DNA of 64,000 nt from Pseudodesulfovibrio tunisiensis (lineage in GTDB: Bacteria; Desulfobacterota; Desulfovibrionia; Desulfovibrionales; Desulfovibrionaceae): contig NZ_CP094380.1 of assembly GCF_022809775.1 (NCBI RefSeq), positions 2,331,501-2,395,500 on the forward strand, in the 5' to 3' direction. A program made the position numbers and the translations under genes. Every line of letters begins with the position of its first letter. The stretch's first letter is position 1. Shown here piece by piece: positions 1-64,000 of this stretch. A model generated the notes under the pieces. It was not told the origin of the DNA, ran no database searches, and worked only from the letters and a program-made list of their open reading frames with translations.

Positions 1-524
1 CCGGCATTGACTTCGCCCCGGGCCGGGCCATGCACGGACATGTCATAGTCCTTGGCCTCCACGATCGCCGTGACATGACCGCTCTCGTTGCGCACCACGC
101 GACCGAACGAGGCCATGTCCTTGGGCGTGATGGTCAGGAACGCCACATCGGCCTGTCCGGCACGGGCGGCCAGCTTTTCCAGCGCCTCCACAGTCAGAAG
201 CGGGGTGTCCCCGTTGATGACCATGCAGTATTCGGCCCCCTGCGCGCGCAGGGCTTCCCGGCTCACCTGCACGGCGTGACCCGTGCCGAGCTGCGGCTCC
301 TGCATCACGAACCCGTCCCGCTTGTCCGGGTACAAATCCGCGACCATGTCCGCGCCGTGGCCCACCACGGTCAGGATGCGGTCGCCCAGCACGGCTTCCA
401 CCGCGCGGTACACGTAGTGCAGCACGGTTTCGCCAAGCAGGGTCTGCAACACCTTGGGCTTGTCCGAATACATGCGGGTTCCCTTGCCCGCGGCCAGAAT
501 CAGTGCGGTTATATTCTGCGTCAT
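1..524 (-). CDS. glmU: GlmU, bifunctional UDP-GlcNAc pyrophosphorylase / GlcN-1-P acetyltransferase (N-terminal part)
   Basis: GlmU makes UDP-N-acetylglucosamine for peptidoglycan and LPS in the cytoplasm. Only about 174 N-terminal codons are in the window, and the frame runs off the left edge. The uridyltransferase signature LAAGKGTRM sits at residues 10-18, followed by K-P-K. Further in are QLGTGHAV and NGDTPLL, all typical of GlmU rather than of other sugar nucleotidyltransferases. The ATG at 524 is preceded by GGAGAGAG. The C-terminal left-handed beta-helix acetyltransferase domain would lie outside the window, so bifunctionality is inferred from the family. Confidence 0.93.
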   Translation of the reverse strand, partial: MTQNITALILAAGKGTRMYSDKPKVLQTLLGETVLHYVYRAVEAVLGDRILTVVGHGADMVADLYPDKRDGFVMQEPQLGTGHAVQVSREALRAQGAEYCMVINGDTPLLTVEALEKLAARAGQADVAFLTITPKDMASFGRVVRNESGHVTAIVEAKDYDMSVHGPARGEVNA

Positions 525-680
525 GCTCTCTCCGAATCAGCGAGTTTTTCATTTCGTGCGCGAAGCGCTGAGCTTCACGCGGCAACAAGGCGTTTTACCC
601 TGTGACGGAAAAAAGGACAATGCCGAACAAAAACAGACCCGACCACGATGCCGAGTCCCGACTTCGCCTTTCAGAACACG

Positions 681-717
681 AAAAGCCCCTTGCGCAGTCG
701 ATGCGCAGGAGGCTTTT
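681..717 (-). terminator. Hairpin between the RNA methyltransferase gene and glmU
   Basis: A 16-bp imperfect stem (two mismatches) with a 5-base loop lies just downstream of the methyltransferase stop. It has T-rich flanks on both strands, so it could stop transcripts from either side. The T tract on the minus strand is short. Confidence 0.5.
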
Positions 718-745
718 CCGATGCGAAAAAAAACGAAAACCGACC

Positions 746-1480
746 CTACTTGTGCTTGTCCACGAACCACTGAATCTGGCGACACACGCCCATGAGCAGA
801 TTGAACTCGTTGCGCTTCAGATTGATGCGGGCGAAAAAGCGGCGCACCGGAAGCATCCAGTAGTCGGGATTGTCTTCCTTGAGAAAACTGATGGCGAGCA
901 GGGTTTTCTGCAGATTGGAAAACAGGGCTTCCTGCTCGTCCACGGTGGTGGGACGTTCCTGAAGCGGCCCGGACGGGGTGAACCGCGTTTCCAGCGCAGC
1001 CTTGAGGCATTCGTACAGCAGCACGAGCACGGCCTGCGACAGATTCAGGGACGTGCCCTCGCGATTCGTGGGGATGCAGATCAGGCCCGAGCACACGCTG
1101 GTCTCGTCATTGGTCAGTCCCTTGTCCTCGGGACCAAAGACCAGCGCCACCCTGCCGCCGCCGCGAACACGATCTCCCACGACTTCCGCAGCCGTGGCCG
1201 GAGACATGATGCCCTTGCGCCATCCGCCGGTGCGGGCCGTGGTGCCATAGGCAGCAGTGAATCCCTGAAGCGCCTCGGCAAGAGTGTCCACCACGCGCGC
1301 GGATTCCAGAATGTGCTTGGCGTGGACCGTGGCCAGCGGCAGGGCCTTGTCCAGATCGAAATTCTGCGGGTCCACGATGATCAGATTGGGACAGCCCATG
1401 TTCAGGCAGGCCCGTGCGGCAGACCCGATGTTCTCGGGATATTTGGGCCGAAACAGGACCACGGCGATATCGTCAAGCAT
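746..1480 (-). CDS. trmJ: TrmJ-type RNA 2'-O-methyltransferase (SPOUT family)
   Basis: Predicted SAM-dependent 2'-O-methyltransferase of the TrmH/SpoU class. TrmJ members modify tRNA position 32. The 244-residue protein starts LFRPKYPENIGSAARA, the usual N-terminus of this group. It carries the SPOUT knot motifs FGPEDKGLTNDE (near residue 115) and SLNLSQAV (near residue 145). The ATG at 1480 was chosen because GGAGG lies just upstream and homology begins there. Longer upstream frames do not look coding. The length matches TrmJ. The substrate is inferred from the family. Confidence 0.85.
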   Translation of the reverse strand: MLDDIAVVLFRPKYPENIGSAARACLNMGCPNLIIVDPQNFDLDKALPLATVHAKHILESARVVDTLAEALQGFTAAYGTTARTGGWRKGIMSPATAAEVVGDRVRGGGRVALVFGPEDKGLTNDETSVCSGLICIPTNREGTSLNLSQAVLVLLYECLKAALETRFTPSGPLQERPTTVDEQEALFSNLQKTLLAISFLKEDNPDYWMLPVRRFFARINLKRNEFNLLMGVCRQIQWFVDKHK

Positions 1481-1698
1481 TGATTGCCTCCAGCAGGAAA
1501 GAATGCCGCAAAATGCGGACGTCCGGCATGTAGCACACTGACGGCCCAAGTCAAACAGACTCTCACGGTCCGGTCCGAACCGGTTCCCGTCCCCCGGGCG
1601 AATGCGCATACCCCCATTGTGCGTAGGCGCCTTTTGTGCCATGCTGATGCATAATCCCGAAAACCCATGCCCGCGCTTTTCCGGGAACTGGAGGTGGC

Positions 1699-2730
1699 AT
1701 GAAATACGGAACTCGCCTGCCTGCGGCTCTTCTGGCCGCCCTCTTTCTTGCAATTGTGTTCGGCTGCTCTTCCGAATCCTCGCACGAGCACCAGGCCGAA
1801 TCAGGCACAAAAACAAAAGAAAAACAAAGATTTCTCGCATTCGGAGGCGGCCCGACCGGCGGCACCTTCAACTTTTTCGCCAACAAGATGTCCAGCGAGA
1901 TATCCAATACCTACAACTATCTGGACATTTCCCCCAAAGGGTCCGGCGGATCGGCGGAAAACCTGCGCACCCTGAACAAGAACGCCGTGGACATGGGCAT
2001 AGTCTATTCCGGAGACGCGTTCCTCGGGCGCAACGCCAAGCTCCCCAACGACCCGAACTACTACGACGGGGTACAGGCTCTGGCATTCCTGTACGGCGCA
2101 CCCGCCCAGCTCATCACGCACAGGGGTGCGAACATCAACTCCGTGCACGACCTTGTCGGCAGGACCGTGGCCGTGGGCAACCCGGGCTCGGGAGCAGCAT
2201 TGGCCGCTGAACGCTTTTTCCGCCATCTCGGAATATGGGACAGGATCGGCCACCGCACGCTGGGCTATTCCCAGGCAGCAGCGGATTTCTCCGACAAGCG
2301 GATCGACGCGTTCTGGGTGCTGGTCGGCTATCCCAATTCCTCGATCATCGAGGCGGCCACCCGGTCGCGCGTGAAGCTGGTCGACCTGCACACCGATGCG
2401 GTCAAATCCGGATTCTACGACAAATACCCCTTCTATACCCGGGTGGTCATTCCCGCGGGCACCTATGAAGGACAGACCGCACCCGTGGAAACCTTTCAGG
2501 ACGCCGCGCTCTGGTGTGCCAGCGAAAAACTGGATGCCGAAATCGTGCAGGACGGCCTCACGGCCGTCTTCTCCGAGCAGGGAATCAAGGACATAATCAC
2601 CGCGCACAAGGCGGCCCGGGACATGTCCGTGCAACACGCCCTGACAGGAATATCCATTCCCCTGCACCCGGGCGCGGTCTCGTTCTGGCAGGAAAAGGGA
2701 CTCACCATTCCGGCCAGCATGCTGCCCTGA
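1699..2730 (+). CDS. TAXI-family TRAP-type solute-binding lipoprotein
   Basis: A 343-residue extracytoplasmic binding protein of the TAXI type. The N-terminus is a lipoprotein signal (LAIVFGC, Cys23), followed by a short charged linker and the family's GGGPTGGTFNFFAN motif near residue 48. It also has the characteristic pattern SGGSAENLRTL with N-x-V-D-M-G. TAXI proteins normally work with a large fused DctQM permease. No permease gene is adjacent, so this is an orphan receptor whose ligand cannot be guessed. GGAGGTGGC precedes the ATG. It appears monocistronic, ending at the terminator at 2757. Confidence 0.85.
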   Translation: MKYGTRLPAALLAALFLAIVFGCSSESSHEHQAESGTKTKEKQRFLAFGGGPTGGTFNFFANKMSSEISNTYNYLDISPKGSGGSAENLRTLNKNAVDMGIVYSGDAFLGRNAKLPNDPNYYDGVQALAFLYGAPAQLITHRGANINSVHDLVGRTVAVGNPGSGAALAAERFFRHLGIWDRIGHRTLGYSQAAADFSDKRIDAFWVLVGYPNSSIIEAATRSRVKLVDLHTDAVKSGFYDKYPFYTRVVIPAGTYEGQTAPVETFQDAALWCASEKLDAEIVQDGLTAVFSEQGIKDIITAHKAARDMSVQHALTGISIPLHPGAVSFWQEKGLTIPASMLP

Positions 2731-2756
2731 TCCGTCCTTCCGCAACGAAGAATCAC

Positions 2757-2793
2757 GGGATCGGCTCTGCAACAAAGGGCCGATCCCCGTTTT
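2757..2793 (+). terminator. Rho-independent terminator after the TAXI gene
   Basis: A perfect 9-bp stem (GGGATCGGC / GCCGATCCC) with a 13-base loop, followed by CG and five Ts, 27 bases after the stop codon. Confidence 0.85.
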
Positions 2794-2795
2794 TC

Positions 2796-3186
2796 GCACT
2801 TTTTTTCCGACGCAATCATCTGCTGCAAAGCTGTTTTTCAACACATGCGTCCCCGACATCCTCCCTTGCCGGACCTCGCCTTACCCATCTGAACCCTGCC
2901 CAACGGTCCGGGACAAAACACACTTCACCGCAACCCTTCACCTTTACCGCAAAGCCGAATTCAACAGAAATTTCCGTTTTGCCCTCTGATTGACCAGTCA
3001 ACCAAAACACTTGCAAAATATCGACAAAAGGGCAAAATCCCATAAGTTTTTTTTCGGCAGACATAGCCGCGCCGGGTGTGACCCCCGGCTCGAAATACGT
3101 ACGGCAGGCTACTGCGAAACCGGGAGAGGCACGGCAAGCGGATCACGGTTCCCGGCAGCCTGACAGCAGAACCAAGGGAGGCCATC
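2796..3186 (+). promoter_or_regulatory. Leader/promoter region of the malic enzyme gene
   Basis: About 390 bases without a credible gene. An AT-richer stretch at 2980-3060 is the likely promoter zone. It contains the palindrome TTGACCAGTCAA (2990-3001) and several TTGNCA-like hexamers, but no pairing with a convincing -10 box was decisive. The malic enzyme ribosome-binding site (AGGGAGG) lies at its end. Confidence 0.35.
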
Positions 3187-4506
3187 ATGGCATTGTTCAC
3201 CAAGGAAGAAGCGCTCCAATACCATTCCGCGAAGCGCAAGGGCAAACTCGAAGTCTTTTCCATCAAGCCCTGCACCAACCAGAAGCACCTGTCCCTGGCG
3301 TATTCCCCGGGCGTGGCCGAAGCCTGCCGCGCCATCCACGCCAAGCCCGAGACCGTGTACGACTACACCAACAAGGGCAATCTCGTGGCCGTGGTCTCCA
3401 ACGGCACCGCCGTGCTCGGCCTCGGCAACATCGGCCCCGAGGCCGGAAAGCCGGTCATGGAAGGCAAGGGCGTGCTCTTCAAGGTCTTTTCCGACATCGA
3501 CGTGTTCGATCTGAACATCGCTGCCAAAACCGCCGACGAGGTCGTGGAATTCTGCAGGAAGCTCGAACCCACCTTCGGCGGCATCAACCTCGAAGACATC
3601 AAGGCGCCCGAGTGCTTCGAGATCGAGCAGCGGTTGATCAGGGAAATGAACATTCCCGTGTTCCACGACGACCAGCATGGCACGGCCATCATTTCCGGCG
3701 CAGGCATCATCAACGCCCTTGAAATCGCGAACAAGAAGATCGAGGACATCAAGGTCGTGGTATCCGGCGCCGGTGCCGCCGCCATTGCCTGCTCGAATTT
3801 CTACGTTGCCATGGGCGTGAAGCGCGAAAACATCTTCATGTTCGATTCGCGCGGCCTGATCCACGAAGGACGCGAAGGCCTGAACGAGTTCAAGCGCGCC
3901 TTTGCCCAGAAGACCGACGCAGGCTCCCTTGCCGACGTCATGAAGGGCGCGGACATGTTCCTCGGCCTGTCCGTCAAGGACGCCATCAGCAAGGACATGG
4001 TCAAGACCATGGCGCCCAACGCCATCATCTTCGCCTGCGCCAACCCGGACCCGGAAATCCCGTACGACGACGTCAAGGAAGTGCGTCCCGACATCGTCAT
4101 GGGCACCGGTCGGTCCGACTTCCCCAACCAGATCAACAACGTGCTCGGCTTCCCCTACATCTTCCGCGGCGCGCTCGATTGCCGGGCCACAGCCATCAAC
4201 GAGGAAATGAAGATCGCAGCGGCGCACGCCCTTGCCGATCTCGCCAAGCAGCCCGTTGCCAAGGACATCTGCGAAGCCTACGGCGTGGATTCCCTGGAAT
4301 TCGGCATCGACTACATCATCCCCAAGCCCCTCGACCCGCGCGTGCTCACCCACCTCGCCCCGGCCGTGGCAAAAGCCGCCATGGATACCGGCGTGGCCCA
4401 GATTCAGCTCGATCTGGACCAGTACCGCAAGGAACTCGAAGAACGCATGGCCGCATCCAAGGCCCGCACCGCCAACGTCGTGGAATCCTTCGACTACGGT
4501 TTCTAG
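3187..4506 (+). CDS. Malic enzyme (oxaloacetate-decarboxylating malate dehydrogenase), short prokaryotic form
   Basis: Converts malate to pyruvate and CO2 with reduction of NAD(P)+, linking C4 acids to pyruvate in the cytoplasm. The 439-residue protein has [12 protein letters not shown] (Tyr39 is the probable catalytic Tyr), a catalytic Lys at about 94 (MEGKG), and the metal ligands in [11 protein letters not shown] (near 158-167). A Rossmann segment [11 protein letters not shown] and ANPDPE follow. The C-terminal phosphotransacetylase domain of MaeB-type enzymes is absent. AGGGAGG precedes the ATG. Cofactor preference (NAD or NADP) cannot be read safely by eye. Confidence 0.95.
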
Positions 4507-4530
4507 TCATTGCGTGACTTTGACACATGA

Positions 4531-4566
4531 AAGGGGCGGGATCGCTGGATCCTGCCCCTTTTTTTT
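4531..4566 (+). terminator. Rho-independent terminator after the malic enzyme gene
   Basis: A 13-bp stem with one G-T type mismatch and a 4-base loop (GCTG), followed by eight Ts, 24 bases after the stop. Confidence 0.9.
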
Positions 4567-4571
4567 CGTTG

Positions 4572-4935
4572 ATGCCTTCGGCGACCCTCCCGGGGGGCTG
4601 GGCGCTGCCCAGACCCGCAAGGGGACGGACGTCCCCTTGACCCCATTCTGTTTCGGGAAAATCGGGCAGCCAGATGCATGCCCTGTCGGGACACGCATCT
4701 GGCTGCCCGATTTTCCCGAAACGGGTACTCCCAAAAAATTCCTCGCTCTCTTCTTACTGCCTGTTTCCCCCGAATCCTCTCCTTCGACAGGACAGTCAAG
4801 GTTCTGCCGCGACCAACTACGCCGCCAAACGGACGCAACAAGTGACCGCGCCCTCACAGGCGGCGTAGAACCAAAAAGCTTTGGGAGATTCTTAAGAACC
4901 TTTTCGAGAAAAGGTTCTTAAGTCGCCGAAGGCAT
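4572..4935. repeat. Terminal-inverted-repeat element, copy 1 (364 bp, non-coding)
   Basis: Bounded by exact 14-bp inverted repeats ATGCCTTCGGCGAC (4572-4585) and GTCGCCGAAGGCAT (4922-4935). Inside, in order: a GC-rich block with CGCTGCCCAGACCCGCAAG, a small GGGGAC/GTCCCC hairpin, CCCCATTCTG, a perfect 28-bp inverted repeat (4650-4722), TACGCCGCC (4826-4834), its partner GGCGGCGTA then GAACCAAAAAG (4859-4879), and a terminal hairpin of AAGAACCTTTT type (4903-4921). A homologous copy in reverse orientation lies at 13889-14255. No open frame of interest. It sits between two convergent transcription units and looks MITE-like or like a large structured intergenic repeat. Confidence 0.8.
4650..4722. 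repeat. Perfect 28-bp inverted repeat
   Basis: The left arm 4650-4677 and right arm 4695-4722 are exact reverse complements, separated by 17 bases. Part of the larger element at 4572-4935. Transcribed in either direction it would fold into a very stable hairpin. Confidence 0.95.
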
Positions 4936-4939
4936 GTCT

Positions 4940-5833
4940 CTACTTGTAGGAGAAATTCCAGCCGTTGTATTGGCTGGTGGGGAGGATGCCGAGCGAGCCG
5001 AGGATTTTCTGCATGAGCGGTTCTTCTTCCTCGGGTCCTTCGAGCACGGGCACCTTGCCCTTGATTTCGCAGAGCTGCTTGAGGATGCGCACGGCTTCGG
5101 TCTGTCCGCCGAGCTTGTCCACGAGACCGAGGGCGAGCGCCTGCCTGCCGGACACGGCCCGACCATCGGCAATGGCAGCCACGCGGTCGCGTTTCATGTC
5201 CCGGGCAGCGGCCACATCGTCCACGAACTGGTCGTGAAAATCCTGAATGAGTCCGAGGAGCTGGTCGCGCTGTTCCGAAGTCAGATCACGCAGGGGCGTG
5301 CCCACGCCCTTGTAGCGGCCGGTCGTGAGGACTTCGGGTTTGACCCCGAGTTTTTCAAGGGTCTGGCCAAAGGTCATGAATTCCGCGATCACGCCGATGG
5401 ACGCGGTCAGTGAACCGGGATTGGCCACGATGATTCGGGCGGGACAGGTGGAATAATAGCCACCGCTGGCCGCGACAGTCGCATAGGAGGCCACCACGGG
5501 CTTGACCTGATCGAGTTCACGCACGGCCTGATAGATTTCCTGAGACGGAGCGATTGCGCCGCCCGGACAATCCACGCGCAGGAGCACGCCCTTGACCGAG
5601 TCGTTTTCCTTGAGCCGGGTGATCCAGTCCACGATGTCCGTGGAATCGGTCAGTACGCCACGGATGTGGACGATGCCGAGCTTGTCCGAGGCGAACAGGG
5701 AGCCGCCCGCCCCCATGCCGAGCGCACGAAACAAGGCCGTAGCCCCCAGAAAGAGGGCTACGGCCATAAGTATCATGATCACCCCGAAAACGAGGGGGTG
5801 GCGCTGGGAGAACTTGAGCTTTGCGTTCTCCAT
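4940..5833 (-). CDS. sppA: Signal peptide peptidase SppA (36K type)
   Basis: A membrane-anchored serine protease that degrades leftover signal peptides. The 297-residue protein has an N-terminal membrane helix at about 14-38, then the S49 fold. The Ser-Lys dyad fits Ser123 in AASGGYYS and Lys175 in TTGRYKGVGTP. The length matches the short (SppA-36K, single-domain) form. The start lies 11 bases after the rpsA stop, so rpsA and sppA probably form one transcript. Confidence 0.92.
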   Translation of the reverse strand: MENAKLKFSQRHPLVFGVIMILMAVALFLGATALFRALGMGAGGSLFASDKLGIVHIRGVLTDSTDIVDWITRLKENDSVKGVLLRVDCPGGAIAPSQEIYQAVRELDQVKPVVASYATVAASGGYYSTCPARIIVANPGSLTASIGVIAEFMTFGQTLEKLGVKPEVLTTGRYKGVGTPLRDLTSEQRDQLLGLIQDFHDQFVDDVAAARDMKRDRVAAIADGRAVSGRQALALGLVDKLGGQTEAVRILKQLCEIKGKVPVLEGPEEEEPLMQKILGSLGILPTSQYNGWNFSYK

Positions 5834-5844
5834 GACTGCCTGCG

Positions 5845-7593
5845 CTAGATCTCGTCCTCGTCGGCTGCCTTGGCTTCTTCGATGCCGGCAACTTCCTGGA
5901 GCTTTTCGCGGAGCAGGTCGCCCAGAGTGGCGCCGGCGTCGGCCGGGCTGCTGCCGTAGCTCTTGGGCTTGCGCTTCTCGGTGTCGTCCTTGAGCTGCTT
6001 GATGGACAGGCCGAGGCGGCGTTCATCAGCGCTGACATGGATGACCTTGGCTTCGATGGTGTCGCCTTCCTTGAACATCTCGGAGGGAGACTTGACCTTC
6101 TTGCGGCTGATCTCGGACACGTGCACCAGACCCTCGATGCCTTCCTCGACCTCGACGAAGAGACCGAAGTCGGTGATGTTGGTCACGGTGCCGTTCACGA
6201 GCTGACCCACGGGGTACTTGCCGGGCACGTGGCTCCAGGGATCCTCGGTCAGCTGCTTGACGCCCAGGGTGAACTTCTCGTTCTCCTTGTCCACGGTCAG
6301 GACCTTGGCCTGGACGGAATCACCGCTCTTGTAGACCTCGGAAGGATGGCGGATTTTCTTGGTCCAGGAGATGTCGGACACATGGATCAGGCCGTCGATG
6401 CCTTCCTCGATGCCGATGAACACGCCGAATTCGGTGATGTTCTTGATGGTGCCTTCGAGAATGGTTCCCTCGGGGTACTTCTCGGCCACCACATCCCACG
6501 GGTTGGGGTTGACCTGCTTCATGCCCAGAGAGATGCGCTTCTTGTCCTGATCGACGCCGAGGACGACAACGTCCACTTCCTCGCCGACCTTGACCATCTG
6601 GGAGGGATGGCGGAGCTTGCGGGTCCAGGACATCTCGGAGATGTGGACCAGTCCTTCCACGCCTTCTTCCAGCTCCACGAACGCGCCGTAGTCGGCCAGA
6701 TTGGTGACGGTACCGGTGAACTTGGAACCCTCGGGGTACTTCTCGGCGATGTTCTGCCACGGATCAGGCACGAGCTGCTTGAGACCGAGGGAGACCTTCT
6801 CGCCTTCCTTGTCGAAGTTGAGAATCTTGAGTTCGAGATCGTCGCCCAGCTGCACCATTTCCTTGGGATGCTTGATGCGCTTCCAGGACATGTCGGTGAT
6901 GTGCAGCAGGCCATCCAGACCGCCGAGGTCGATGAACACGCCGTATTCGGTGATGTTCTTGACCTTGCCCTGAACGACCTGACCTTCGGCCAGAGTCTCC
7001 AGCAGGGCTTCGCGCTGCTCGGCGCGCTGCTCTTCGAGGAGCACGCGGCGGGACACGATCACGTTGCTGCGGCGGCGGTTGATCTTGAGAATCTTGAAAT
7101 CGAATTCCTGGTTGACCAGAGCGTCCATGTCCGGGACAGGGCGCAGGTCCACGTGGGAACCGGGGAGGAATGCCTCGACGCCGCCAAGATCGACGGTGTA
7201 ACCGCCCTTGATGCGACGGATGATCCGGCCGACGGCCACGCCGTCCTTTTCCTGGACATCCTCCAGTTTATCGAAAAGCTGCATCCGCTTGGCCTTGTCA
7301 CGGGACAGCAGGATGGTGCCTTCGGCTTCGTTCTTGCGAGCCACGTACACGTCGACCTTGTCGCCGACATTGACAGTCACGTTGCCTTCGGAATCAGTGA
7401 ATTCCGCAACCGGAATCTGTCCCTCGGACTTGAAATTGACGTCAACGAGTACGTAGTCCTTGTCAACCTTGACGACTTCACCGGAAACAATGGTGCCTTC
7501 ATCAAGATCCCCGAAGTCGGAATTCAGGTAGTCTTCGAGAGCGGCCTCGAAGTTCATTTCCATTTCAGGGGTTTCAACAGCGGTTTTTTCCAT
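5845..7593 (-). CDS. rpsA: 30S ribosomal protein S1
   Basis: Binds mRNA at the 30S subunit during initiation. The 582-residue protein consists of six S1 (OB-fold) repeats covering roughly residues 32-555. The first two are divergent, as usual. Repeats three to six show the regular pattern G-x-V-x-N-[IL]-T-[ED]-[YF]-G-V-F and GLxHxS[ED]. GGAGGTAACCC lies before the ATG. A glutamate/alanine-rich tail ends the protein. S1 commonly represses its own mRNA in bacteria, and the long leader (7594-8040) would allow this. Confidence 0.96.
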   Translation of the reverse strand: MEKTAVETPEMEMNFEAALEDYLNSDFGDLDEGTIVSGEVVKVDKDYVLVDVNFKSEGQIPVAEFTDSEGNVTVNVGDKVDVYVARKNEAEGTILLSRDKAKRMQLFDKLEDVQEKDGVAVGRIIRRIKGGYTVDLGGVEAFLPGSHVDLRPVPDMDALVNQEFDFKILKINRRRSNVIVSRRVLLEEQRAEQREALLETLAEGQVVQGKVKNITEYGVFIDLGGLDGLLHITDMSWKRIKHPKEMVQLGDDLELKILNFDKEGEKVSLGLKQLVPDPWQNIAEKYPEGSKFTGTVTNLADYGAFVELEEGVEGLVHISEMSWTRKLRHPSQMVKVGEEVDVVVLGVDQDKKRISLGMKQVNPNPWDVVAEKYPEGTILEGTIKNITEFGVFIGIEEGIDGLIHVSDISWTKKIRHPSEVYKSGDSVQAKVLTVDKENEKFTLGVKQLTEDPWSHVPGKYPVGQLVNGTVTNITDFGLFVEVEEGIEGLVHVSEISRKKVKSPSEMFKEGDTIEAKVIHVSADERRLGLSIKQLKDDTEKRKPKSYGSSPADAGATLGDLLREKLQEVAGIEEAKAADEDEI

Positions 7594-8040
7594 GGGTTAC
7601 CTCCACGACGAACCTCGGACAAAGTATTTTTGCGTATATGATGGACGACTGGGCCGCAATCAACCCGGGAAAACCCGTTCCGAGGCCGTCAGGCTCCGGG
7701 TTGCGCGGTCGGCTGGGCCGGACCGGCCGTCCTTACGCTCCTGCTTGGAAAGTCCGGCATTGCAACGCTTTGGGCGTGGCAAACCAACTCTCTACGGCAA
7801 AAGATACATGGTCCTATCGGAAAAACGACACCCTGTAAACCTTTTTCGGGCTTGCGAAGGCGGGAAATCCCGGCGTGCCAAGCCTTTTGGCACGCTCGGG
7901 TGCGAAGATCGATACGCAACCGCATATAGACGAATTACCAGAACATATCTCGGAATGATTCCTGACTAGGGCGGAAATCCGGACGGTGAGCGCAGTGGAA
8001 AAACCGGCTCAACACGAAAAAAAAACGTTATGGGCAGGGT
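7594..8040 (-). promoter_or_regulatory. Long leader/promoter region of rpsA
   Basis: About 447 bases with no supported gene. It holds a perfect 9-bp stem with 5-base loop (7873-7895, GCGTGCCAA/TTGGCACGC) next to a small CGGGAAATCCCG palindrome (7861-7872). A C+G-rich segment nearer the ATG can also fold. No T tract follows the hairpins, so they look like leader structure rather than terminators. The far end also includes the region downstream of livF. Confidence 0.4.
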
Positions 8041-8763
8041 CTATTCCCCGAGGTAGGCCTTGCGTATGTCCGGATTGTCAAGCAGGGCGCGGGCATCGTC
8101 TTCCATGACCACGCTGCCGGTTTCCAGCACATACCCCCGGCTCGCGCATTGCAGCGCCAGATTCGCGTTCTGTTCCACCAGCACCACGGTCACGCCCTGT
8201 TCGTTGATTTCCTTGATGATGCGGAAAATCTGCTGCACCAGAAGCGGTGCCAGCCCCATGGACGGCTCGTCCAGAAGCAGCACCCGGGGACGGCTCATGA
8301 TGGCCCGGCCCATGGCGAGCATCTGCTGCTCTCCCCCGGACAGGGTGCCGCCGAGCTGTTTGCGGCGCTCCCGCAGCTTGGGAAAAAGTTCGTACACCCG
8401 GTCCATGTCCTGCCGAATGACGGAGGTGTCGCGCCGGAAGAACGCGCCCATCTCCAGATTCTCGGTCACGGTCAGACGCGGAAAGATGCGCCGCCCCTCG
8501 GGCACCTGACACAAGCCGCGCGCGGGCAGGCGCTCCGAACTCACGTCGTTGATGCGCTCGCCCTGATACAGGATGTCGCCGCTCACCACGGGCACCACGT
8601 TGCAGATGGCCATGAGCGTGGTGGACTTGCCCGCGCCGTTGGCTCCGATGATGGAGACGATCTCTCCGGCGTGCACCTTGAGGGAAACGCCCTTGAGCGC
8701 CTGAATGCGGCCATAGGCGGCCACCACGTTACGAAGTTCGAGTATGGGGGTATTGTTGTCCAT
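8041..8763 (-). CDS. livF: LivF-type ABC transporter ATP-binding protein
   Basis: Second ATPase of a branched-chain amino-acid (HAAT) type importer. The 240-residue protein has Walker A GANGAGKST (near 40), the ABC signature LSGGEQQ (near 137), Walker B VLLLDEPSMGL, and the LivF-typical QVPEGRRIFPRLTV segment. It is the last gene of a five-gene minus-strand operon livG-livK-livH-livM-livF. The actual substrate may be leucine-type amino acids or another amide or small acid, since such systems are often misnamed. Confidence 0.93.
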   Translation of the reverse strand: MDNNTPILELRNVVAAYGRIQALKGVSLKVHAGEIVSIIGANGAGKSTTLMAICNVVPVVSGDILYQGERINDVSSERLPARGLCQVPEGRRIFPRLTVTENLEMGAFFRRDTSVIRQDMDRVYELFPKLRERRKQLGGTLSGGEQQMLAMGRAIMSRPRVLLLDEPSMGLAPLLVQQIFRIIKEINEQGVTVVLVEQNANLALQCASRGYVLETGSVVMEDDARALLDNPDIRKAYLGE

Positions 8764-8775
8764 GTTTCCGGGTGG

Positions 8776-9999
8776 TTATTCCATTTCTTCCGAGCGCTTG
8801 CCAACGCGTTTGGCCGGAAGCAGCCCCTTGGGCCGGACCAGCATCATCAGGGTCATGACCCCGCCGAACACGAGCATGCGGTACAGCTCGAACTGGCGGA
8901 ACGCCTCGGGCAGGGCCACCAGCGCCACCACGCCGAGGATCACGCCCGGGATGGAGCCCATGCCGCCCAGCACGACCATGGCCAGTACCATGGCCGATTC
9001 CAGAAACGTGAAGGATTCCGGGCTGACCATCTTCATGCGCGCGGCAAAGAACGCGCCGGCAAACCCCGCAAAGACCGCACCCGAGGCATAGGCCAGCAGC
9101 TTGAGCAGAAACGTGTTCACGCCCATGAGTTCGGCAGCGGTCTCGTCCTCGCGGATCGCCTCCCACGCCCTGCCGATGCGCGAATGGTTGAGCCGGTACA
9201 CCGCGATGATGGTCAGAATCGTGATGATCAGGATGAGATAGTACATCATCCAGAGCTTTTTCAGATACAGGGTCTCGAAGGAAAATCCGTTCGCGAAATC
9301 CGGCCACAGGATCGCGGGCCGCTTCAGGCTGATGATGCCGTTCGGGCCATTGGTCAGCTCCATCCAGTTGTTCAGGATCAGGCGCACGATCTCCCCGAAT
9401 CCGAGGGTCACGATGGCCAGATAGTCGCCTCGCATGCGCAGGGTGGGATACCCGATGATGCAGCCAGCTATCGCAGCCATCACCCCGGCCACGGGCAGGC
9501 ATATCCAGAAGGCCAGACCGAAGTGCGAATACAGAATGGCATAGGTGTAGGCCCCCACCCCGTAGAACGCGATGTATCCGAGGTCGAGCAGTCCGGCCAA
9601 TCCCACCACGATGTTCAGGCCGAGGCCGAGGCACACGTACATGAGCACACTGATGGCGATGTCGTGGGCATAGCGTTTGGTGACCAGCGGAAAAATGATG
9701 GCCACGGCCAGAATCACGAGATACAGGACCCATTTCGGCGTCCGGGCGACCACGGCCTGCGCACCCGTCGCAAGCCTGCGGAGCGGGGATTCCACCATGT
9801 CCAGTGCGCCGCGCTCCCGCAGCCGATACAGCAGGGTGATGCTCACGGCGGCCACGGCCACCTTGAGAAACACGTCGAATGTACGGCCGAATTCCAGCCC
9901 CTCGGGATGGATGCCGAGCAGGGGCCAGAGCAGAGCCAGGAACCAGAGCAGGCCGATGCCCACGGTTATCCAGATTTTCTTAGACCCGCGTGTCGTCAA
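8776..9999 (-). CDS. livM: LivM-type ABC transporter permease
   Basis: Inner-membrane permease. The first two hydrophobic segments and a charged loop form an N-terminal extension of about 110 residues. The conserved LivM core follows, with GLAGLLDLGYIAFYGVGAY and LTNGPNGI, and the EAA-like cytoplasmic segment RIGRAWEAIREDETAAELMG. I place the start at the TTG at 9999, preceded by GGGAGAG. This gives 407 residues and a 20-base overlap with livH. An upstream ATG at 10044 would need a 65-base overlap and has no good ribosome site. Confidence 0.88.
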   Translation of the reverse strand: MTTRGSKKIWITVGIGLLWFLALLWPLLGIHPEGLEFGRTFDVFLKVAVAAVSITLLYRLRERGALDMVESPLRRLATGAQAVVARTPKWVLYLVILAVAIIFPLVTKRYAHDIAISVLMYVCLGLGLNIVVGLAGLLDLGYIAFYGVGAYTYAILYSHFGLAFWICLPVAGVMAAIAGCIIGYPTLRMRGDYLAIVTLGFGEIVRLILNNWMELTNGPNGIISLKRPAILWPDFANGFSFETLYLKKLWMMYYLILIITILTIIAVYRLNHSRIGRAWEAIREDETAAELMGVNTFLLKLLAYASGAVFAGFAGAFFAARMKMVSPESFTFLESAMVLAMVVLGGMGSIPGVILGVVALVALPEAFRQFELYRMLVFGGVMTLMMLVRPKGLLPAKRVGKRSEEME

Positions 10000-10882
10000 C
10001 GTTCTCTCCCATGATGCCGGTGGGCCTGAAGTACAGAACCGCAATCAGAATGATGAAGGCGAACACGTCCTTGTATTCGCTGGACAGATACCCGGCCGCA
10101 AAGATTTCCACCATGCCGATGATCACGCCGCCGATCATGGCGCCGGTGATGTTGCCGATGCCGCCGAGCACGGCTGCGGCAAACGCCTTGATCCCGGGCA
10201 CGAATCCCATGGTGTAATTCACGGACCCGTAATAGAAGCCCACCATGATGCCCGCAGCTGCGGCCAGTCCCGCGCCAATGGCAAAGGTCAGGGAAATGAT
10301 GCGGCTGGCATTGATGCCCACCAGCGCGGACATGGTCTTGTCCTGCGCCGTGGCGCGCATGGCCTTGCCGATGCGGGTCCGGAACACGAGCAGGTTCAGC
10401 CCCACCAGCAGCAGCGCGGTCAGGGCCACGATCACGATCTGCATGTAGGAGATGGTGATCATGCCGAACTCGAATCCGCCCTGCGTCAGTTCCGAGGGAT
10501 AGGGTCGGTCGTACACGCCCTGCGTCAGCATCAGGCCGTTCTGCAGAAAGATGGACATGCCCAGCGCGGACAGGAGCACGGACAGGCGCGACGCCCTGCG
10601 AAGCGGCTTGTACGCCAGCTTCTCGACGGCCATGGCCAGCAATGCGCAGTAGATCATGGCCAGAACCAGCCCCAGCCCCATGCAGACGTAGGGATGCACG
10701 CCCTGCGCTGCGAGCCAGGTGATGAAGATCACGCCCATGTATCCGCCTGCGGCAAAGAATTCGCCGTGCGCGAAGTTGATGAGCTGGATGATGCCGTACA
10801 CCATGGTGTAGCCCAGCGCGATCAGGGCATAGACCCCGCCCAGCGTGATGCCGTTGATCAACTGTTGAAGGAAATATTCCAT
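9980..10882 (-). CDS. livH: LivH-type ABC transporter permease
   Basis: A 300-residue integral membrane protein with the LivH N-terminus (QQLINGITLGGVYALIALGY), the INFAHGEFF motif near residue 37, and a C-terminal GIGNITGAMIGG segment. These are diagnostic of HAAT permeases. It partners LivM in forming the translocation pathway. Its end overlaps livM by 20 bases, suggesting coupled translation. The ribosome site (GGAACCTC) is modest. Confidence 0.93.
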   Translation of the reverse strand: MEYFLQQLINGITLGGVYALIALGYTMVYGIIQLINFAHGEFFAAGGYMGVIFITWLAAQGVHPYVCMGLGLVLAMIYCALLAMAVEKLAYKPLRRASRLSVLLSALGMSIFLQNGLMLTQGVYDRPYPSELTQGGFEFGMITISYMQIVIVALTALLLVGLNLLVFRTRIGKAMRATAQDKTMSALVGINASRIISLTFAIGAGLAAAAGIMVGFYYGSVNYTMGFVPGIKAFAAAVLGGIGNITGAMIGGVIIGMVEIFAAGYLSSEYKDVFAFIILIAVLYFRPTGIMGENVDDTRV

Positions 10883-10948
10883 GAGGTTCCGAGGCTGAGG
10901 TTGCGCCGCCCCGAGCCGAACGGTCCGGGGCGGCGTAAGGTCGCTTGA

Positions 10949-12073
10949 CTAGTAGAGTTCGCCCGTGGCGGGATTCCAGAAGTTCCGGAATTCCCCGTCC
11001 TTGACCACGCGGATGATGTAGTTGGAGCCGGAATCGCCGTTCTCCTTGAACCGGATGCGCTTGGACGCGCCTTCGTAATCGAGGCTCAGCAGGGCTTCGC
11101 GCACCTTTTCCGGGTCCGTGGTTCCGGCCTTTTTCACGGCCAGCAGATAGGACATGGCCGAGTCGTAGGCATAGGCGGAATACGCGCCGGGATCGCCGTA
11201 CTTCGGCTTGTATCTGGCCAGAAACTTTTTGTAGGCCGGGGCCGAGGTGTCCTGATACCCGAAAGTCAGGTACATGCCCTCGGCAGCCTGCTTGGCAATG
11301 CTCATGAGCTGGGGATGGTACACCGCATCCTGCGCCAGAAACTTCGCGTCGATGCCCATGCGCCTGGCCTGAATCACGAGCAGCGCGCCCGTGGCCGAGT
11401 TCTGGAGACTGACATAGAACACATCGGGATTCGCGGCCTTGACCTTGGTCAGCACGGCGGAAAAATCCTTGTCGCCCTGATTCACGTGGTCATGCCCCAG
11501 CACCTCGATGCCCGCAGCCGGACAGCCCTTTTCCACGTTGTCGGCCAGCCCCTGCGAATACGCGGTCTTGTCGTCCACCAGATAGATGGTCTTGCCCTTG
11601 AGATAGTCCACCATGAACCTGATGGCGATCTTGGACTGGTCGTCATCCCTGCCGCACACGCGGAACATGTAGGGCAGGCCGCGCTCCGTGACCTTCTCGT
11701 TGGTGGAGCCCGGGGTGAGCATGATGATGTCTTCCTCGTTCAGGGGCTCGGAGGCCGGAAGCGTGGCGCTGGAGCAGTATGCGCCGATCACGGCCCTGAC
11801 TTCCTCGTTGATCAGCTTGTTGGCCGCGCTCACGGCCTGACGCGGATCGCACGCCGTATCCTGCGGGGACAGGGTGATGTCATCGAATCCGGGCAGGCCT
11901 CCGTCATCCTTGATCACCTCGATGGCGGTGAGCGCGCCCTTCTTGATGTCGTTGCCGTCAGCAGCGTACGGCCCGGTCAGCGGCCCCATGGAACCGAGTT
12001 TCAGCACGTCTCCGGCAAAGGCGACCGAAGCCGCCAGCGCAAAGGCGCAGGTGAAGAAAAGAATCCGTTTCAT
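10949..12073 (-). CDS. livK: Periplasmic branched-chain amino-acid-type binding protein (LivK-like)
   Basis: Type I periplasmic binding protein that captures substrate for the LivHMGF complex. The protein has 374 residues from the ATG at 12073, which follows GGGAGGGAGTGTC. An ATG seven codons upstream lacks this spacing. The signal peptide MKRILFFTCAFALAASVAFA ends at a clear A-x-A site. The mature protein begins with the family pattern LKLGSMGPLTGPYAADG. Downstream are SSATLPASEPLNEEDI and MFRVCGRDDDQ. It sits inside the operon between livG and livH. Confidence 0.92.
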   Translation of the reverse strand: MKRILFFTCAFALAASVAFAGDVLKLGSMGPLTGPYAADGNDIKKGALTAIEVIKDDGGLPGFDDITLSPQDTACDPRQAVSAANKLINEEVRAVIGAYCSSATLPASEPLNEEDIIMLTPGSTNEKVTERGLPYMFRVCGRDDDQSKIAIRFMVDYLKGKTIYLVDDKTAYSQGLADNVEKGCPAAGIEVLGHDHVNQGDKDFSAVLTKVKAANPDVFYVSLQNSATGALLVIQARRMGIDAKFLAQDAVYHPQLMSIAKQAAEGMYLTFGYQDTSAPAYKKFLARYKPKYGDPGAYSAYAYDSAMSYLLAVKKAGTTDPEKVREALLSLDYEGASKRIRFKENGDSGSNYIIRVVKDGEFRNFWNPATGELY

Positions 12074-12112
12074 GACACTCCCTCCCTTGTTCATGTTGTC
12101 GACCAGCCCTCT

Positions 12113-12868
12113 CTACTGGCCGAGATATGCCTCGATCACCGCCGGATCCTTCCGGATTTCCTCGGGCAGTCCCTCGGCGATCATGACCCCGTGGTCCAGG
12201 ACCACGATCCGGCTGCATATGCCCATCACGACCTTCATGTCGTGCTCCACCATGAGCACGTTGATCCCCAGCCCGGCGATGCGGCCAATATCCTTCATCA
12301 GTTCCAGACTCTCGGCCGGGTTCAACCCGGCGGCAGGTTCGTCCAGCAGCACGGTGTGCGGCTCCGAGGCCAGGGCCCGGGCAATCTCCAGCCGCCGCTG
12401 ATGTCCGTAGGGCATGTTGGACGCGACCGTGTCGGCCATGTCGTCCAGCCCCATGAATTCCAGCGCCTCCTGCGATTTCGCCCGAATCCTCTCCTCTTCG
12501 CGCTGCTGCGCCTTGGTGCGCAGGACCGCCCCCAATACGCCAGTCCGGGAGCGGCTGTGCTGCGCCACCATGCAGTTTTCCAGCGCCGTCATGTTCTGAA
12601 ACAGCCGGATGTTCTGAAACGTGCGGGCAATGCCCATGGCCAGCACCTGATAGGGCCGAAGCCCGGTGATGACCGTGTCGTCGTAGGAAACCGAACCCGA
12701 CCATGCGGCATAAACCCCGGTGATCACATTGAACACCGTGGTCTTTCCGGCCCCGTTCGGACCGATCAGCCCCACGATTTCGCCTTCCCTGACCGTAAAA
12801 TTGACGTCCGTGAGCGCCTGAAGCCCTCCGAAACGCACGCAGACATCATCAAGTGCGAGATTTGCCAT
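12113..12868 (-). CDS. livG: LivG-type ABC transporter ATP-binding protein
   Basis: First ATPase of the HAAT importer. The 251-residue protein has Walker [10 protein letters not shown], the LivG marker [12 protein letters not shown], the long insertion between Walker A and signature typical of LivG ([17 protein letters not shown]), a signature region [16 protein letters not shown] and Walker [12 protein letters not shown]. The ATG at 12868 is preceded by CAGGAATT and homology begins at once. An ATG ten codons upstream is possible. First gene of the operon. Confidence 0.92.
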
Positions 12869-13231
12869 AATTCCTGAATTATCTAGTGAAGGATGCATGA
12901 AACATCAAGCGGAATATTATTCGAGAAACAGGCTAAACCATTGTCAAAATGCACTTTTCACAGCAACCCGCCTCCCTGCGCAAGACCATGTGGAATACTG
13001 TTGAAATATCGGCCACAACATGTTTTCACCGAACATTCTTTTTTTCATGTCTGAACCATCGAACTTCCTTCAGCACAAGCAAAACCATTTCTCCGGATGA
13101 AAACATGCTTTTGCCGAATAATCGTCGGGAAACATCCCTCACCTTCCGGGCCGGACCGAAACCGTTCCTGTTGCGCGTCGGGCCGGGATGCTCTACCGTG
13201 TTTCATATCCCCTTTTATCGGAGGACGAGCC
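12869..13231. other. Intergenic region between the liv operon and a lipoprotein gene
   Basis: Divergent 363-base intergenic stretch that should carry both promoters. It is AT-rich close to livG (12899-13110). No terminator, palindromic operator of note or small gene could be supported. The lipoprotein's ribosome site (CGGAGGACG) is at its right end. Confidence 0.35.
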
Positions 13232-13708
13232 ATGAAACGACTCACCATGATCCTGACGGCTGTCCTGCTGGTTCTGACCGCAGGCTGCCGACTCAATCCC
13301 AAGGCGCCCATTCAGCTCCCGCTGGGGCCGGAATACGCCGGGGAATACCTTGAGGTCGCCGATGTCCAGCGCATCGGCCACGCTCTGGACACCATTCCGG
13401 AGTACACCCCGGTGCAGTGGGAAAACCATCGCACCGGCTACCAGTATTCCATGACCGTCTTTCGCACCCGGAATGGCAGCAAAGCCACCACCCGTACCTT
13501 CAGCGTGCTGTCCATCCAGCCCTCGGGCGCGGCCGAGGAACTCTCGCTGGTCGGCGTGTCCGAAACCGCCCGGGAATGGCACATCTTCGCCAAAACGCCC
13601 GGAACCATGGTCGGCACCGCCGTGCGCATGCAGCTGGCCGAAACACCGACCCCGCACGCGCAAATTTCCTCGGGACACGATTTCCCGGGATTCATCGTCT
13701 GCCAATGA
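13232..13708 (+). CDS. Small putative outer-membrane lipoprotein, surface-antigen-like
   Basis: A 158-residue lipoprotein with a signal ending LTAGC (Cys19). The mature part has the pattern PVQWENHRTGYQYSMTVFRT, reminiscent of the W-x-N-x-x-T-G-x-x-Y repeat of 17-kDa surface-antigen-like proteins (RT0821/Lpp0805 type). This is a weak resemblance read by eye. GGAGGACGAGCC precedes the ATG at 13232. Longer upstream frames have no ribosome site or signal. Its stop overlaps the start of the next gene (ATGA), so the two are coupled. Function unknown. Confidence 0.7.
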   Translation: MKRLTMILTAVLLVLTAGCRLNPKAPIQLPLGPEYAGEYLEVADVQRIGHALDTIPEYTPVQWENHRTGYQYSMTVFRTRNGSKATTRTFSVLSIQPSGAAEELSLVGVSETAREWHIFAKTPGTMVGTAVRMQLAETPTPHAQISSGHDFPGFIVCQ

Positions 13709-13887
13709 ACACGAACTCCTCCGACACCATCAACGCCGCAGCCGAGCGCTACGGCATCGACCCCGAACAGCTCCGCAATGCCCTGAACGGCGAACTCGAT
13801 CTGCCCGACGATGTCCTCGACGCACTCCAACTCGCCCTCGAAACCCTCGGCCGATTCGACACGGCCCTTGAAGAAGATACGGAATAG
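13705..13887 (+). CDS. Small acidic hypothetical protein, coupled to the upstream lipoprotein
   Basis: 60 residues, strongly acidic, predicted mostly helical (AAERYGIDPEQLRNALNGEL). The ATG at 13705 overlaps the TGA of the lipoprotein gene by the ATGA arrangement, which supports translation. No family recognised. The helix-turn-helix-like spacing of the first half is suggestive but not enough for a call. The stop lies one base before the inverted-repeat element at 13889. Confidence 0.6.
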   Translation: MNTNSSDTINAAAERYGIDPEQLRNALNGELDLPDDVLDALQLALETLGRFDTALEEDTE

Positions 13888-13901
13888 GATGCCTTCGGCG
13901 A

Positions 13902-13932
13902 CCAGAGAACCCTTTGAAAAGGGGTTCTCTGG
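13902..13932 (+). terminator. Hairpin after the lipoprotein operon (part of the repeat element)
   Basis: A strong stem CCAGAGAACCC.../...GGTTCTCTGG starts 15 bases after the stop of the 60-residue gene. It probably serves as the operon's transcription stop or mRNA 3' end, although no T tract follows. Confidence 0.45.
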
Positions 13933-14103
13933 ACTCTCCGAAACTTTTTGGTTCTACGCCGCCTGTGGGGGATGAGGGAACTTGTCCGGCTCGTATGGCG
14001 GCGTAGGGAGCTGCGGAAAAGCGAAAGTTTTCGCTATCGAAAAATGAAACTCAGGGGAAATGGGTAAAGAAAGAAAAGCAAGTTTTTCTTTTGAAGCCAC
14101 CCC

Positions 14104-14175
14104 GTCTTGAGAATTGGGAAAGGCCCGGTGAATGTCTCGACAGAGCATTCATCGGGCCTTTTTCAATTCTCAAGA
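14104..14175. repeat. Long imperfect inverted repeat
   Basis: Two arms of about 31 bases with three mismatches and an 11-base loop (beginning GTCTTGAGAATTG, ending CAATTCTCAAGAC). Its position inside element copy 2 corresponds exactly to the perfect 28-bp inverted repeat of copy 1, but the arm sequence is unrelated. Confidence 0.85.
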
Positions 14176-14256
14176 CAGAATGGGGATCCAAGGGGCCTTG
14201 CTCCTTGGCGGGTCCGGGCAGAGCCCGGCCCCCCGGGAGGGGCCGCCGGAGGCATC

Positions 14257-14291
14257 AAAAAAAGGCTCGACGGAACCCCGTCGAGCCTTTT
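14257..14291 (-). terminator. Rho-independent terminator of the acn-ppiD operon
   Basis: A perfect 10-bp stem (GGCTCGACGG / CCGTCGAGCC), 4-base loop and seven Ts in the minus-strand direction, about 24 bases after the ppiD stop. Confidence 0.9.
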
Positions 14292-14314
14292 GCTTGCATT
14301 GTGATGCGCGGCTG

Positions 14315-16213
14315 CTAGTTGAGCAGATCGGGCCGAACGATGTTGATGTCGGCCTTGGCGCGCAGTTCGGTCATGTAGGCATTGAGCAGTTCCATCTGCA
14401 TGGCCTGATTGGCGGAAGCCATGAGCGAAGGCTCGGCCTGCTTCCATTCGTCATCGGTAGGCAGGATGGTCTTGTTCAGACGCACGATGACAACGCCGGT
14501 CTGCATCTGGAAGGGGGTACCCAGCCAGCTTCCGGCCTGCGCGGCGAGCGCGGCTTCGGCAAGCTTGGGGTTCATGCCGAGGCCGGGGATGAAACCCTGC
14601 CGGGAAAACGGCTCGGAAGTCCTGATCCGACTTGCGTATTCCTTGGCGGCGGCATCGGCATCCGCACCGGAGAGCTTGGCCAGCATGGCTTCCGCATCCT
14701 TCTGGGCCAACGACATGGCCTGTTCTGCGGTCACGGCCTTGAGCACGGAGTCCTTGACCTTTTCCAGAGGCAGGACCGTGGAAGGCACGGACTTGACCTT
14801 GGCGGCGAGCAGATAGCCGCCGTTGATGGACAGCGGGGTGTTGTGCGCCTTGCCATCGGGCAGATCGAACAGCACCTGCGCGGCTTCCGGAGTCAGCCCG
14901 AAGGACTTCTGGAGGTCGGCCTCGGGCAGTTCCGGAGTGGTCCGGGCCACGAGGTCGAGTTCGGTTGCCACCTGCTGGATGTCCATGCCGGACACGAGAC
15001 GGTCCATGGCGGCATCGAGCAGATCGGATATCTTTTCCGCAGCCTTTTCCTCGGCCACGTCGCGGCGCACCTTGTCGCGGACTTCGGCCAGAGTGGGCAC
15101 CCCGGCTTCCTTGCGATCCTCGACCTTGATGATGTGCCAGCCGAAACGGGTCCGAACCGGGTTGCTGATCTGGTTCTTCCCGAGTTTGAACGCGGCCTTT
15201 TCGAACTTGCGGACCATCATGCCCTTGCCGAACCAGCCCAGATCGCCGCCGGACGGCGCGCTCGGACCTTCGGAGTACTTGGCGGCCAGCTTGCCGAAAT
15301 CCTTGCCTGCCCGTGCCTGCTTCAGCACGGACTCGATCTTCTTTTTGGCCTCGGCGACCTTGGCGTCGGAGGCATCCTCGTCAACAGCGATGAGGATATG
15401 CCGGGCCTTGACCTGTTCCTTTTCCTTGAGCGACTCGAGGTTGGCCTTGTAAAAGGCCTCGATTTCCTGATCCGTGACCTTCTGGAACGGAGCCAGGGCA
15501 TCGGGGGTGAAGGCAATGTATTTGAAGTTCGCGCGCGCCGGGACAGTGAACACGTCCTGACGCTTTTCATAGAAGGCGAGCACGTCTTCATCAGTGGGCT
15601 TGACCTTGGCGGCATAGCTTTCGGGCTTGAACTCGACGTAATCCACCACGGCGCGCATGGCGGCCCAGTCGAACCGCTGGCGGGCCTGTTCGGGCGCGAC
15701 TTCCGCGGCCCGGGCAACGTACCTGCGCAGCTTGGTGGCGATCATGTCCTGCTTGAACATGGCCTCGAACTGGGCGGGATTCATGCGAAGCTGATGGAGC
15801 TTGGCGGTGTAGATGCTGCGATCGAACTCGCCCTTGGCGTTCCAGAACGCGGGCTCGCGGGTGATGGCCGCGAACAGTTCCTTCTCGGAAACGCCGATGC
15901 CGAGGCTTTTGGCCTCGCCCTGAAGCAGCCGGGAAGTCACCAGTTCATCGAGCACCATGCGCTTGAACTCCGGGCTCTGCAACTGTGCCGGAGTGATGTT
16001 CGGATTGCCTCGGCGCACGTTTTCCGCGGTACGCTGAAAGTTCTCCTCGAATTCCAGGCGAGTGATGGGTTCGTCATCCACGTATGCGAGGATCGGGTCG
16101 CCGCTGTTGTCGAAGCTGCTCATGCCGAAGGCAAAAACAAACACGACGATGATTATCCCGAAGAGAATCTTGACGATCCACCCCGATGCGTTCTGGCGCA
16201 TTTTCTCTAGCAT
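14315..16213 (-). CDS. ppiD: PpiD/SurA-like periplasmic peptidyl-prolyl isomerase, membrane-anchored
   Basis: Predicted inner-membrane-anchored folding factor acting on exported proteins. The 632-residue protein has one N-terminal membrane helix (about 12-31), a SurA_N-like chaperone region (about 40-260), and a parvulin domain at about 267-365 (VKARHILIAVDED, LAAKYSEGPSAPSGGDLGWFGKG, TRFGWHIIKVED). A second, degenerate PPIase-like region follows. This layout and length match PpiD. GGAGAAGAC precedes the ATG at 16213. It starts 25 bases after the aconitase stop, so the two are co-transcribed. Confidence 0.88.
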   Translation of the reverse strand: MLEKMRQNASGWIVKILFGIIIVVFVFAFGMSSFDNSGDPILAYVDDEPITRLEFEENFQRTAENVRRGNPNITPAQLQSPEFKRMVLDELVTSRLLQGEAKSLGIGVSEKELFAAITREPAFWNAKGEFDRSIYTAKLHQLRMNPAQFEAMFKQDMIATKLRRYVARAAEVAPEQARQRFDWAAMRAVVDYVEFKPESYAAKVKPTDEDVLAFYEKRQDVFTVPARANFKYIAFTPDALAPFQKVTDQEIEAFYKANLESLKEKEQVKARHILIAVDEDASDAKVAEAKKKIESVLKQARAGKDFGKLAAKYSEGPSAPSGGDLGWFGKGMMVRKFEKAAFKLGKNQISNPVRTRFGWHIIKVEDRKEAGVPTLAEVRDKVRRDVAEEKAAEKISDLLDAAMDRLVSGMDIQQVATELDLVARTTPELPEADLQKSFGLTPEAAQVLFDLPDGKAHNTPLSINGGYLLAAKVKSVPSTVLPLEKVKDSVLKAVTAEQAMSLAQKDAEAMLAKLSGADADAAAKEYASRIRTSEPFSRQGFIPGLGMNPKLAEAALAAQAGSWLGTPFQMQTGVVIVRLNKTILPTDDEWKQAEPSLMASANQAMQMELLNAYMTELRAKADINIVRPDLLN

Positions 16214-16238
16214 GTCTTCTCCACTGATGAACTGATTT

Positions 16239-18164
16239 TTACTGATCCCTGCCTTGGCGGACTGCATTCAGCAGACCACCAGATTGGATAATCGCCAGTT
16301 CCTTTTTGGTCAAATCATTTGTTGCCTGTATGGATTCCCCGGTATTGACGAGAATGTCCACCACGCCGCCCGGCTCGATGGCCGAGGCCGGAATGGTCAG
16401 GCCGCTGCCCTGCTCCAGTCTGTCGTAATCCGAGGGATCGACCAGAAGCAGCGGCAGGATGCCGAAGTTGATGAGGTTGGCGCGATGAATGCGGGCCAGG
16501 GACTTGACCAGCACGGCCTTTACGCCGAGATGCCGGGGACCGAGCGCCGCATGTTCGCGGCTGGACCCCTGCCCGTAGTTTTCGCCGCCAAGGATCACGC
16601 CCTTGCCCGCAGCCTTGATGCGGCCCACGAATTCCTGATCCACGCGACTGAAGATGTATTCGCTGATGGCAGGAATGTTGGAACGCAGGGCCGTGATCTG
16701 CGGCCCGGCAGGCAGGATGTGGTCCGTGGTGATGTTGTCGCCGACCTTGAGCAGCACGTCCGCCTCGATGGTCTCGGGCAGGGCCTCGAACTTTTCCAGC
16801 GCCACGATGTTGGGGCCGCGCAGGATTTCGGTTTCCGCACCGGATTCGGGCGGGAACAGAAACAGGCTGCGAATGGAGGGCACATCGTCGGGCAGTTCCA
16901 CACGCGCCGGAGCCTCGCCCCATGTGGCCGGGTCCGTGAACTCGCCGTCAAGGGCAAGCCGGGCCGCGGTCTGGGCCGAGGCCAGATAGATGCGCGCATC
17001 CTGCGTGCCGCTGCGGCCCTCGAAATTGCGATTGAAGGTGCGCACGGACACGCCTGCGCTGTTGGGCGAGCCACCCATGCCGATGCACGGGCCGCAGGTG
17101 CATTCCAGCATGCGCGCCCCGGCGTCGAGCAGCGGCTCGATCAGGTTTTCGCGCGCCAGCATCTTGACCACCTGCTTGGAGCCGGGGGAGATGAGCACGT
17201 CCGTGGATGCGGGCACCCGATGACCGGCCAGGATCAGGGCCGTGGACTTGAGGTCCGAGTACGAGGAATTGGTGCAGGAACCGATGGCGCACTGGTCGAT
17301 CTTCAACCCGGCCAGTTCGCGCACGGGCACGACAAGGTCCGGCATGTGCGGCTGGGCCACCATGGGCTCCAGTTCGGACAGATCGATTTCCACGATCTCG
17401 TCGTATTCCGCGTCCTCGTCGGCCAGCAGTTCGGTGAAATCCTGCGGCCGTCCCATCTTTTCCAGAAACTCGCGGGTGCGCCCGTCACTGGGGAACACCG
17501 ACGTGGTGGCGCCCAGTTCCGCGCCCATGTTGGTTATGGTGGCGCGATCCGGCACGGACAGCGAGGCCACGCCCGGGCCGCCGTATTCGAAGACCTTGCC
17601 CACGCCGCCCTTGACCGTGAGCATGCCGAGCAGCTTCAGGATCACGTCCTTGCCCGCTGCCCAGCCAGTGAGTTCGCCGGTCAGATGGACCTTGACCACC
17701 TTGGGCATGGGGATGAAATAGGGTTCCCCGGCCATGCCCAGAGCCACGGACAGTCCGCCCGCGCCCATGGCGAGCGCACCGATGCCGCCAGCCGTGGGAG
17801 TGTGGGAATCCGACCCGATCAGGGTCGCGCCGGGCTTGGCGAAATTTTCCAGATGCAACTGATGACAGATGCCGGTGCCCGGAGGCGAAAAGACCGCGCC
17901 GTATTTTTCGGCCACGGTGCGCAGATAGCGATGGTCGTCCGGGTTGCGAAAGCCCATCTGCAGGGTGTTGTGGTCGACATAGCTCACGGACAGGTCGGTG
18001 CGGACCCGATCAAGGCCGATGGCCTCGAACTGGAGCCAGGCCATGGTGCCAGTGGCGTCCTGCGTCAGGGTCTGGTCGATTCTGAGGCCGACTTCCTCCC
18101 CGGGCGTCATGCTGCCCGAGACACGATGCTGTTCAATGATCTTATGGGTGATGCTGCGTCCCAT
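16239..18164 (-). CDS. Aconitate hydratase (641 aa, Aquifex-type)
   Basis: Interconverts citrate and isocitrate through cis-aconitate with a [4Fe-4S] cluster. The 641-residue protein has cluster ligands Cys297 (GSCTNSS), Cys357 and Cys360 (CTCGPCIGMGG), the substrate-binding IGSDSHTPTAGG (about 117-127), and the C-terminal swivel domain with GGENYGQGSSREHAALGPRHLG. The length and domain order suit the short single-chain form rather than the roughly 890-residue AcnA. The ATG at 18164 follows GGAGCGATCC. Desulfovibrio often runs an incomplete TCA cycle, so the likely role is glutamate synthesis. Confidence 0.93.
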   Translation of the reverse strand: MGRSITHKIIEQHRVSGSMTPGEEVGLRIDQTLTQDATGTMAWLQFEAIGLDRVRTDLSVSYVDHNTLQMGFRNPDDHRYLRTVAEKYGAVFSPPGTGICHQLHLENFAKPGATLIGSDSHTPTAGGIGALAMGAGGLSVALGMAGEPYFIPMPKVVKVHLTGELTGWAAGKDVILKLLGMLTVKGGVGKVFEYGGPGVASLSVPDRATITNMGAELGATTSVFPSDGRTREFLEKMGRPQDFTELLADEDAEYDEIVEIDLSELEPMVAQPHMPDLVVPVRELAGLKIDQCAIGSCTNSSYSDLKSTALILAGHRVPASTDVLISPGSKQVVKMLARENLIEPLLDAGARMLECTCGPCIGMGGSPNSAGVSVRTFNRNFEGRSGTQDARIYLASAQTAARLALDGEFTDPATWGEAPARVELPDDVPSIRSLFLFPPESGAETEILRGPNIVALEKFEALPETIEADVLLKVGDNITTDHILPAGPQITALRSNIPAISEYIFSRVDQEFVGRIKAAGKGVILGGENYGQGSSREHAALGPRHLGVKAVLVKSLARIHRANLINFGILPLLLVDPSDYDRLEQGSGLTIPASAIEPGGVVDILVNTGESIQATNDLTKKELAIIQSGGLLNAVRQGRDQ

Positions 18165-18368
18165 GGATCGCTCCGAATGTGTTGCGGTTATCGGGATTCC
18201 CGACGGGTTCGGGCAGTCGTTGAATGCCAGTCCACATCCGCCCGGCCGGGAGACTCTCTCCATTGTTGCCGAAAGGTTCTCGATTGCTGCCTTGTCCGGA
18301 AAAAGTCAAATGTCCTGCATTGAAAAGAACCGGACTCCAAGGCCGCATCCCCCCTCGGAAGCGGGCAA

Positions 18369-18397
18369 GGCCGGGCATCCCGAAGGATGTCCCGGCC
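18369..18397. terminator. Hairpin upstream of aconitase, downstream of the coiled-coil gene
   Basis: A stem of about 12 bp (GGCCGGGCATCC with GGATGTCCCGGCC, one bulge) and a CGAA tetraloop, starting eight bases after the minus-strand gene ending at 18405. No T tract in the minus direction, so termination is probable but not certain. Confidence 0.5.
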
Positions 18398-18404
18398 CAT
18401 ATAC

Positions 18405-18716
18405 CTAGAAAAGAAACCCCTTCTGCTGGGTTTCGCTGCCGCAACCAGCCTCGGCAATGCCCAGACGGATGCGGTTGATCTTGTTGTTGCGGTATTTGAT
18501 CTCCACTTCGAGCCGCAGCTTTTCCTGCTGCTGCTCGAAGATTTCCTTGTGATGGAATACCCCGTTGGCCGGGTCTTCCGCAGCCCTGAGCTCCCGGATT
18601 TGCTGAACTGTTCTTTCCAGCTCCAGGGTGAACTGCGCGATCTCGGCCTCAAGCCCGGGTATTTCCTCCAGACGATCCGGATCAGAAGCGGACTTTGATT
18701 CTGCGCCGTTTGACAC
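18405..18716 (-). CDS. Small coiled-coil hypothetical protein
   Basis: 103 residues, highly charged, with heptad-like segments (PGLEAEIAQFTLELERTVQQ; EIFEQQQEKLRLEVEIKYRNNK) that predict a coiled coil. No recognised family. I take the GTG at 18716, which has GAGGAG upstream inside the end of the EPSP-synthase-like gene. The two overlap by 35 bases, implying coupled translation. No signal peptide or membrane segment. Confidence 0.65.
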   Translation of the reverse strand: MSNGAESKSASDPDRLEEIPGLEAEIAQFTLELERTVQQIRELRAAEDPANGVFHHKEIFEQQQEKLRLEVEIKYRNNKINRIRLGIAEAGCGSETQQKGFLF

Positions 18717-20298
18717 TGGCGGTCTCCTCTTTCACGGGTTTGGGCTTCATCTTGCCCGTGGGCAGGGAATTGTAGAAATTCCAGAATTCGGGCCAGAAGC
18801 GAGTCACCTCGCCGTGGTTGTCCAAAAGAATGCCGGGATGCCTGTAGGCGATGAGCGCGGCGGCAAGGGACCAGGACGGATCCGGGCTGGCCCAGCCGTA
18901 TTCCCAGGTACCCTGACCGGGCTGAAGACAAAGCTTGTCCTCTTCCTCGGTATAGGGCACGCCAAGGCGATCCAGAATTTCCAGAGCCTCCTCCGGGGCC
19001 TTGCCGAGCAGTTCGGCAGCGCCGCAGCCAAGGCCGAAGGCCAGAGCCAGCGGATACAGGCCCGGCACGTTGCCCAGTGCAATGGACGCGGACTTGGGCA
19101 GTTCGCCCTCCATGCGCGCGGCAATGCGGCCGGGTTCACGGATGATCTCCAGCCCCAGCTTTTCCAGTTCCTCAAGCACGAGATCGCCCTCGGCAGAGGA
19201 AGGCCACGGACCGTTGACCGTGATCTCGCCGCCGCTGAACGCAGGGATGGCGAGCAGCACCGAAGCCAGTTCCAGATCCAGAGGAATCTCGGGAGCCTCG
19301 GGCACCTCGGGAACGCCGTCGGACACGCGGCAGGTGTTGCCGTCCAGTTCGGCTTCGATGCCGCAGGCGGTGAGCACGCTCACGGCCTGGGACACGGCCG
19401 GAATGGCCTTGGCCGGGATGTCGGTGATGACCAGACCTCCGGCATAGGACCAGGCGGCCAGAGTCAGAGCGGCCGCGAAATCCGGGTCCACCTCGGCCGG
19501 GAGGGAAACTTCCTCGTCCATGACGCCACCGCATTCCAGACGGGCCGGAAGCCCGGGATTGTTCGGGTTCATGGGCACGATGCGTGCACCGAGGCGGGGC
19601 AGAATCCTGTTCATGGGAGCGATGTCCAGAAGCTGAAGCAACGGCTTGCCCGAGAACTTGCACCGTCCGGCATGGCCGAGGGCAAGGGCCAGAAGCAGAT
19701 AGAAATTCAAGGTGTCTTCGCCCACGAAAACCATGGCATCCTCGAACACGAGGCCGTCGCCGGAATCCAGACGGATTTCCTCGTCGTCCCAGGAAACCTT
19801 GCCCGCAGCCTGTTTCAGGGCCTTGGCCATGTCCTTGTTCGGGGCGTTGAGCGTGACCGGCGCAAGCAGGGTTTCCGCGCCAACGCTGGCGGCCATGGCC
19901 TGCCACAGCCGGGTCAGGACAAAGGAACGCGGTCCGGCAATGGACGCGGACACGGGTTCGCGACGGGGAGCGAGCTTGTACCCGTCCTCGGAAACCACCG
20001 AGCGTTTGTCCGCGAGCGCGAATTGATTGAAAAGGGAGAAAAGGGTTTTGGCGAGCTTGGCGTCAAGGCCGAGCTTTCCGGCCTCTTTTTCAAAGGCCGC
20101 GCGAAGCTGCTTTTCCAGCTTGGGGTCCACAAGGGACTTGTTGCGGGACTTGCGCCATGCGCCCTCGCGCTTGAGCAGATAGCTGCGTTTCTCAAGCAGG
20201 CCGAGAAGCTTGGCATCCAGATCGGCAACGTCATTGAATCGATGCTGGGCAATGACCTCGGTCTTCCCGGGGCCGCCATTGGGATTGTGTTCCATCAT
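18682..20298 (-). CDS. Divergent EPSP-synthase-like protein with chorismate-mutase-like N-terminal helices
   Basis: 538 residues. Residues about 15-100 are helical, with the look of a type II chorismate mutase (LDAKLLGLLEKRSYLLKREG). From about 115 the chain follows the EPSP synthase (AroA) two-domain plan: SIAGPRSFVLTRLWQAMAASVG, LNFYLLLALALGHAGRCKFSG, a G-D-L-V-L-E-E-L-E-K-L-G segment, and so on. The usual catalytic motifs (G-S-K-S near the start, GNAGT-x-x-R, S-S-Q, KESDR) are not visible. Its position corresponds to AroA but it may be a pseudoenzyme or have a different substrate. Two adjacent ATGs (20298, 20295) follow GGAAAG. Confidence 0.72.
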   Translation of the reverse strand: MMEHNPNGGPGKTEVIAQHRFNDVADLDAKLLGLLEKRSYLLKREGAWRKSRNKSLVDPKLEKQLRAAFEKEAGKLGLDAKLAKTLFSLFNQFALADKRSVVSEDGYKLAPRREPVSASIAGPRSFVLTRLWQAMAASVGAETLLAPVTLNAPNKDMAKALKQAAGKVSWDDEEIRLDSGDGLVFEDAMVFVGEDTLNFYLLLALALGHAGRCKFSGKPLLQLLDIAPMNRILPRLGARIVPMNPNNPGLPARLECGGVMDEEVSLPAEVDPDFAAALTLAAWSYAGGLVITDIPAKAIPAVSQAVSVLTACGIEAELDGNTCRVSDGVPEVPEAPEIPLDLELASVLLAIPAFSGGEITVNGPWPSSAEGDLVLEELEKLGLEIIREPGRIAARMEGELPKSASIALGNVPGLYPLALAFGLGCGAAELLGKAPEEALEILDRLGVPYTEEEDKLCLQPGQGTWEYGWASPDPSWSLAAALIAYRHPGILLDNHGEVTRFWPEFWNFYNSLPTGKMKPKPVKEETASVKRRRIKVRF

Positions 20299-20660
20299 TC
20301 TTTCCGTCTTCCTCTATAGTGATGTCGGTTCCCTTGCGGGAAGGCCAGTCTCTATACTGAAAACGTCGCATGGGCAAGTCCGGCATTTCCGGCCCGGCCC
20401 GCGGCATGCGGAGTGCCGCAACCGCATCGAATCCCTCGACCTTGGTATGTGTTTTCCCATTTTTCCCGCACGTCGAGCCCGGAAAGCGTCACCTGAAACC
20501 GTTATAAACCTTCCGAACCGCATTGGGAAGCGTTGCCCTGTCGAGATTGTTCCTCTTTTCCCAATTTCGCAGACGGTATATCGCCAAACGCCGCGCCACT
20601 TTTCACAATCCGACGTTGTTTCCATACCGGAAAAACGGAATTCTCCGTCATGGATGGAAA
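20299..20660 (-). other. Intergenic region between sat terminator and the EPSP-like gene
   Basis: About 360 bases without a supported gene. It should hold the promoter of the minus-strand EPSP-like gene. A small TTCCCTTGCGGGAA palindrome lies at 20330-20343. Nothing else recognisable. Confidence 0.3.
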
Positions 20661-20688
20661 AAGGGAGGCGGCAAGCGCCGCCTCCCTT
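20661..20688 (-). terminator. Rho-independent terminator of sat
   Basis: A perfect 12-bp stem with an AAGC loop, followed by a T run in the minus-strand direction, 27 bases after the sat stop. Confidence 0.93.
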
Positions 20689-20715
20689 GATATTTATCAG
20701 AAGCAGAGGGACAGA

Positions 20716-22011
20716 TTATTTCATGTCCGCGCCGGAAGCGGCCTTCTGCATCTTGACTTCGACCTTTTCGGTCAGGTTGGCATAGTAGTCGCGCAGGATG
20801 TCGAGGACTTCCTCACGGCCGAAGTGATCCGGAATCGGAGTGCCTTCGGACAGACCCTTGCGCAGCTTGGTGCCGGACAGGATCACGCGGTCTTCCTTGC
20901 CGTGCGGGCAGGTACGCATGGAAGCCATGCCGTCGCACTTGTAGCAGTAGAAGGTCCAGTCGATCTTCATGGGCTTGCAGAGCAGAGCCTTGCCGGGCTC
21001 GACGTTGCAGCGCTCTTCCTCGGTGGTGTACGGGATGCGATCGAAGATTTCCTGAGCCTCGAACAGACCGTAGAAGTCGCCCACGCCAGCGTGGTCACGG
21101 CCGATCAGCATGTTGTTGATGCCGTAGTTCTGGCGGAAGGTGGCGTGCAGCAGGCCTTCGCGGGGACCGGCGTAACGCATGTCCAGCGGGTAGCCGGCGT
21201 TGATCACGTTTTCCTTCACGAAGTAGTTTTCGATCAGGGTCTGGATGCACTTCACGCGGACGGCTCCCGGGATGTCGCCGGGCTTCAGGTTGCCGATCAG
21301 GGAGTGGATCACGACGCCGTCGCAGACTTCCACGGCGATCTTGGCCAGGAACTCGTGAGAGCGGTGCATGGGGTTGCGGAGCTGCAGAGCGGCAACGTTG
21401 GACCAGCCACGCTTTTCCATTTCGGCGCGAATCTGCTCGGGGGTCAGGTAGACGCCCGGGAAACGCTCGGCGTAGTTGCCTTCGGACAGAACCTTGACGG
21501 TACCGGCCAGGTTGTACTTGCCCTGAGCCATGACCATCTTGACGCCCGGGTGATCTTCCATGGCGACTTCCCAGAACTTGTCGTCAGCGGAATCTTCGCC
21601 GTGGCCCTTGTACACGTTCTCGCATTCCCATTTCTTGTCGGCCTCGGTCATCTCGAACTTCTCGGTGACCTTCATGGTGGCGTAGATGATGCCATCCTTG
21701 GCCTTCAGAGCGATCTCGTCGCCTTCCTTGACGTCTTCGTCATTGGTATCCAGGGTGACCGGGATGGGCCAGAAGGTGCCGTCGGCCATCAGGAACTTCT
21801 CGCAAACGCCCTTCCAGTCGGCGCGGCCCATGAAACCGTTCAGCGGAGAGAAACCGCCGATACCCATCATGATCAGGTCGCCCTTGGCACGATCGGAGAT
21901 GTCAATGGTCTTCAGACCTTCAGCCTTCTTCAGCTCTGCTTCGCGCTCGGCGCCTTCGAGCAGGCACTTGACAAGACCCTTACCACCATGAGGGGGAACC
22001 AATTTGGACAT
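20716..22011 (-). CDS. sat: Sulfate adenylyltransferase (ATP sulfurylase)
   Basis: Activates sulfate with ATP to APS, the first step of dissimilatory sulfate reduction. The 431-residue protein belongs to the homo-oligomeric Sat family. It has the nucleotide-binding [11 protein letters not shown] (His216 and His219 form HxxH), [12 protein letters not shown] (near 311), and [11 protein letters not shown] near the C-terminus. A four-Cys set CYKC...C matches the metal site found in Desulfovibrio Sat. AGGAGG lies before the ATG. It is divergent from aprBA. The codon use, rich in C-ending codons, suggests high expression. Confidence 0.97.
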
Positions 22012-22130
22012 GTTAGCCTCCTAATAAGTATTTTGCAAAAATTCCACAGCCTTAAGTCATGGGAGCCGCAGGCGGAGCTCCGGGCTCCATGATTATTTCC
22101 CTTACTAGCGGGTCAGCCCTTTGTGGCCGT

Positions 22131-22148
22131 TTGTGAAAGTCGTGTCAA
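22131..22148 (-). promoter_or_regulatory. Candidate Rex operator overlapping the sat promoter
   Basis: TTGTGAAAGTCGTGTCAA has a perfect left Rex half-site (TTGTGAAA) and a degenerate right half. On the minus strand the same bases start TTGACA, a possible -35 box for sat, so binding would block transcription. Rex repression of sat is established in D. vulgaris Hildenborough. This particular site is an inference. Confidence 0.5.
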
Positions 22149-22472
22149 GCGCTTTTTTTGCAACAATTCAGACATCCAATACTTCTAAGTAACGGTTCCG
22201 TGACCGTAGAGAAAATCGACAGAAAGTCTAGAGAACGACCCGAAAAGGCTCGGTTTTCAGACTAATAAAATCAAACGGTTGCGGCGAATCAAACATGTCG
22301 CACCAAATTTCACAAAAAAAGCTTGTTTTACCCATTTGTTTGCACTAAATCCGAGGGAGGTTTACGCTGGAAATCCTTCCTTGCATATCAGCACCCCGCC
22401 CTCGGGAAGTGGCGGAAGTCAGGATGGCAGGGGCTTTCACGAGGAAATGTCCGGCACACAAGGCAATTGTGC

Positions 22473-22490
22473 TTGTTAAAAAATTCACTT
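22473..22490 (+). promoter_or_regulatory. Candidate Rex operator upstream of aprBA
   Basis: TTGTTAAAAAATTCACTT agrees with a Rex-type inverted repeat (TTGT-A-A ... TTCAC). With the preceding C, its first 17 bases are identical to the site in front of rex (50562-50580, minus strand). It ends five bases before the -35 hexamer. Confidence 0.65.
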
Positions 22491-22495
22491 TCACA

Positions 22496-22524
22496 TTGAC
22501 AAGGACAAACCGTCTTGCTACTTC
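22496..22524 (+). promoter_or_regulatory. Probable aprBA promoter
   Basis: TTGACA (22496-22501), a 17-base spacer and TACTTC (22519-22524). The -35 is consensus and the -10 is weak. The leader to the aprB ATG would be about 85 bases. Confidence 0.5.
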
Positions 22525-22617
22525 CCAGTTTCCTGCCCATGACGGCGGGTACCACAGAGTATTTTTGGTAGAGGACGTCGGTAATTGTTTAAATAAAACC
22601 CTTTAGGAGGAGAAGTT

Positions 22618-23112
22618 ATGCCGACCTTTGTCAATCCGGAAAAATGTGACGGCTGCAAGGGTGGCGAGAAGACCGCTTGCATGTACATTTGCCCCAACGA
22701 TTTGATGATCCTGGATCCCGAAGAAATGCGGGCCTACAACCAGGAACCTTCCGCATGTTGGGAATGCTACTCCTGCGTGAAAATCTGCCCCCAGGGCGCC
22801 ATTGAAGCCCGTCCCTACGCTGACTTCGCTCCCATGGGCGGCACCTCCATCCCCATGCGTTCCGCCGAGGACATCATGTGGACCATCAAGTTCCGCAACG
22901 GTAGCGTCAAGCGGTTCAAGTTCCCCATCCGCACCACCCCTGAAGGCTCCATCAAGCCTTTCGAGGGCAAGCCCGAACCTGGCGATCTCGACAGCGAGCT
23001 GCTCTTCACCGAGACCGAGCTGGTCGCCCCGAAGGAAGCTCTGTCCAAGAAGTTCGAGGTATCCGACGCCGATCTGAGCCGTGTCTGGGCCGCTGGCCAG
23101 ACCGAGATCTAG
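22618..23112 (+). CDS. aprB: Adenylylsulfate reductase beta subunit (ferredoxin-type)
   Basis: Electron-transfer subunit of APS reductase, carrying two [4Fe-4S] clusters that feed electrons to the FAD of AprA. The 164-residue protein has cluster motifs CDGCKGGEKTACMYICP (near 12-28) and CWECYSCVKICPQG (near 47-60). The C-terminal tail wraps around AprA in known structures. TAGGAGGAGAAGTT precedes the ATG. aprB and aprA are separated by 70 bases and form one operon. Confidence 0.97.
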   Translation: MPTFVNPEKCDGCKGGEKTACMYICPNDLMILDPEEMRAYNQEPSACWECYSCVKICPQGAIEARPYADFAPMGGTSIPMRSAEDIMWTIKFRNGSVKRFKFPIRTTPEGSIKPFEGKPEPGDLDSELLFTETELVAPKEALSKKFEVSDADLSRVWAAGQTEI

Positions 23113-23182
23113 TAGACCCGAGCGTCTCTACTGAGTGTCGTTGTAAGATCGTCTTGATGAACCAAAAGATTTAGGAGGAATC

Positions 23183-25174
23183 ATGCCTCTGCTTCCCACT
23201 AAAGAAGCTTCCAAGGGCGTTGCCCTGGCCGAGCCTGAAATCATTGAACAGCACGTCGACGTACTTCTCGTCGGCGGCGGCATGGGTAACTGCGGTGCTG
23301 CTTTCGAAGCCGTCCGCTGGGCTGACAAAGTAGACTCCGGCATCTCCATCATGCTGTGCGACAAGGCTGCTCTCGAGCGTTCCGGCGCCGTTGCGCAGGG
23401 CCTGTCCGCCATCAACACCTACTGCGGTGAAAACGACGTCGACGACTACGTCCGCATGGTCCGCACCGACCTCATGGGCCTGGTCCGCGAAGACCTGATC
23501 TTCGACCTCGGCCGTCACGTTGACGATTCCGTCCACCTCTTCGAGGAATGGGGCCTGCCCGTGTGGGTCAAGAAGGACGGCAAGAACCTGACCGGCGCCC
23601 AGGCGAAAGCCCAGGGTCTGGCCGTTCGCGAAGGCGCCTCTCCGGTGCGTTCCGGCCGCTGGCAGATCATGATCAACGGTGAGTCCTACAAGTGCATCGT
23701 GGCCGAGGCCGCGAAGAACGCCCTGGGCGAAGACCGTTACGTGGAGCGCGTCTTCATCGTGAAGATGCTGCTGGACGCCAACGAGCCCAACCGCATCGCC
23801 GGTGCCGTCGGCTTCTCCACCCGTGAAAACAAAGTGTACGTCTACACCTGCAACGCCGCTGTCGTGGCTTGCGGTGGCGCCGTCAACGTGTACCGCCCCC
23901 GCTCCACCGGTGAGGGCATGGGCCGCGCCTGGTATCCGGTCTGGAACGCTGGTTCCACCTACACCATGTGCGCTCAGGTTGGCGCCGAGATGACCATGAT
24001 GGAAAACCGTTTCGTCCCCGCCCGCTTCAAGGACGGTTACGGACCGGTCGGTGCCTGGTTCCTGCTCTTCAAGGCCAAGGCTACCAACTACAAGGGCGAA
24101 GACTACTGCGAAACCAACCGCGCCATGCTGAAGCCTTACGAGGATCGTGGCTACGCCAAGGGCAACATCATCCCGACCTGCCTGCGTAACCACATGATGC
24201 TCCGTGAGATGCGCGAAGGCCGCGGCCCGATCTACATGGACACCAAGTCCGCCCTGCTGAAGACCGTTCCCAGCCTGGAATCCGAAGAGTGGAAACACCT
24301 CGAATCCGAAGCATGGGAAGACTTCCTCGACATGTGTGTTGGCCAGGCCAACCTCTGGGCTGCCACCAACTGCGCTCCCGAGGAACGCGGTTCCGAGATC
24401 ATGCCCACCGAGCCGTACCTCCTCGGTTCCCACTCCGGTTGCTGCGGCATCTGGGTGTCCGGTCCGGACGAGAGCTGGGTTCCTGACGAATACAAGATCA
24501 AGGCCGACAACGGCAAGATCTACAACCGCATGACTTCGGTCAACGGCCTGTTCACCTGCGCTGACGGCGTTGGCGCCTCCGGCCACAAGTTCTCCTCCGG
24601 CTCCCACGCTGAAGGCCGCATCGTTGGTAAGCAGCTCATCCGCTGGGTTGCCGACCACAAGGACTTCAAGCCTTCGCTGAAGGAAAACGCCGCCGATCTG
24701 GCCAAGGAAATCTACCAGCCTTGGGAAACCTACAAGGCCGGTGCTGCCATCTCCACCGACCCGGTCGTGAACCCCAACTACATCACCCCGCACAACTTCA
24801 TGATGCGCCTCATCAAGTGCACCGATGAATACGGTGGTGGCGTTGGCACCATGTACATGACCTCCAAGGCTCTGCTGAACACCGGCTTCTGGCTGCTCGG
24901 CATGCTGGAAGAGGACTCCCAGAAACTGGCCGCCCGCGACCTGCACGAACTGATGCGCTGCTGGGAACAGTTCCACCGCCTGTGGACTGTGCGCCTGCAC
25001 ATGCAGCACATCGAGTTCCGCGAAGAATCCCGTTACCCGGGCTTCTACTACCGCGGCGACTTCATGGGCCTCGACGACTCCAAGTGGAAGTGCTTCATCA
25101 ACTCGAAGTTCGACCCGGAGACCGGCGATACCACCCTCTTCAAGAAGCCCTACTACCAGATCATCCCTGAGTAG
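23183..25174 (+). CDS. aprA: Adenylylsulfate reductase alpha subunit (flavoprotein)
   Basis: Reduces APS to sulfite and AMP. 663 residues, the normal AprA length. The FAD-binding Rossmann motif is VLLVGGGMGNCGAAFEA (about 27-43), followed by typical fumarate-reductase-like segments and the AprA-specific RFVPARFKDGYGPVGAW and SHSGCCGIWVSGPDES. AGGAGGAATC precedes the ATG. Codon choice is strongly biased, as expected for one of the most abundant proteins in a sulfate reducer. Confidence 0.97.
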   Translation: MPLLPTKEASKGVALAEPEIIEQHVDVLLVGGGMGNCGAAFEAVRWADKVDSGISIMLCDKAALERSGAVAQGLSAINTYCGENDVDDYVRMVRTDLMGLVREDLIFDLGRHVDDSVHLFEEWGLPVWVKKDGKNLTGAQAKAQGLAVREGASPVRSGRWQIMINGESYKCIVAEAAKNALGEDRYVERVFIVKMLLDANEPNRIAGAVGFSTRENKVYVYTCNAAVVACGGAVNVYRPRSTGEGMGRAWYPVWNAGSTYTMCAQVGAEMTMMENRFVPARFKDGYGPVGAWFLLFKAKATNYKGEDYCETNRAMLKPYEDRGYAKGNIIPTCLRNHMMLREMREGRGPIYMDTKSALLKTVPSLESEEWKHLESEAWEDFLDMCVGQANLWAATNCAPEERGSEIMPTEPYLLGSHSGCCGIWVSGPDESWVPDEYKIKADNGKIYNRMTSVNGLFTCADGVGASGHKFSSGSHAEGRIVGKQLIRWVADHKDFKPSLKENAADLAKEIYQPWETYKAGAAISTDPVVNPNYITPHNFMMRLIKCTDEYGGGVGTMYMTSKALLNTGFWLLGMLEEDSQKLAARDLHELMRCWEQFHRLWTVRLHMQHIEFREESRYPGFYYRGDFMGLDDSKWKCFINSKFDPETGDTTLFKKPYYQIIPE

Positions 25175-25190
25175 TCGGCAAGATAACACC

Positions 25191-25222
25191 GCGACCGCGG
25201 GCCCCGGCCCGCGGTCGCTTTT
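25191..25222 (+). terminator. Rho-independent terminator after aprA
   Basis: A perfect 11-bp stem GCGACCGCGGG/CCCGCGGTCGC, a 6-base loop and TTTT, 16 bases past the stop. It separates aprBA from qmoABCD. The short T run suggests partial read-through may occur. Confidence 0.85.
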
Positions 25223-25330
25223 CATAATTCCGGGGCAAAGTGGTCTGAACCGGGGCCGGGAACCACGCTCCCGGTCCGGGTTTAGGCCATTTTCTGGCTG
25301 AGCCTCAACATCATTTGGAGGAGTGTGAGA

Positions 25331-26578
25331 ATGTCGAACAACAGTATTCTCGTTGTTGGCGGGGGGTTCGCAGGAATCACCGCCGCGCTCGAGGCCGCTG
25401 AAGTCGGGCACGAGGTTTACATTGTTGAAACCAATCCCTACCTCGGCGGACGAGTGGCACAGCTGAATCAGTATTTTCCTAAACTCTGTCCGCCTTCCTG
25501 CGGGCTGGAAATCCAATTTCAGCGCATCAAAAACAACCCCCTGGTCAAATTCTTCACCATGGCCGAAGTGGAATCCATTTCCGGTTCCGCCGGCGACTAT
25601 GACGTGACGATCAGGATTCGCCCAAGGTACATCAACGAAAAATGTACCGCATGCGGCGAATGCGAGAAGGCCGCCTCGACAAAAGTGGAGTCCGAATTCG
25701 AATTCGGCACCGCCAAGCGCAAGGTCGCCTACAAGACGCATCCCTTCATGTTCCCCATGCGTTACGTGCTCGACAAGGAAAACGCCTCCGAGTCCGAGCT
25801 GCAGGCCATCAAGAAAGCCTGTCCCTACGACGCCGTGGATCTGGATGACACGGAAAAGACCCTTGAACTCAAGGTCGGATCCGTGGTCATGGCCACCGGC
25901 TGGAAGCCGTATCCCATGGAAAACCTGACCAATCTGGGCGGCGGCAAGCTGGCCAACGTGGTCTCCAACATGCAGTTCGAGCGGCTCGCTTCCCCGAGCG
26001 GCCCGACCAACGGCAAGATCGTCCGCCCGTCCGACGGTGCCGAGCCCAAGCGCATCGCCTTCGTGCAGTGCGCGGGTTCCCGCGACGAAAACCATCTCAA
26101 CTATTGTTCCTACATCTGCTGCATGGCTTCCCTGAAGCACGTGCGCTACATCCGCGAGCGCTATCCCGAGGCAGCGGTCACCATCTACTACATCGACCTG
26201 CGCACCCCGGGCCGCTACGACAAGTTCAAGGCCATTACTGCCAACGATCCCAAACTGAGCCTGGTCAAGGGCAAGGTTGCGGGCATTGTCGAGGACGGAG
26301 CCAAGAATCCTGTCGTGACCGTGGAAGACGCAGTCAACGGCATCAAGTCCGACGAAAGGTACGATCTGGTGGTGCTGGCCACGGGCATGCAGCCCAGCCT
26401 TGCCGGCGTGCGCACCGGTCTGAACGTGCCGCTGGACAACGAGGGCTTCGTTATCGGCGGCGAGGAAAGCGGCTTCATTGCCGCGGGTTGCGCCAAGCAG
26501 CCGCTGGACGTCATGAAGACCGCTCAGTCCGGTACCAGCGCCGCCCTGAAAGCGATCCAAACTACGGTGGGGAGGTAA
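25331..26578 (+). CDS. qmoA: QmoA, HdrA-like flavoprotein of the quinone-interacting oxidoreductase complex
   Basis: Soluble FAD subunit of QmoABC, the membrane complex thought to pass menaquinol electrons to APS reductase. The 415-residue protein begins with the FAD motif ILVVGGGFAGITAALEA. It continues with PYLGGRVAQLNQYFPKLCPPSCGLE and a CTACGECEKA segment that retains only part of a ferredoxin motif. The later HdrA-type segments are FVQCAGSRDEN and CSYICCMASLKH. The ATG at 25331 has GGAGGAG seven bases upstream. A GTG two codons earlier is less likely. Confidence 0.95.
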   Translation: MSNNSILVVGGGFAGITAALEAAEVGHEVYIVETNPYLGGRVAQLNQYFPKLCPPSCGLEIQFQRIKNNPLVKFFTMAEVESISGSAGDYDVTIRIRPRYINEKCTACGECEKAASTKVESEFEFGTAKRKVAYKTHPFMFPMRYVLDKENASESELQAIKKACPYDAVDLDDTEKTLELKVGSVVMATGWKPYPMENLTNLGGGKLANVVSNMQFERLASPSGPTNGKIVRPSDGAEPKRIAFVQCAGSRDENHLNYCSYICCMASLKHVRYIRERYPEAAVTIYYIDLRTPGRYDKFKAITANDPKLSLVKGKVAGIVEDGAKNPVVTVEDAVNGIKSDERYDLVVLATGMQPSLAGVRTGLNVPLDNEGFVIGGEESGFIAAGCAKQPLDVMKTAQSGTSAALKAIQTTVGR

Positions 26579-26581
26579 GAA

Positions 26582-28837
26582 ATGGCTGAAAAGCTTGGTG
26601 TATACGTTTGTGCAGGCTGTGACATCGGGGCCAATATCGATGTCGAAGCCCTTGCCGAATCCGCGACAAAAGGCAAGCACTCCAGCTACGTGGCCCTGGC
26701 CAAGACCAGCCCGGTGCTCTGCAGCCCCGAAGGCAAGGCCATGATCGAGGCCGACATCGCTGAACACGGTCTGGACGGCGTGGTCTGCTGCGCCTGTTCC
26801 CCCCGCTCCAAGTGGGACGTGTTCAAGTTCGACAAGGCCCAGTGCGAACGCGTGAATCTGCGCGAATTCGCTGTCTGGTCCTTCAAGGACGACAAGAAGA
26901 ACCCCGGACAGCAGGAAGCCATTGCCCGTGACTACATGAACATGGGCATCATCAAACTGTTCAAGAGCAACAATCCCGAACCCGACCTTCCCGAGACCTT
27001 CAAGACGGTCATGGTTCTGGGCGGCGGTTTCACCGGTCTGAACGCTGCGCTCAGCGCCGCCAGCCTCGGCTATGAAGTCGTGCTGGTGGAAAAGGACGAC
27101 CATCTGGGCGGCAAGGCCGCAACCATGTACAAGTCCTTTCCCCTGGAATTCCCCTTCGGCGACAGGATTCAGGACATCGGGCTCGACAAGATCATCGCTG
27201 ACGTTGAGGCCAACGACAAGATCAAGGTCGTGACCGGCGCCACCCTGGAATCCCTTGAAGGTGCTCCGGGCATGTACACTGCCACCGTGGGCGGCGAAAA
27301 GCTGAACATCGGTTCCGTTGTCCTGGCCACCGGCTGGGTTGCGGGCAAGAGCGAATTCCTGGCTCCCCTCGGCTATGGCACCATCGCCAACGTGGTCACT
27401 TCCGCCGAATTCGAGGCCATGGCCTCCAACGGCGGCATCAAGCGGCCCTCCGACGGCAAGACTCCCGAGTCCGTGGCCTTCATCGTGGACACCTCCAAGC
27501 TGATGGAAGGCGTGGATTACACCGCCGTCTGCGAGGAACCCGAAGAAGAGGAAAAGAAGGACGGGGAAGAGGAAGAAAGCTTCCACTACGCGGACAAGGA
27601 ATCCGCCAAGCATCTGGCCTACAGCTCCGAGCTCACCTCTCTGGTGGCCCTGAAGCATGCCAACTATGTGCGCGAACTTGCTCCGGATGCCGTGGCCTAC
27701 GTGGTCTACGATCACATGATGGTCCCGGGCATCAATGAAAAATACTACAAGGCCGCTCAGGACGATCCGGGCGTGATGCTCACCAAGGGCACGGTCACCG
27801 GCGTTGCCGAGGCCGGCAGCTCCGTGGTCATCAAGGCCAAGGAAACCCTGCTGGGTCAGGATGTGGAACTCGTGGCCGACCTCGTCGTGGTGCCCACGGC
27901 CATCGTGCCGACCACTGCGGCCGACCCGACCATGAACTTCGTGTACCGTCAGGGCCCGGCCTTCCCGGACCTCGAACTCTTCGACGGCTACGCGGATTCC
28001 AACTACATCTGCTTCCCGTACGAGACCCGCCGCACCGGCGTGTACGCTGCAGGTTGCGTTCGTCAGCCCATGGGTCTGGGGCTGGCCAAGGAAGATGCCG
28101 CTGGCGCCGCGCTCAAGGCCATCCAGTGCATCGAGTCCTCGAACCGCGGCATGTCCGTGCACCCGCGCTCCGGCGATCTGACCTTCCCCGAGTTCAACTT
28201 CATGCGCTGCACCCAGTGCAAGCGCTGCACCGAGGAATGTCCGTTCGGCGCTCTGGACGATGACGAAAAGGGCACGCCGAAGCCGAACCCGACGCGCTGC
28301 CGCCGCTGCGGCACCTGCATGGGCGCCTGCCCCGAGCGTGTCATCAGCTTCTCCAACTACGGCATCGACCAGATCGGTTCCGCGATCAAGGAAGTACAGG
28401 TCCCGGACAAGATCGACGAAGGCGGCCCGCGCATCATCGTGCTGGCCTGCGAGAACGACGCCTACCCGGCTCTGGACATGGCTGCCATGCGCGGTCGCAA
28501 ATGGAGCCCGTTCGTCCGTTTCCTGCCCGTGCGCTGCCTCGGTTCCGTGAACGCCATCTGGGTGGCCGACGCCATGTCCAAGGGCGTTGACGGCGTGATG
28601 ATGCTCGGCTGCAAGTACGGCGACGACTACCAGTGCCACTTCGTGAAGGGTTCCGAGCTGTGCAACCGCCGCAAGGAAAACATCGCGGAGTCCCTTGGCC
28701 GTCTCGGCGTCGAGCCCGAACGCGTGGAGCAGTACGAAGTCTCCATTGACATGTACGACCAGGTACCCGACCTGATCGATGAGTTCGTCGAGAACATCAC
28801 TACCAACTTCGGCCCCAACCCCTTCAAGGGCTACTAG
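26582..28837 (+). CDS. qmoB: QmoB, HdrA/MvhD-like flavoprotein with two [4Fe-4S] clusters
   Basis: Second flavoprotein of the Qmo complex. The 751-residue protein starts with an HdrA-type N-terminus, then the FAD motif VMVLGGGFTGLNAALSA (about 141-157). A ferredoxin pair CTQCKRCTEECPFG and CRRCGTCMGACPE lies at about 543-587. The C-terminal third resembles MvhD (RIIVLACENDAYPALD ... GVMMLGCKYGDDYQCHF). An acidic insert (EEPEEEEKKDGEEEES, near 318-333) is unusual but in frame. It follows qmoA by three bases. Confidence 0.95.
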   Translation: MAEKLGVYVCAGCDIGANIDVEALAESATKGKHSSYVALAKTSPVLCSPEGKAMIEADIAEHGLDGVVCCACSPRSKWDVFKFDKAQCERVNLREFAVWSFKDDKKNPGQQEAIARDYMNMGIIKLFKSNNPEPDLPETFKTVMVLGGGFTGLNAALSAASLGYEVVLVEKDDHLGGKAATMYKSFPLEFPFGDRIQDIGLDKIIADVEANDKIKVVTGATLESLEGAPGMYTATVGGEKLNIGSVVLATGWVAGKSEFLAPLGYGTIANVVTSAEFEAMASNGGIKRPSDGKTPESVAFIVDTSKLMEGVDYTAVCEEPEEEEKKDGEEEESFHYADKESAKHLAYSSELTSLVALKHANYVRELAPDAVAYVVYDHMMVPGINEKYYKAAQDDPGVMLTKGTVTGVAEAGSSVVIKAKETLLGQDVELVADLVVVPTAIVPTTAADPTMNFVYRQGPAFPDLELFDGYADSNYICFPYETRRTGVYAAGCVRQPMGLGLAKEDAAGAALKAIQCIESSNRGMSVHPRSGDLTFPEFNFMRCTQCKRCTEECPFGALDDDEKGTPKPNPTRCRRCGTCMGACPERVISFSNYGIDQIGSAIKEVQVPDKIDEGGPRIIVLACENDAYPALDMAAMRGRKWSPFVRFLPVRCLGSVNAIWVADAMSKGVDGVMMLGCKYGDDYQCHFVKGSELCNRRKENIAESLGRLGVEPERVEQYEVSIDMYDQVPDLIDEFVENITTNFGPNPFKGY

Positions 28838-28849
28838 GAGGTACGGACC

Positions 28850-30115
28850 ATGTCGAATACCGTCAGGGTTCAACCGGACCTTAAATTTGTCAAAGAGCTC
28901 CAGGAAGTTGGTGGCGCCGACCTCAAGAAGTGCTATCAGTGCGCCACCTGTTCCGTCGTGTGCCCCCTGTCCCCCAAGGACAGCCCCTATCCCCGCAAGG
29001 AGATGGTGTGGGCCCAGTGGGGCTTGAAGGACCGTCTGGTCAACGACATTGACATATGGCTCTGCCACAACTGCGGCACCTGCTCCACGCTGTGCCCGCG
29101 CGGCGCCAAGCCCGGCGACCTGCTGGCCGCCCTGCGCAACATGGCGTACCGCAATCTGGCTCCGCTGCCGATCATCGGCAAGCTCATGAGCTCCTCTTCC
29201 GGCCTGCCCGTGCTGGCCGCGATTCCCGCCATCTTCTACCTGCTGGTGTGGGTGATCATGGCTGGCAAGCTCGGCTCCTTTCTGCCCGAGTTCGCCTTTG
29301 TCGATCACGCCTGGGTTCCTGTCGAGGACGGCATCATCGCCTTCGGCGGCCTGTTCCCCGGCGACTACGTGATCGACCCGCCGTTCATCCTGGCCTTCGT
29401 CTTCATGCTCTGGGGCTTCTATGCAGGCATCCGGAACATGCTGAACGGATTCAAGGCCCAGCCCACGACCTACATTCTGGGCCGCAAGGACGAACCTTCC
29501 TATCTGGCCGCACTCATCGACACCCTGAAGTACGAAGTGCTTCAGCACACCCAGTTCAATGACTGCGCCGAAGATGACGACGACGAAAACGACATCAAGC
29601 GGCCCTTCGGTCACAAGATGCTCATGTACTCCTTCATCGCCCTGCTGGTGGTCACCGGTTTTGTTGCCGCCAACCACTGGGGCGGCTGGTTCTTCAGCCA
29701 GATCGGCATCGATAGCCTCGGCGGCATCCTGTCCGCCATGGGGCACACTCCCATGCCGCTGTACCACCCGATCAAGCTCCTCGCCCTGGTGGGCGCGGGC
29801 CTGATGATCTACGGCCTGATCGTGCTGACCAAGCGCCGGACCAATCTGGACCAGGCCAAGCAGGGCTCCAGCTGGTACGACTGGTATCTGCTGACCCTGA
29901 TCTGGGTCGTCGCCGGTACCGGCATCGGCGCCATGATCTTCCGTCTGGTGCACGCCAAGATTCTGGCCTATCCGACCTATTACGTGCATCTGATCGCGGT
30001 CTTCATGCTGATCGCGTACCTGCCGTGGTCCAAGCTGGGCCACGTGGTGTACAGGACCGCGGCTCTGGCATACGCCAAGAAGATCGGCCGCATTCCCATG
30101 GGCAACGCCAAATAG
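28850..30115 (+). CDS. qmoC: QmoC, membrane subunit with HdrC and cytochrome b-like domains
   Basis: Quinone-interacting membrane subunit. Of its 421 residues, the N-terminal part is HdrC-like, with CYQCATCSVVCPLS (near 25-38) and CHNCGTCSTLCPRG (near 75-88) for two [4Fe-4S] clusters. About six membrane helices of the HdrE/NarI cytochrome b type follow from residue 118, with histidines suited to heme ligation. GAGGTACGG precedes the ATG. It completes the canonical qmoABC order downstream of aprBA. Confidence 0.95.
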   Translation: MSNTVRVQPDLKFVKELQEVGGADLKKCYQCATCSVVCPLSPKDSPYPRKEMVWAQWGLKDRLVNDIDIWLCHNCGTCSTLCPRGAKPGDLLAALRNMAYRNLAPLPIIGKLMSSSSGLPVLAAIPAIFYLLVWVIMAGKLGSFLPEFAFVDHAWVPVEDGIIAFGGLFPGDYVIDPPFILAFVFMLWGFYAGIRNMLNGFKAQPTTYILGRKDEPSYLAALIDTLKYEVLQHTQFNDCAEDDDDENDIKRPFGHKMLMYSFIALLVVTGFVAANHWGGWFFSQIGIDSLGGILSAMGHTPMPLYHPIKLLALVGAGLMIYGLIVLTKRRTNLDQAKQGSSWYDWYLLTLIWVVAGTGIGAMIFRLVHAKILAYPTYYVHLIAVFMLIAYLPWSKLGHVVYRTAALAYAKKIGRIPMGNAK

Positions 30116-30167
30116 GCAGCCTGGGTGGACTAACCAAACGAAGAGTACCTTTTTAAGGAGGCATACA

Positions 30168-30818
30168 ATGGCTGAAGCTAAGGTTTTCCCGATGAACACG
30201 TTCGTGTCTGTTCTGCGTGGCGAAGCCGCTGACCAGAATCAGCTCGACATGCTGGCATACATCACCCAGGCCGAAACCATCGACACCGACTTCGCCGCCG
30301 TGGCGCAGGCGCTGTCCAAGGCCTGGATTTACGAACAGGAACCCGCTCTGACCAAATACGCCGAAGGCGACATCGCCAAGCTCGGCAATCAGGTCAAGAT
30401 CGACGCCCTGCCCGAAGGTGAGGCCGAACGCGCCAAGACCGTTCTGGAAGTTCTGGCCGCTCTCAAGGCCGAGAACGCGGAACTCAAAGCCGCCAACGCC
30501 AAGCTGACCGAGGAAAAGGAAGCCCTGACCAAGGAACTTGATCCGCTCAAGGCCAAGGTCAAGACCTTTGACGCAGCCAACAAGGCCGGTCAGAAGCAGA
30601 TCACCGTGGCTTCCTCCAAGATCGACGAGATGACCAAAAAGCTCAACGAGCTGTCCGACGAAGTCGAACGCATCAAGAAGGAAGGCGTGGTCGTGGCCGG
30701 TGTTGCCGGTGAAGCTGGCGCTGCTGGCGACGCCCCCGGCGATGCCCCGGACACCGGCGGTGAACCCGAAGCCGATTTCGGTTTCGGCTCCAACCCCTTT
30801 GCCGACTCCAGCTGGTAG
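30168..30818 (+). CDS. qmoD: QmoD-like accessory protein, coiled coil
   Basis: 216 residues. Residues about 5-85 form a compact helical domain. About 95-180 is a long charged coiled coil (repeats of AELKAANAKLTEEKEALTKE type). The tail is Gly/Ala/Pro-rich and ends FGFGSNPFADSSW. It is the promoter-distal gene behind qmoABC, the place of DVU0851 (QmoD) in D. vulgaris, whose precise role is unsettled. AAGGAGGCATACA precedes the ATG. No membrane segment, so it is probably a cytoplasmic partner of Qmo or Apr. Confidence 0.85.
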   Translation: MAEAKVFPMNTFVSVLRGEAADQNQLDMLAYITQAETIDTDFAAVAQALSKAWIYEQEPALTKYAEGDIAKLGNQVKIDALPEGEAERAKTVLEVLAALKAENAELKAANAKLTEEKEALTKELDPLKAKVKTFDAANKAGQKQITVASSKIDEMTKKLNELSDEVERIKKEGVVVAGVAGEAGAAGDAPGDAPDTGGEPEADFGFGSNPFADSSW

Positions 30819-30842
30819 ACAGCAAAGGCGCAAAGCATACAC

Positions 30843-30872
30843 AAGGCCCCTGCTCCGGCAGGGGCCTTTTTG
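30843..30872 (+). terminator. Rho-independent terminator of the qmo operon
   Basis: A perfect 10-bp stem AGGCCCCTGC/GCAGGGGCCT, TCCG loop and five Ts, 25 bases after qmoD. Confidence 0.93.
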
Positions 30873-30881
30873 TTTGGGCAG

Positions 30882-32067
30882 CCCCACCTCTTCAGGGCGC
30901 GTCGCCGCGCCGTCTTTTCCGTGCCATCCTGCTTGGGGAGGGTTTCGCCCTTCCCGGGCGAGTTCATTTTTTTGTTGAGGCAAAAAAATAAACGAAAAAA
31001 AAGCCTCTACGCACTGTGCTCCCGACTCCCTCGGGCAGGAACCAGTAGCGCCCTCCCGCCGGACGATTGCGACGTTTCCTGCGGAAACCGCATCGCCCCG
31101 GCTTCGGTCGCTTCAACTGGTTCCAAGCCCTCGCGAGCCGAAATCCGATCTGAGTAAGGAATACTGTTCCAGATGTGATAAGTCGCCTCGGCTCCACCAA
31201 GCTCCCCCAGCCCAACCAACTCTCCACCGTTTCCCTTTGATCAAGGCTTCCGTTCCTGCGGCGAACGCACGAAAGTTCAGCCTTGATCAAGTAGGAAACG
31301 CGCACGGCCGGGGCGGTCCCAAAAGGCGGCTTTTGCCAACTTTTACCCGCCTTGGCGTAAAAGTTGGTCGCCCGAGAAGGGCGAAATCCTTACCTTGCAG
31401 GATGGCGCGCAGTCTACGGCGAATTGCTTCTCCCGGCACGGCCCGCCAAGCTGGCACGGCCCCACCTCTTCAGGGCGCGTAGCCGCGCCGTCTTTTCCGT
31501 GCCATCCTGCAAGGTAAGGATTTCGCCCTTTCCGGGCGAGTTCATTTTTTTGTTGGGGCAAAAAAATAAACGAAAAAAAAGCCCCTTTGCACTGTGCTCC
31601 CGACTCCCTCGGGCAGGAACCAGTAGCGCCCTTTCGCCGGGCGATTGCGACGTTTCCTGCGGAAACCGCATCGCCCCGACTTCGGTCGCTTCGACTGATT
31701 CCAAGCCCTCGCGAGCCGAAATCCGATCTGAGTAAGGAATACTGTTCCAGATGTGATAAGTCGCCTCGACCCAACCAAGCTCCCTCGGCCTAACCACCTT
31801 CCACCGTTTCCCATTGATCAAGGCTTCCGTTCCTGCGGCGAACGCACGAAAGTTCAGCCTTGATCAAGTAGGAAACGCGCACGGCTGTGGCGGTCCCAAA
31901 AGGCGGCTTTTGCCAACTTTTACCCGCCTTGGCGTAAAAGTTGGTCGCCCGAGAAGGGCGAAATCTTCCCTTATCAAGATGGCGCGCAGTCTACGGCGAA
32001 TTGTTTCGCCCGGCACGGCTGGCCAAGCTGGCACAGCCCCACCTCTTCAGGGCGCGTAGCCGCGCCG
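30882..32067. repeat. Tandem 578-bp repeat (two full units and the start of a third), non-coding
   Basis: Unit 1 spans 30882-31459, unit 2 spans 31460-32036, and 32037-32067 repeats the first 31 bases before the match ends. By eye the units agree at well over nine in ten positions. Each unit contains a [GA]GGGC/GCCC[TC]-type hairpin around an A-rich loop, a TTGATCAAGGCT...AGCCTTGATCAA pair and CCAACTTTTAC/GTAAAAGTTGG (31336-31367 in unit 1). A 28-bp inverted repeat crosses the unit junction. Several short frames run through it but none has a ribosome site or known motif. Confidence 0.9.
31379..31528. repeat. Perfect 28-bp inverted repeat across the tandem-unit junction
   Basis: The arm at 31379-31406 and the arm at 31501-31528 are exact reverse complements, 94 bases apart. 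The corresponding arms at 30923-30950 and 31956-31983, which have no nearby partner, have drifted to related but different sequences. Confidence 0.9.
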
Positions 32068-32093
32068 CTCCCCCTTTGCCGCAGGCAAAAAGA

Positions 32094-32124
32094 ACAAAAA
32101 AAGCGGCCCCGCAAGGGACCGCTT
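32094..32124 (-). terminator. Rho-independent terminator of the nucleotidyltransferase-like gene
   Basis: A 10-bp stem with one wobble (AAGCGGCCCC / GGGACCGCTT), GCAA loop and a run of Ts in the minus direction, 27 bases after the stop at 32152. Confidence 0.85.
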
Positions 32125-32151
32125 CCGAATCTTCAACTATTGAGGCGAAGC

Positions 32152-33474
32152 CTAGAAGTGCTTTGCCACCTGCTTGACATACGCGATGGCCTGGTCCTCG
32201 TTGGACACGTCATCACTGATCTGTGCTCGCAGCAGGGATTCTCGGATCGCGCCGACCGAAGGGCCGGGCTTGAGGCCGGTGTACTGCATGATCTGATTGC
32301 CGTCGAGGAAGGGCTCGATGTCCTCCTGCGGGATATCGGCACGCTCGGCCATCTTGAGATTGTGGTTGTATTCGCGCCACGAACCGTCGCGAGCCTTGAT
32401 GTCCGCACGCACCATTTCCATGATGCGCGGATATTCATCGTGACTCTTGAGACGACGAATGCCCTTGTCGGTGAGCATGAAATGGGGCCGCATGTGGTTG
32501 CGGACCAGATCGCACACCAGATCGATATCCTCGGCGGAAAAGCTCAGGCGGCGCAGAATCTTGCGCGAGACCTTGGCGCCGACACGGTGATGCTGAAGGA
32601 AATGCCATTCCTCACCGTAGTATTCCGCAGTGTACAGCTTGCCCACGTCATGGAACAGACACGCCACCGTGCCCTTCCAGTCGTACGGCAACTCCTCGGG
32701 ATAGCGTTTCATCACGTCGAAGGTGTGGGCGAGCACGGTTTCCTCGCCTGCTTCGGGATTCCTGATCTGCTTGATGCGGGACAGGGCCGCGATTTCCGGG
32801 ATCAGGCCGTGCAGCAGCATGGAGTCGAAGAGCAGCTGGAAGAACTTCCACATGGATTCGGCTTCGACCTTGCGCCACTCGTCCAGAAAATCCGGCATGG
32901 GCACATAATCCAGAACGCGACGGGCGTTGCGCACAATGGCGATCCAGGTATTGGCCTCGATCTGCTTGTCGTAATTGGCAGCGAACCGCAGGGCGCGGTA
33001 GGCAAGGGAATAGTCCTTGCGCAGGGCCTGATCCGGAATGCCCTTGAACTGGATCATGCCGTCCTCGAATCCCGCAAAGTCCGCATAGGCGTCCTTGGCC
33101 TTGGGGATGTAGGGGCAGACGGCGGACAGGGGAATGTCCCCGCGCCGTTCCAGCCGCTTGAGCATTCTGGGGGTCATGATGGAAACGGCCTCTTCGGTAT
33201 ACGAGGCGTCGTCCACGTCGGCGGGGTAGAAGAAGTAGGTGACCCCGCCTTCCTTGAGGGTTCCCAGCAGGGACTTGTCCGCGGAAGGTTCCAGATTGGG
33301 AAAGTATTTCTGAAGCTCGGACAGCCCCGCTTCGGTGCAGATGTCCAGCTCCTGCTCATTACCGGATTCGTCCAGGGTCAGTTCCTGGAGCCGGGCATTC
33401 ACCACGTAGGCATCGTACCCGTTGCGCATGATGGTTTTGCAGAAACCAACGGCATCCTTGAAAGGCTGACTCAT
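32152..33474 (-). CDS. HD-domain protein of the tRNA nucleotidyltransferase / poly(A) polymerase family
   Basis: 440 residues. An N-terminal nucleotidyltransferase-like domain (about 1-150) is followed by an RNA-binding helical part and an HD phosphohydrolase domain (HTFDVMKR ... CLFHDVGKLYTAEYYG, near 250-285). In the usual CCA-adding enzyme the N-terminus shows GGxVRD and DxD. Here the matching stretch reads YVVNARLQEL and ELDICT, so the glycines, the Arg-Asp pair and one carboxylate are changed. The HD motif is intact. The ATG at 33474 follows GGGAGATGAC. It may be a degenerate CCA enzyme or act on another nucleotide. Confidence 0.8.
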   Translation of the reverse strand: MSQPFKDAVGFCKTIMRNGYDAYVVNARLQELTLDESGNEQELDICTEAGLSELQKYFPNLEPSADKSLLGTLKEGGVTYFFYPADVDDASYTEEAVSIMTPRMLKRLERRGDIPLSAVCPYIPKAKDAYADFAGFEDGMIQFKGIPDQALRKDYSLAYRALRFAANYDKQIEANTWIAIVRNARRVLDYVPMPDFLDEWRKVEAESMWKFFQLLFDSMLLHGLIPEIAALSRIKQIRNPEAGEETVLAHTFDVMKRYPEELPYDWKGTVACLFHDVGKLYTAEYYGEEWHFLQHHRVGAKVSRKILRRLSFSAEDIDLVCDLVRNHMRPHFMLTDKGIRRLKSHDEYPRIMEMVRADIKARDGSWREYNHNLKMAERADIPQEDIEPFLDGNQIMQYTGLKPGPSVGAIRESLLRAQISDDVSNEDQAIAYVKQVAKHF

Positions 33475-33545
33475 GTCATCTCCCGTTTGGGTAAGTATAT
33501 CCTGTATGTATAAACCGTTGCGGCATTCGATACGCCACCTGTGGT

Positions 33546-34829
33546 TTATACAATTTTTTTCCCACGAAGGAAATGGGTTTTGACCCGGCCTTTGCGGACG
33601 GAACCGAGCAGCGGCGTGTTTCTGCCCTTGGAATGCAGGGTCTCGGCAGACACGGTCCATTCCTCATCCGGATCGAACAGAAAGAAGTCTGCGGGATCAC
33701 CGGGTTGGAAACGATTCATCGGCAGATCGAATATCTCGCACGGCCGGGTGACCCAGGCGCGGAAAAACGCCTCTTCGGCAAGCGCGCCGTCCTGCACGAG
33801 TTCCCACGTCACGGACAGAGCCGTATCCAGCCCGGTGATGCCGCACGGAGCCACGTCGAATTCGGTTTCCTTTTCGTAATTCGCATGGGGCGCGTGATCC
33901 GTGGCCAGAATGTCGATGGTGCCGTCGTTCACGGCCTGAATCATGGCGAGCCGATCCGCCTCGGTGCGCAGGGGCGGATTCACCTTGGCATTGGTGTCGT
34001 ACTCGTTTTCCTCGCGCTCGAGAAAGTTTTCGGTAAGTATCAGGTAATGCGGCGCGGTTTCGGCCGTGACCTTGACCCCGCGCTCCTTGGCCGCCCGGAT
34101 CAGATCAAGGGACTTGATGCAGGAGATGTGGGCCAGATGAATGGGGATGTCCAGATACTCGGCCAGCAGGATGTCCCGGGCCACCTGAAGGGCCTCGGCC
34201 ACGTCCGGTTGCGCGGGCAGCCCCAGTCGGCTGGAAACCTCGCCCTCGTTGATGCCTGCGGCAACGCCAAGATACGGGTCCTCGCAATGATCGATCACGG
34301 GCTTGCCCCAGTCCGAGGAGTATTCCACGGCCCTGCGGAACAATTCAGTGGATTTCACGGGCACGCCGTCATTGGAAAAGGCCACGCACCCGGCCCGGGC
34401 CAGTTCGGCCATGGGCGCGAGTTCCTCGCCCTTCAGCCCCTTGGTGAGCGCGCCGATGGGATACAGCCTCGGTCCGTTGGGCCATGCCTTGCGCGCCTTG
34501 TCCAGCATGAAATCGGTCACGGAATCAGTGTCGTTCACGGGTCTGGTGTTGGCCATGCACATGATGTTGCCGAACCCGCCCCATGCCGCAGCACGCAGCC
34601 CGGACTCGATGTCTTCCTTGTACTCGAAGCCCGGCTCGCGCAGATGGGTGTGCGCATCGGTCATGCTCGGCATGAGCTGAAGCCCGAACGCCTCCTCGAC
34701 CCGAGCGTCGCCCGTGTCCAGCTCGGCTTTGGAATCGGCCAGTTCCACAATTCTGCCCTTGGACACGAACACGTCCACGTCCCTGCCCTGCCACTTGGCC
34801 CTGCGGACCACGAGATCGATCTTCGCCAT
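33546..34829 (-). CDS. pyrC: Dihydroorotase, class I
   Basis: Cyclises carbamoyl aspartate to dihydroorotate in pyrimidine synthesis. The 427-residue protein has the metal-binding TDAHTHLREPGFEYKED (His60 and His62), APHYLILTEN, and ATDHAPH near 303. The length and LREPG motif put it in class I, which includes enzymes and PyrB-associated pseudo-dihydroorotases. The visible metal ligands argue for activity. The ATG at 34829 follows GGAGACAAGACT. It lies 96 bases downstream of pyrB on the same strand. Confidence 0.93.
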   Translation of the reverse strand: MAKIDLVVRRAKWQGRDVDVFVSKGRIVELADSKAELDTGDARVEEAFGLQLMPSMTDAHTHLREPGFEYKEDIESGLRAAAWGGFGNIMCMANTRPVNDTDSVTDFMLDKARKAWPNGPRLYPIGALTKGLKGEELAPMAELARAGCVAFSNDGVPVKSTELFRRAVEYSSDWGKPVIDHCEDPYLGVAAGINEGEVSSRLGLPAQPDVAEALQVARDILLAEYLDIPIHLAHISCIKSLDLIRAAKERGVKVTAETAPHYLILTENFLEREENEYDTNAKVNPPLRTEADRLAMIQAVNDGTIDILATDHAPHANYEKETEFDVAPCGITGLDTALSVTWELVQDGALAEEAFFRAWVTRPCEIFDLPMNRFQPGDPADFFLFDPDEEWTVSAETLHSKGRNTPLLGSVRKGRVKTHFLRGKKIV

Positions 34830-34925
34830 AGTCTTGTCTCCACGATTCGGCCCGAATGAGCCGATTTGCATCCGAAAAATTCGTTTCCTGCCAGCCCTGT
34901 CCCCATTGTCCGGGACGACCAGCCG

Positions 34926-35855
34926 CTATTCCTCGCCCTTGCGGGTCATGTGCAGAAAGAGCACGGCCATGCGCGTGGCAACGCCGCTTGCCACCTGATC
35001 CAGAATCAGGGACTGGGCACAGTCCGCCACGTCCGAGCTGATCTCCACGCCCCGGTTCAGGGGGCCGGGATGCATGATGCGCACATCCGGAGCCGCCATT
35101 TCCAGATGCCGCGCGGACAGGCCGTAGGTACGGGCATATTCGCGCAGATCGGGAAGCAGACCGTCGTGCTGGCGTTCGAGCTGAAGACGCAGACACATGA
35201 CCACGTCCACGCCCTTCACCGCCTCGTCCAGATCGGAATACACGGTCGCAGGCCAGCTCTTCACGGCCGGGGGAAGCAGGGTGCGCGGTCCGCAGAGCCG
35301 GACCTTGGCCCCGAGCTTGTTGAAGAGATGCACGTTGGAACGGGCCACGCGGCTGTGCGCGATATCCCCGAGAATGAGCACGGTGCGCCCGGCCACGTCG
35401 CCCCATTCCTGATGCAGGGTAAAGCCGTCCAGCAGGGCCTGCGTGGGATGCGCATGCCTGCCGTCGCCCGCATTGATCACAGCGCAGTCGAGCCGATCCG
35501 CCATGAACCGGGCCGCGCCGCTGCACCAGTGCCGGATCACGATGGCGTCCGGGGCCATGGCCTGAAGCGTCAGGGCCGTATCCTTGAGCGTCTCGCCCTT
35601 TTGCAGGCTGGACGAACTCTTGGCCAGGGAAAAGGTGTCCGCTGAAAGCCGCTTGCCCGCCACGTCGAAACTGGTTTTGGTCCGAGTGCTGGGTTCCGCG
35701 AAAAACAGCACCACGCTGCGACCGCGCAAGGTGGGCACCTTTTTCACGGGCCGCTCGTTGATCTCCTGAAACCGCGCTGCGGTCTCGAAGATCGCCATGA
35801 CCTCGGACTGGGAAAGCTGGGAAACGTCAAGCAGGTCCTTGTGTCGCCATTTCAT
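34926..35855 (-). CDS. pyrB: Aspartate carbamoyltransferase catalytic subunit
   Basis: Condenses carbamoyl phosphate and aspartate. The 309-residue protein has the carbamoyl-phosphate motif [13 protein letters not shown] (about 51-63), [24 protein letters not shown] (near 136-147) and [10 protein letters not shown] near the C-terminus. GGAGGCAAGACCAT precedes the ATG at 35855. A long upstream frame is non-homologous. No regulatory subunit gene (pyrI) is adjacent, as is usual in this group. Confidence 0.95.
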
Positions 35856-35982
35856 ATGGTCTTGCCTCCGGCTCCCGGGCATTCGGCCCGGGGTTCTCCT
35901 ATGCTGTTTTCCGCGCGCCGCAGACCCCGCAGGCTCTGCTGGCGGTATACAATATCCATGACTCCATGTCCGCACCGCGCGC

Positions 35983-36026
35983 AAAAAAAACGGAAAAGGC
36001 GCCGCTTCCGGCAATGCCCTTTCCGT
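35983..36026 (-). terminator. Rho-independent terminator of the amidohydrolase gene
   Basis: On the minus strand the outer stem ACGGAAAGG...CCTTTTCCGT closes around an inner GC-rich part and is followed by eight Ts, 24 bases after the stop at 36051. Confidence 0.85.
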
Positions 36027-36050
36027 GTATCGCAATCACGTTGTCCATGG

Positions 36051-37184
36051 TTATTCGAACAATTCCCACAGCCAGTCCGGTACATGGGACCAGACGGCCA
36101 GTTTGCCCGGTTCGAGCGTGCCCAGACGATCATCCACGCCCAGCGCCCCTGCGGGATTCCGCGTCATCATGGCCAGCAGGTCTTCCGGGGAAAGCTCGCC
36201 GTGAAAGCGCTGTTTCAGATATTCGGCCTCGTTCCACAGGTTCAGGTCGTGATTCGAGGCCAGACTGTCCGTGCCCAGACACAGGTTCACCCCGGCCTGA
36301 TGCAGCTTTTCCCACGGGGCACGGCCCACGTTGATGAACTCGTTGGAACGCGGACACAGGCACACGGATGCGCCGGATTCGGCAACGGTCCGCACGTCCT
36401 CGTCCGTAAGCTTCACGCAATGCACGGCCAACGTGGATTCGTCGAGCAGACCCAGATCATGCGCCTGCTGCACGGGCCGCTTGCCCGGAGCCGTGAAATC
36501 CCGCAGCCTGCCGCGCGCCTGAAGCAGGTCCAGAAACCCGCTCGGCTCACCGGCCATGATCGCCACTTCGTCATCGTGCTCGGCCAGATGCAGGGAAAAG
36601 GGCAACCCCTTGGCCCGGGTCTCGGCCTTGGCCGCCTGCAATACCTGCGCATGACAGGTGTACAGGCTGTGCCCGGCCACGGAATATCCGCCTCGGTCGA
36701 AATCCCCGCGAGGCATGAACCCCTTTCCGGGCACCTTCTCGCCGATGGCCTCGGTGAAAACCGTGAAAAAAAGACCGGATTCCTGAAGAAATCCGGCCAT
36801 ATCCTTGGCAAAACGGGTGGCAATGTCCCCCACCATCACGGTGCCGGTTCGCTTCAGCTCGGAAAACGCCTGATCCAGCTTGATGGGATCAAGCTCGTAG
36901 ATGGGCTGACGGATCAGATCTTCGACCCAGGTGACGAATCCCTGATCGGCAACGGTCTTTCCGCGCAGATGCGCCAGTTCGAGATGATTGTGGGCATTGA
37001 TGAGTCCCGGGGCAAGAAACACGTCCCCGAGATCAGTGACGGAACCGGAAAAGGCACGAGACAGGTCGGAAAATTTGCCGACCTCAAGTATCTTTCCCTG
37101 GCTCGTCAGTATTGCGGCATCGTTGATTACCGCCGAGCCGGGAACCAGTGTTGCGGCCCGGGCCGCGCGAAACAGTTCCGGCAT
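36051..37184 (-). CDS. Metal-dependent amidohydrolase, probable aminodeoxyfutalosine-deaminase-like
   Basis: 377 residues of the amidohydrolase superfamily (ATZ/TRZ/guanine-deaminase branch). Metal-ligand motifs are PGLINAHNHLELAHLRG (near 58-74), HLAEH, AVHCVKL and LGTDSLASN. The size and the INAHNHLE motif resemble aminodeoxyfutalosine deaminase (MqnX/HP0267 type) of the futalosine menaquinone pathway, which I would expect in Desulfovibrio. A role as another deaminase such as guanine or 5'-methylthioadenosine deaminase cannot be excluded. The ATG has no strong ribosome site. It follows the radical SAM gene on the same strand. Confidence 0.75.
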   Translation of the reverse strand: MPELFRAARAATLVPGSAVINDAAILTSQGKILEVGKFSDLSRAFSGSVTDLGDVFLAPGLINAHNHLELAHLRGKTVADQGFVTWVEDLIRQPIYELDPIKLDQAFSELKRTGTVMVGDIATRFAKDMAGFLQESGLFFTVFTEAIGEKVPGKGFMPRGDFDRGGYSVAGHSLYTCHAQVLQAAKAETRAKGLPFSLHLAEHDDEVAIMAGEPSGFLDLLQARGRLRDFTAPGKRPVQQAHDLGLLDESTLAVHCVKLTDEDVRTVAESGASVCLCPRSNEFINVGRAPWEKLHQAGVNLCLGTDSLASNHDLNLWNEAEYLKQRFHGELSPEDLLAMMTRNPAGALGVDDRLGTLEPGKLAVWSHVPDWLWELFE

Positions 37185-37289
37185 TCGTTAGTCGCGTGTT
37201 TGAGGTTGAACACGGGATAGTCCATTTTCGCGCACGGGTAAAGAGGGAAATTCCGGCTTTTTCCGAACACGCCGAAACCCTTGGCAATG

Positions 37290-38324
37290 TCACGAAAGGG
37301 AAAATTTCCCGCCTTCGACATAGCGCACCGTGGCCCGGGTCACGCCCAATGGCGCATAGGCCTCGGCCAGTTCGTTCCCATGGCCGAACAGCTCGCCCTG
37401 ATACCGTCGTGGCACGTCCAACCGGGACAACGGCCCGTGCTGAGCCGTGAACTCACGGATGCGGGATTGCAGAAAGGCGAACAGGGCGCGAGCACGCGCA
37501 GACTGTCCCAGAGCCGGATGCCACGGCCCGGCCAGCAGGTTGGCGGCAAGGGACGGCTCCGGGGCCACGCCCAGCCGGATCACGCGCACGTCCCTGGCCC
37601 AGAATTCCAGCAGGGCCTCGCCCAGTTCCGACTTGGCGCGTTCCAGCGGCCACGGAGCATATCTGCCGCGTTCCCAGAGTCGGGCCAGAGCCGCGCCGCG
37701 AATCACCAGACAGGGATACAGCCGCGCGGTTTTCGGCCCAAGAGACGCGGCAATGCGCACGTCCTCCTGAAACAGGCCTTCATGATCTCCGGGCAACCCG
37801 GGCAGAAGCTGCACCCCGAGATTCAGACCGCTGGCCAGCACGGTTTCGCATCCGGCGCGGGCTGTTCTGCCATCGTATCCCCTGCCGGACGCACCAAGGG
37901 CATGGTCGTCGAAGCTCTGGATGCCCAGCTCAACGGTGTCCAGCCCCAGCCCGCCAAGCCGTTGCAATCCCGGGACGTCCACACAGTCCGGCCGGGTGGA
38001 GCAGCGCACCGCCGTGATCAGGCCGCGCTCCCGGAACCGGGCCGCAATGGACAGGAAATGTTCGGGATACGGCGCGGGCAAAGCCGTGAACGTGCCGCCG
38101 TAGAACGCCAATTCGTACGGGCCGCGCCCCAGCTCCACAGCCTCTTCCAGATCACGGACCAGCTCCGTGGCAATGCGCTCCAGCGGATCGGCTCCATGCC
38201 CGGTCTGCACGTCCTGCGCACAGAACACGCACCGATGCGGACACCCGGCAAAGGGCAGAAACACCGGAAAGATGCGCGCCGCCACATGACGCGGTTCGGG
38301 ATGGGCAAAGGTGATGGTGGTCAT
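37290..38324 (-). CDS. Radical SAM protein, Elp3-like domain
   Basis: 344 residues with the radical-SAM cluster motif AGCPHRCVFCAQ (CxxxCxxC, near 27-38), YELAFYGGTFTALP and a later GLPGDHEGLFQED segment. This pattern matches the Elp3/oxygen-independent coproporphyrinogen-oxidase-like group (COG1243-type) without the acetyltransferase domain. The substrate is unknown. Its ATG overlaps the galE stop (TGATG), so it is translated by coupling. The longer in-frame start would lie inside galE. Confidence 0.85.
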   Translation of the reverse strand: MTTITFAHPEPRHVAARIFPVFLPFAGCPHRCVFCAQDVQTGHGADPLERIATELVRDLEEAVELGRGPYELAFYGGTFTALPAPYPEHFLSIAARFRERGLITAVRCSTRPDCVDVPGLQRLGGLGLDTVELGIQSFDDHALGASGRGYDGRTARAGCETVLASGLNLGVQLLPGLPGDHEGLFQEDVRIAASLGPKTARLYPCLVIRGAALARLWERGRYAPWPLERAKSELGEALLEFWARDVRVIRLGVAPEPSLAANLLAGPWHPALGQSARARALFAFLQSRIREFTAQHGPLSRLDVPRRYQGELFGHGNELAEAYAPLGVTRATVRYVEGGKFSLS

Positions 38325-39322
38325 CAGTCCCGGGTCGCGGAAATCGGAGAATACCGGTCCATCCACTGCCATGCGTGACGGATCACGGTTTCCACGTCCT
38401 CGTATTGCGGGGTCCAGCCCAGCTCGGCCCGGGCCAGGGCATTGTCCGCCACCAGCCGGGCCGGATCGCCGGGCCTGCGCTGGCCGAGGACGGGCTGAAT
38501 GTCCACACCCGTGACCGTGCGCGCCGCACTGATGATCTCCTGCACGGAATAGCCGTTGCCCGTGCCGAGATTGAAGGCCCGGGATTCGTGCTCCTCAAGG
38601 TAGTGCAGGGCCAGAATGTGGGCCTGCGCCAGATCGCTGACATGGATGTAGTCGCGGATGCAGGTGCCGTCCGGGGTGTCGTAGTCCGTGCCGAACACGG
38701 TGATGGGCCGATCCGGGTTGCGCGCGGCCCGAAGCACCAGCGGAATGAGATGGGTCTCGGGATCGTGATCCTCCCCGGATTCCCCGTCCGGGTCCGCACC
38801 CGCAGCGTTGAAATACCGAAGTGGACAGGAGCGCAGGCCATAGGCGCGGCCAAAGTCCTCAAGCATGCGCTCGACCATGAACTTGCTCCAGCCGTAGGGG
38901 CTCATGGGCCACTGGGCCTGTGTCTCGGGCAGGGGCACGGGCTGGGGCGAGGCATACACTGCGCAGGTGGAGGAAAACACCAGCCGGTCGCATCCGTGGT
39001 CGCGCATGGCTTCCAGCAGATTCAGGGTGCCTGCGGTGTTGTTGCGGTAGAATCGGGCCGGGTCCTTCACGGACTCCCCGACCTCGATGAACGCGGCAAA
39101 ATGGATCACCCCGGCAGGAGCGTATTCCTCGAACACGCGATTCAGCAGGGCGCGGTCCGCAATGTCGCCCTTGACCAGCGGGCCCCATTTCACGGCCCAT
39201 TCATGGCCGTAGATCAGACTGTCCAGCGTCACGGGCGTGTATCCGCGCTCGGCCAGCGCCTTGCACGTGTGACTGCCTATGTATCCGGCCCCGCCGGTCA
39301 CCAGTATGTTTTTCGTCTTCAT
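38324..39322 (-). CDS. galE: UDP-glucose 4-epimerase
   Basis: An NAD-dependent short-chain dehydrogenase that interconverts UDP-glucose and UDP-galactose for cell-surface polysaccharide. The 332-residue protein has the NAD-binding VTGGAGYIGSHTCKALAERG, the catalytic SSTCAVYASP (Ser/Thr) and YGWSK (YxxxK), and the GalE-specific LRYFNAAGADPDG and FNLGTGNGYSV. GGAGCGAAC precedes the ATG. Divergent from nadE. Confidence 0.94.
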   Translation of the reverse strand: MKTKNILVTGGAGYIGSHTCKALAERGYTPVTLDSLIYGHEWAVKWGPLVKGDIADRALLNRVFEEYAPAGVIHFAAFIEVGESVKDPARFYRNNTAGTLNLLEAMRDHGCDRLVFSSTCAVYASPQPVPLPETQAQWPMSPYGWSKFMVERMLEDFGRAYGLRSCPLRYFNAAGADPDGESGEDHDPETHLIPLVLRAARNPDRPITVFGTDYDTPDGTCIRDYIHVSDLAQAHILALHYLEEHESRAFNLGTGNGYSVQEIISAARTVTGVDIQPVLGQRRPGDPARLVADNALARAELGWTPQYEDVETVIRHAWQWMDRYSPISATRD

Positions 39323-39473
39323 GTTCGCTCCATGCGTTCCCGGTTTCCCGGGACCATGCCATATTTTTCCGAATGTTGTCGATCAGGCCGCGTCCCTGTC
39401 AAGGCTATCCCGCGCCGCGCCGCAGGCCGTCCGCCGTATTGCCCGGAAACCGGGATTGGCGTATCACGGGTCC

Positions 39474-41126
39474 ATGAAAATCGGCGTACTGCAACTCAAT
39501 CCCCTTGTCGGCGATCTGGACGCGAATGCGGACCGAATCGTACGCGCCGCGCGCGAGGCCGCGCAACAGGGCGCGGACTTTTCCATGACCCCGGAGCTCG
39601 CCCTGTGCGGATATCCGCCCCGGGACCTGCTGCTCTACGAACGGTTCACGGCCCGGGTGCACGAGGTGGCACAGCGCATTGCCCGTGAACTGGCCGACCT
39701 GCCTCCGCTCCTGCTCGGCGCGGTCTGTCCCAATGAATCCGGACCGGGCAAACCCGTGTTCAACTGCGCGTACTGGTGCGAATCCGGACGCATTGCAGCC
39801 ACGGTGCGCAAGACCCTGCTGCCCACCTACGACGTGTTTGACGAGGCCCGGTATTTCGAACCTGCGCCCGAGTCGGACGGCAGCGCCAACATCGTGGAAT
39901 TCCGAGGAAGAAAAATCGCGGTTACCGTATGCGAAGACGCCTGGAACGACAAGGAATTCTGGGAAAAGCCGCCGTACGGGCGCGACCCTCTGGAGCTTGC
40001 GGCACGCCATGCCCCCGACGTGATCGTGAACCTGTCAGCCTCGCCGTTCTCCCTTGGCAAGCAGGCGGTGCGGGAAAAGCTGCTCGGCACGGTCGCGGCG
40101 CGACATGCCATTCCCCTGATCTACGCCAACCAGATCGGCGGCAATGACGATCTCGTGTTCGACGGCCGTTCCTGCGCGTTCGGCCCGGACGGCTCCCTGA
40201 CCTTTCGCGCTCCCGGATTCGAGGAAGCGGTTTCCGTGGTGGACACGGATGCGGGCGGGACCGTGGCCGACGACGATTTTTCGCAGGAAGCCGAGACATG
40301 GCGCGCTCTGGTGCTCGGCACCCGGGACTACGCGCGCAAGAGCGGATTTTCCAAGGCCCTGCTCGGCCTGTCCGGCGGCATCGACTCGGCCGTGACCGCG
40401 GTTGTGGCAGCCCATGCCCTTGGCCCGGACAACGTGCTGTGCGTACTCATGCCTTCGCCCTATTCCAGTCGGGGCAGCGTGGACGATTCCCTGCAACTGG
40501 CCCGCAATCTGCGCACCGCAACCATGACCCTGCCCATCGAACCGGCCATGAAAGCCATGGACAGCACCCTGTCCGAGGCGTTTCAGGGATGTGATCCGGA
40601 CACCACGGAAGAGAACATCCAGTCCCGCATCCGGGGCAATCTGCTCATGGCCCTGTCCAACAAGTACCGCTCCCTGCTCCTGACCACGGGCAACAAGTCC
40701 GAGCTGGCCGTGGGATACTGCACGATCTACGGGGACATGTCCGGGGGGTTCGCCGTGATCTCGGACGTGCCCAAGGTCGCGGTCTACAAGCTGGCCCGCT
40801 GGATCAATGCGAACCTGAACGCACCCATCCCGGAGGACATCATCACCAAGCCGCCGTCTGCGGAACTCCGGCCCGATCAGAAGGATCAGGACTCCCTGCC
40901 CGACTACGAAATCCTCGACGCGATTCTGGAAATGCACATCGAAGGCCAGCTCTCGGAACAGGAAATCGTGGAAAGGGGATTCGACGCGGCAACGGTCCAC
41001 CGCATCCTGCATCTGGTGAACATCGCGGAATTCAAGCGCAGGCAGGCCGCGCCCGGAATCAAGATCACCCCGCGCTCCTTTGGCACGGGCTGGCGCATGC
41101 CGCTCGCCTGCCGAAGGGACTTCTAG
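39474..41126 (+). CDS. nadE: Glutamine-dependent NAD+ synthetase
   Basis: Converts nicotinic acid adenine dinucleotide to NAD+. The 550-residue protein is a two-domain form. The N-terminal nitrilase-type glutaminase carries Glu41 (TPELALCGYPPRDLL), a Lys in RKTLLPTYDVFDE and a Cys in VTVCEDAW. The C-terminal synthetase has the ATP P-loop LGLSGGIDSAVTA and TGNKSELAVGYCT. The ATG at 39474 begins the homology (MKIGVLQLNP). The ribosome site is weak. The stop codon shares the CTAG palindrome with the convergent gene. Confidence 0.94.
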   Translation: MKIGVLQLNPLVGDLDANADRIVRAAREAAQQGADFSMTPELALCGYPPRDLLLYERFTARVHEVAQRIARELADLPPLLLGAVCPNESGPGKPVFNCAYWCESGRIAATVRKTLLPTYDVFDEARYFEPAPESDGSANIVEFRGRKIAVTVCEDAWNDKEFWEKPPYGRDPLELAARHAPDVIVNLSASPFSLGKQAVREKLLGTVAARHAIPLIYANQIGGNDDLVFDGRSCAFGPDGSLTFRAPGFEEAVSVVDTDAGGTVADDDFSQEAETWRALVLGTRDYARKSGFSKALLGLSGGIDSAVTAVVAAHALGPDNVLCVLMPSPYSSRGSVDDSLQLARNLRTATMTLPIEPAMKAMDSTLSEAFQGCDPDTTEENIQSRIRGNLLMALSNKYRSLLLTTGNKSELAVGYCTIYGDMSGGFAVISDVPKVAVYKLARWINANLNAPIPEDIITKPPSAELRPDQKDQDSLPDYEILDAILEMHIEGQLSEQEIVERGFDAATVHRILHLVNIAEFKRRQAAPGIKITPRSFGTGWRMPLACRRDF

Positions 41127-42119
41127 CGGCCGACACGATCCGGGCCACGCAGGGCCCCGCTCACGTATTCCGGGGCAATGAATCCCCGGTTCGCATGGGA
41201 ATCGATGAATCCGCGCTGGGTCCAGAAACGCCCGGCGCGATCCGCAACCTCGAAGATGTTGCCGGGCCGGGAACGGGCAAGGAACTCCCGGTTCTCCTCC
41301 CGACCGAGGAAACGCACCCCCGCCAGCATGTCGGCCACCCGGTTGGGAGCAATGCCCAGCGCATCCCCGATGATGGCATTGGCCTCCACGGGATGGGATT
41401 GCATCCAGTCCACGGCATCGAACCATGCCCGGGCCAGCCCCATGCAGACCTGCGGCGCATCGTCCGCCATCTGTTTTCGCATCACCAACACATCCACAAT
41501 GGTACGCGGAAAATCCCGGGACGAGACCAGCACATGCGCGCCCGGCCTGCGGGCCATGCGCTCCAGCCACGGCTGCCACGTCACGGCCGCGTCCAGCTCC
41601 CCGGCCAGAAACGCCCGGGTCATGTCCTCGGAAAGCATCTCCCGCACGCGCAGATTCTCCTCGTCCACTCCGGCGCGTTCCAGAGCCGTGAGAAAGAAGA
41701 AATAGGACGTGGAACTCTTGTGCAGCCCCACCACACGGCCCGACAGATCGGCCAGCGAGTCCAGCCCCGGCTGCGCCACGATCCCGTCTCCGCCCGCGGA
41801 TTCGGCCAGCGCGAACAGCACCACGCCCGGTGCGCCGCCGCGCCCGGTGCAGCACCTCGCGGTCGAGCACATTGCACAGGGCATCGACCGTGGCCGCGGA
41901 CATGGCCGCCTGATATTCGGACTCGTCCTCCATGCGTACCAGTTCGACATCAACACCGTATCGCCGGAAAAAATCCTTGTCCCGGGCAATGAACAACGGC
42001 CCGTATCCGACCCATGTGGCAAAGGCGATGCGCACGTCCCGGGCATGGCAGGGCGTTGCCGGAACAAGATCACAGCACAGAAGCACGAGCAGCAATACGC
42101 AAAAAACGGTTCGAAGCAT
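41123..42119 (-). pseudogene. Frameshifted NitT/TauT-type ABC transporter substrate-binding protein
   Basis: Two overlapping frames together encode one NMT1/SsuA-like periplasmic binding protein of about 330 residues. The first (ATG at 42119) gives a signal peptide and VRIAFATWVGYGPLFIARDKDFFRRYGVDVELV, here shortened to IAFATWVGYGPLFIARD. It runs through DREVLHRAR. The second frame resumes GGAPGVVLFALAES and continues to the stop at 41123. The switch lies in the GC run at about 41831-41845 and needs a one-base change. This is either a true inactivating mutation or a sequencing error. No matching permease or ATPase gene is adjacent. Confidence 0.8.
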
Positions 42120-42278
42120 GGCAGTCCCGGGCAAAGATTGACAATCTGTGATATCGTATCCGGGATACAGAAGCCGTGCAACCCTTGAACCGGAAGCGGA
42201 CACACTCTTTTTTTCGACCGTCCCCACTCCCGGCTTGAACTCCCGGCGACCTCGTCCTAAGATGCTTAAAGGAGGGTT

Positions 42279-43508
42279 ATGAGTTACGGCAACGCCATAT
42301 TGCGCGGTATGAAAAGCCTGCTTGCCGGACTTGCGGCGGCCGGTCCGGCCCTGTTTGCGGCCATCGCCCTTGACGGAGCGGGCCTGAACCTGAACGGACC
42401 GGGCGGATGGATCGCGGGCGGCATCTTCGTTCTGCTCTACTGCATTGCCCTGGCCATCTATTTCCGGCCTCTGGAAATCCTGTTCGCCTCCGCGTTCTGG
42501 ACCGCCGCCCTGATGAGCATTTCCTTTTTCACGGCCTCGCCGGACAGCCTGCCGAACCGCATAGCCCATGACATGGCCTGGGATTTCCGCGCCGAGGGAC
42601 AGCACGATCCCGAAGCCCTGCTCATGGCCTACGACGCGCACCGCAGCCGGATCACGGACATCGCGGTTTCCCCGGACAACAGCATCATTGCCTCGGCCGG
42701 AACCGACGGACGCATCGCCCTGCATGAATTTCCCTCGGGCCGATTCATCCGCGCCCTGAAATGCCAGGAGCCTGCGGACATGATCCGCTTCTCCCCGGAC
42801 AATGCCCTGCTGCTGGCCCGAACCAGGTCGGGACAGGCCCAGATATGGAATCCGGCCACGGGAACGCTCAAGGCCAGAATCGGCCTGCGCCCGGGCGTGC
42901 AATTTGCGGATTTCGCGGCGGACAGTCAGCACGTGATCGCCACCGAAGGCCGACTCGTTGCCCTGTGGGAACCCGGCGGCATGGAAACCCGATGGACCGT
43001 GGAAACGCAGGGCGGGATTGCCGCCGCAGCCCTGACCCCGGACCGCACCGGCCTGCTCGTGGCCTATGCCGACGGGCAGTCGTCCATGGAAATGTACGAC
43101 GTGGACACCGGTGCACTCATCAATCGATTTCGACCGCCGTGCGTGCCCCTGCGCGTGCTCGCGCTTTCCCCGGACACGGAAAACGTGGCTGCGGCCAACG
43201 GACTGCTTGCGCACGGCGCCGTGCTGCGCAGGCTGGCCAGTCTGGGCCGCGCCGACAATCTCAAGGGCACGGGCGGATTCATCCGCAGGCTGGCCTTCAA
43301 TCCCGAAGGCGACCTGCTCGCCCCGTCCGGCGAACGCATCCACGGCATCATCTGGGACCTGAACAACGACCAGTCCGCCATTCCGGTGCCCGGACACAAG
43401 GGAGCCGTGGGCGCGGCAACGTTCACGCCCGACAACGCCTTTCTCGTGACCGGCGATGCCAGCGGAACCGTTCGCATATGGAAACTCAACGCCTTGCTGA
43501 ATCAGTAA
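42279..43508 (+). CDS. Membrane-anchored WD40-repeat protein
   Basis: 409 residues. Two hydrophobic segments (about 12-30 and 45-90) anchor the N-terminus. From about 115 there are WD40-type blades with patterns such as ITDIAVSPDNSIIASAGTDGRIALHE and AATFTPDNAFLVTGDASGTVRIWKL, enough for a beta-propeller. Such propellers are protein-binding scaffolds. The partner is unknown. Its ATG follows AAAGGAGGGTT. rsmB starts 16 bases after its stop, so they are probably co-transcribed. Confidence 0.82.
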   Translation: MSYGNAILRGMKSLLAGLAAAGPALFAAIALDGAGLNLNGPGGWIAGGIFVLLYCIALAIYFRPLEILFASAFWTAALMSISFFTASPDSLPNRIAHDMAWDFRAEGQHDPEALLMAYDAHRSRITDIAVSPDNSIIASAGTDGRIALHEFPSGRFIRALKCQEPADMIRFSPDNALLLARTRSGQAQIWNPATGTLKARIGLRPGVQFADFAADSQHVIATEGRLVALWEPGGMETRWTVETQGGIAAAALTPDRTGLLVAYADGQSSMEMYDVDTGALINRFRPPCVPLRVLALSPDTENVAAANGLLAHGAVLRRLASLGRADNLKGTGGFIRRLAFNPEGDLLAPSGERIHGIIWDLNNDQSAIPVPGHKGAVGAATFTPDNAFLVTGDASGTVRIWKLNALLNQ

Positions 43509-43524
43509 CGGAGAATTTGCCTAC

Positions 43525-44802
43525 ATGACTCGGACCCGATCCCCGAAACCCCTTCCCATTGCCCGTGCCGTTGCCCTGGAGGCCCTGTTCCGCTGTCTGG
43601 AGCAGGGGCAGGACGTGCAGGCCGCACTCGACACGGCCCTGACCGATCATGCGCCGGAACAGCGCGACGCCGCACTGGCCACGGAACTGACCTACGGCTA
43701 CCTGCGGCTCAAGGGCAGGCTGGACTACGTCCTGTCCCGGTTCATCAAGGACCCGTCGCATCTGCCCCCGAAAATGGCGCTGGCCCTTGGCGTAGCCGCC
43801 TATGAAATCCTTTCTCTGGACCGAGTCCCGGCATACGCCAGCGTGGATTGGGCCGTGGATTTCGCCAAGACCAAGCCCGGAGCCCGGCTTTCCGGCCTGT
43901 TCAACGCAGTGCTTCGCCGGGTGTCCGAACTCGGGGATACGGCTCTGGACCCGGATTTCTATGCCAGGGATGCTGGCAAGATCGAATTCCTTTCCCGGGT
44001 CTATGCCTGCCCGGAATGGCTGGTCACGCTCTGGATCGCCGCATACGGCGAGGAAAACGCACTCAAGTATCTGGAGGCCCAGTGCCAGCCCCCCGCGCTC
44101 GGCGTGAACCTGTTCCGACACCCGGACGCGGACCAACTCTACGGCGACCTTGCCGGCCACGAGGACCTCATGGACGTGGAGGGCATGTGCTTTGCCCTGC
44201 CGTCCGGCGCGTCCCTGCCCAGGGTCGACACGCCCATTCACCGCCAGTCCTTTGCCGCGCGTCAGGCATTGGAACAGCTCCGCCCCGAGACATGGGACGC
44301 TCCAGTGTGGGACGCCTGTGCCGGACGCGGCGGCAAGACCCGCGTGCTTCTGGAAAAGGGAATTCCGGTCTTTGCCAGTGACGTGCACAAGGGCAGGCTG
44401 GCTGCGCTCCGGCGCGAACTGCCCGACGTGAAGGCGTTCGAGGCTCCGGCCGATTCGGCCCAGCCGCCCGAGGTGCCGGGCACCATCCTGCTGGACCTGC
44501 CCTGTTCCGGACTGGGCGTGCTCTCCCGCAGGCCGGACGCCAAATGGAAGCGGACCCCGGCGGACCTCGCCAAACTGGCCCAGCTCCAGCGGGACATTCT
44601 GGACAATGCCGCAACCCGGGTCCGCCCCGGCGGCATGGTCGCTATCATCACCTGCACCCTGAACCCGGACGAAAACGAAACGCAGGTGCAGCGTTTTCTC
44701 GCGGACAATCCCGGGGCTGCCATGGAAATCCAGTGGACCACCCCGGCGGACTCGAGACTGAACGAATTCTTTTACGCGGCCCTGGTCCGCATGCCGAAGT
44801 AA
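43525..44802 (+). CDS. rsmB: RsmB-like 16S rRNA m5C methyltransferase
   Basis: SAM-dependent rRNA cytosine-5 methyltransferase (E. coli RsmB modifies C967). The 425-residue protein has an N-terminal NusB-like RNA-binding domain (about 1-150) and a Rossmann methyltransferase with SAM motif DACAGRGGKT (near 264) and catalytic LLDLPCSGLGVL. ITCTLNPDENE replaces the common YSTCS motif but keeps the second Cys and ENE. The length matches RsmB. Confidence 0.9.
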   Translation: MTRTRSPKPLPIARAVALEALFRCLEQGQDVQAALDTALTDHAPEQRDAALATELTYGYLRLKGRLDYVLSRFIKDPSHLPPKMALALGVAAYEILSLDRVPAYASVDWAVDFAKTKPGARLSGLFNAVLRRVSELGDTALDPDFYARDAGKIEFLSRVYACPEWLVTLWIAAYGEENALKYLEAQCQPPALGVNLFRHPDADQLYGDLAGHEDLMDVEGMCFALPSGASLPRVDTPIHRQSFAARQALEQLRPETWDAPVWDACAGRGGKTRVLLEKGIPVFASDVHKGRLAALRRELPDVKAFEAPADSAQPPEVPGTILLDLPCSGLGVLSRRPDAKWKRTPADLAKLAQLQRDILDNAATRVRPGGMVAIITCTLNPDENETQVQRFLADNPGAAMEIQWTTPADSRLNEFFYAALVRMPK

Positions 44803-44821
44803 AAGGTAAAAATCGCGATTT

Positions 44822-44848
44822 GGGGGGGGAGTTGTTCGACTCCCCCCT
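44822..44848 (+). terminator. Hairpin after rsmB
   Basis: A GGGGGGAG / CTCCCCCC stem with a 10-base loop, 20 bases after rsmB. A CTTGTCC tail rather than a T run makes termination probable but not ideal. Confidence 0.55.
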
Positions 44849-44882
44849 TGTCCATGCTGGCCATCCGATATATGCAAGCTGC

Positions 44883-47363
44883 ATGACTGCAACATCACAG
44901 CCACCCGCTCTTCCACATCTTTCTTCCACCGAGCAGCCCGAAGCCGCCCAAGAACATGCCATGCCCTTCGGTCCGGTGGCGGATGCCGAACAATCCGCAC
45001 AGGACAAGCCCGAAGCAGAGCCTTCAGCGGAGTCGGAAAGTCCTTCTTCCGAGCCTCCGGTCCCGGCAGATGCGACATTCGACCCGGTGCCGGATGAGGC
45101 AGAACTGGAACTGGGGCTGCATTCCGCATTTTTCGCCTTTCCCGAGGCGGACAACACCCTGGCCATGTCCACGACATGGAATCAATGGGCCAGCTTTTCC
45201 AGCCCCCCACAGCCCTTTCCCGCGCCGGGCAGATTCCTTTCCATGCCCATTCACCCGGAATCGCCACAGCCCGAATCTCCGGAAATGGAAGACGATCCCT
45301 CCTCCACCACTTCAAGGCACGAATTCGTCCAGTGGCAGTACAGCAATCCGACACACCCCGGGGTGGACCTGAACATGGCCAACGTGTGGGAGGAATTCAC
45401 GGGCAAGGGCGTGAAGGTGGCGGTCATCGACAACGGCATGGAATACACCCACCCGGAACTCGGCCACAGCTACATGCCGGAATACGGCTATGACGGTCAG
45501 CTCGACATCAACGACCCCACGCCCAAGGCCGAACACGAAAATCACGGGACCCAATGCGCCAGCCTGATCGTAGGGGCAAACGACGGTCAGGGCATTACCG
45601 GGGTGGCCTACGACGCGTCCTTCTCGGCCATCCGCATCGGCCTGAACGGCAGCCCCATGACCGACTCGCAGATGGCAGACGCGATTCATCACGCGGATTT
45701 CGCGGACGTGGTCAACATGAGCTACCGAAGCATCGCGTTTCAGAACGCACCATTGGAAAATGCGGCCTACACCGACCTTGTCGAACATGGCCGCGACGGG
45801 CTCGGCTCGCTCCTGTTCAGGGCTCCAGGCAATGACCGCCTTGACGGAATGTATTCCGTCACGGATACCGCCGCGTTCAATCCGGGCATGAATCTGGTCG
45901 GGGCCATCGAAGCCACCGGGAAATTCGCCAAATTTTCCACACCCTCGTCAGCCACCCTGGTCACGGCTCCGGGCGACGACATCTGGCTGGCGGACCGAGT
46001 GCCGCCTCACGGCGACAATCCCGACGGCAGCTACATCCAGCTTTGGGGCACATCCTATTCCACGCCCATGGCCTCCGGAGTTGCCGCACTCATGCTGGAG
46101 GCCAACCCGAATCTGGGCTACCGCGACGTGCAGGCCATCATGTCCATGACAGCCCGCCACACGGAAAACGCCACCTCCGACGACAACATCGGTCAATGGG
46201 ATTGGCAGATCAACGGCGCACACGACTGGAACAACGGCGGCATGCACGCCAGCCACGACTACGGCTTCGGCCTTGTGGATGCAAAAGGCGCAGTGCGTCT
46301 GGCCGAATCATGGGATCAGGGTGTGCATACCGCGTCCAACGTGATCACCACCTCGGTTTCGGCCCACCCGAACGCACCGCTCCCGGACGCAGACGGCACC
46401 TGTCTGGACAGTTCGGTCACGGTAACCGACTCGATGACAGTGGAATATGTGCAGGCGGAAGTGACCGTTGCCGGGCTTGTGCCATCACAGCTCGCTCTGG
46501 CCCTGTATTCTCCGTCCGGCACGGAGAGCTGGCTTTTATACACCCCGCCCTCGGAATGGGATGCCGGAATCGAGCAGAGCGGCATGCATTCCCTGACCGC
46601 CCTGTTCGGCTCCACCCAGTGCCGGGGCGAACTGTCCTCCGGCGAATGGCGACTGGCCGCATGGGATCTGGTCACGGGAACGGAACACACGCTGGAAGAC
46701 TGGACCCTGACCCTGCATGGCGCTCCGCAGGACAACAACGACCTGTACGTGTTCACGGACGAATTCGGGGAACACGCAGCGCAGGACGCGTTGCGCGCCG
46801 AGCTGGCCGACAATGCCGGGATCGACACCATCAATGCCTCGGCCTGCTCCACGGATTCGCTCATTGACCTGCGGGCCGGAGAAACCAGCATCATTGACGG
46901 GACCGAACTGACCATTGCCTGGGGAACCACCATTGAGAATGCGCACGCCGGGGACGGCAACGACACGCTTGTCGGCAACCTTGCGGACAACCAGCTGTTC
47001 GGCTGGCGCGGTGACGACACCTTGTGCGGCGGAGCAGGACAGGACAAGCTCACGGGCGGAACCGGGTCGGACGTGTTCCTGTACCAGAGCACGAATCAGG
47101 GTGGTGACACCGTGCTCGACTTCACTCTGGGGCAGGACCTCTTCGCCTTTTCCCATGCGGAATTCGGCTGGTCCGAAACGGGCTTTCTGGACGCAGACCA
47201 TTTCTTCACCAGCCTGATGGACATGAATGTGAACGAGGCGTGTTTCGTCTTCGAGGCGGACACGCTGTATTACGATGCTGACGGAACAGGGGACAGCGCC
47301 GCCATCACCATTGCGGAAATCGCCGGGGACGATGTTCAGGCGGACAGCATCGCGCTGGTCTGA
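44883..47363 (+). CDS. Kexin-like S8 serine protease with P domain and RTX repeats, predicted type I secreted
   Basis: 826 residues. Residues 1-145 are acidic and Pro/Glu/Ser-rich, with no signal peptide. The subtilase domain (about 146-415) has Asp183 (VAVIDNGMEYTHPE), His221 (HENHGTQCASLI) and Ser391 (WGTSYSTPMASGVAA). A proprotein-convertase P domain follows (about 440-555, ending LEDWTLTLHG). Near 690-740 are RTX calcium-binding nonapeptides (GDGNDTLVG, GGAGQDKLTGGTGSD). The RTX repeats and absent Sec signal suggest type I export. The ATG at 44883 has no clear ribosome site, so the start is uncertain. No secretion genes are adjacent. Confidence 0.88.
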   Translation: MTATSQPPALPHLSSTEQPEAAQEHAMPFGPVADAEQSAQDKPEAEPSAESESPSSEPPVPADATFDPVPDEAELELGLHSAFFAFPEADNTLAMSTTWNQWASFSSPPQPFPAPGRFLSMPIHPESPQPESPEMEDDPSSTTSRHEFVQWQYSNPTHPGVDLNMANVWEEFTGKGVKVAVIDNGMEYTHPELGHSYMPEYGYDGQLDINDPTPKAEHENHGTQCASLIVGANDGQGITGVAYDASFSAIRIGLNGSPMTDSQMADAIHHADFADVVNMSYRSIAFQNAPLENAAYTDLVEHGRDGLGSLLFRAPGNDRLDGMYSVTDTAAFNPGMNLVGAIEATGKFAKFSTPSSATLVTAPGDDIWLADRVPPHGDNPDGSYIQLWGTSYSTPMASGVAALMLEANPNLGYRDVQAIMSMTARHTENATSDDNIGQWDWQINGAHDWNNGGMHASHDYGFGLVDAKGAVRLAESWDQGVHTASNVITTSVSAHPNAPLPDADGTCLDSSVTVTDSMTVEYVQAEVTVAGLVPSQLALALYSPSGTESWLLYTPPSEWDAGIEQSGMHSLTALFGSTQCRGELSSGEWRLAAWDLVTGTEHTLEDWTLTLHGAPQDNNDLYVFTDEFGEHAAQDALRAELADNAGIDTINASACSTDSLIDLRAGETSIIDGTELTIAWGTTIENAHAGDGNDTLVGNLADNQLFGWRGDDTLCGGAGQDKLTGGTGSDVFLYQSTNQGGDTVLDFTLGQDLFAFSHAEFGWSETGFLDADHFFTSLMDMNVNEACFVFEADTLYYDADGTGDSAAITIAEIAGDDVQADSIALV

Positions 47364-47375
47364 TTCAAATCCGGA

Positions 47376-49745
47376 TCAATCCCGGCGCATCACGCGCTGG
47401 ATTTCGGCTTCCAGATCACCGACCTCGAACGGCTTGGGCACGTACCCATTCATTCCGGCCTCCAGAAATCGAGCGCGATCCTGCTGCATGGCATGGGCTG
47501 TCAGGGCAATGACCGGAATCTCCAGATCAAGATCGGACCGAATGGCCCGGGTGGTCTCGAGACCATCCATGCCCGGCATCTGAATGTCCATGAGCACGCA
47601 ATCGAACTGCTTGCGGCCCAATTGATCCAGTGCATCCTCCCCGGTTTCCACGCACACGCAGACATGGCCCAGCTGATTGAGCAGCCTTTCGACCACAACG
47701 CGATTTATGCGCTCATCCTCGGCCAGAAGGATGCGCAACCCCGTAACCCGCGGCAGGGAAGCCAGCGGATAGGCGCAACTTTCGCATTCTGCCTGCCCGG
47801 CTGACTTCACCGTGACGCAAAAGGCGATGTTGGTGCCTTTCCCCTCTTCGCTGGAAATGGACATGTTGCCGTCCATCAGGCCGACCAGACGCCGCGCAAT
47901 GCCAAGGCCGAGGCCGGTTCCCTGATATTTGCGCGTGTACGAGCCATCCACCTGGAAAAAGGGATCGAACACGGCCTTGAGTTTGTCCTCGGGAATGCCG
48001 ATGCCGGAATCATCCACTTCAAAATACAACCGGGTCCTGCCGTCCGGAGTCTGGCCCAGAGGATATCCCTCGACGCGGACACGCCCGGACTGGGTGAACT
48101 TGACCGCATTGCCCACCAGATTGAAGAGAATCTGGCGAAGTCGTCCCTTGTCCCCGCGAAAGCAGTTGGGCAGCCCCGGGTCCATGTCCCACGAGCACTG
48201 CACTCCGCGTTTTTCCGCAGGATGCCGGAAAACCGAAACCACGGAATCCATGAGCGACCCGATCTCGAAATCCGTTTCCTCCAGTTCAACCTTGCCGGAC
48301 TCGACCTTGGAGAGATCCAGAATGTCGTTGAGCACATGCAGCAGGCCGCGCCCGGACTTCATTGCCAGCCCCAGATAATTCCGCTGTTCCGGGGTCAGGT
48401 CGGAGAACCGCAGCAGTTGCAGGATGCCGAGCAGCCCGTTCAGAGGCGTCCGGATTTCGTGGCTCATGTTGGCGAGAAATTCATTCTTGGCAAGGCTTGC
48501 CTGCTCTGCCTGTGCCTTGGCCCGGGTGAGCTGCTCCTCCATGCGCTTGAGCCGGGTGATGTCCGCGGCAAGATGCATGTGCACAAGGCGTCCTTCCAGC
48601 CATTCGATGACACGGTCGTGATTCAGATACCACCGTTTGGAAATCGGGTTGAACCCCTCGTACACCTCGGTGGACGCATCCTTGCCCCCGGTACTCAGCA
48701 GCCAGGGTTTCCGGCAATGGGAACATTGTCCGGAATCGTTGCGGAAGTGGCTCCAGCAGGGCACGCCCGGCAGACATTCGCCAAAGGTCTCGACCATGTG
48801 CTTGTTGATGAACAGCACCTCGTGAGTCTCCAGATCGGACACGTACACATCCGCGTCAATGCCGTCGAGAATGGCATGCAGCCGCTTTTGCGAATGCAGC
48901 AGCTCGCGATTGGCCAGCACCCTTGCGGTCACGTCCACAAGCGACCCTTCCAGCAGCGACAGTTCCCCCGTGCTTTCGTCCCGGACGGCCCGCGCATTCT
49001 CGGAAACCCAGACCTCGGACCCGTCCTTGCGCCGGAACCGGGTTTCATGGCCGAGAATCTCGCCCTTTTCCCGCAGCACCCTGAGCAGCCGATCCCTGTC
49101 CGCAGGCTCTGGATACAGTTCCTGACCGATGCACGCGATCGACTGCATGAGCTCTTCCGGCGAGCCATAGCCCAGCAGGGTCGCCAGAGCCGGATTCACG
49201 TTCACGAACCTGCCGTCCGGGGTGGACTGGTACAGCCCGACCACGGAGTTCTCGAACAGTGTCCGATAATTGTGTTCGCTCTCCAGCAGGGCATCCCTGC
49301 CGCGCCAGTCCTCGCCAACATCATGAAGAATGCAGTGGGTCTGCCGAAAACCGCCCTGCTCATCATGGCCGACACGTCCGTCGAACGCGGCCAGCAGCAG
49401 GGAACCATCCTTGCGAACCATCTCGAAAATCACGTTGCGGACTTCGCCGATCTCGAGAAAACGGGGAAAACGGCCCTTGAACAGTTCCCGCGAATCCGGT
49501 GTCAGGAATTCCCCGAACCACTTTCCAAGGACTTCGGACTGCTCGTAGCCGAGCAGTTGCAGCCATGCCTGATTCGCCTCGAGGATTCGCCCGTCACGAT
49601 CCAGAGACTGGTATCCGAGAGGCGCGCGTTCGAAGAAATCCCGAAAGTATTCGGTTCCGCGCCCGCGCAGGTTCCGGTTTTCCCTTCGCAGGAATTCCAG
49701 CTCCCTGATCAGCTCTTCCCGTGTCCTTTTCGCGTCATCGACCAT
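47376..49745 (-). CDS. Hybrid sensor histidine kinase with PAS domains and receiver
   Basis: 789 residues, no membrane segment. After a short coiled coil come two or three PAS domains. The first lies at about 35-150 and the second at about 158-275. The third, at about 285-395, contains the Cys-rich [19 protein letters not shown]. The kinase core follows, with H-box [17 protein letters not shown], an N-box in [10 protein letters not shown] and G-boxes [10 protein letters not shown] and GTGLGLGIA. The C-terminal receiver has phospho-Asp in [13 protein letters not shown]. There is no adjacent output regulator. The ATG at 49745 follows GGGTGATGCC. Convergent with the protease, 12 bases apart. Confidence 0.9.
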
Positions 49746-49843
49746 GGCATCACCCGGTATTGGCAGTTTCCCCGGCACAATACGCCACGGTGCGATTGCG
49801 GGCTGTTATTTTTGGGGAAGCGCCGGTCGCCGGACGCAACAAA

Positions 49844-49879
49844 GCAGACGGCGTCCAGTAGGTACCGGACGCCGCCTGC
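49844..49879 (-). terminator. Hairpin after rex
   Basis: A 13-bp stem with one mismatch (GCAGACGGCGTCC / GGACGCCGCCTGC) and a 10-base loop, 25 bases beyond the rex stop. The T-rich tract on the minus side is weak (CTTTGTT). Confidence 0.6.
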
Positions 49880-49903
49880 ACGAAAAAATCAGGCTCCTGT
49901 CGA

Positions 49904-50536
49904 CTAGCTTCCGCCCAGGGTGATCTGGAAGGCCAGCGAGTAGAGGGAGTCGAAAAAGTCGACGTACTCAACGGGGATATGCGACGGAACATTGATGCGC
50001 GCCGCAGCAAAGTTGATGATCCCCTTGATGTTCCCTTCGACGAGATGGTTGGCGGCGCGCTGGGCGCGATCCGGCGGCGTGGTAATGATGCCGATCTCCA
50101 GGCCAAGCTCCGGGGCGCGTTCCTTGATGTGCGTGGGACACACGATTTCCATGTCCGCGACTTCCTGCCCGATCTTGTCGGGGTCGCAGTCGAACGCCGC
50201 CTTGATGCAGAATCCGCGCTCGCAGAAATGACTGTGCTTGAGCAGGGCCGTACCCAGACTCCCCACGCCGATCAGGGCGCAGTTCCATACCCGGTCGATA
50301 CCGAGGGACTGCTTGATGGACGAGATGAGCTCCTGCACATAGTACCCGACGCCGCGAACGCCAAACTCACCGAAATACGCCAGATCCTTTCTGATCTGGG
50401 AGGAGTTCACAGAACAGGCGCGGGCCAGCTTTTCCGAAGATATGACTTCGACGCCGTCCCGCTGGAGGTTCTGAAGAACCTGGATATATACCGCCAAGCG
50501 CCCTATCGTGGCCTTGGGAATGTGTTCACTTTTCAT
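49904..50536 (-). CDS. rex: Redox-sensing transcriptional repressor Rex
   Basis: An NADH/NAD+-sensing repressor that releases DNA when NADH is high. The 210-residue protein has an N-terminal winged helix (KATIGRLAVYIQVLQNLQ ... SSEKLARACSVNSSQIRKDLAYFG), then a Rossmann domain with CALIGVGSLGTALL and the C-terminal swapped helix (YVDFFDSLYSLAFQI). The ATG at 50536 has AAGG seven to ten bases upstream. An ATG nine codons earlier lacks a ribosome site and sits on the operator. It lies directly after atpE, as in D. vulgaris. Confidence 0.95.
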   Translation of the reverse strand: MKSEHIPKATIGRLAVYIQVLQNLQRDGVEVISSEKLARACSVNSSQIRKDLAYFGEFGVRGVGYYVQELISSIKQSLGIDRVWNCALIGVGSLGTALLKHSHFCERGFCIKAAFDCDPDKIGQEVADMEIVCPTHIKERAPELGLEIGIITTPPDRAQRAANHLVEGNIKGIINFAAARINVPSHIPVEYVDFFDSLYSLAFQITLGGS

Positions 50537-50561
50537 ATACGAACCTTTTCCGAGTCCAGTC

Positions 50562-50580
50562 ATGTGAATTTTTTAACAAG
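50562..50580 (-). promoter_or_regulatory. Candidate Rex operator in front of rex (autoregulation)
   Basis: On the minus strand CTTGTTAAAAAATTCACAT. Its first 17 bases are identical to the site upstream of aprBA. It ends about 25 bases before the rex ATG, in the atpE-rex gap after the atpE terminator. Confidence 0.7.
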
Positions 50581-50591
50581 ACCTGACTCGA

Positions 50592-50619
50592 AAAAGGGAG
50601 GCCGGGGGCCTCCCCTTTT
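50592..50619 (-). terminator. Terminator between atpE and rex
   Basis: On the minus strand AAAAGGGGAGGCC and GGCCTCCCTTTT form a stem with one bulge and a GGG-type loop, followed by Ts. It separates the atp mRNA from rex. Confidence 0.8.
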
Positions 50620-50639
50620 CATTCAATAAACCGATCCAA

Positions 50640-50945
50640 CTAGACAACGAAGAGCAGGATCAGGTTGACAACCAGAGCGTAAATAGCCAGGGACTCGACA
50701 AAGGCGAGGCCGAGGATCAGGGTGGTGGTCAGCTGGCCACCAGCTTCGGGATTGCGGGCGATGCCTTCGCAGGCGCCCTTCAGGCCCATGCCCTGACCGA
50801 TACCGCAGAGACCGGCAGCGATGCCCATGCCCAGAGCAGTGGCGTAAGCCTTGGCGGACATGATGGCGGGATCGCCAGCGGCGAAGGCAGCGGAAGCAGT
50901 CAGCACCATGGCCAGAGTCGTCAACAGAATCTTAGCAGCTTTCAT
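50640..50945 (-). CDS. atpE: ATP synthase F0 subunit c, with N-terminal signal-like extension
   Basis: Forms the ion-driven c-ring. The 101-residue protein begins with a signal-like segment ([20 protein letters not shown]) before the usual two-helix hairpin. The ion-binding Glu84 lies in [14 protein letters not shown]. Gln51 (GIGQG), Ser85 and Tyr89 match positions 32, 66 and 70 of Na+-binding c subunits, but the Thr67 position is Leu86. The loop motif ARNPEA is intact. TTGGAGGAAACTTAC precedes the ATG at 50945. Part of atpZ-atpI-atpB-atpE. Confidence 0.95.
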
Positions 50946-51015
50946 GTAAGTTTCCTCCAACAAATCAATTATTGTTTTGGTCTAAGACCATTTCCCCATG
51001 ATTGTCCAGCACGAA

Positions 51016-51708
51016 TTAATGTGCGTGCTCGATGGCGCCCTGCAGGTAGATCATCGTCAGCATGAAAAAGATGAATGCCTGGATGGTCTTGGCCAGCATG
51101 AACAGAAAGTACATCGGCAGGGTGCCCAGAACCGGAGCCAGCATGAACAGCAGAATCAGAACGATTTCCTCACCGCGGATGTTGCCGAACAGACGAAGCG
51201 TCAGGCTGAGCGGCCGCGCGATGTGGGAAATGGGTTCCAGAATCAGCATGAGCGGGGCCAGAAAGCCGACCGGGCCCATGAAGTGCTTGATGTAGCCGAA
51301 GCCCCATTTTTTGATACCTACGCCCTGATAGAACAGGAACACGATGACGGCCATGGCCGCATTCGTGTTGATGTTGGCGGTGGGCGCGTCGCAGCCGGGG
51401 ACCAGACCGATGTAGTTCATGACCAGAATGGCCATGAAGATGGTCACCAGCAGCGGAACGAAACGACGGCCTTCCTGACCGAGGTTCGTAACGACAAAGT
51501 CCTCCAGGCCGCCCACAATCACCTCGAAGAGGTTCTGCATGCCGCCGGGGACGAGTTTCAGGCTGCCGCGAACGAGCAGTCCGAGAGAAAACAGGATAGC
51601 CATTGCCAGCCACATGTACAGCACGTGGTTGGGAATGTGGGTGCCCAACGCGGAGTTGAGCATATCCATGTACAACAGGGGATGCGGTAAACCGCCTGCG
51701 AAACCCAT
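51016..51708 (-). CDS. atpB: ATP synthase F0 subunit a
   Basis: Stator subunit that provides the ion half-channels. The 230-residue protein has five to six membrane helices and the conserved Arg in [15 protein letters not shown] (near 163-177). N-terminal motifs are [36 protein letters not shown] precedes the ATG. In many deltaproteobacteria the F0 a and c genes lie apart from the F1 genes, and no F1 gene is seen here. Confidence 0.95.
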
Positions 51709-51734
51709 ATCCTTACGCCTCCTTAGAAATCAAG

Positions 51735-52154
51735 CTAGGCATTCTTACGCCCCATTTGCACCAGGTTTGAAACAGCGATGTTCGCCACCACCGTGCCGAG
51801 CCCGGCTACCAACCCCCATATGGGAATTCGAACGATTCCGATCAGCCAGTAGAGGGCCAACCCGCTCAGAACCATTTTTCCCATAAAAATCGCAAACAGG
51901 ATGAACGGCGCGCCCTTGCGCACGTACACAAGCTGCTGGGCAATGCGGGCCAGTGCCCAGAAATTCACGGTCGCGAGGACCGCGCCCGCCGCGTAGGCAA
52001 GCGCCCACGGAGAACATGCCAGCACCAGCATGATCGCTAAAGAGGTCCCCAGCGACACATAAATCTGGTTGCGAACAATGACGCGAACCTCTGGATGGGC
52101 GAACCCGCTCCTGACAAGAAGCCGCTCGACCATCTGATTGAGTTTACGCATCAT
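51735..52154 (-). CDS. atpI: AtpI-like ATP synthase accessory membrane protein
   Basis: 139 residues with four predicted membrane helices (VSLGTSLAIMLVLACSPWAL; AAGAVLATVNFWALARIAQQ; FILFAIFMGKMVLSGLALYW; GLVAGLGTVVANIAVS). This pattern matches the ATP synthase I / AtpI family, thought to help c-ring assembly or Mg2+ supply. Two adjacent ATGs open the frame. It overlaps the upstream small gene by 11 bases. Confidence 0.8.
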   Translation of the reverse strand: MMRKLNQMVERLLVRSGFAHPEVRVIVRNQIYVSLGTSLAIMLVLACSPWALAYAAGAVLATVNFWALARIAQQLVYVRKGAPFILFAIFMGKMVLSGLALYWLIGIVRIPIWGLVAGLGTVVANIAVSNLVQMGRKNA

Positions 52155-52437
52155 GCTCCCCGTTTTCCTGTTTCAAAGAACCTTGCTGCTGCTTTTTGCG
52201 GGCCTCTTCACGCATCTGCAGTTTTCTCACGTCCTCGAAGACCATCTTGAATCCGGCCATGATGCCGAGCAGGGCCCAGATCATGGTCATCCACGGTTCG
52301 GTCCCGAGCCACTTGTCGAGATAATAGCCGATGACCAGCCCAACGACAGTACCGGATACAAAATGCAGTCCCAGCGTTCCCGCAGTGGAACCGACCTGTA
52401 CGACGGTCTTTATTCTGTCGTCTTTTAAAAAGCGCAT
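52144..52437 (-). CDS. AtpZ/AtpQ-type small membrane protein of the ATP synthase operon
   Basis: 97 residues with two membrane helices (LHFVSGTVVGLVIGYYLDKWLG and WMTMIWALLGIMAGFKMVFEDV, the first shown up to YLDKW). The charged tail is Lys/Gln/Glu-rich. The G-x-x-x-G-Y-x-L-D-x-x-L-G-T pattern is that of the AtpZ/F0F1-ATPase subunit (DUF/AtpR-like) family at the head of atp operons. AGGTGCATGG lies before the ATG. First gene of the operon. Confidence 0.8.
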   Translation of the reverse strand: MRFLKDDRIKTVVQVGSTAGTLGLHFVSGTVVGLVIGYYLDKWLGTEPWMTMIWALLGIMAGFKMVFEDVRKLQMREEARKKQQQGSLKQENGEHDA

Positions 52438-52738
52438 CCATGCACCTCATGAAGGAATTTTTCCTTTCGGCTCCGGAGGAGAGCCGTCCCGGAAAAGCAT
52501 TCGTGCATTCCTTCACAAGTGGAGGAGAGGTACCATATGCCAAGCTTTCACGTCAATGCGTTTTTCATTTTTCCACGCGTTTTTCTGCCCGGAGCACGTC
52601 CGTGTCCGGCGCAAAAGCCCTGTCTCTCAACCACTTGTGAATCCGCACATTTTTTAACGCCGATTTCCCGGCGGAACGAGTCCGAAGCCACGCGATGCGG
52701 CTTCGGTGTCCGTTCAGAACATTCTGCGTCCGCGCTCC
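52438..52738. promoter_or_regulatory. Region upstream of the atp operon
   Basis: 301 bases with no gene. It contains a possible Rex-like site TCGTGCATTCCTTCACAA (52501-52518, right half perfect, left half weak) and another TTGTGAA half-site at 52635. A small CCGAAGCC/GGCTTCGG hairpin (52682-52706) follows the DUF3426 gene. The promoter itself was not pinned down. Confidence 0.4.
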
Positions 52739-54007
52739 CTATTCCGGGTCTGCCGCGTCCACCACCTTGACCATGAATTCCTTGACCTCGGCCGGAGGCT
52801 CGAAGAACACCGCCATGAACGGTGCGGCCGAACCGGGCCGGATGAAGGTGTTGTTGGACAGGATGCCCACCTCGGACTGAAGCCCCTGCTCGATCTCCTC
52901 GCGCGTCTGCACCTCGAGCTGGAACTGGGACAGCACGTTGCCGCACAGCAGGTCACGGGTGGCAAGGGCATTGCCCTGCGCATCGTACAGGGCCACTTCG
53001 ACCCGGATGCGCTCCTTGGGCGTGGAGAACCGGTTCACGGCCTTGCCTTCGACCACGAACAGATTGCCGGACTTCTCGTTGACCACGTAATACTGCTTGA
53101 CGTTCTTGAGCTCGATCTTGCGCAGCCGCTCGGCCGGGGATTCGCCCGGCTCCACGTCCGTGGTCGCGGACTCGTCGGCAAACCACGCGCCAACATAGGG
53201 CACGTTGCGGAAATATTGCGCCGGGTCCAGCCCGAACAGCTTCCATGCCTGAAAATAGATGGCTGCGCCCGAACCCAGAATCAGGATCAGCAGCACGATC
53301 AGACAGCCAAGGGATTTACCGCCCTTCTTTCTTTCGGGCTTTTCCTCACTGTCGCCATCCAGAGAAAATCCGCCCTGATCGAGCCCGAGGTCCTCGGGCT
53401 CGTCCCCGTCGTCCTCAAGCTCCTGGTCGTCGCCATCCTCGAAAAGGTCGTCGCCGGGCTCGTCGTCCTCCCCGTCCTCGAACAGGGAATCGTCGTCCTC
53501 GTCGCCATCCTCGTCCGCAAACAGGTCGTCCTCGTCGCCTTCGAAGACGGTATCCCTGGCCGGGGCATCGGGTCCGGGCCCTTCCTCGGCCTCCTCGGCG
53601 GAGTCCGCGGCATCGTCGAACAGGTCGTCCACATCGGCAAAGGCATCGTCTTCGGATTCCGAAGACGGTTCCTCCAAGGGCTCCTCCTCTTCAGATTCGG
53701 ATGCAGGCTCGGATGCAGGCTCTTCGGGCGCAGGTGCCGGAGTCGGCTTTTCCGTCGCGGATTCCTCCACTGTATCCTGGCCCATGGCTTCGTCGAACTC
53801 CCGGGCAAAGGCCTGATCCGCGTCCGCGTGCGGCTTGGCCCCCTCGTCCTCAAGCAGGGATTCCACCTCTTCCTCGGGGGTGTCGGTGGGCGGCGCGGCC
53901 TTGAACACGTGCGCGCATTTGGAGCACTTGACCTTGGAACCACCCGGGGCAAGACGATCCTCGGGCAGATTGTACCGGGTCTGGCAGTTCGGACAGGTAA
54001 TGATCAT
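52739..54007 (-). CDS. Zinc-ribbon / DUF3426-type membrane protein with a long acidic linker
   Basis: 422 residues. An N-terminal MJ0042-type zinc finger has Cys5, Cys8, Cys28 and Cys31 (CPNC ... CSKC). A very acidic Asp/Glu-rich linker (about 42-225) is followed by one membrane helix (about 240-260, LGCLIVLLILILGSGAAIYF) and a C-terminal DUF3426-like extracytoplasmic domain (about 270-420). The topology suggests the finger is cytoplasmic and the DUF3426 domain periplasmic. Function unknown. GGAGTCGCC precedes the ATG. Last gene of a minus-strand run with hpt. Confidence 0.85.
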   Translation of the reverse strand: MIITCPNCQTRYNLPEDRLAPGGSKVKCSKCAHVFKAAPPTDTPEEEVESLLEDEGAKPHADADQAFAREFDEAMGQDTVEESATEKPTPAPAPEEPASEPASESEEEEPLEEPSSESEDDAFADVDDLFDDAADSAEEAEEGPGPDAPARDTVFEGDEDDLFADEDGDEDDDSLFEDGEDDEPGDDLFEDGDDQELEDDGDEPEDLGLDQGGFSLDGDSEEKPERKKGGKSLGCLIVLLILILGSGAAIYFQAWKLFGLDPAQYFRNVPYVGAWFADESATTDVEPGESPAERLRKIELKNVKQYYVVNEKSGNLFVVEGKAVNRFSTPKERIRVEVALYDAQGNALATRDLLCGNVLSQFQLEVQTREEIEQGLQSEVGILSNNTFIRPGSAAPFMAVFFEPPAEVKEFMVKVVDAADPE

Positions 54008-54034
54008 GGCGGCGACTCCGGGATCGTTGCGCGG

Positions 54035-54568
54035 CTACAGGCTTTCCGTGGACAGTTCGTACACGCCGTCCAGTTCGCGGTAACGCTCCGCGTAGTCCAG
54101 TCCATAGCCGACGATGAAGCCCTTGTTGAGCTTGAAACCGGCGAAGTCAACCGTAATGCCGACTTCGCGCCGTTCATGTTTATCAATAAACGCGCAAATT
54201 TTCAAACTCTTCGGATTTCTCCGCTTGAGCACGTGCACCAGAAAGTCCATGGAGTGGCCCGTGTCCACGATATCCTCGATGATGAGCACGTCCTTGCCCT
54301 CCACCGGAATCTCCATGTCCTTGGAAAAAACGATGTCCTCGCTGCGGGAGGAAGCGTTGCCATAACTGGCCAGCCGGACGAAATCAACCTCTATGTCCTT
54401 GTCGATCCTGCGAATGATATCGGAAAAAAACAGAAACGCGCCCTTGAGCACGCACACGCAGACCAGAGGACCGTCGCCCTCGTAGCTGGCCGCGATTTCC
54501 CGGCCCAGAACGTCGAGCCGTTCCCGGATTTCCTCGGCCGTGATGAAAGGAGTCAGTTTATGCGCCAT
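54035..54568 (-). CDS. hpt: Hypoxanthine phosphoribosyltransferase
   Basis: A purine salvage enzyme converting hypoxanthine and guanine with PRPP to IMP and GMP. The 177-residue protein has the PRPP-binding motif VLIIEDIVDTGHSM (near 104-117), an N-terminal VCVLKGAFLFFSD loop and a C-terminal FIVGYGLDYAERYR, all standard for Hpt. CAGGAATC precedes the ATG. It follows the acetyltransferase gene with an 18-base gap. Confidence 0.95.
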   Translation of the reverse strand: MAHKLTPFITAEEIRERLDVLGREIAASYEGDGPLVCVCVLKGAFLFFSDIIRRIDKDIEVDFVRLASYGNASSRSEDIVFSKDMEIPVEGKDVLIIEDIVDTGHSMDFLVHVLKRRNPKSLKICAFIDKHERREVGITVDFAGFKLNKGFIVGYGLDYAERYRELDGVYELSTESL

Positions 54569-54586
54569 GATTCCTGCCGGTTTCGG

Positions 54587-55048
54587 TTACAGTTTCATGA
54601 TCATTGCAATTTCGTTGCAATGATCCGGAAAGCGGGGACAGTTCAGGCAATCCGCCCAGATCTTCTGATTCAGCTTGTCCTTGTCCCCCTCGGCAAAACC
54701 CAGATGCGCAAAAAACGCGGGCTTGTCCGTCAGGGTATACACCGTGAATGTGCCCAGAGTCACGGCCTCGCTCAGGCAGGCGTCCACAAGGTCGCGGCCG
54801 TAGCCCTTTCCGCGCATGGCCGGGTCCACCACGAGGGACCGCACCTCGGCAAGGTTGTCCCATATGAGATTCAGGGCGCAGCACCCCACGACCCGGTTCT
54901 CTTCCGCCACAACAAAAAAATCCCGCAGATGGGAATACAGCTGGCTCTTGGAGCGGGGCAGAACCAGCCCGTCGTGCTCGTGCACGTTCATGAGCAGGCC
55001 GTGAATCCTGTCCACGTCCCGGATAGTCGCCTTGCGTATGTCGCCCAT
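54587..55048 (-). CDS. GNAT acetyltransferase, short ArgA-like (putative N-acetylglutamate synthase)
   Basis: 153 residues, one GNAT domain. It shows LPRSKSQLYSHLRDFFVVAEENRVVGCCALNLIWDNLAEVRSL in pieces, the acetyl-CoA loop MRGKGYGRDLV (near 79-89) and the C-terminal KIWADCLNCPRFPDHCNE. These segments match the short stand-alone N-acetylglutamate synthases used for arginine biosynthesis. The Cys-rich end (C-x-x-C-P-x-F-x-x-x-C) is characteristic. Its ATG lies two bases after the tlpA-like stop. The substrate is inferred. Confidence 0.82.
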   Translation of the reverse strand: MGDIRKATIRDVDRIHGLLMNVHEHDGLVLPRSKSQLYSHLRDFFVVAEENRVVGCCALNLIWDNLAEVRSLVVDPAMRGKGYGRDLVDACLSEAVTLGTFTVYTLTDKPAFFAHLGFAEGDKDKLNQKIWADCLNCPRFPDHCNEIAMIMKL

Positions 55049-55049
55049 G

Positions 55050-55544
55050 TCAGTTTCCTGCTATCTGATCGGCCAGCTTCCGCAGCATTCCCAGAGGGAA
55101 GGCTCCGGGCCGGGAGAACACGACCTTGCCGTCCCGGTCAAAGGCCACGAGTTTGGGAATGGCCTGCACTTCGTAGGCCCTGGCCAGCTCGCCGTCACCC
55201 CAATAGGTCGGCAGAGCGGGCTTTTTCCCGGCATAGAATTTTTCCAGAGCCTCGCGCTTCTCGTCCAGGGACACGGTCAGAATGGAAATGTCGTCCCCGC
55301 GTTCGGCCAGAAGTTTTTCCAGTTCCGGAAGCTGCTGCTTGCAGGCCGGGCACCATGTGGTCCAGAACACCACGATGGCGGGCTTTCCCTGGGAATCGGC
55401 CAGAAGCGTGTTCATTTCGGCCACGCCCATGTGCGGAAAATCCTCGGTCGCGGCGGTTTCGGCACCATTGCCGGAACACGCCCCGATCACGGTCAGGGCA
55501 AAGGCGAGAGTCAGGACAGCGGCCATCCGCCTGAATTGCGTCAT
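55050..55544 (-). CDS. TlpA/ResA-like thioredoxin-fold lipoprotein
   Basis: 164 residues. Lipoprotein signal ending VIGAC (Cys23), then a thioredoxin fold with the active site WCPAC in VFWTTWCPACKQQLPELE (near 61-78) and a cis-Pro in AIPKLVAFDRDG. It probably acts in the periplasm as a thiol-disulfide reductant, for example in cytochrome c maturation or copper and heme handling. First gene of the tlpA-GNAT-hpt-DUF3426 run. No ccm genes are nearby. Confidence 0.88.
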   Translation of the reverse strand: MTQFRRMAAVLTLAFALTVIGACSGNGAETAATEDFPHMGVAEMNTLLADSQGKPAIVVFWTTWCPACKQQLPELEKLLAERGDDISILTVSLDEKREALEKFYAGKKPALPTYWGDGELARAYEVQAIPKLVAFDRDGKVVFSRPGAFPLGMLRKLADQIAGN

Positions 55545-55598
55545 GAGGTCACCTCGTTGTTTGGTCCATGCAGTGTAGCAAACTCCGTTGCCGAATCA

Positions 55599-55634
55599 AA
55601 GCGCGGACCCGGCGGGTTTTCCACCGGGTCCGCG
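55599..55634 (-). terminator. Terminator of metH
   Basis: A perfect 11-bp stem CGCGGACCCGG / CCGGGTCCGCG with an 11-base loop, 20 bases past the metH stop. A short CTTTG follows on the minus strand. Confidence 0.75.
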
Positions 55635-55654
55635 TTCGGGTATCCCGAGTCGGG

Positions 55655-58072
55655 CTATTGCGTCAACCTTTGTGCGAGCTTGACGGCCTGAACCGCGTCC
55701 GTGCTCCAGCCGTCCGCGCCGATGGCATTGCAGAATTTTTCCGTGACCACGGCCCCGCCGATGATCACCTTGCAGTCCATGTTGCGCTCCCTGAGCAGGT
55801 TCACCGTGTCCTCCATGCGCACCATGGTGGTGGTCATGAGCGCGGACAGGCCGATGACCGAGGCCTTGTGCTCGGCCGCGGCATCCACGATGCGGCCCGC
55901 AGGCACGTCCTTGCCCAGATCCACGACCTCGAAGCCCTGATTCCGGAGCATCAGGCAGACGATGTTCTTGCCGATGTCGTGGATGTCTCCCTCCACCGTG
56001 GCCATGATCACCACGGGCTTGACGCCCTCGCCCCCGGCTTCCTCCAGCAGAGGCTGAAGCCGGGCGAACGCGGTCTGCATGGTTTCGGCGGACCGAAGCA
56101 GCTGGGGCAGAAAGTATTCCTTGCGCTCGTACCTGTCGCCCACCTCCAGAATGCCGGGGATGAGCAGTTCGTTCACGATATGCAGGGCGGACGTGCCATT
56201 GTCCAGCTCGACTTCCACCAGAGACACGATGTTGTTCCTGTCGCCCTTGATCACGGCAGCCTTGACCGGCGAGCCTTCCGCACCGCCACCGGCCTGATCC
56301 GCGCCCCGGCCCGGAGCGGCAGCCCCGCCCGCGCCCGGTTTCCAGTCCGCATAGGCCGCAATGAACTTCTCGGCCTGCGCATCGCGGTTCAGGAGCACCT
56401 CCACGGAATGCAGGGTCTCCTGAATACGCGCGGAATTCGGATTGGCAATGAACGAGCACAGGCCCGAGCCCATGGCCAGAGCCAGAAAGTTGCTGTTGAG
56501 CAGTTCGCGCGCGGGCAGGCCGAAGGAAATGTTGGACAGCCCGATGGTGGTAGGCAGGTTCCATGCGTCGCGGCAATGGCGCATGACCTCCAGACTGTGA
56601 CGCGCGGCCTCGGGCTTGGACGACACGGTCAGGGCCAGCGCATCCACCATGATCAGTCGCCGGGGAATGCCCATGTCCTCGGCCTGACGCAGCAATCCCT
56701 CGATCACTTCGAGCCGTTCCGCCGCCGTGACCGGAAGCTTCCTGCCCACGATGGGCAGCAGGATGAAGGGCGCACCGAACAGCTTGCACAGGGGGCCGAG
56801 CTCTTCCATGCGACCGGGTTCGCCGCTGATGGAATTGACCAGAGGCGAGCCAGGATAGTTCCACAGCGCGGCCTCGACAGCCGCAATGTTGGTGGAGTCG
56901 AGGGACAGGGGCGCAGTGAACTGACCAACCAGCGCCTTGACCAGATCGGGCAGCAGCACGGTCTCGTCCACCAGAGGCGCGCCCACATTCACGTCCAGAA
57001 CCGGGGAACCGAGTTCGCTCTGTTCCGAGGCAAACCGGAGCGCCTCGGTGAACACGCCCTCCTGCAATTCCGCAGTAAGCTGCTTCTTGCCCGTGGGATT
57101 GATGCGCTCGCCGATGATCACGCCGCGATGGTTGAACCCCACGGGCACGCTCACGGCCCGGGACGTAAGCACGAGCTGGGCATCGTCGGTCCTTTCCGGA
57201 CGCTGCCACGGCCGGTCGCCCACCGCGCTTCTCAGGGCGCGGATGTGGTCCGGGGTGGTGCCGCAGCATCCGCCGATGAACTTGGCGCTGTGATCCAGAA
57301 ATTTCACGGCCTGCGCCACGAACGGGTCAGGCGCGAGCCGAAACACGGTATTGCCCTCGTCATCCAGTTCGGGCAGACCTGCGTTGGCCTCGGCAAACAT
57401 GGGAATTTCCAGCCGCGATTCCCACGCCTTGAGGGTCTCCACCATCTGTTCGGGGCCGGCCGAACAATTGGTGCCCACCATGTCCACGCCCATGTTCTGC
57501 ATGGTGTCCACGAAAGTGAGCGGCGAGGTGCCGGTCAGGCTGGCCGTGCTCTCGAAGGTCATGGAAATGCCCACGGGCAGATCGCACACCCGGCGCGCAG
57601 CCACCACAACGGCCTTGGCCTCGGCCAGATCGAAATGCGTCTCGCCCAGAATCAGGTCCGCACCACCCGCGACCAGCCCCCTGATCTGTTCCTCGAAGAT
57701 TTCGACCAGCTCCCGGAAGGTCAGGGGCCCGAGCGGCTCCACGAACAGGCCGGTGGGGCCGACCGAACCGGCCACGAATGCGTTGTCGCCCACAACTTCC
57801 CGGGCAATGGAGGTCATGCGGCGGTTCAGGTCGAACACGTCCACCTCGGCGGGCAGCTTGGGCCGCGTGCCGCCAAAGGTGTTGGTGGTCATGATGTCCG
57901 CGCCCGCCTCGAAATAGTCGCGGTGCACGGAGCGCACCACATCCGGCTCCTCCAGTCCCCACATCTCCGGGGAAACGCCCGCAGGCATGCCGCGTCCCTG
58001 AAGCAGGGCACCGAATCCGCCGTCGAAAAAGTATATTTTCCGGTCGTTCAGTATGGCTCGAAAATCAGGCAC
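55655..58072 (-). CDS. metH: Cobalamin-dependent methionine synthase without the reactivation domain
   Basis: Methylates homocysteine using methylcobalamin and methyltetrahydrofolate. The 805-residue protein has the homocysteine/zinc domain (Cys sites in GTNCSAGPEQ and GGCCGTTPDH), a pterin-binding domain (from about 320, ERINPTGKK), a Gly/Ala/Pro-rich linker near 590-620, then B12 cap and binding domains with the heme-like base-off motif GDIHDIGKNI. The C-terminal SAM-dependent reactivation domain of E. coli MetH is missing. The start is GTG at 58072, preceded by GGGAGGGAGGATTTC. Upstream in-frame ATGs lie in the promoter. Confidence 0.94.
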   Translation of the reverse strand: MPDFRAILNDRKIYFFDGGFGALLQGRGMPAGVSPEMWGLEEPDVVRSVHRDYFEAGADIMTTNTFGGTRPKLPAEVDVFDLNRRMTSIAREVVGDNAFVAGSVGPTGLFVEPLGPLTFRELVEIFEEQIRGLVAGGADLILGETHFDLAEAKAVVVAARRVCDLPVGISMTFESTASLTGTSPLTFVDTMQNMGVDMVGTNCSAGPEQMVETLKAWESRLEIPMFAEANAGLPELDDEGNTVFRLAPDPFVAQAVKFLDHSAKFIGGCCGTTPDHIRALRSAVGDRPWQRPERTDDAQLVLTSRAVSVPVGFNHRGVIIGERINPTGKKQLTAELQEGVFTEALRFASEQSELGSPVLDVNVGAPLVDETVLLPDLVKALVGQFTAPLSLDSTNIAAVEAALWNYPGSPLVNSISGEPGRMEELGPLCKLFGAPFILLPIVGRKLPVTAAERLEVIEGLLRQAEDMGIPRRLIMVDALALTVSSKPEAARHSLEVMRHCRDAWNLPTTIGLSNISFGLPARELLNSNFLALAMGSGLCSFIANPNSARIQETLHSVEVLLNRDAQAEKFIAAYADWKPGAGGAAAPGRGADQAGGGAEGSPVKAAVIKGDRNNIVSLVEVELDNGTSALHIVNELLIPGILEVGDRYERKEYFLPQLLRSAETMQTAFARLQPLLEEAGGEGVKPVVIMATVEGDIHDIGKNIVCLMLRNQGFEVVDLGKDVPAGRIVDAAAEHKASVIGLSALMTTTMVRMEDTVNLLRERNMDCKVIIGGAVVTEKFCNAIGADGWSTDAVQAVKLAQRLTQ

Positions 58073-58458
58073 GAAATCCTCCCTCCCAGGTCGGTCCGGG
58101 CTGTACCGGAAGACCGCTATTGATATATCAAGATATTCGCATATAGCTTGAGGACGAAGAAAAAGCAAGATATTGATACCGAGGTTTTTCCGATGCATCC
58201 TTGCGCTTCCCTCTTGTTTGCGGGTACTGAAAAACATTGAAAAGAACAAACAAAAACTATACCCTCCCCTTTTGCTTCAATAATATGAATTGAACGGGAA
58301 CTGTGACACGCTGAAGAAAAAGCGCGGCCCCTCGTTTGAAAACACAAAAAAGCCAGGCCGTTGAAAGACCGCATTCCGACGGTATTCCCCGCGTGGAGAC
58401 GATTCCGCGGGAAAACGCGATTCCATGCGGTCGCGGCGCGCCTGCTCCGATAAACCCG
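58073..58458. promoter_or_regulatory. Divergent regulatory region between metH and rpoH
   Basis: 386 bases. On the metH side a promoter TTGCTT, 17 bases, TATATG lies between about 58170 and 58142 (minus strand). An AT-rich palindrome (58120-58131) lies just downstream, and a related half-site ATATTGATA lies just upstream. The rpoH side is AT-rich but no heat-shock or housekeeping promoter was convincing. No SAM, SAH or cobalamin riboswitch was recognised. Confidence 0.55.
58120..58131. promoter_or_regulatory. Candidate SahR-type operator at the metH promoter
   Basis: TTGATATATCAA is a perfect 12-bp palindrome just downstream of the predicted -10 (TATATG), about 50 bases before the GTG start. 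Position and AT-rich symmetry fit a SAH-responsive ArsR-family repressor (SahR), known to control methionine-cycle genes in Desulfovibrionales. The exact consensus was not checked. Confidence 0.45.
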
Positions 58459-59505
58459 ATGACTTCCACAAAAGACATACTTGTTGAAACCGACGATTCC
58501 CCCGAAGTCGAATCCGACGACATCGTGGACATTGGCGACGGCGAAATCACGGACACCCATGCGGTGCCGATCAATCCTCCGGCCAAGGCCGAAAAAAAGG
58601 ACGACTGGCTTCCGGCTCCGACCCGCTCCTCCTCCCGGGAGGTCGGGGTGCGCGACCCCTTGCAGATGTATCTCAAGGAGATCGCACGCTTTCCCATGCT
58701 GGCCCCGGAAGAGGAATACGCCCTGGCCAAGCGCGTGCAGGAGGCCAATGATCAGGACGCGGCCTTCCGGATCGTGTCATCGCACCTCAGGCTGGTGGTC
58801 AAGATCGCCATGGATTTCCAGCGCCGCTGGATGCAGAACGTGCTGGACCTGATTCAGGAAGGCAACGTGGGCCTGATGAAGGCCGTGACCAAATTCGACC
58901 CGGACAAGGGCATCAAGTTCTCGTACTATGCCGCGTTCTGGGTCAAGGCGTACATCCTGAAGTACATCATGGACAACTGGCGCATGGTCAAGATCGGCAC
59001 CACCCAGACCCAGCGCAAGCTGTTCTACAACCTGAACAAGGAGCGCCAGCGGCTCCAGACCCTGGGCTTCGATCCCACCACAGAGGTGCTCTCCGAGAAC
59101 CTCAACGTGAGCGAGGCCGACATCGAGGAAATGGACCTGCGTCTGTCCCGAAACGATCTGTCCCTGAACACGCCTCTGGGCGAGGATTCGGACGCAACGC
59201 GCATGGACTTCCTGCCCTCCCTCGGACCGGGCGTGGAGGAGTCCATTGCCAACGACCAGCTCCTCGAGCTGCTCATGGACAACATCAAGGCCGTGAAGCC
59301 GAAGCTCAATGACAAGGAACTGGCCATCCTCGAGGAACGCCTGCTGTCGGACGACCCGGTCACGCTCCGGGAAATCGGCGAACGATTCGGCGTGACCCGG
59401 GAGCGCGTGCGCCAGATCGAGGCGCGGCTGCTGGCAAAAATCCGCGAACATCTCGCGGAATCGGTCAAGGACTTTTCCAGAGACTGGATACTGGAGCAGG
59501 ATTAG
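58459..59505 (+). CDS. rpoH: RpoH-like sigma-70 family factor (sigma-32 type)
   Basis: Directs RNA polymerase to heat-shock-type promoters. 348 residues from the ATG at 58459. Region 2 (DPLQMYLKEIARFPMLAPEEE to ASYYAAFWVKAYILKYI, shortened here), the RpoH box TQTQRKLFYNLNKERQRL near 190, and region 4 with helix-turn-helix TLREIGERFGVTRERVRQIEA. An acidic N-terminal extension (about 1-60) replaces sigma region 1.1. The start has no clear ribosome site. A GTG at about 58393 is possible. Divergent from metH, the same pairing as in D. vulgaris. Confidence 0.88.
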   Translation: MTSTKDILVETDDSPEVESDDIVDIGDGEITDTHAVPINPPAKAEKKDDWLPAPTRSSSREVGVRDPLQMYLKEIARFPMLAPEEEYALAKRVQEANDQDAAFRIVSSHLRLVVKIAMDFQRRWMQNVLDLIQEGNVGLMKAVTKFDPDKGIKFSYYAAFWVKAYILKYIMDNWRMVKIGTTQTQRKLFYNLNKERQRLQTLGFDPTTEVLSENLNVSEADIEEMDLRLSRNDLSLNTPLGEDSDATRMDFLPSLGPGVEESIANDQLLELLMDNIKAVKPKLNDKELAILEERLLSDDPVTLREIGERFGVTRERVRQIEARLLAKIREHLAESVKDFSRDWILEQD

Positions 59506-59720
59506 ACCGCCTGTTGGAAAAACGGAAAAGGCAGACTGTTCGAAAAGGGCGAAAGGCAGGGCACCGGAAGAGTTCAAGCCCGGAGCGCACAGGCAGTGCG
59601 CAGGGGGAGACTTTTCAGGACGTCGCAACACATTGCGGTTTTCACCAGTCTGCCGGGCAGCCCGGCAGCACGACGGCTCATTGCCGCGCGGTCGGACAGG
59701 CCACAACCAGGAAAGGACGC

Positions 59721-61460
59721 ATGCAACAAAACCAAGGCAATTCTCTGCACCGCACGCTCGCGGCCGGACTTCTCCTTCTCGCGGCCCTGACCCTTTCGGC
59801 CTGTGCCGGAAAACAGACCGCGCCCCCGGCGCCGCCCCAGCCCATGAGCGAACAGGCCTCGGTCACATACAACTACCTGCTCTATCAGGAACTGGCGCAG
59901 GAGCTGCAACGTCAGGCCGGTTCCGGCGCATCCAGGGCCGAGATCGGAGCCCTGCGCGAACAGGCCCGTCAGGCTCTGGATCAGGTCCTGAATGCGGCCC
60001 CGACCCCGGAGCTGTATCTGGAAAAGGCCGCCCTGCTCTGGAACGACGAGGGCGCGGCAGGCTCCCGCGAGGCGTTGCGGCAGGGGCTGGACCGCTTCCC
60101 GGACAATCGGATGCTCACCGTGTATCTGGCCAATTCCTATCTGATGGAACGCCGCGTGGACGATGCCGTGGCCATCATGGAATCCTATCTTTCCGACCGA
60201 CCCGGGGATCACGCGGCCCGGGAGCAGCTCGGACAGATGCTCCTTGACGCGGGCCGTCCGGCTCAGGCGCTGGACGAACTCAAGAAGGTGCCGTCCGCGG
60301 ACCGCTCCCCGGACGGGCTGTACGTCATGGGCCGGGCGCAGGCCATGCTGGGCATGGGCAAGCAGGCCGTGGCCAATCTCAAGCGCGCGGTCAAGGCCGA
60401 CCCGGAATTCACCGAGGCCATGGCCGAACTCGCCTACCAGTACGAAATCATGAAGGACTACGTGCTGGCCGAGGAAACCTATGTCCGCATTCTGGAGCAG
60501 GAGCCGGACCATCCTCAGGTGCGGCTGCGGCTCATCAACCTGAACCTCAAGCTGAACAACATCGCCAAGGCGCTGGACACGGCCCTGTCCGGCCCGCCCA
60601 CCAAGAGCTTCATTCTTGATTCGGTGCTCGTGTTCATCAACGACGGGTTCTATGCACAGGCCTCCACGGTTCTGGACAGGCTCGCCACGGGCAGCGATAT
60701 TCCGGCGGAATACCATTTCTACAAGGCGGTCATTGCCAACGAAGGGGAAAACGATCCGGCCAAGGCCCTCAGGAATCTGGACAAGGTGCACGAGGACGAC
60801 CGCTTCTACCCCCATGCCCTGCGCTTCCGCGCCCAGCTTCTCAACGCCATGGGCGAATATGACAAGGCTCTGGCCGAGGCGCGCAAGGGCAAGCGCCTGT
60901 TCCCGGACGGTCCGGAATTCTTCATTCTGGAATCCGCGATCCAGTCCGGCAACAACCGCATCGGGGAAGCCATGGCTGTGCTGCGCGACGGCGCGGCCAA
61001 GCTGGGCGAGACCCCGGAGATCATGTACGAGCTGGCCCTGCTGCTGGATCGCACCGGCGACCGCAAGGCCAGCCTCGAAGTCATGGAAAAGGTGCTCAAG
61101 AAGCACCCGGACAATGCCAACGCCCTGAACTACGTGGGCTACACCCTTGCCGAGGAAGGGCTTGATCTGGACCGAGCCCTCGTGCTGGTGGAAAACGCGT
61201 CCCGTCAGGAACCGGGCAACGGCTACATCATGGATTCCGTGGCATGGGTCCTGTTCAAGCGCGGCGAACATGCCAAGGCATGGCAGCGCATTCAGGAGGC
61301 CGTGGAACTGGAGGACAGGGACGCCACCATATGGGAACACTACGGCGACATTGCCAAGGCGGCCGGACACGCAAAGGCGGCTCGCAAGGGCTACCGCAAA
61401 TCCCTTGAACTCAAGACCGAGCATCCGGACCGGGTGCGCGGCAAGCTGAATTCCCTATGA
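59721..61460 (+). CDS. TPR-repeat lipoprotein
   Basis: 579 residues. Lipoprotein signal ending LTLSAC (Cys28), then a solenoid of about a dozen tetratricopeptide-like repeats up to the C-terminus (for example GRPAQALDELKKV, GMGKQAVANLKRAVKADPEF, GDRKASLEVMEKVLKKHPDN). It is probably attached to the inner face of the outer membrane, or to the periplasmic face, as a scaffold. GGAAAGGACGC precedes the ATG at 59721. It overlaps the next gene by ATGA. This gene, a LolB-like protein and a coiled-coil protein form a coupled trio. Confidence 0.88.
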   Translation: MQQNQGNSLHRTLAAGLLLLAALTLSACAGKQTAPPAPPQPMSEQASVTYNYLLYQELAQELQRQAGSGASRAEIGALREQARQALDQVLNAAPTPELYLEKAALLWNDEGAAGSREALRQGLDRFPDNRMLTVYLANSYLMERRVDDAVAIMESYLSDRPGDHAAREQLGQMLLDAGRPAQALDELKKVPSADRSPDGLYVMGRAQAMLGMGKQAVANLKRAVKADPEFTEAMAELAYQYEIMKDYVLAEETYVRILEQEPDHPQVRLRLINLNLKLNNIAKALDTALSGPPTKSFILDSVLVFINDGFYAQASTVLDRLATGSDIPAEYHFYKAVIANEGENDPAKALRNLDKVHEDDRFYPHALRFRAQLLNAMGEYDKALAEARKGKRLFPDGPEFFILESAIQSGNNRIGEAMAVLRDGAAKLGETPEIMYELALLLDRTGDRKASLEVMEKVLKKHPDNANALNYVGYTLAEEGLDLDRALVLVENASRQEPGNGYIMDSVAWVLFKRGEHAKAWQRIQEAVELEDRDATIWEHYGDIAKAAGHAKAARKGYRKSLELKTEHPDRVRGKLNSL

Positions 61461-62317
61461 CCATGAACGCAGGCATCCGCATACTCTCCCTGAGCCTGTG
61501 CCTGCTGGCCGCGGGCTGCGCGGTCAAGCGGATCGGTCCGCCCGATGCGGACAATCCGGGCCGGGCATGGAGCCTGTTCCGCACCCACTACTGCCAGCCA
61601 TCCGAGGCGCGCGGCCTGTCCGTGAACGCCAGCCTCTACTATACCCGCGTGGAACCGACCCGGCGCACCAACCGCACCGTGACGACCCTGTGGGGCGACC
61701 TTGACGGGCCCATGCGACTGGACGTGGCCGCGGGCATGGGCCGCATCCTTGCCCACCTGCGACAGGGACCGGACGGCCTGCTTGCCTACTACCCGGACTC
61801 GGAAATTGCGTACGTGCACATTGACCCGGTGCTCGGCGCCACGCGTCTGGGCATGCCCTTTCCCTTTTCCCTGACCCAGCTCGGCCGGGTGCTTGCCGGG
61901 GATTTTTCCGGGCTTGTCCCGGATGCGTTCCAACGTGCCGAAACCGTGCCCGACGGGTATGTTTTCGATGTGACGAACCGGAAAGTCCTGCGGGTTCACC
62001 TTGACAGGCAGGGTCGCCCCATGGTTTTGGAGGGCCGCACCTCCGGTACGGCCGGACAAGCCGAAACCTGGCGGCTGGAGGTCAACAAGTATGAGGAAGG
62101 CGATGCGTTTCCCCAGTTGCCGGGCCGACTTACCCTTATGCTCGACACCGGGGAAAAGGGCGTCCTGCGGATCAGATCGCGCGAGCTGCGCGATGCGTCC
62201 TGGCCGAAATCTGCCATGGAACTGATCCTGCCGGAAAACACCCAGGTCCGTCGGCTGGACGGGCTGCCCGAACCGGAAAACGGCGGAACCGCCCGCACTA
62301 TCGAGGAAACATCATGA
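61457..62317 (+). CDS. LolB/DUF4292-like lipoprotein
   Basis: 286 residues. Lipoprotein signal ending LLAAGC (Cys21). The mature part has the look of a LolB/LolA-like or DUF4292 beta-fold (LSVNASLYYTRVEPTRRTNRTVTTLWGD in pieces; LRLDVAAGMGRILAHL). It could take part in lipoprotein or glycolipid handling at the outer membrane. The assignment rests on fold-like pattern and on the neighbouring TPR lipoprotein, a common pairing. Start and stop overlap both neighbours through ATGA. Confidence 0.75.
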   Translation: MTMNAGIRILSLSLCLLAAGCAVKRIGPPDADNPGRAWSLFRTHYCQPSEARGLSVNASLYYTRVEPTRRTNRTVTTLWGDLDGPMRLDVAAGMGRILAHLRQGPDGLLAYYPDSEIAYVHIDPVLGATRLGMPFPFSLTQLGRVLAGDFSGLVPDAFQRAETVPDGYVFDVTNRKVLRVHLDRQGRPMVLEGRTSGTAGQAETWRLEVNKYEEGDAFPQLPGRLTLMLDTGEKGVLRIRSRELRDASWPKSAMELILPENTQVRRLDGLPEPENGGTARTIEETS

Positions 62318-62628
62318 CCCAAGAGCGCAAGGAATCCCTGCCCGAACTGTTTCTGCTCGGGCTCAGGACGTGGCTCGCAGAAATGAAATGGCTGTGCCGG
62401 AGCCTGGTCCGGCGCTTTGAAATCAGTCGCCTTGAAAAAGAGCTGGAACAGGAATATGCCCTTCTCGGGCGCATCGCCGAGGCTCCCAGAGGCAAGATGG
62501 AAGAAAAGGAAATGAGCCTGAAGCAGATCGAGTTCCTCAAGTCCGAGATCGAGACACTCGGGACCGAACTTGCCCGCGATCGGGAACAGCGCATGGCCAA
62601 GTTGCGCGAACAGGCCGAACGGGATTAG
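62314..62628 (+). CDS. Small coiled-coil protein
   Basis: 104 residues, highly charged, predicted helical throughout. Residues about 35-100 have heptad spacing (LEKELEQEYALLGRIAEA; LKQIEFLKSEIETLGTEL). No signal peptide, so probably cytoplasmic. No family recognised. The ATG overlaps the stop of the LolB-like gene by ATGA, and rpiB begins nine bases after its stop. Confidence 0.7.
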   Translation: MTQERKESLPELFLLGLRTWLAEMKWLCRSLVRRFEISRLEKELEQEYALLGRIAEAPRGKMEEKEMSLKQIEFLKSEIETLGTELARDREQRMAKLREQAERD

Positions 62629-62637
62629 GAGAAAAAA

Positions 62638-63078
62638 ATGGGCAAGACCATCATCATCGGCTCGGACCACGGCGGATTCAACCTCAAGCAGGCGTGCATC
62701 GCGGCCCTGAAGGACTGGGGCTTCGACGTCCGCGACATGGGACCGGACTGCACGGATTCCTGCGACTACCCGATTTTCGCGGCCAAGGTGGCCGAAGCGG
62801 TCAAGGCGGACCACGACCTGCTGGGCGTGCTCATCTGCGGCACGGGCCAGGGCATGTCCATGACCGCGAACCGCATGGGCGTGCGTGCGGCCCTGTGCAC
62901 GGACGAATTCACGGCCCGCATGGCGCGCGGCCACAATGACGCCCGCATCCTGTGCATGGGCGAGCGCGTGGTCGGGCAGGGCCTCGCTCTCGGCATTCTC
63001 AAGGCATTTCTGGAAACCGGATTCGAGGGCGATCGCCACAGACGGCGCATCGACCTCATCGACACGGTTGCCGAATAA
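62638..63078 (+). CDS. rpiB: Ribose-5-phosphate isomerase B
   Basis: Interconverts ribose 5-phosphate and ribulose 5-phosphate. The 146-residue protein has the RpiB signatures IGSDHGGFNLKQ (residues 7-18), LLGVLICGTGQGMSMTANR (near 60-78) and RAALCTDEFTARMARGHNDARIL. The Cys in ICGTGQG is the catalytic base position. TTAGGAGAAAAAA precedes the ATG. With the transketolase that follows, it forms a non-oxidative pentose-phosphate pair. Confidence 0.95.
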   Translation: MGKTIIIGSDHGGFNLKQACIAALKDWGFDVRDMGPDCTDSCDYPIFAAKVAEAVKADHDLLGVLICGTGQGMSMTANRMGVRAALCTDEFTARMARGHNDARILCMGERVVGQGLALGILKAFLETGFEGDRHRRRIDLIDTVAE

Positions 63079-63104
63079 AACCACTTTCAAAAGGGTCACA
63101 CAAA

Positions 63105-64000
63105 ATGACGAATGAAACCCAGATGGCCGAAAAGACCGTTGCCGTTGTCAAAGGCCTGATCATGGACGGCGTTGCCAAGGCGAACTCCGGCCATCCCGGC
63201 GGGGCCATGTCCTCCGCGGACTTCGCCACCATTCTGTATTCGGAGTTCCTGAACTTCAACCCGGACGATCCCCAGTGGTTCAATCGCGACAGGTTCATCC
63301 TGTCCGCCGGGCACGAATCCATGCTGCTCTACAGCCTGCTTCACCTGAACGGGTTTCTGGGCATGGACGATCTCAGGAACTTCCGCCAGATGGGCAGCCT
63401 GACCCCGGGCCACCCCGAAGTGCACCTGACTCCGGGCGTGGAAGCCACCACCGGTCCTCTGGGTCAGGGCTTTGCCATGTCCGTGGGCTTTGCCGCTGCC
63501 GAAGCGTTCCTGCGCGCCAGGCTTGGTGCGGACGTCATGGACCACTTCACCTATGTCCTTGCCTCGGACGGCGACCTGCAGGAACCCATTGCCATGGGCG
63601 CGGCCTCTCTGGCCGGTCTGTGGGGACTGGGCAAGCTCGTGGTGTTCCACGACTCCAACAAGATCCAGCTCGCCGGTCCCACCAGCCGCGTGGACTGCAC
63701 CGACCATCGCAAGATATTCGAGGGCATGTGCTGGCAGGTCATCGAGGTGGACGGCCACGACCACGACCAGATTCGCAAGGCCATTCAGGACGCACGGCTG
63801 GAAAGCTCCAAGCCGACCCTGATCATCGGCAACACGGTCATGGCCAAGGGCACCGCCACCATGGAAGGCGACCACAACACCCACGGCGCGCCCCTCAAGG
63901 CCGACGAGATCGCGGCTTCCAAGAAGAAGCTCGGCCTGCCCGAAAACGAATCCTTTTTCGTTCCCGAGGACGTGATCGCCCACTTCCGCGCCCGTTTCGA
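63105..64000 (+). CDS. tkt: Transketolase (N-terminal part)
   Basis: A thiamine-diphosphate enzyme moving two-carbon units in the pentose-phosphate pathway. Only about 298 codons are in the window, and the frame runs off the right edge. Seen are KANSGHPGGAMSSADF (near 25-40), PGHPEVHLTPGVEATTGPLGQG, and the ThDP/metal motif ASDGDLQEPIAMGAASLAGLWGLGKLV, given here in part as SDGDLQEP...DSNKI. AAGGGTCACACAAA precedes the ATG, 26 bases after rpiB. Confidence 0.95.
   Translation, partial: MTNETQMAEKTVAVVKGLIMDGVAKANSGHPGGAMSSADFATILYSEFLNFNPDDPQWFNRDRFILSAGHESMLLYSLLHLNGFLGMDDLRNFRQMGSLTPGHPEVHLTPGVEATTGPLGQGFAMSVGFAAAEAFLRARLGADVMDHFTYVLASDGDLQEPIAMGAASLAGLWGLGKLVVFHDSNKIQLAGPTSRVDCTDHRKIFEGMCWQVIEVDGHDHDQIRKAIQDARLESSKPTLIIGNTVMAKGTATMEGDHNTHGAPLKADEIAASKKKLGLPENESFFVPEDVIAHFRARF

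Follow-up and report, generated by a model that had tools for sequence, protein, structure and literature searches.

The array between qmoD and the HD-domain gene

The window analysed here is a stretch of 64,000 nucleotides from the chromosome of Pseudodesulfovibrio tunisiensis. In it, qmoD lies on the plus strand and ends at 30818, and a minus-strand HD-domain gene (32152-33474) faces it from the right, converging on the array described here; this gene matches PF01966 above the cut-off, and a match to a tRNA-nucleotidyltransferase domain lies slightly under the cut-off. An earlier note, made from the letters of this stretch, had described two units of about 578 bp and the start of a third between the two genes, and this is confirmed: the units measure 578 and 577 nt and are followed by another 31 nt. 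Unit 1 shares 93% identity with unit 2, and two aligned blocks of the pair give 90% and 92%. The features are as follows; R1 is the covariance model of module A described further below, and helix numbers are those of the covariation test.

30843..30868, plus strand: terminator-like hairpin 3' of qmoD, upstream of the array
30882..31459, plus strand: unit 1
30882..30911, plus strand: box of unit 1, palindrome GGCGCG-NNNN-CGCGCC (box pattern)
30940..31132, plus strand: module A of unit 1 (hairpin, pseudoknot, long rod); R1 199 bits, a copy in the training set of the model
30943..30961, plus strand: hairpin P1 of module A, unit 1, from the sequence; helix 1
30962..30993, plus strand: pseudoknot stem S1, 30962-30974 with 30981-30993, 12 of 13 pairs (92% complementary); helix 2
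30977-30981 with 31003-31007, plus strand: pseudoknot stem S2 of unit 1, over an A-rich linker; helix 3
31038..31124, plus strand: rod of module A, closed by 31038-31046 with 31116-31124; helix 4
31315..31389, minus strand: inward-facing module in B position, unit 1 (hairpin and pseudoknot head); R1 40.7 bits
31336-31346 with 31357-31367, and 31323-31329 with 31347-31353: S1 and S2 of the B-position head, unit 1
31379-31405: 27-nt exact reverse complement of 31502-31528, across the unit junction
31460..32036, plus strand: unit 2
31460..31489, plus strand: box at the junction of the units (box pattern)
31518..31710, plus strand: module A of unit 2; R1 200.8 bits, also a training copy
31555-31559 with 31581-31585, plus strand: stem S2 of unit 2
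31892..31966, minus strand: inward-facing module in B position, unit 2; R1 40.6 bits
32037..32067, plus strand: terminal box, the first 31 nt of a third unit (box pattern)
32099..32126, minus strand: terminator-like hairpin of the converging HD-domain gene

The window stretch holds 8 terminator-like sites where 2.8 are expected, 5 of them within the units, and a scan for promoter-like sites of the sigma-70 type found none there (0.2 expected). That no protein explains the units, as the earlier note held, is borne out: a codon-model gene caller calls a single gene within 53 clusters of the element, an insertion sequence in another array, and none in the window units. A cruder first caller placed ORFs inside or overlapping 12 of the 15 arrays of the own genome, the majority with low scores and on the minus strand. 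Of 33 deletions seen among 33 units, 22 have a length that is not divisible by three. The window has no Rfam match at the gathering score, and a relaxed E-value gives sub-threshold matches only; those to miRNA families and Mcr7 were rejected, being far under their cut-offs and located on the long inverted arms. Searches of plasmid and phage collections with the window element gave no match. We also rejected a CRISPR array, since the stretches between boxes are homologous to each other and are not unique spacers. No description of this repeat family was found in the literature searched, which is not proof that there is none in print.

The earlier note had drawn a hairpin stem reading GAGGC with GCCTC in unit 1 and GGGGC with GCCCC in unit 2. 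All four strings stand exactly at the coordinates it gave, and the paired change of A to G with T to C between the units is real; the stem is not a simple hairpin, however, for its 5' strand sits in the loop of a longer stem (30962-30974 with 30981-30993), which makes it helix S2 of a pseudoknot. The S1 loop pairs with a stretch past the A-rich linker, an H-type pseudoknot, and in unit 1 nucleotide 30981 is common to S1 and S2. The inverted arms of the unit are 54 nt long and 72-85% complementary in the window, and it is by its head that the minus-strand module is matched by R1. The 27-nt inverted copy is found in the window array only, being absent from the other 3' arms compared; it is likely a template-switch scar, and it suggests that template copying is able to create pairing even where selection plays no part. 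For this reason the change between two units is, by itself, weak evidence for the functional fold that the earlier note argued from it; that the fold is kept does hold, on covariation between species.

Copies, relatives and the kept fold

The own genome consists of 3,609,901 bases in one contig, in which a DNA search with the element finds 15 arrays, far more than chance would give, and one 52-nt fragment. The window units are not a local duplication: full units in arrays with different flanks are 82-94% identical to window unit 1. We aligned 33 near-full units from the 15 arrays, one to four per array, leaving shorter pieces aside. The usual layout is box-unit-box; arrays L047, L056 and L059 start within a unit, and there is no terminal box at the end of L046, L047, L054, L056 and L059. 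All 43 matches to the box pattern (at most 3 mismatches) fall by position inside the 15 arrays or on their borders, and with no solo "empty" box among them, insertion into a pre-existing box is unsupported. Together the arrays sum to 22,249 bases, or 0.6% of the genome, one insertion sequence included. Both modules are present and face each other, A towards B, in 15 of 15 arrays.

Stem S2 could be located by regular expression in 35 copies: 20 read GGGGC with GCCCC or a 4-nt form, 13 read GAGGC with GCCTC, one has a G.U and one an A.C. Watson-Crick pairing, which the earlier note had wished to see checked in further copies, is thus kept in 33 of 35 (one shortened), and the two linked alleles indicate that copies exchange blocks. 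In the B-position heads (34 copies, 14 distinct), 98.1% of the S1 cells are paired, and both partners have changed in 6 of its 11 pairs. Of 500 shuffles, none reaches the covariation score or the cell counts, but 27 match or exceed the count of pairs with two-sided changes and 211 that of pair types. One B-head copy, in L054, is a mismatched recombinant.

Some neighbouring sequences may be recorded here. An insert of about 709 bp lies within a repeat unit at L056:3680-4388 (about 2504480-2505188 of the own genome); L060 holds a 100% identical copy, where the gene is an IS1595-type transposase. The lone 52-nt fragment, from the 3' end of a unit, is at L060:3026-3077, near this type of transposase gene and a sequence that is tRNA-like by eye. 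Immediately upstream of two of the 15 arrays, L057 and L059, are repeats that by eye resemble CRISPR repeats, presumably of type I-E.

A search of relatives finds the unit as a family across Pseudodesulfovibrio, the genus being recognised from named qmoC relatives, so that the earlier note was right to call the unit tandem and understated it, the units belonging to a dispersed family of the whole genus. Of 59 relatives, 12 show short DNA matches (counting the own genome, 13 of 60), and the elements of relatives have the same layout with another unit length, G005 having units of 671 bp, G034 of about 390 bp and G010 of 375 bp. R1 was built from 13 sequences, six from the own genome and seven from four others; it matches 34 of 36 Pseudodesulfovibrio genomes, the own included, and 29 of the 31 that had no part in its training. 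For high-copy genomes the counts are lower bounds, since no more than 71 candidates were scored in each. Among the 36, R1 finds no match in G030 and G012. A phylum sample of 247 genomes, searched under stricter filters at the cost of weak matches, gave 3 with a match, one being the own genome and two weak. No orthologous empty site at qmoD came to light: R1 gave no match in 16 qmoC loci searched together with the window, and in 12 relatives, a few of them with a contig end shortly past qmoD, the HD-domain gene was not found next to it. An opposing B match is present in 35 of 38 clusters of four other genomes among the matches listed, where L249, L255 and L257 have none. In L222, L248, L252 and others, the types of pseudoknot head seem by eye to have been exchanged between A and B rods, S2 showing compensated changes.

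Covariation analysis, which the earlier note had proposed as a check, upholds the pairing. We aligned with MAFFT one R1 match from each of 17 genomes (of the 34 with matches); the structure combines the first hairpin, S1 and the rod as found by RNAalifold with S2 and an inner helix that were added by hand. Of the 40 pairs, 26 show kept two-sided changes, these being present in five helices, and 91.3% of cells are paired, in a set where choosing rows by a structure model favours structured rows somewhat and the G003 row is poorly aligned in the rod. The covariation score is 0.351 against 0.124 in shuffles, of which none of 500 reaches 0.351, and slid versions of the structure score at most 0.150; the number of pair types is reached by 7 of 500 shuffles. 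Within genomes, paired sites vary less than unpaired sites in each of three comparisons (0.0186 vs 0.0791, 0.0070 vs 0.0499 and 0.0192 vs 0.0522). That the fold is kept while its letters change between species is strongly supported by the covariation between species. Type B rods also fold, and 9 sequences of them show two-sided changes at 9 of 27 pairs; their covariation term is slightly unfavourable, and B is therefore less secure.

Mismatch types might bear on whether the kept form is RNA or DNA. Between species there are 14 G.U and 10 A.C among 679 cells, or 5 and 10 when one pair is left out, and a model-fitted alignment gives 28 distinct G.U events against 13 A.C. Within genomes we count 45 G.U and 15 A.C cells, which are 17 and 13 distinct types. 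A tRNA control of 13 genes (6 G.U and 2 A.C of 221) is too small.

Gene context and chromosomal position

Gene context was assessed with a home-made codon-model caller for 53 clusters, against a background of 65 gene pairs from the window and two control stretches. Convergent genes flank 25 of the clusters, co-directional genes another 25 (11 and 14) and divergent genes 3; the background has 7 convergent pairs, the window array's own pair counted among them, and 8 divergent ones, and 20 samples of the own genome have 25 of each among 206 pairs. At least one gene ends towards the cluster in 50 of 53. Clusters favour gene 3' ends and convergent pairs, and the convergent preference can come in part from where free gaps are located. 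All 53 lie between called genes, with one array end (L050) overlapping a called gene by 24 nt. In the own genome, a crude scan shows that 9 of 13 and 8 of 12 genes facing an array are separated from it by terminator-like hairpins, those of L057 and L059 on the A side and L053 on the B side being doubtful.

In ten genomes, 135 of 145 clusters among the matches listed lie in the half of the chromosome around the origin, the deciles counted from dnaA holding 16, 35, 45, 27, 12, 6, 3, 1, 0 and 0 clusters. The origin was set at the best DnaA match of each genome, with several genome lengths rounded; the count used the best 33 of 62 matches in G034, 13 of 34 in G024, 17 of 40 in G010 and 35 of 71 in G000, and left out matches below 60 bits (14 in G025, G028, G004 and G002, which fall in the same ranges as those kept). 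The DnaA C-terminal domain family has two matches in each of 12 genus genomes searched. In the own genome, 11 of 15 clusters are in the origin half, and, for this genome only, the GC skew changes sign between the samples at 2.52 and 2.70 Mb, with dnaA at 2.57 Mb. Ten samples of its origin half contain 19 convergent pairs, and ten of its terminus half contain 6, so the supply of gaps explains part of the origin bias, perhaps all of it in the own genome. Fork-coupled single-strand transposition is expected to leave a fork bias; module A has no preference relative to fork direction (68 vs 77 of the 145 clusters among the matches listed), and we rejected this mode.

The gap beyond leuS allows copies at one site to be compared. 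Thirty leuS loci from the 36 genomes were examined over 1.5 kb of flank, some contigs ending sooner, and 10 of them carry an R1 match scoring at least 60 bits no farther than about 0.7 kb past leuS, whichever way it points; L285 has a match 1.3 kb from leuS, and some other loci have weak matches only. The module facing leuS is B in the own genome and G005, and A in G006, G028, G032, G009 and G033; in G024, G034 and G035, the sequence past the leuS terminator reads by eye like a further gene before the element. In the own genome, the leuS-site copy shares an identity of 0.95-0.96 with four copies at other places; with the leuS-site copies of nine other genomes it shares 0.58-0.64. Comparing leuS-site copies with others of the same genome gives 0.89-0.96 in G024, G034, G028 and G035 and 0.76-0.83 in G006; G005 is left out, its 1.00 being the leuS copy set against itself. 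These identities indicate that the gap was invaded repeatedly or that copies are homogenised within lineages. Among G024, G034 and G035 the leuS-site copies are 0.91-0.98 alike, no less than within a genome, so a concerted drift is visible only over longer distances.

Nature of the element and comparison with known repeats

The units are a dispersed, tandem-prone, non-coding element family of Pseudodesulfovibrio in which A modules face modules in B position. We give a probability of about one half to the reading that this is a giant, BIME-like, non-autonomous repeat whose fold is kept, and not a member of the REP family. Such a family would spread and homogenise by recombination, and probably also by machinery that reads its folded ends; it would settle between genes, mostly at 3' ends, and be tolerated or favoured in the origin-proximal half. 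In the most likely mode, the folded modules, as DNA hairpins or as RNA, would be binding sites of one conserved protein, either transposase-like or of the nucleoid, and through such protein-bound modules selection or copying would keep shape rather than sequence. No mobility protein was found in a genome-wide search that covered the Y1 family. With no match to PF01797 in the own genome, a Y1 transposase was rejected as the present carrier there; 17 of the 36 genus genomes have a match. By eye we saw no target-site duplication at the array ends, apart from the box.

Modules A and B might instead be a pair of convergent genes for folded non-coding RNAs of about 200 nt that act in trans or on the chromosome in the manner reported for naRNA4 of E. 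coli, a possible if rather unlikely reading. An H-type pseudoknot, an A-rich linker and a long rod with two-sided changes in five helices suit it, as do paired sites that vary 2.7 to 7 times less than unpaired ones within genomes. The excess of G.U over A.C cells within genomes also points this way, though it shrinks to 17 against 13 distinct types, and across species G.U is not above A.C once one pair is set aside; moreover, the window stretch has no promoter-like site of the sigma-70 type, terminator-like hairpins stand between the array and many facing genes, and two of the 36 genus genomes have no match. These two genomes likewise speak against an element of origin-domain organisation, whose folded repeats would bind a nucleoid protein or topoisomerase and in this way mark or insulate the half near the origin. 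We think it unlikely, despite the 135 of 145 clusters around dnaA and the location of the own dnaA at the GC-skew switch, because the clusters are not independent between species and the enrichment of convergent pairs near the origin could account for the own genome. Quite doubtful, in our view, is a genus-wide origin-domain system in which dozens of convergent A/B modules, as RNA or extruded DNA, organise or insulate the origin half, their shape kept and their letters drifting together in each lineage.

The arms could also be kept complementary by quasi-palindrome correction and gene conversion, as unselected mutational palindromes. The 27-nt inverted copy of the window array, the linked S2 alleles exchanged as blocks, and double changes that nearly all lead from one Watson-Crick pair to another agree with this; but the two crossing helices of the pseudoknot are both kept over 17 genomes, and paired sites change less than unpaired ones, a difference not expected from template copying alone, which leaves it improbable. 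We see a slim chance for a backup bidirectional terminator, in which P1 and the T-run of S1 would stop transcripts from the neighbouring genes: the excess of terminator-like sites in the window stretch and the genes ending towards 50 of 53 clusters agree with it, whereas many facing genes already own a terminator-like hairpin, and a terminator needs neither pseudoknot nor rod. Near-identical tandem units are a known assembly risk, but an assembly artefact or a recent local duplication has a negligible probability given 15 arrays with different flanks and diverged full units in a single-contig genome, and tandem arrays of other unit lengths in other genomes.

If the preferred reading of a giant BIME-like repeat is true, there is a class of repeats whose conserved unit is a pseudoknot and not a short palindrome, and a single genus offers many natural variants of it. 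These would allow a direct test of what maintains the folds of bacterial repeats, be it selection, a protein that recognises them or template copying, and also of what makes these repeats scarce in the terminus half.

Several known systems share traits with the element. MITEs are non-coding, dispersed sequences of a few hundred bp with imperfect inverted ends. The present element is likewise non-coding, dispersed and a few hundred bp in size and has imperfect terminal inverted repeats (its 54-nt arms), and it differs in its tandem units with a shared box of about 30 nt. No target-site duplication was seen by eye, and no cognate transposase was found, an IS1595-type insertion being the only one in 53 clusters and Y1 the family searched genome-wide. 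The large ornate RNAs GOLLD, ROOL and OLE, as portrayed in an excerpt of PMC12286853, are similar as elaborate folded non-coding sequences; here, however, we have a dispersed repeat, and the window has no Rfam match at the gathering score.

The betaproteobacterial repeat element BRE, as described in PMC3110155, is also intergenic, with a variable tandem copy number per locus and no co-orientation with the fork; it differs in being about 90 bp long and scattered round the chromosome, a distinction drawn from its description. In E. coli, naRNA4 from REP325 is a repeat-encoded RNA proposed for chromosome condensation, according to an excerpt of PMC6907758, and might by analogy model the action of the present elements, which are not known to have a transcript or an HU link. 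The REP/BIME system with its RAYT, so far as an extract of PMC2817692 describes it, is alike in being extragenic and of many copies, with inverted palindromic pairs, tandem arrays, species-specific letters and preserved complementarity. REP palindromes measure 20-40 bp (PMC3733652, in extract), whereas the modules here are 65-190 nt long and contain an H-type pseudoknot, and no Y1 transposase (RAYT) is present in the own genome. Inverted alternating units in clusters (15 of 15 own arrays, 35 of 38 others) and an extragenic location were found; a 20-40 bp palindrome and a cognate RAYT were not. Because two of these four membership tests fail, we do not file the element as REP/BIME, yet in layout and setting it is BIME-like.
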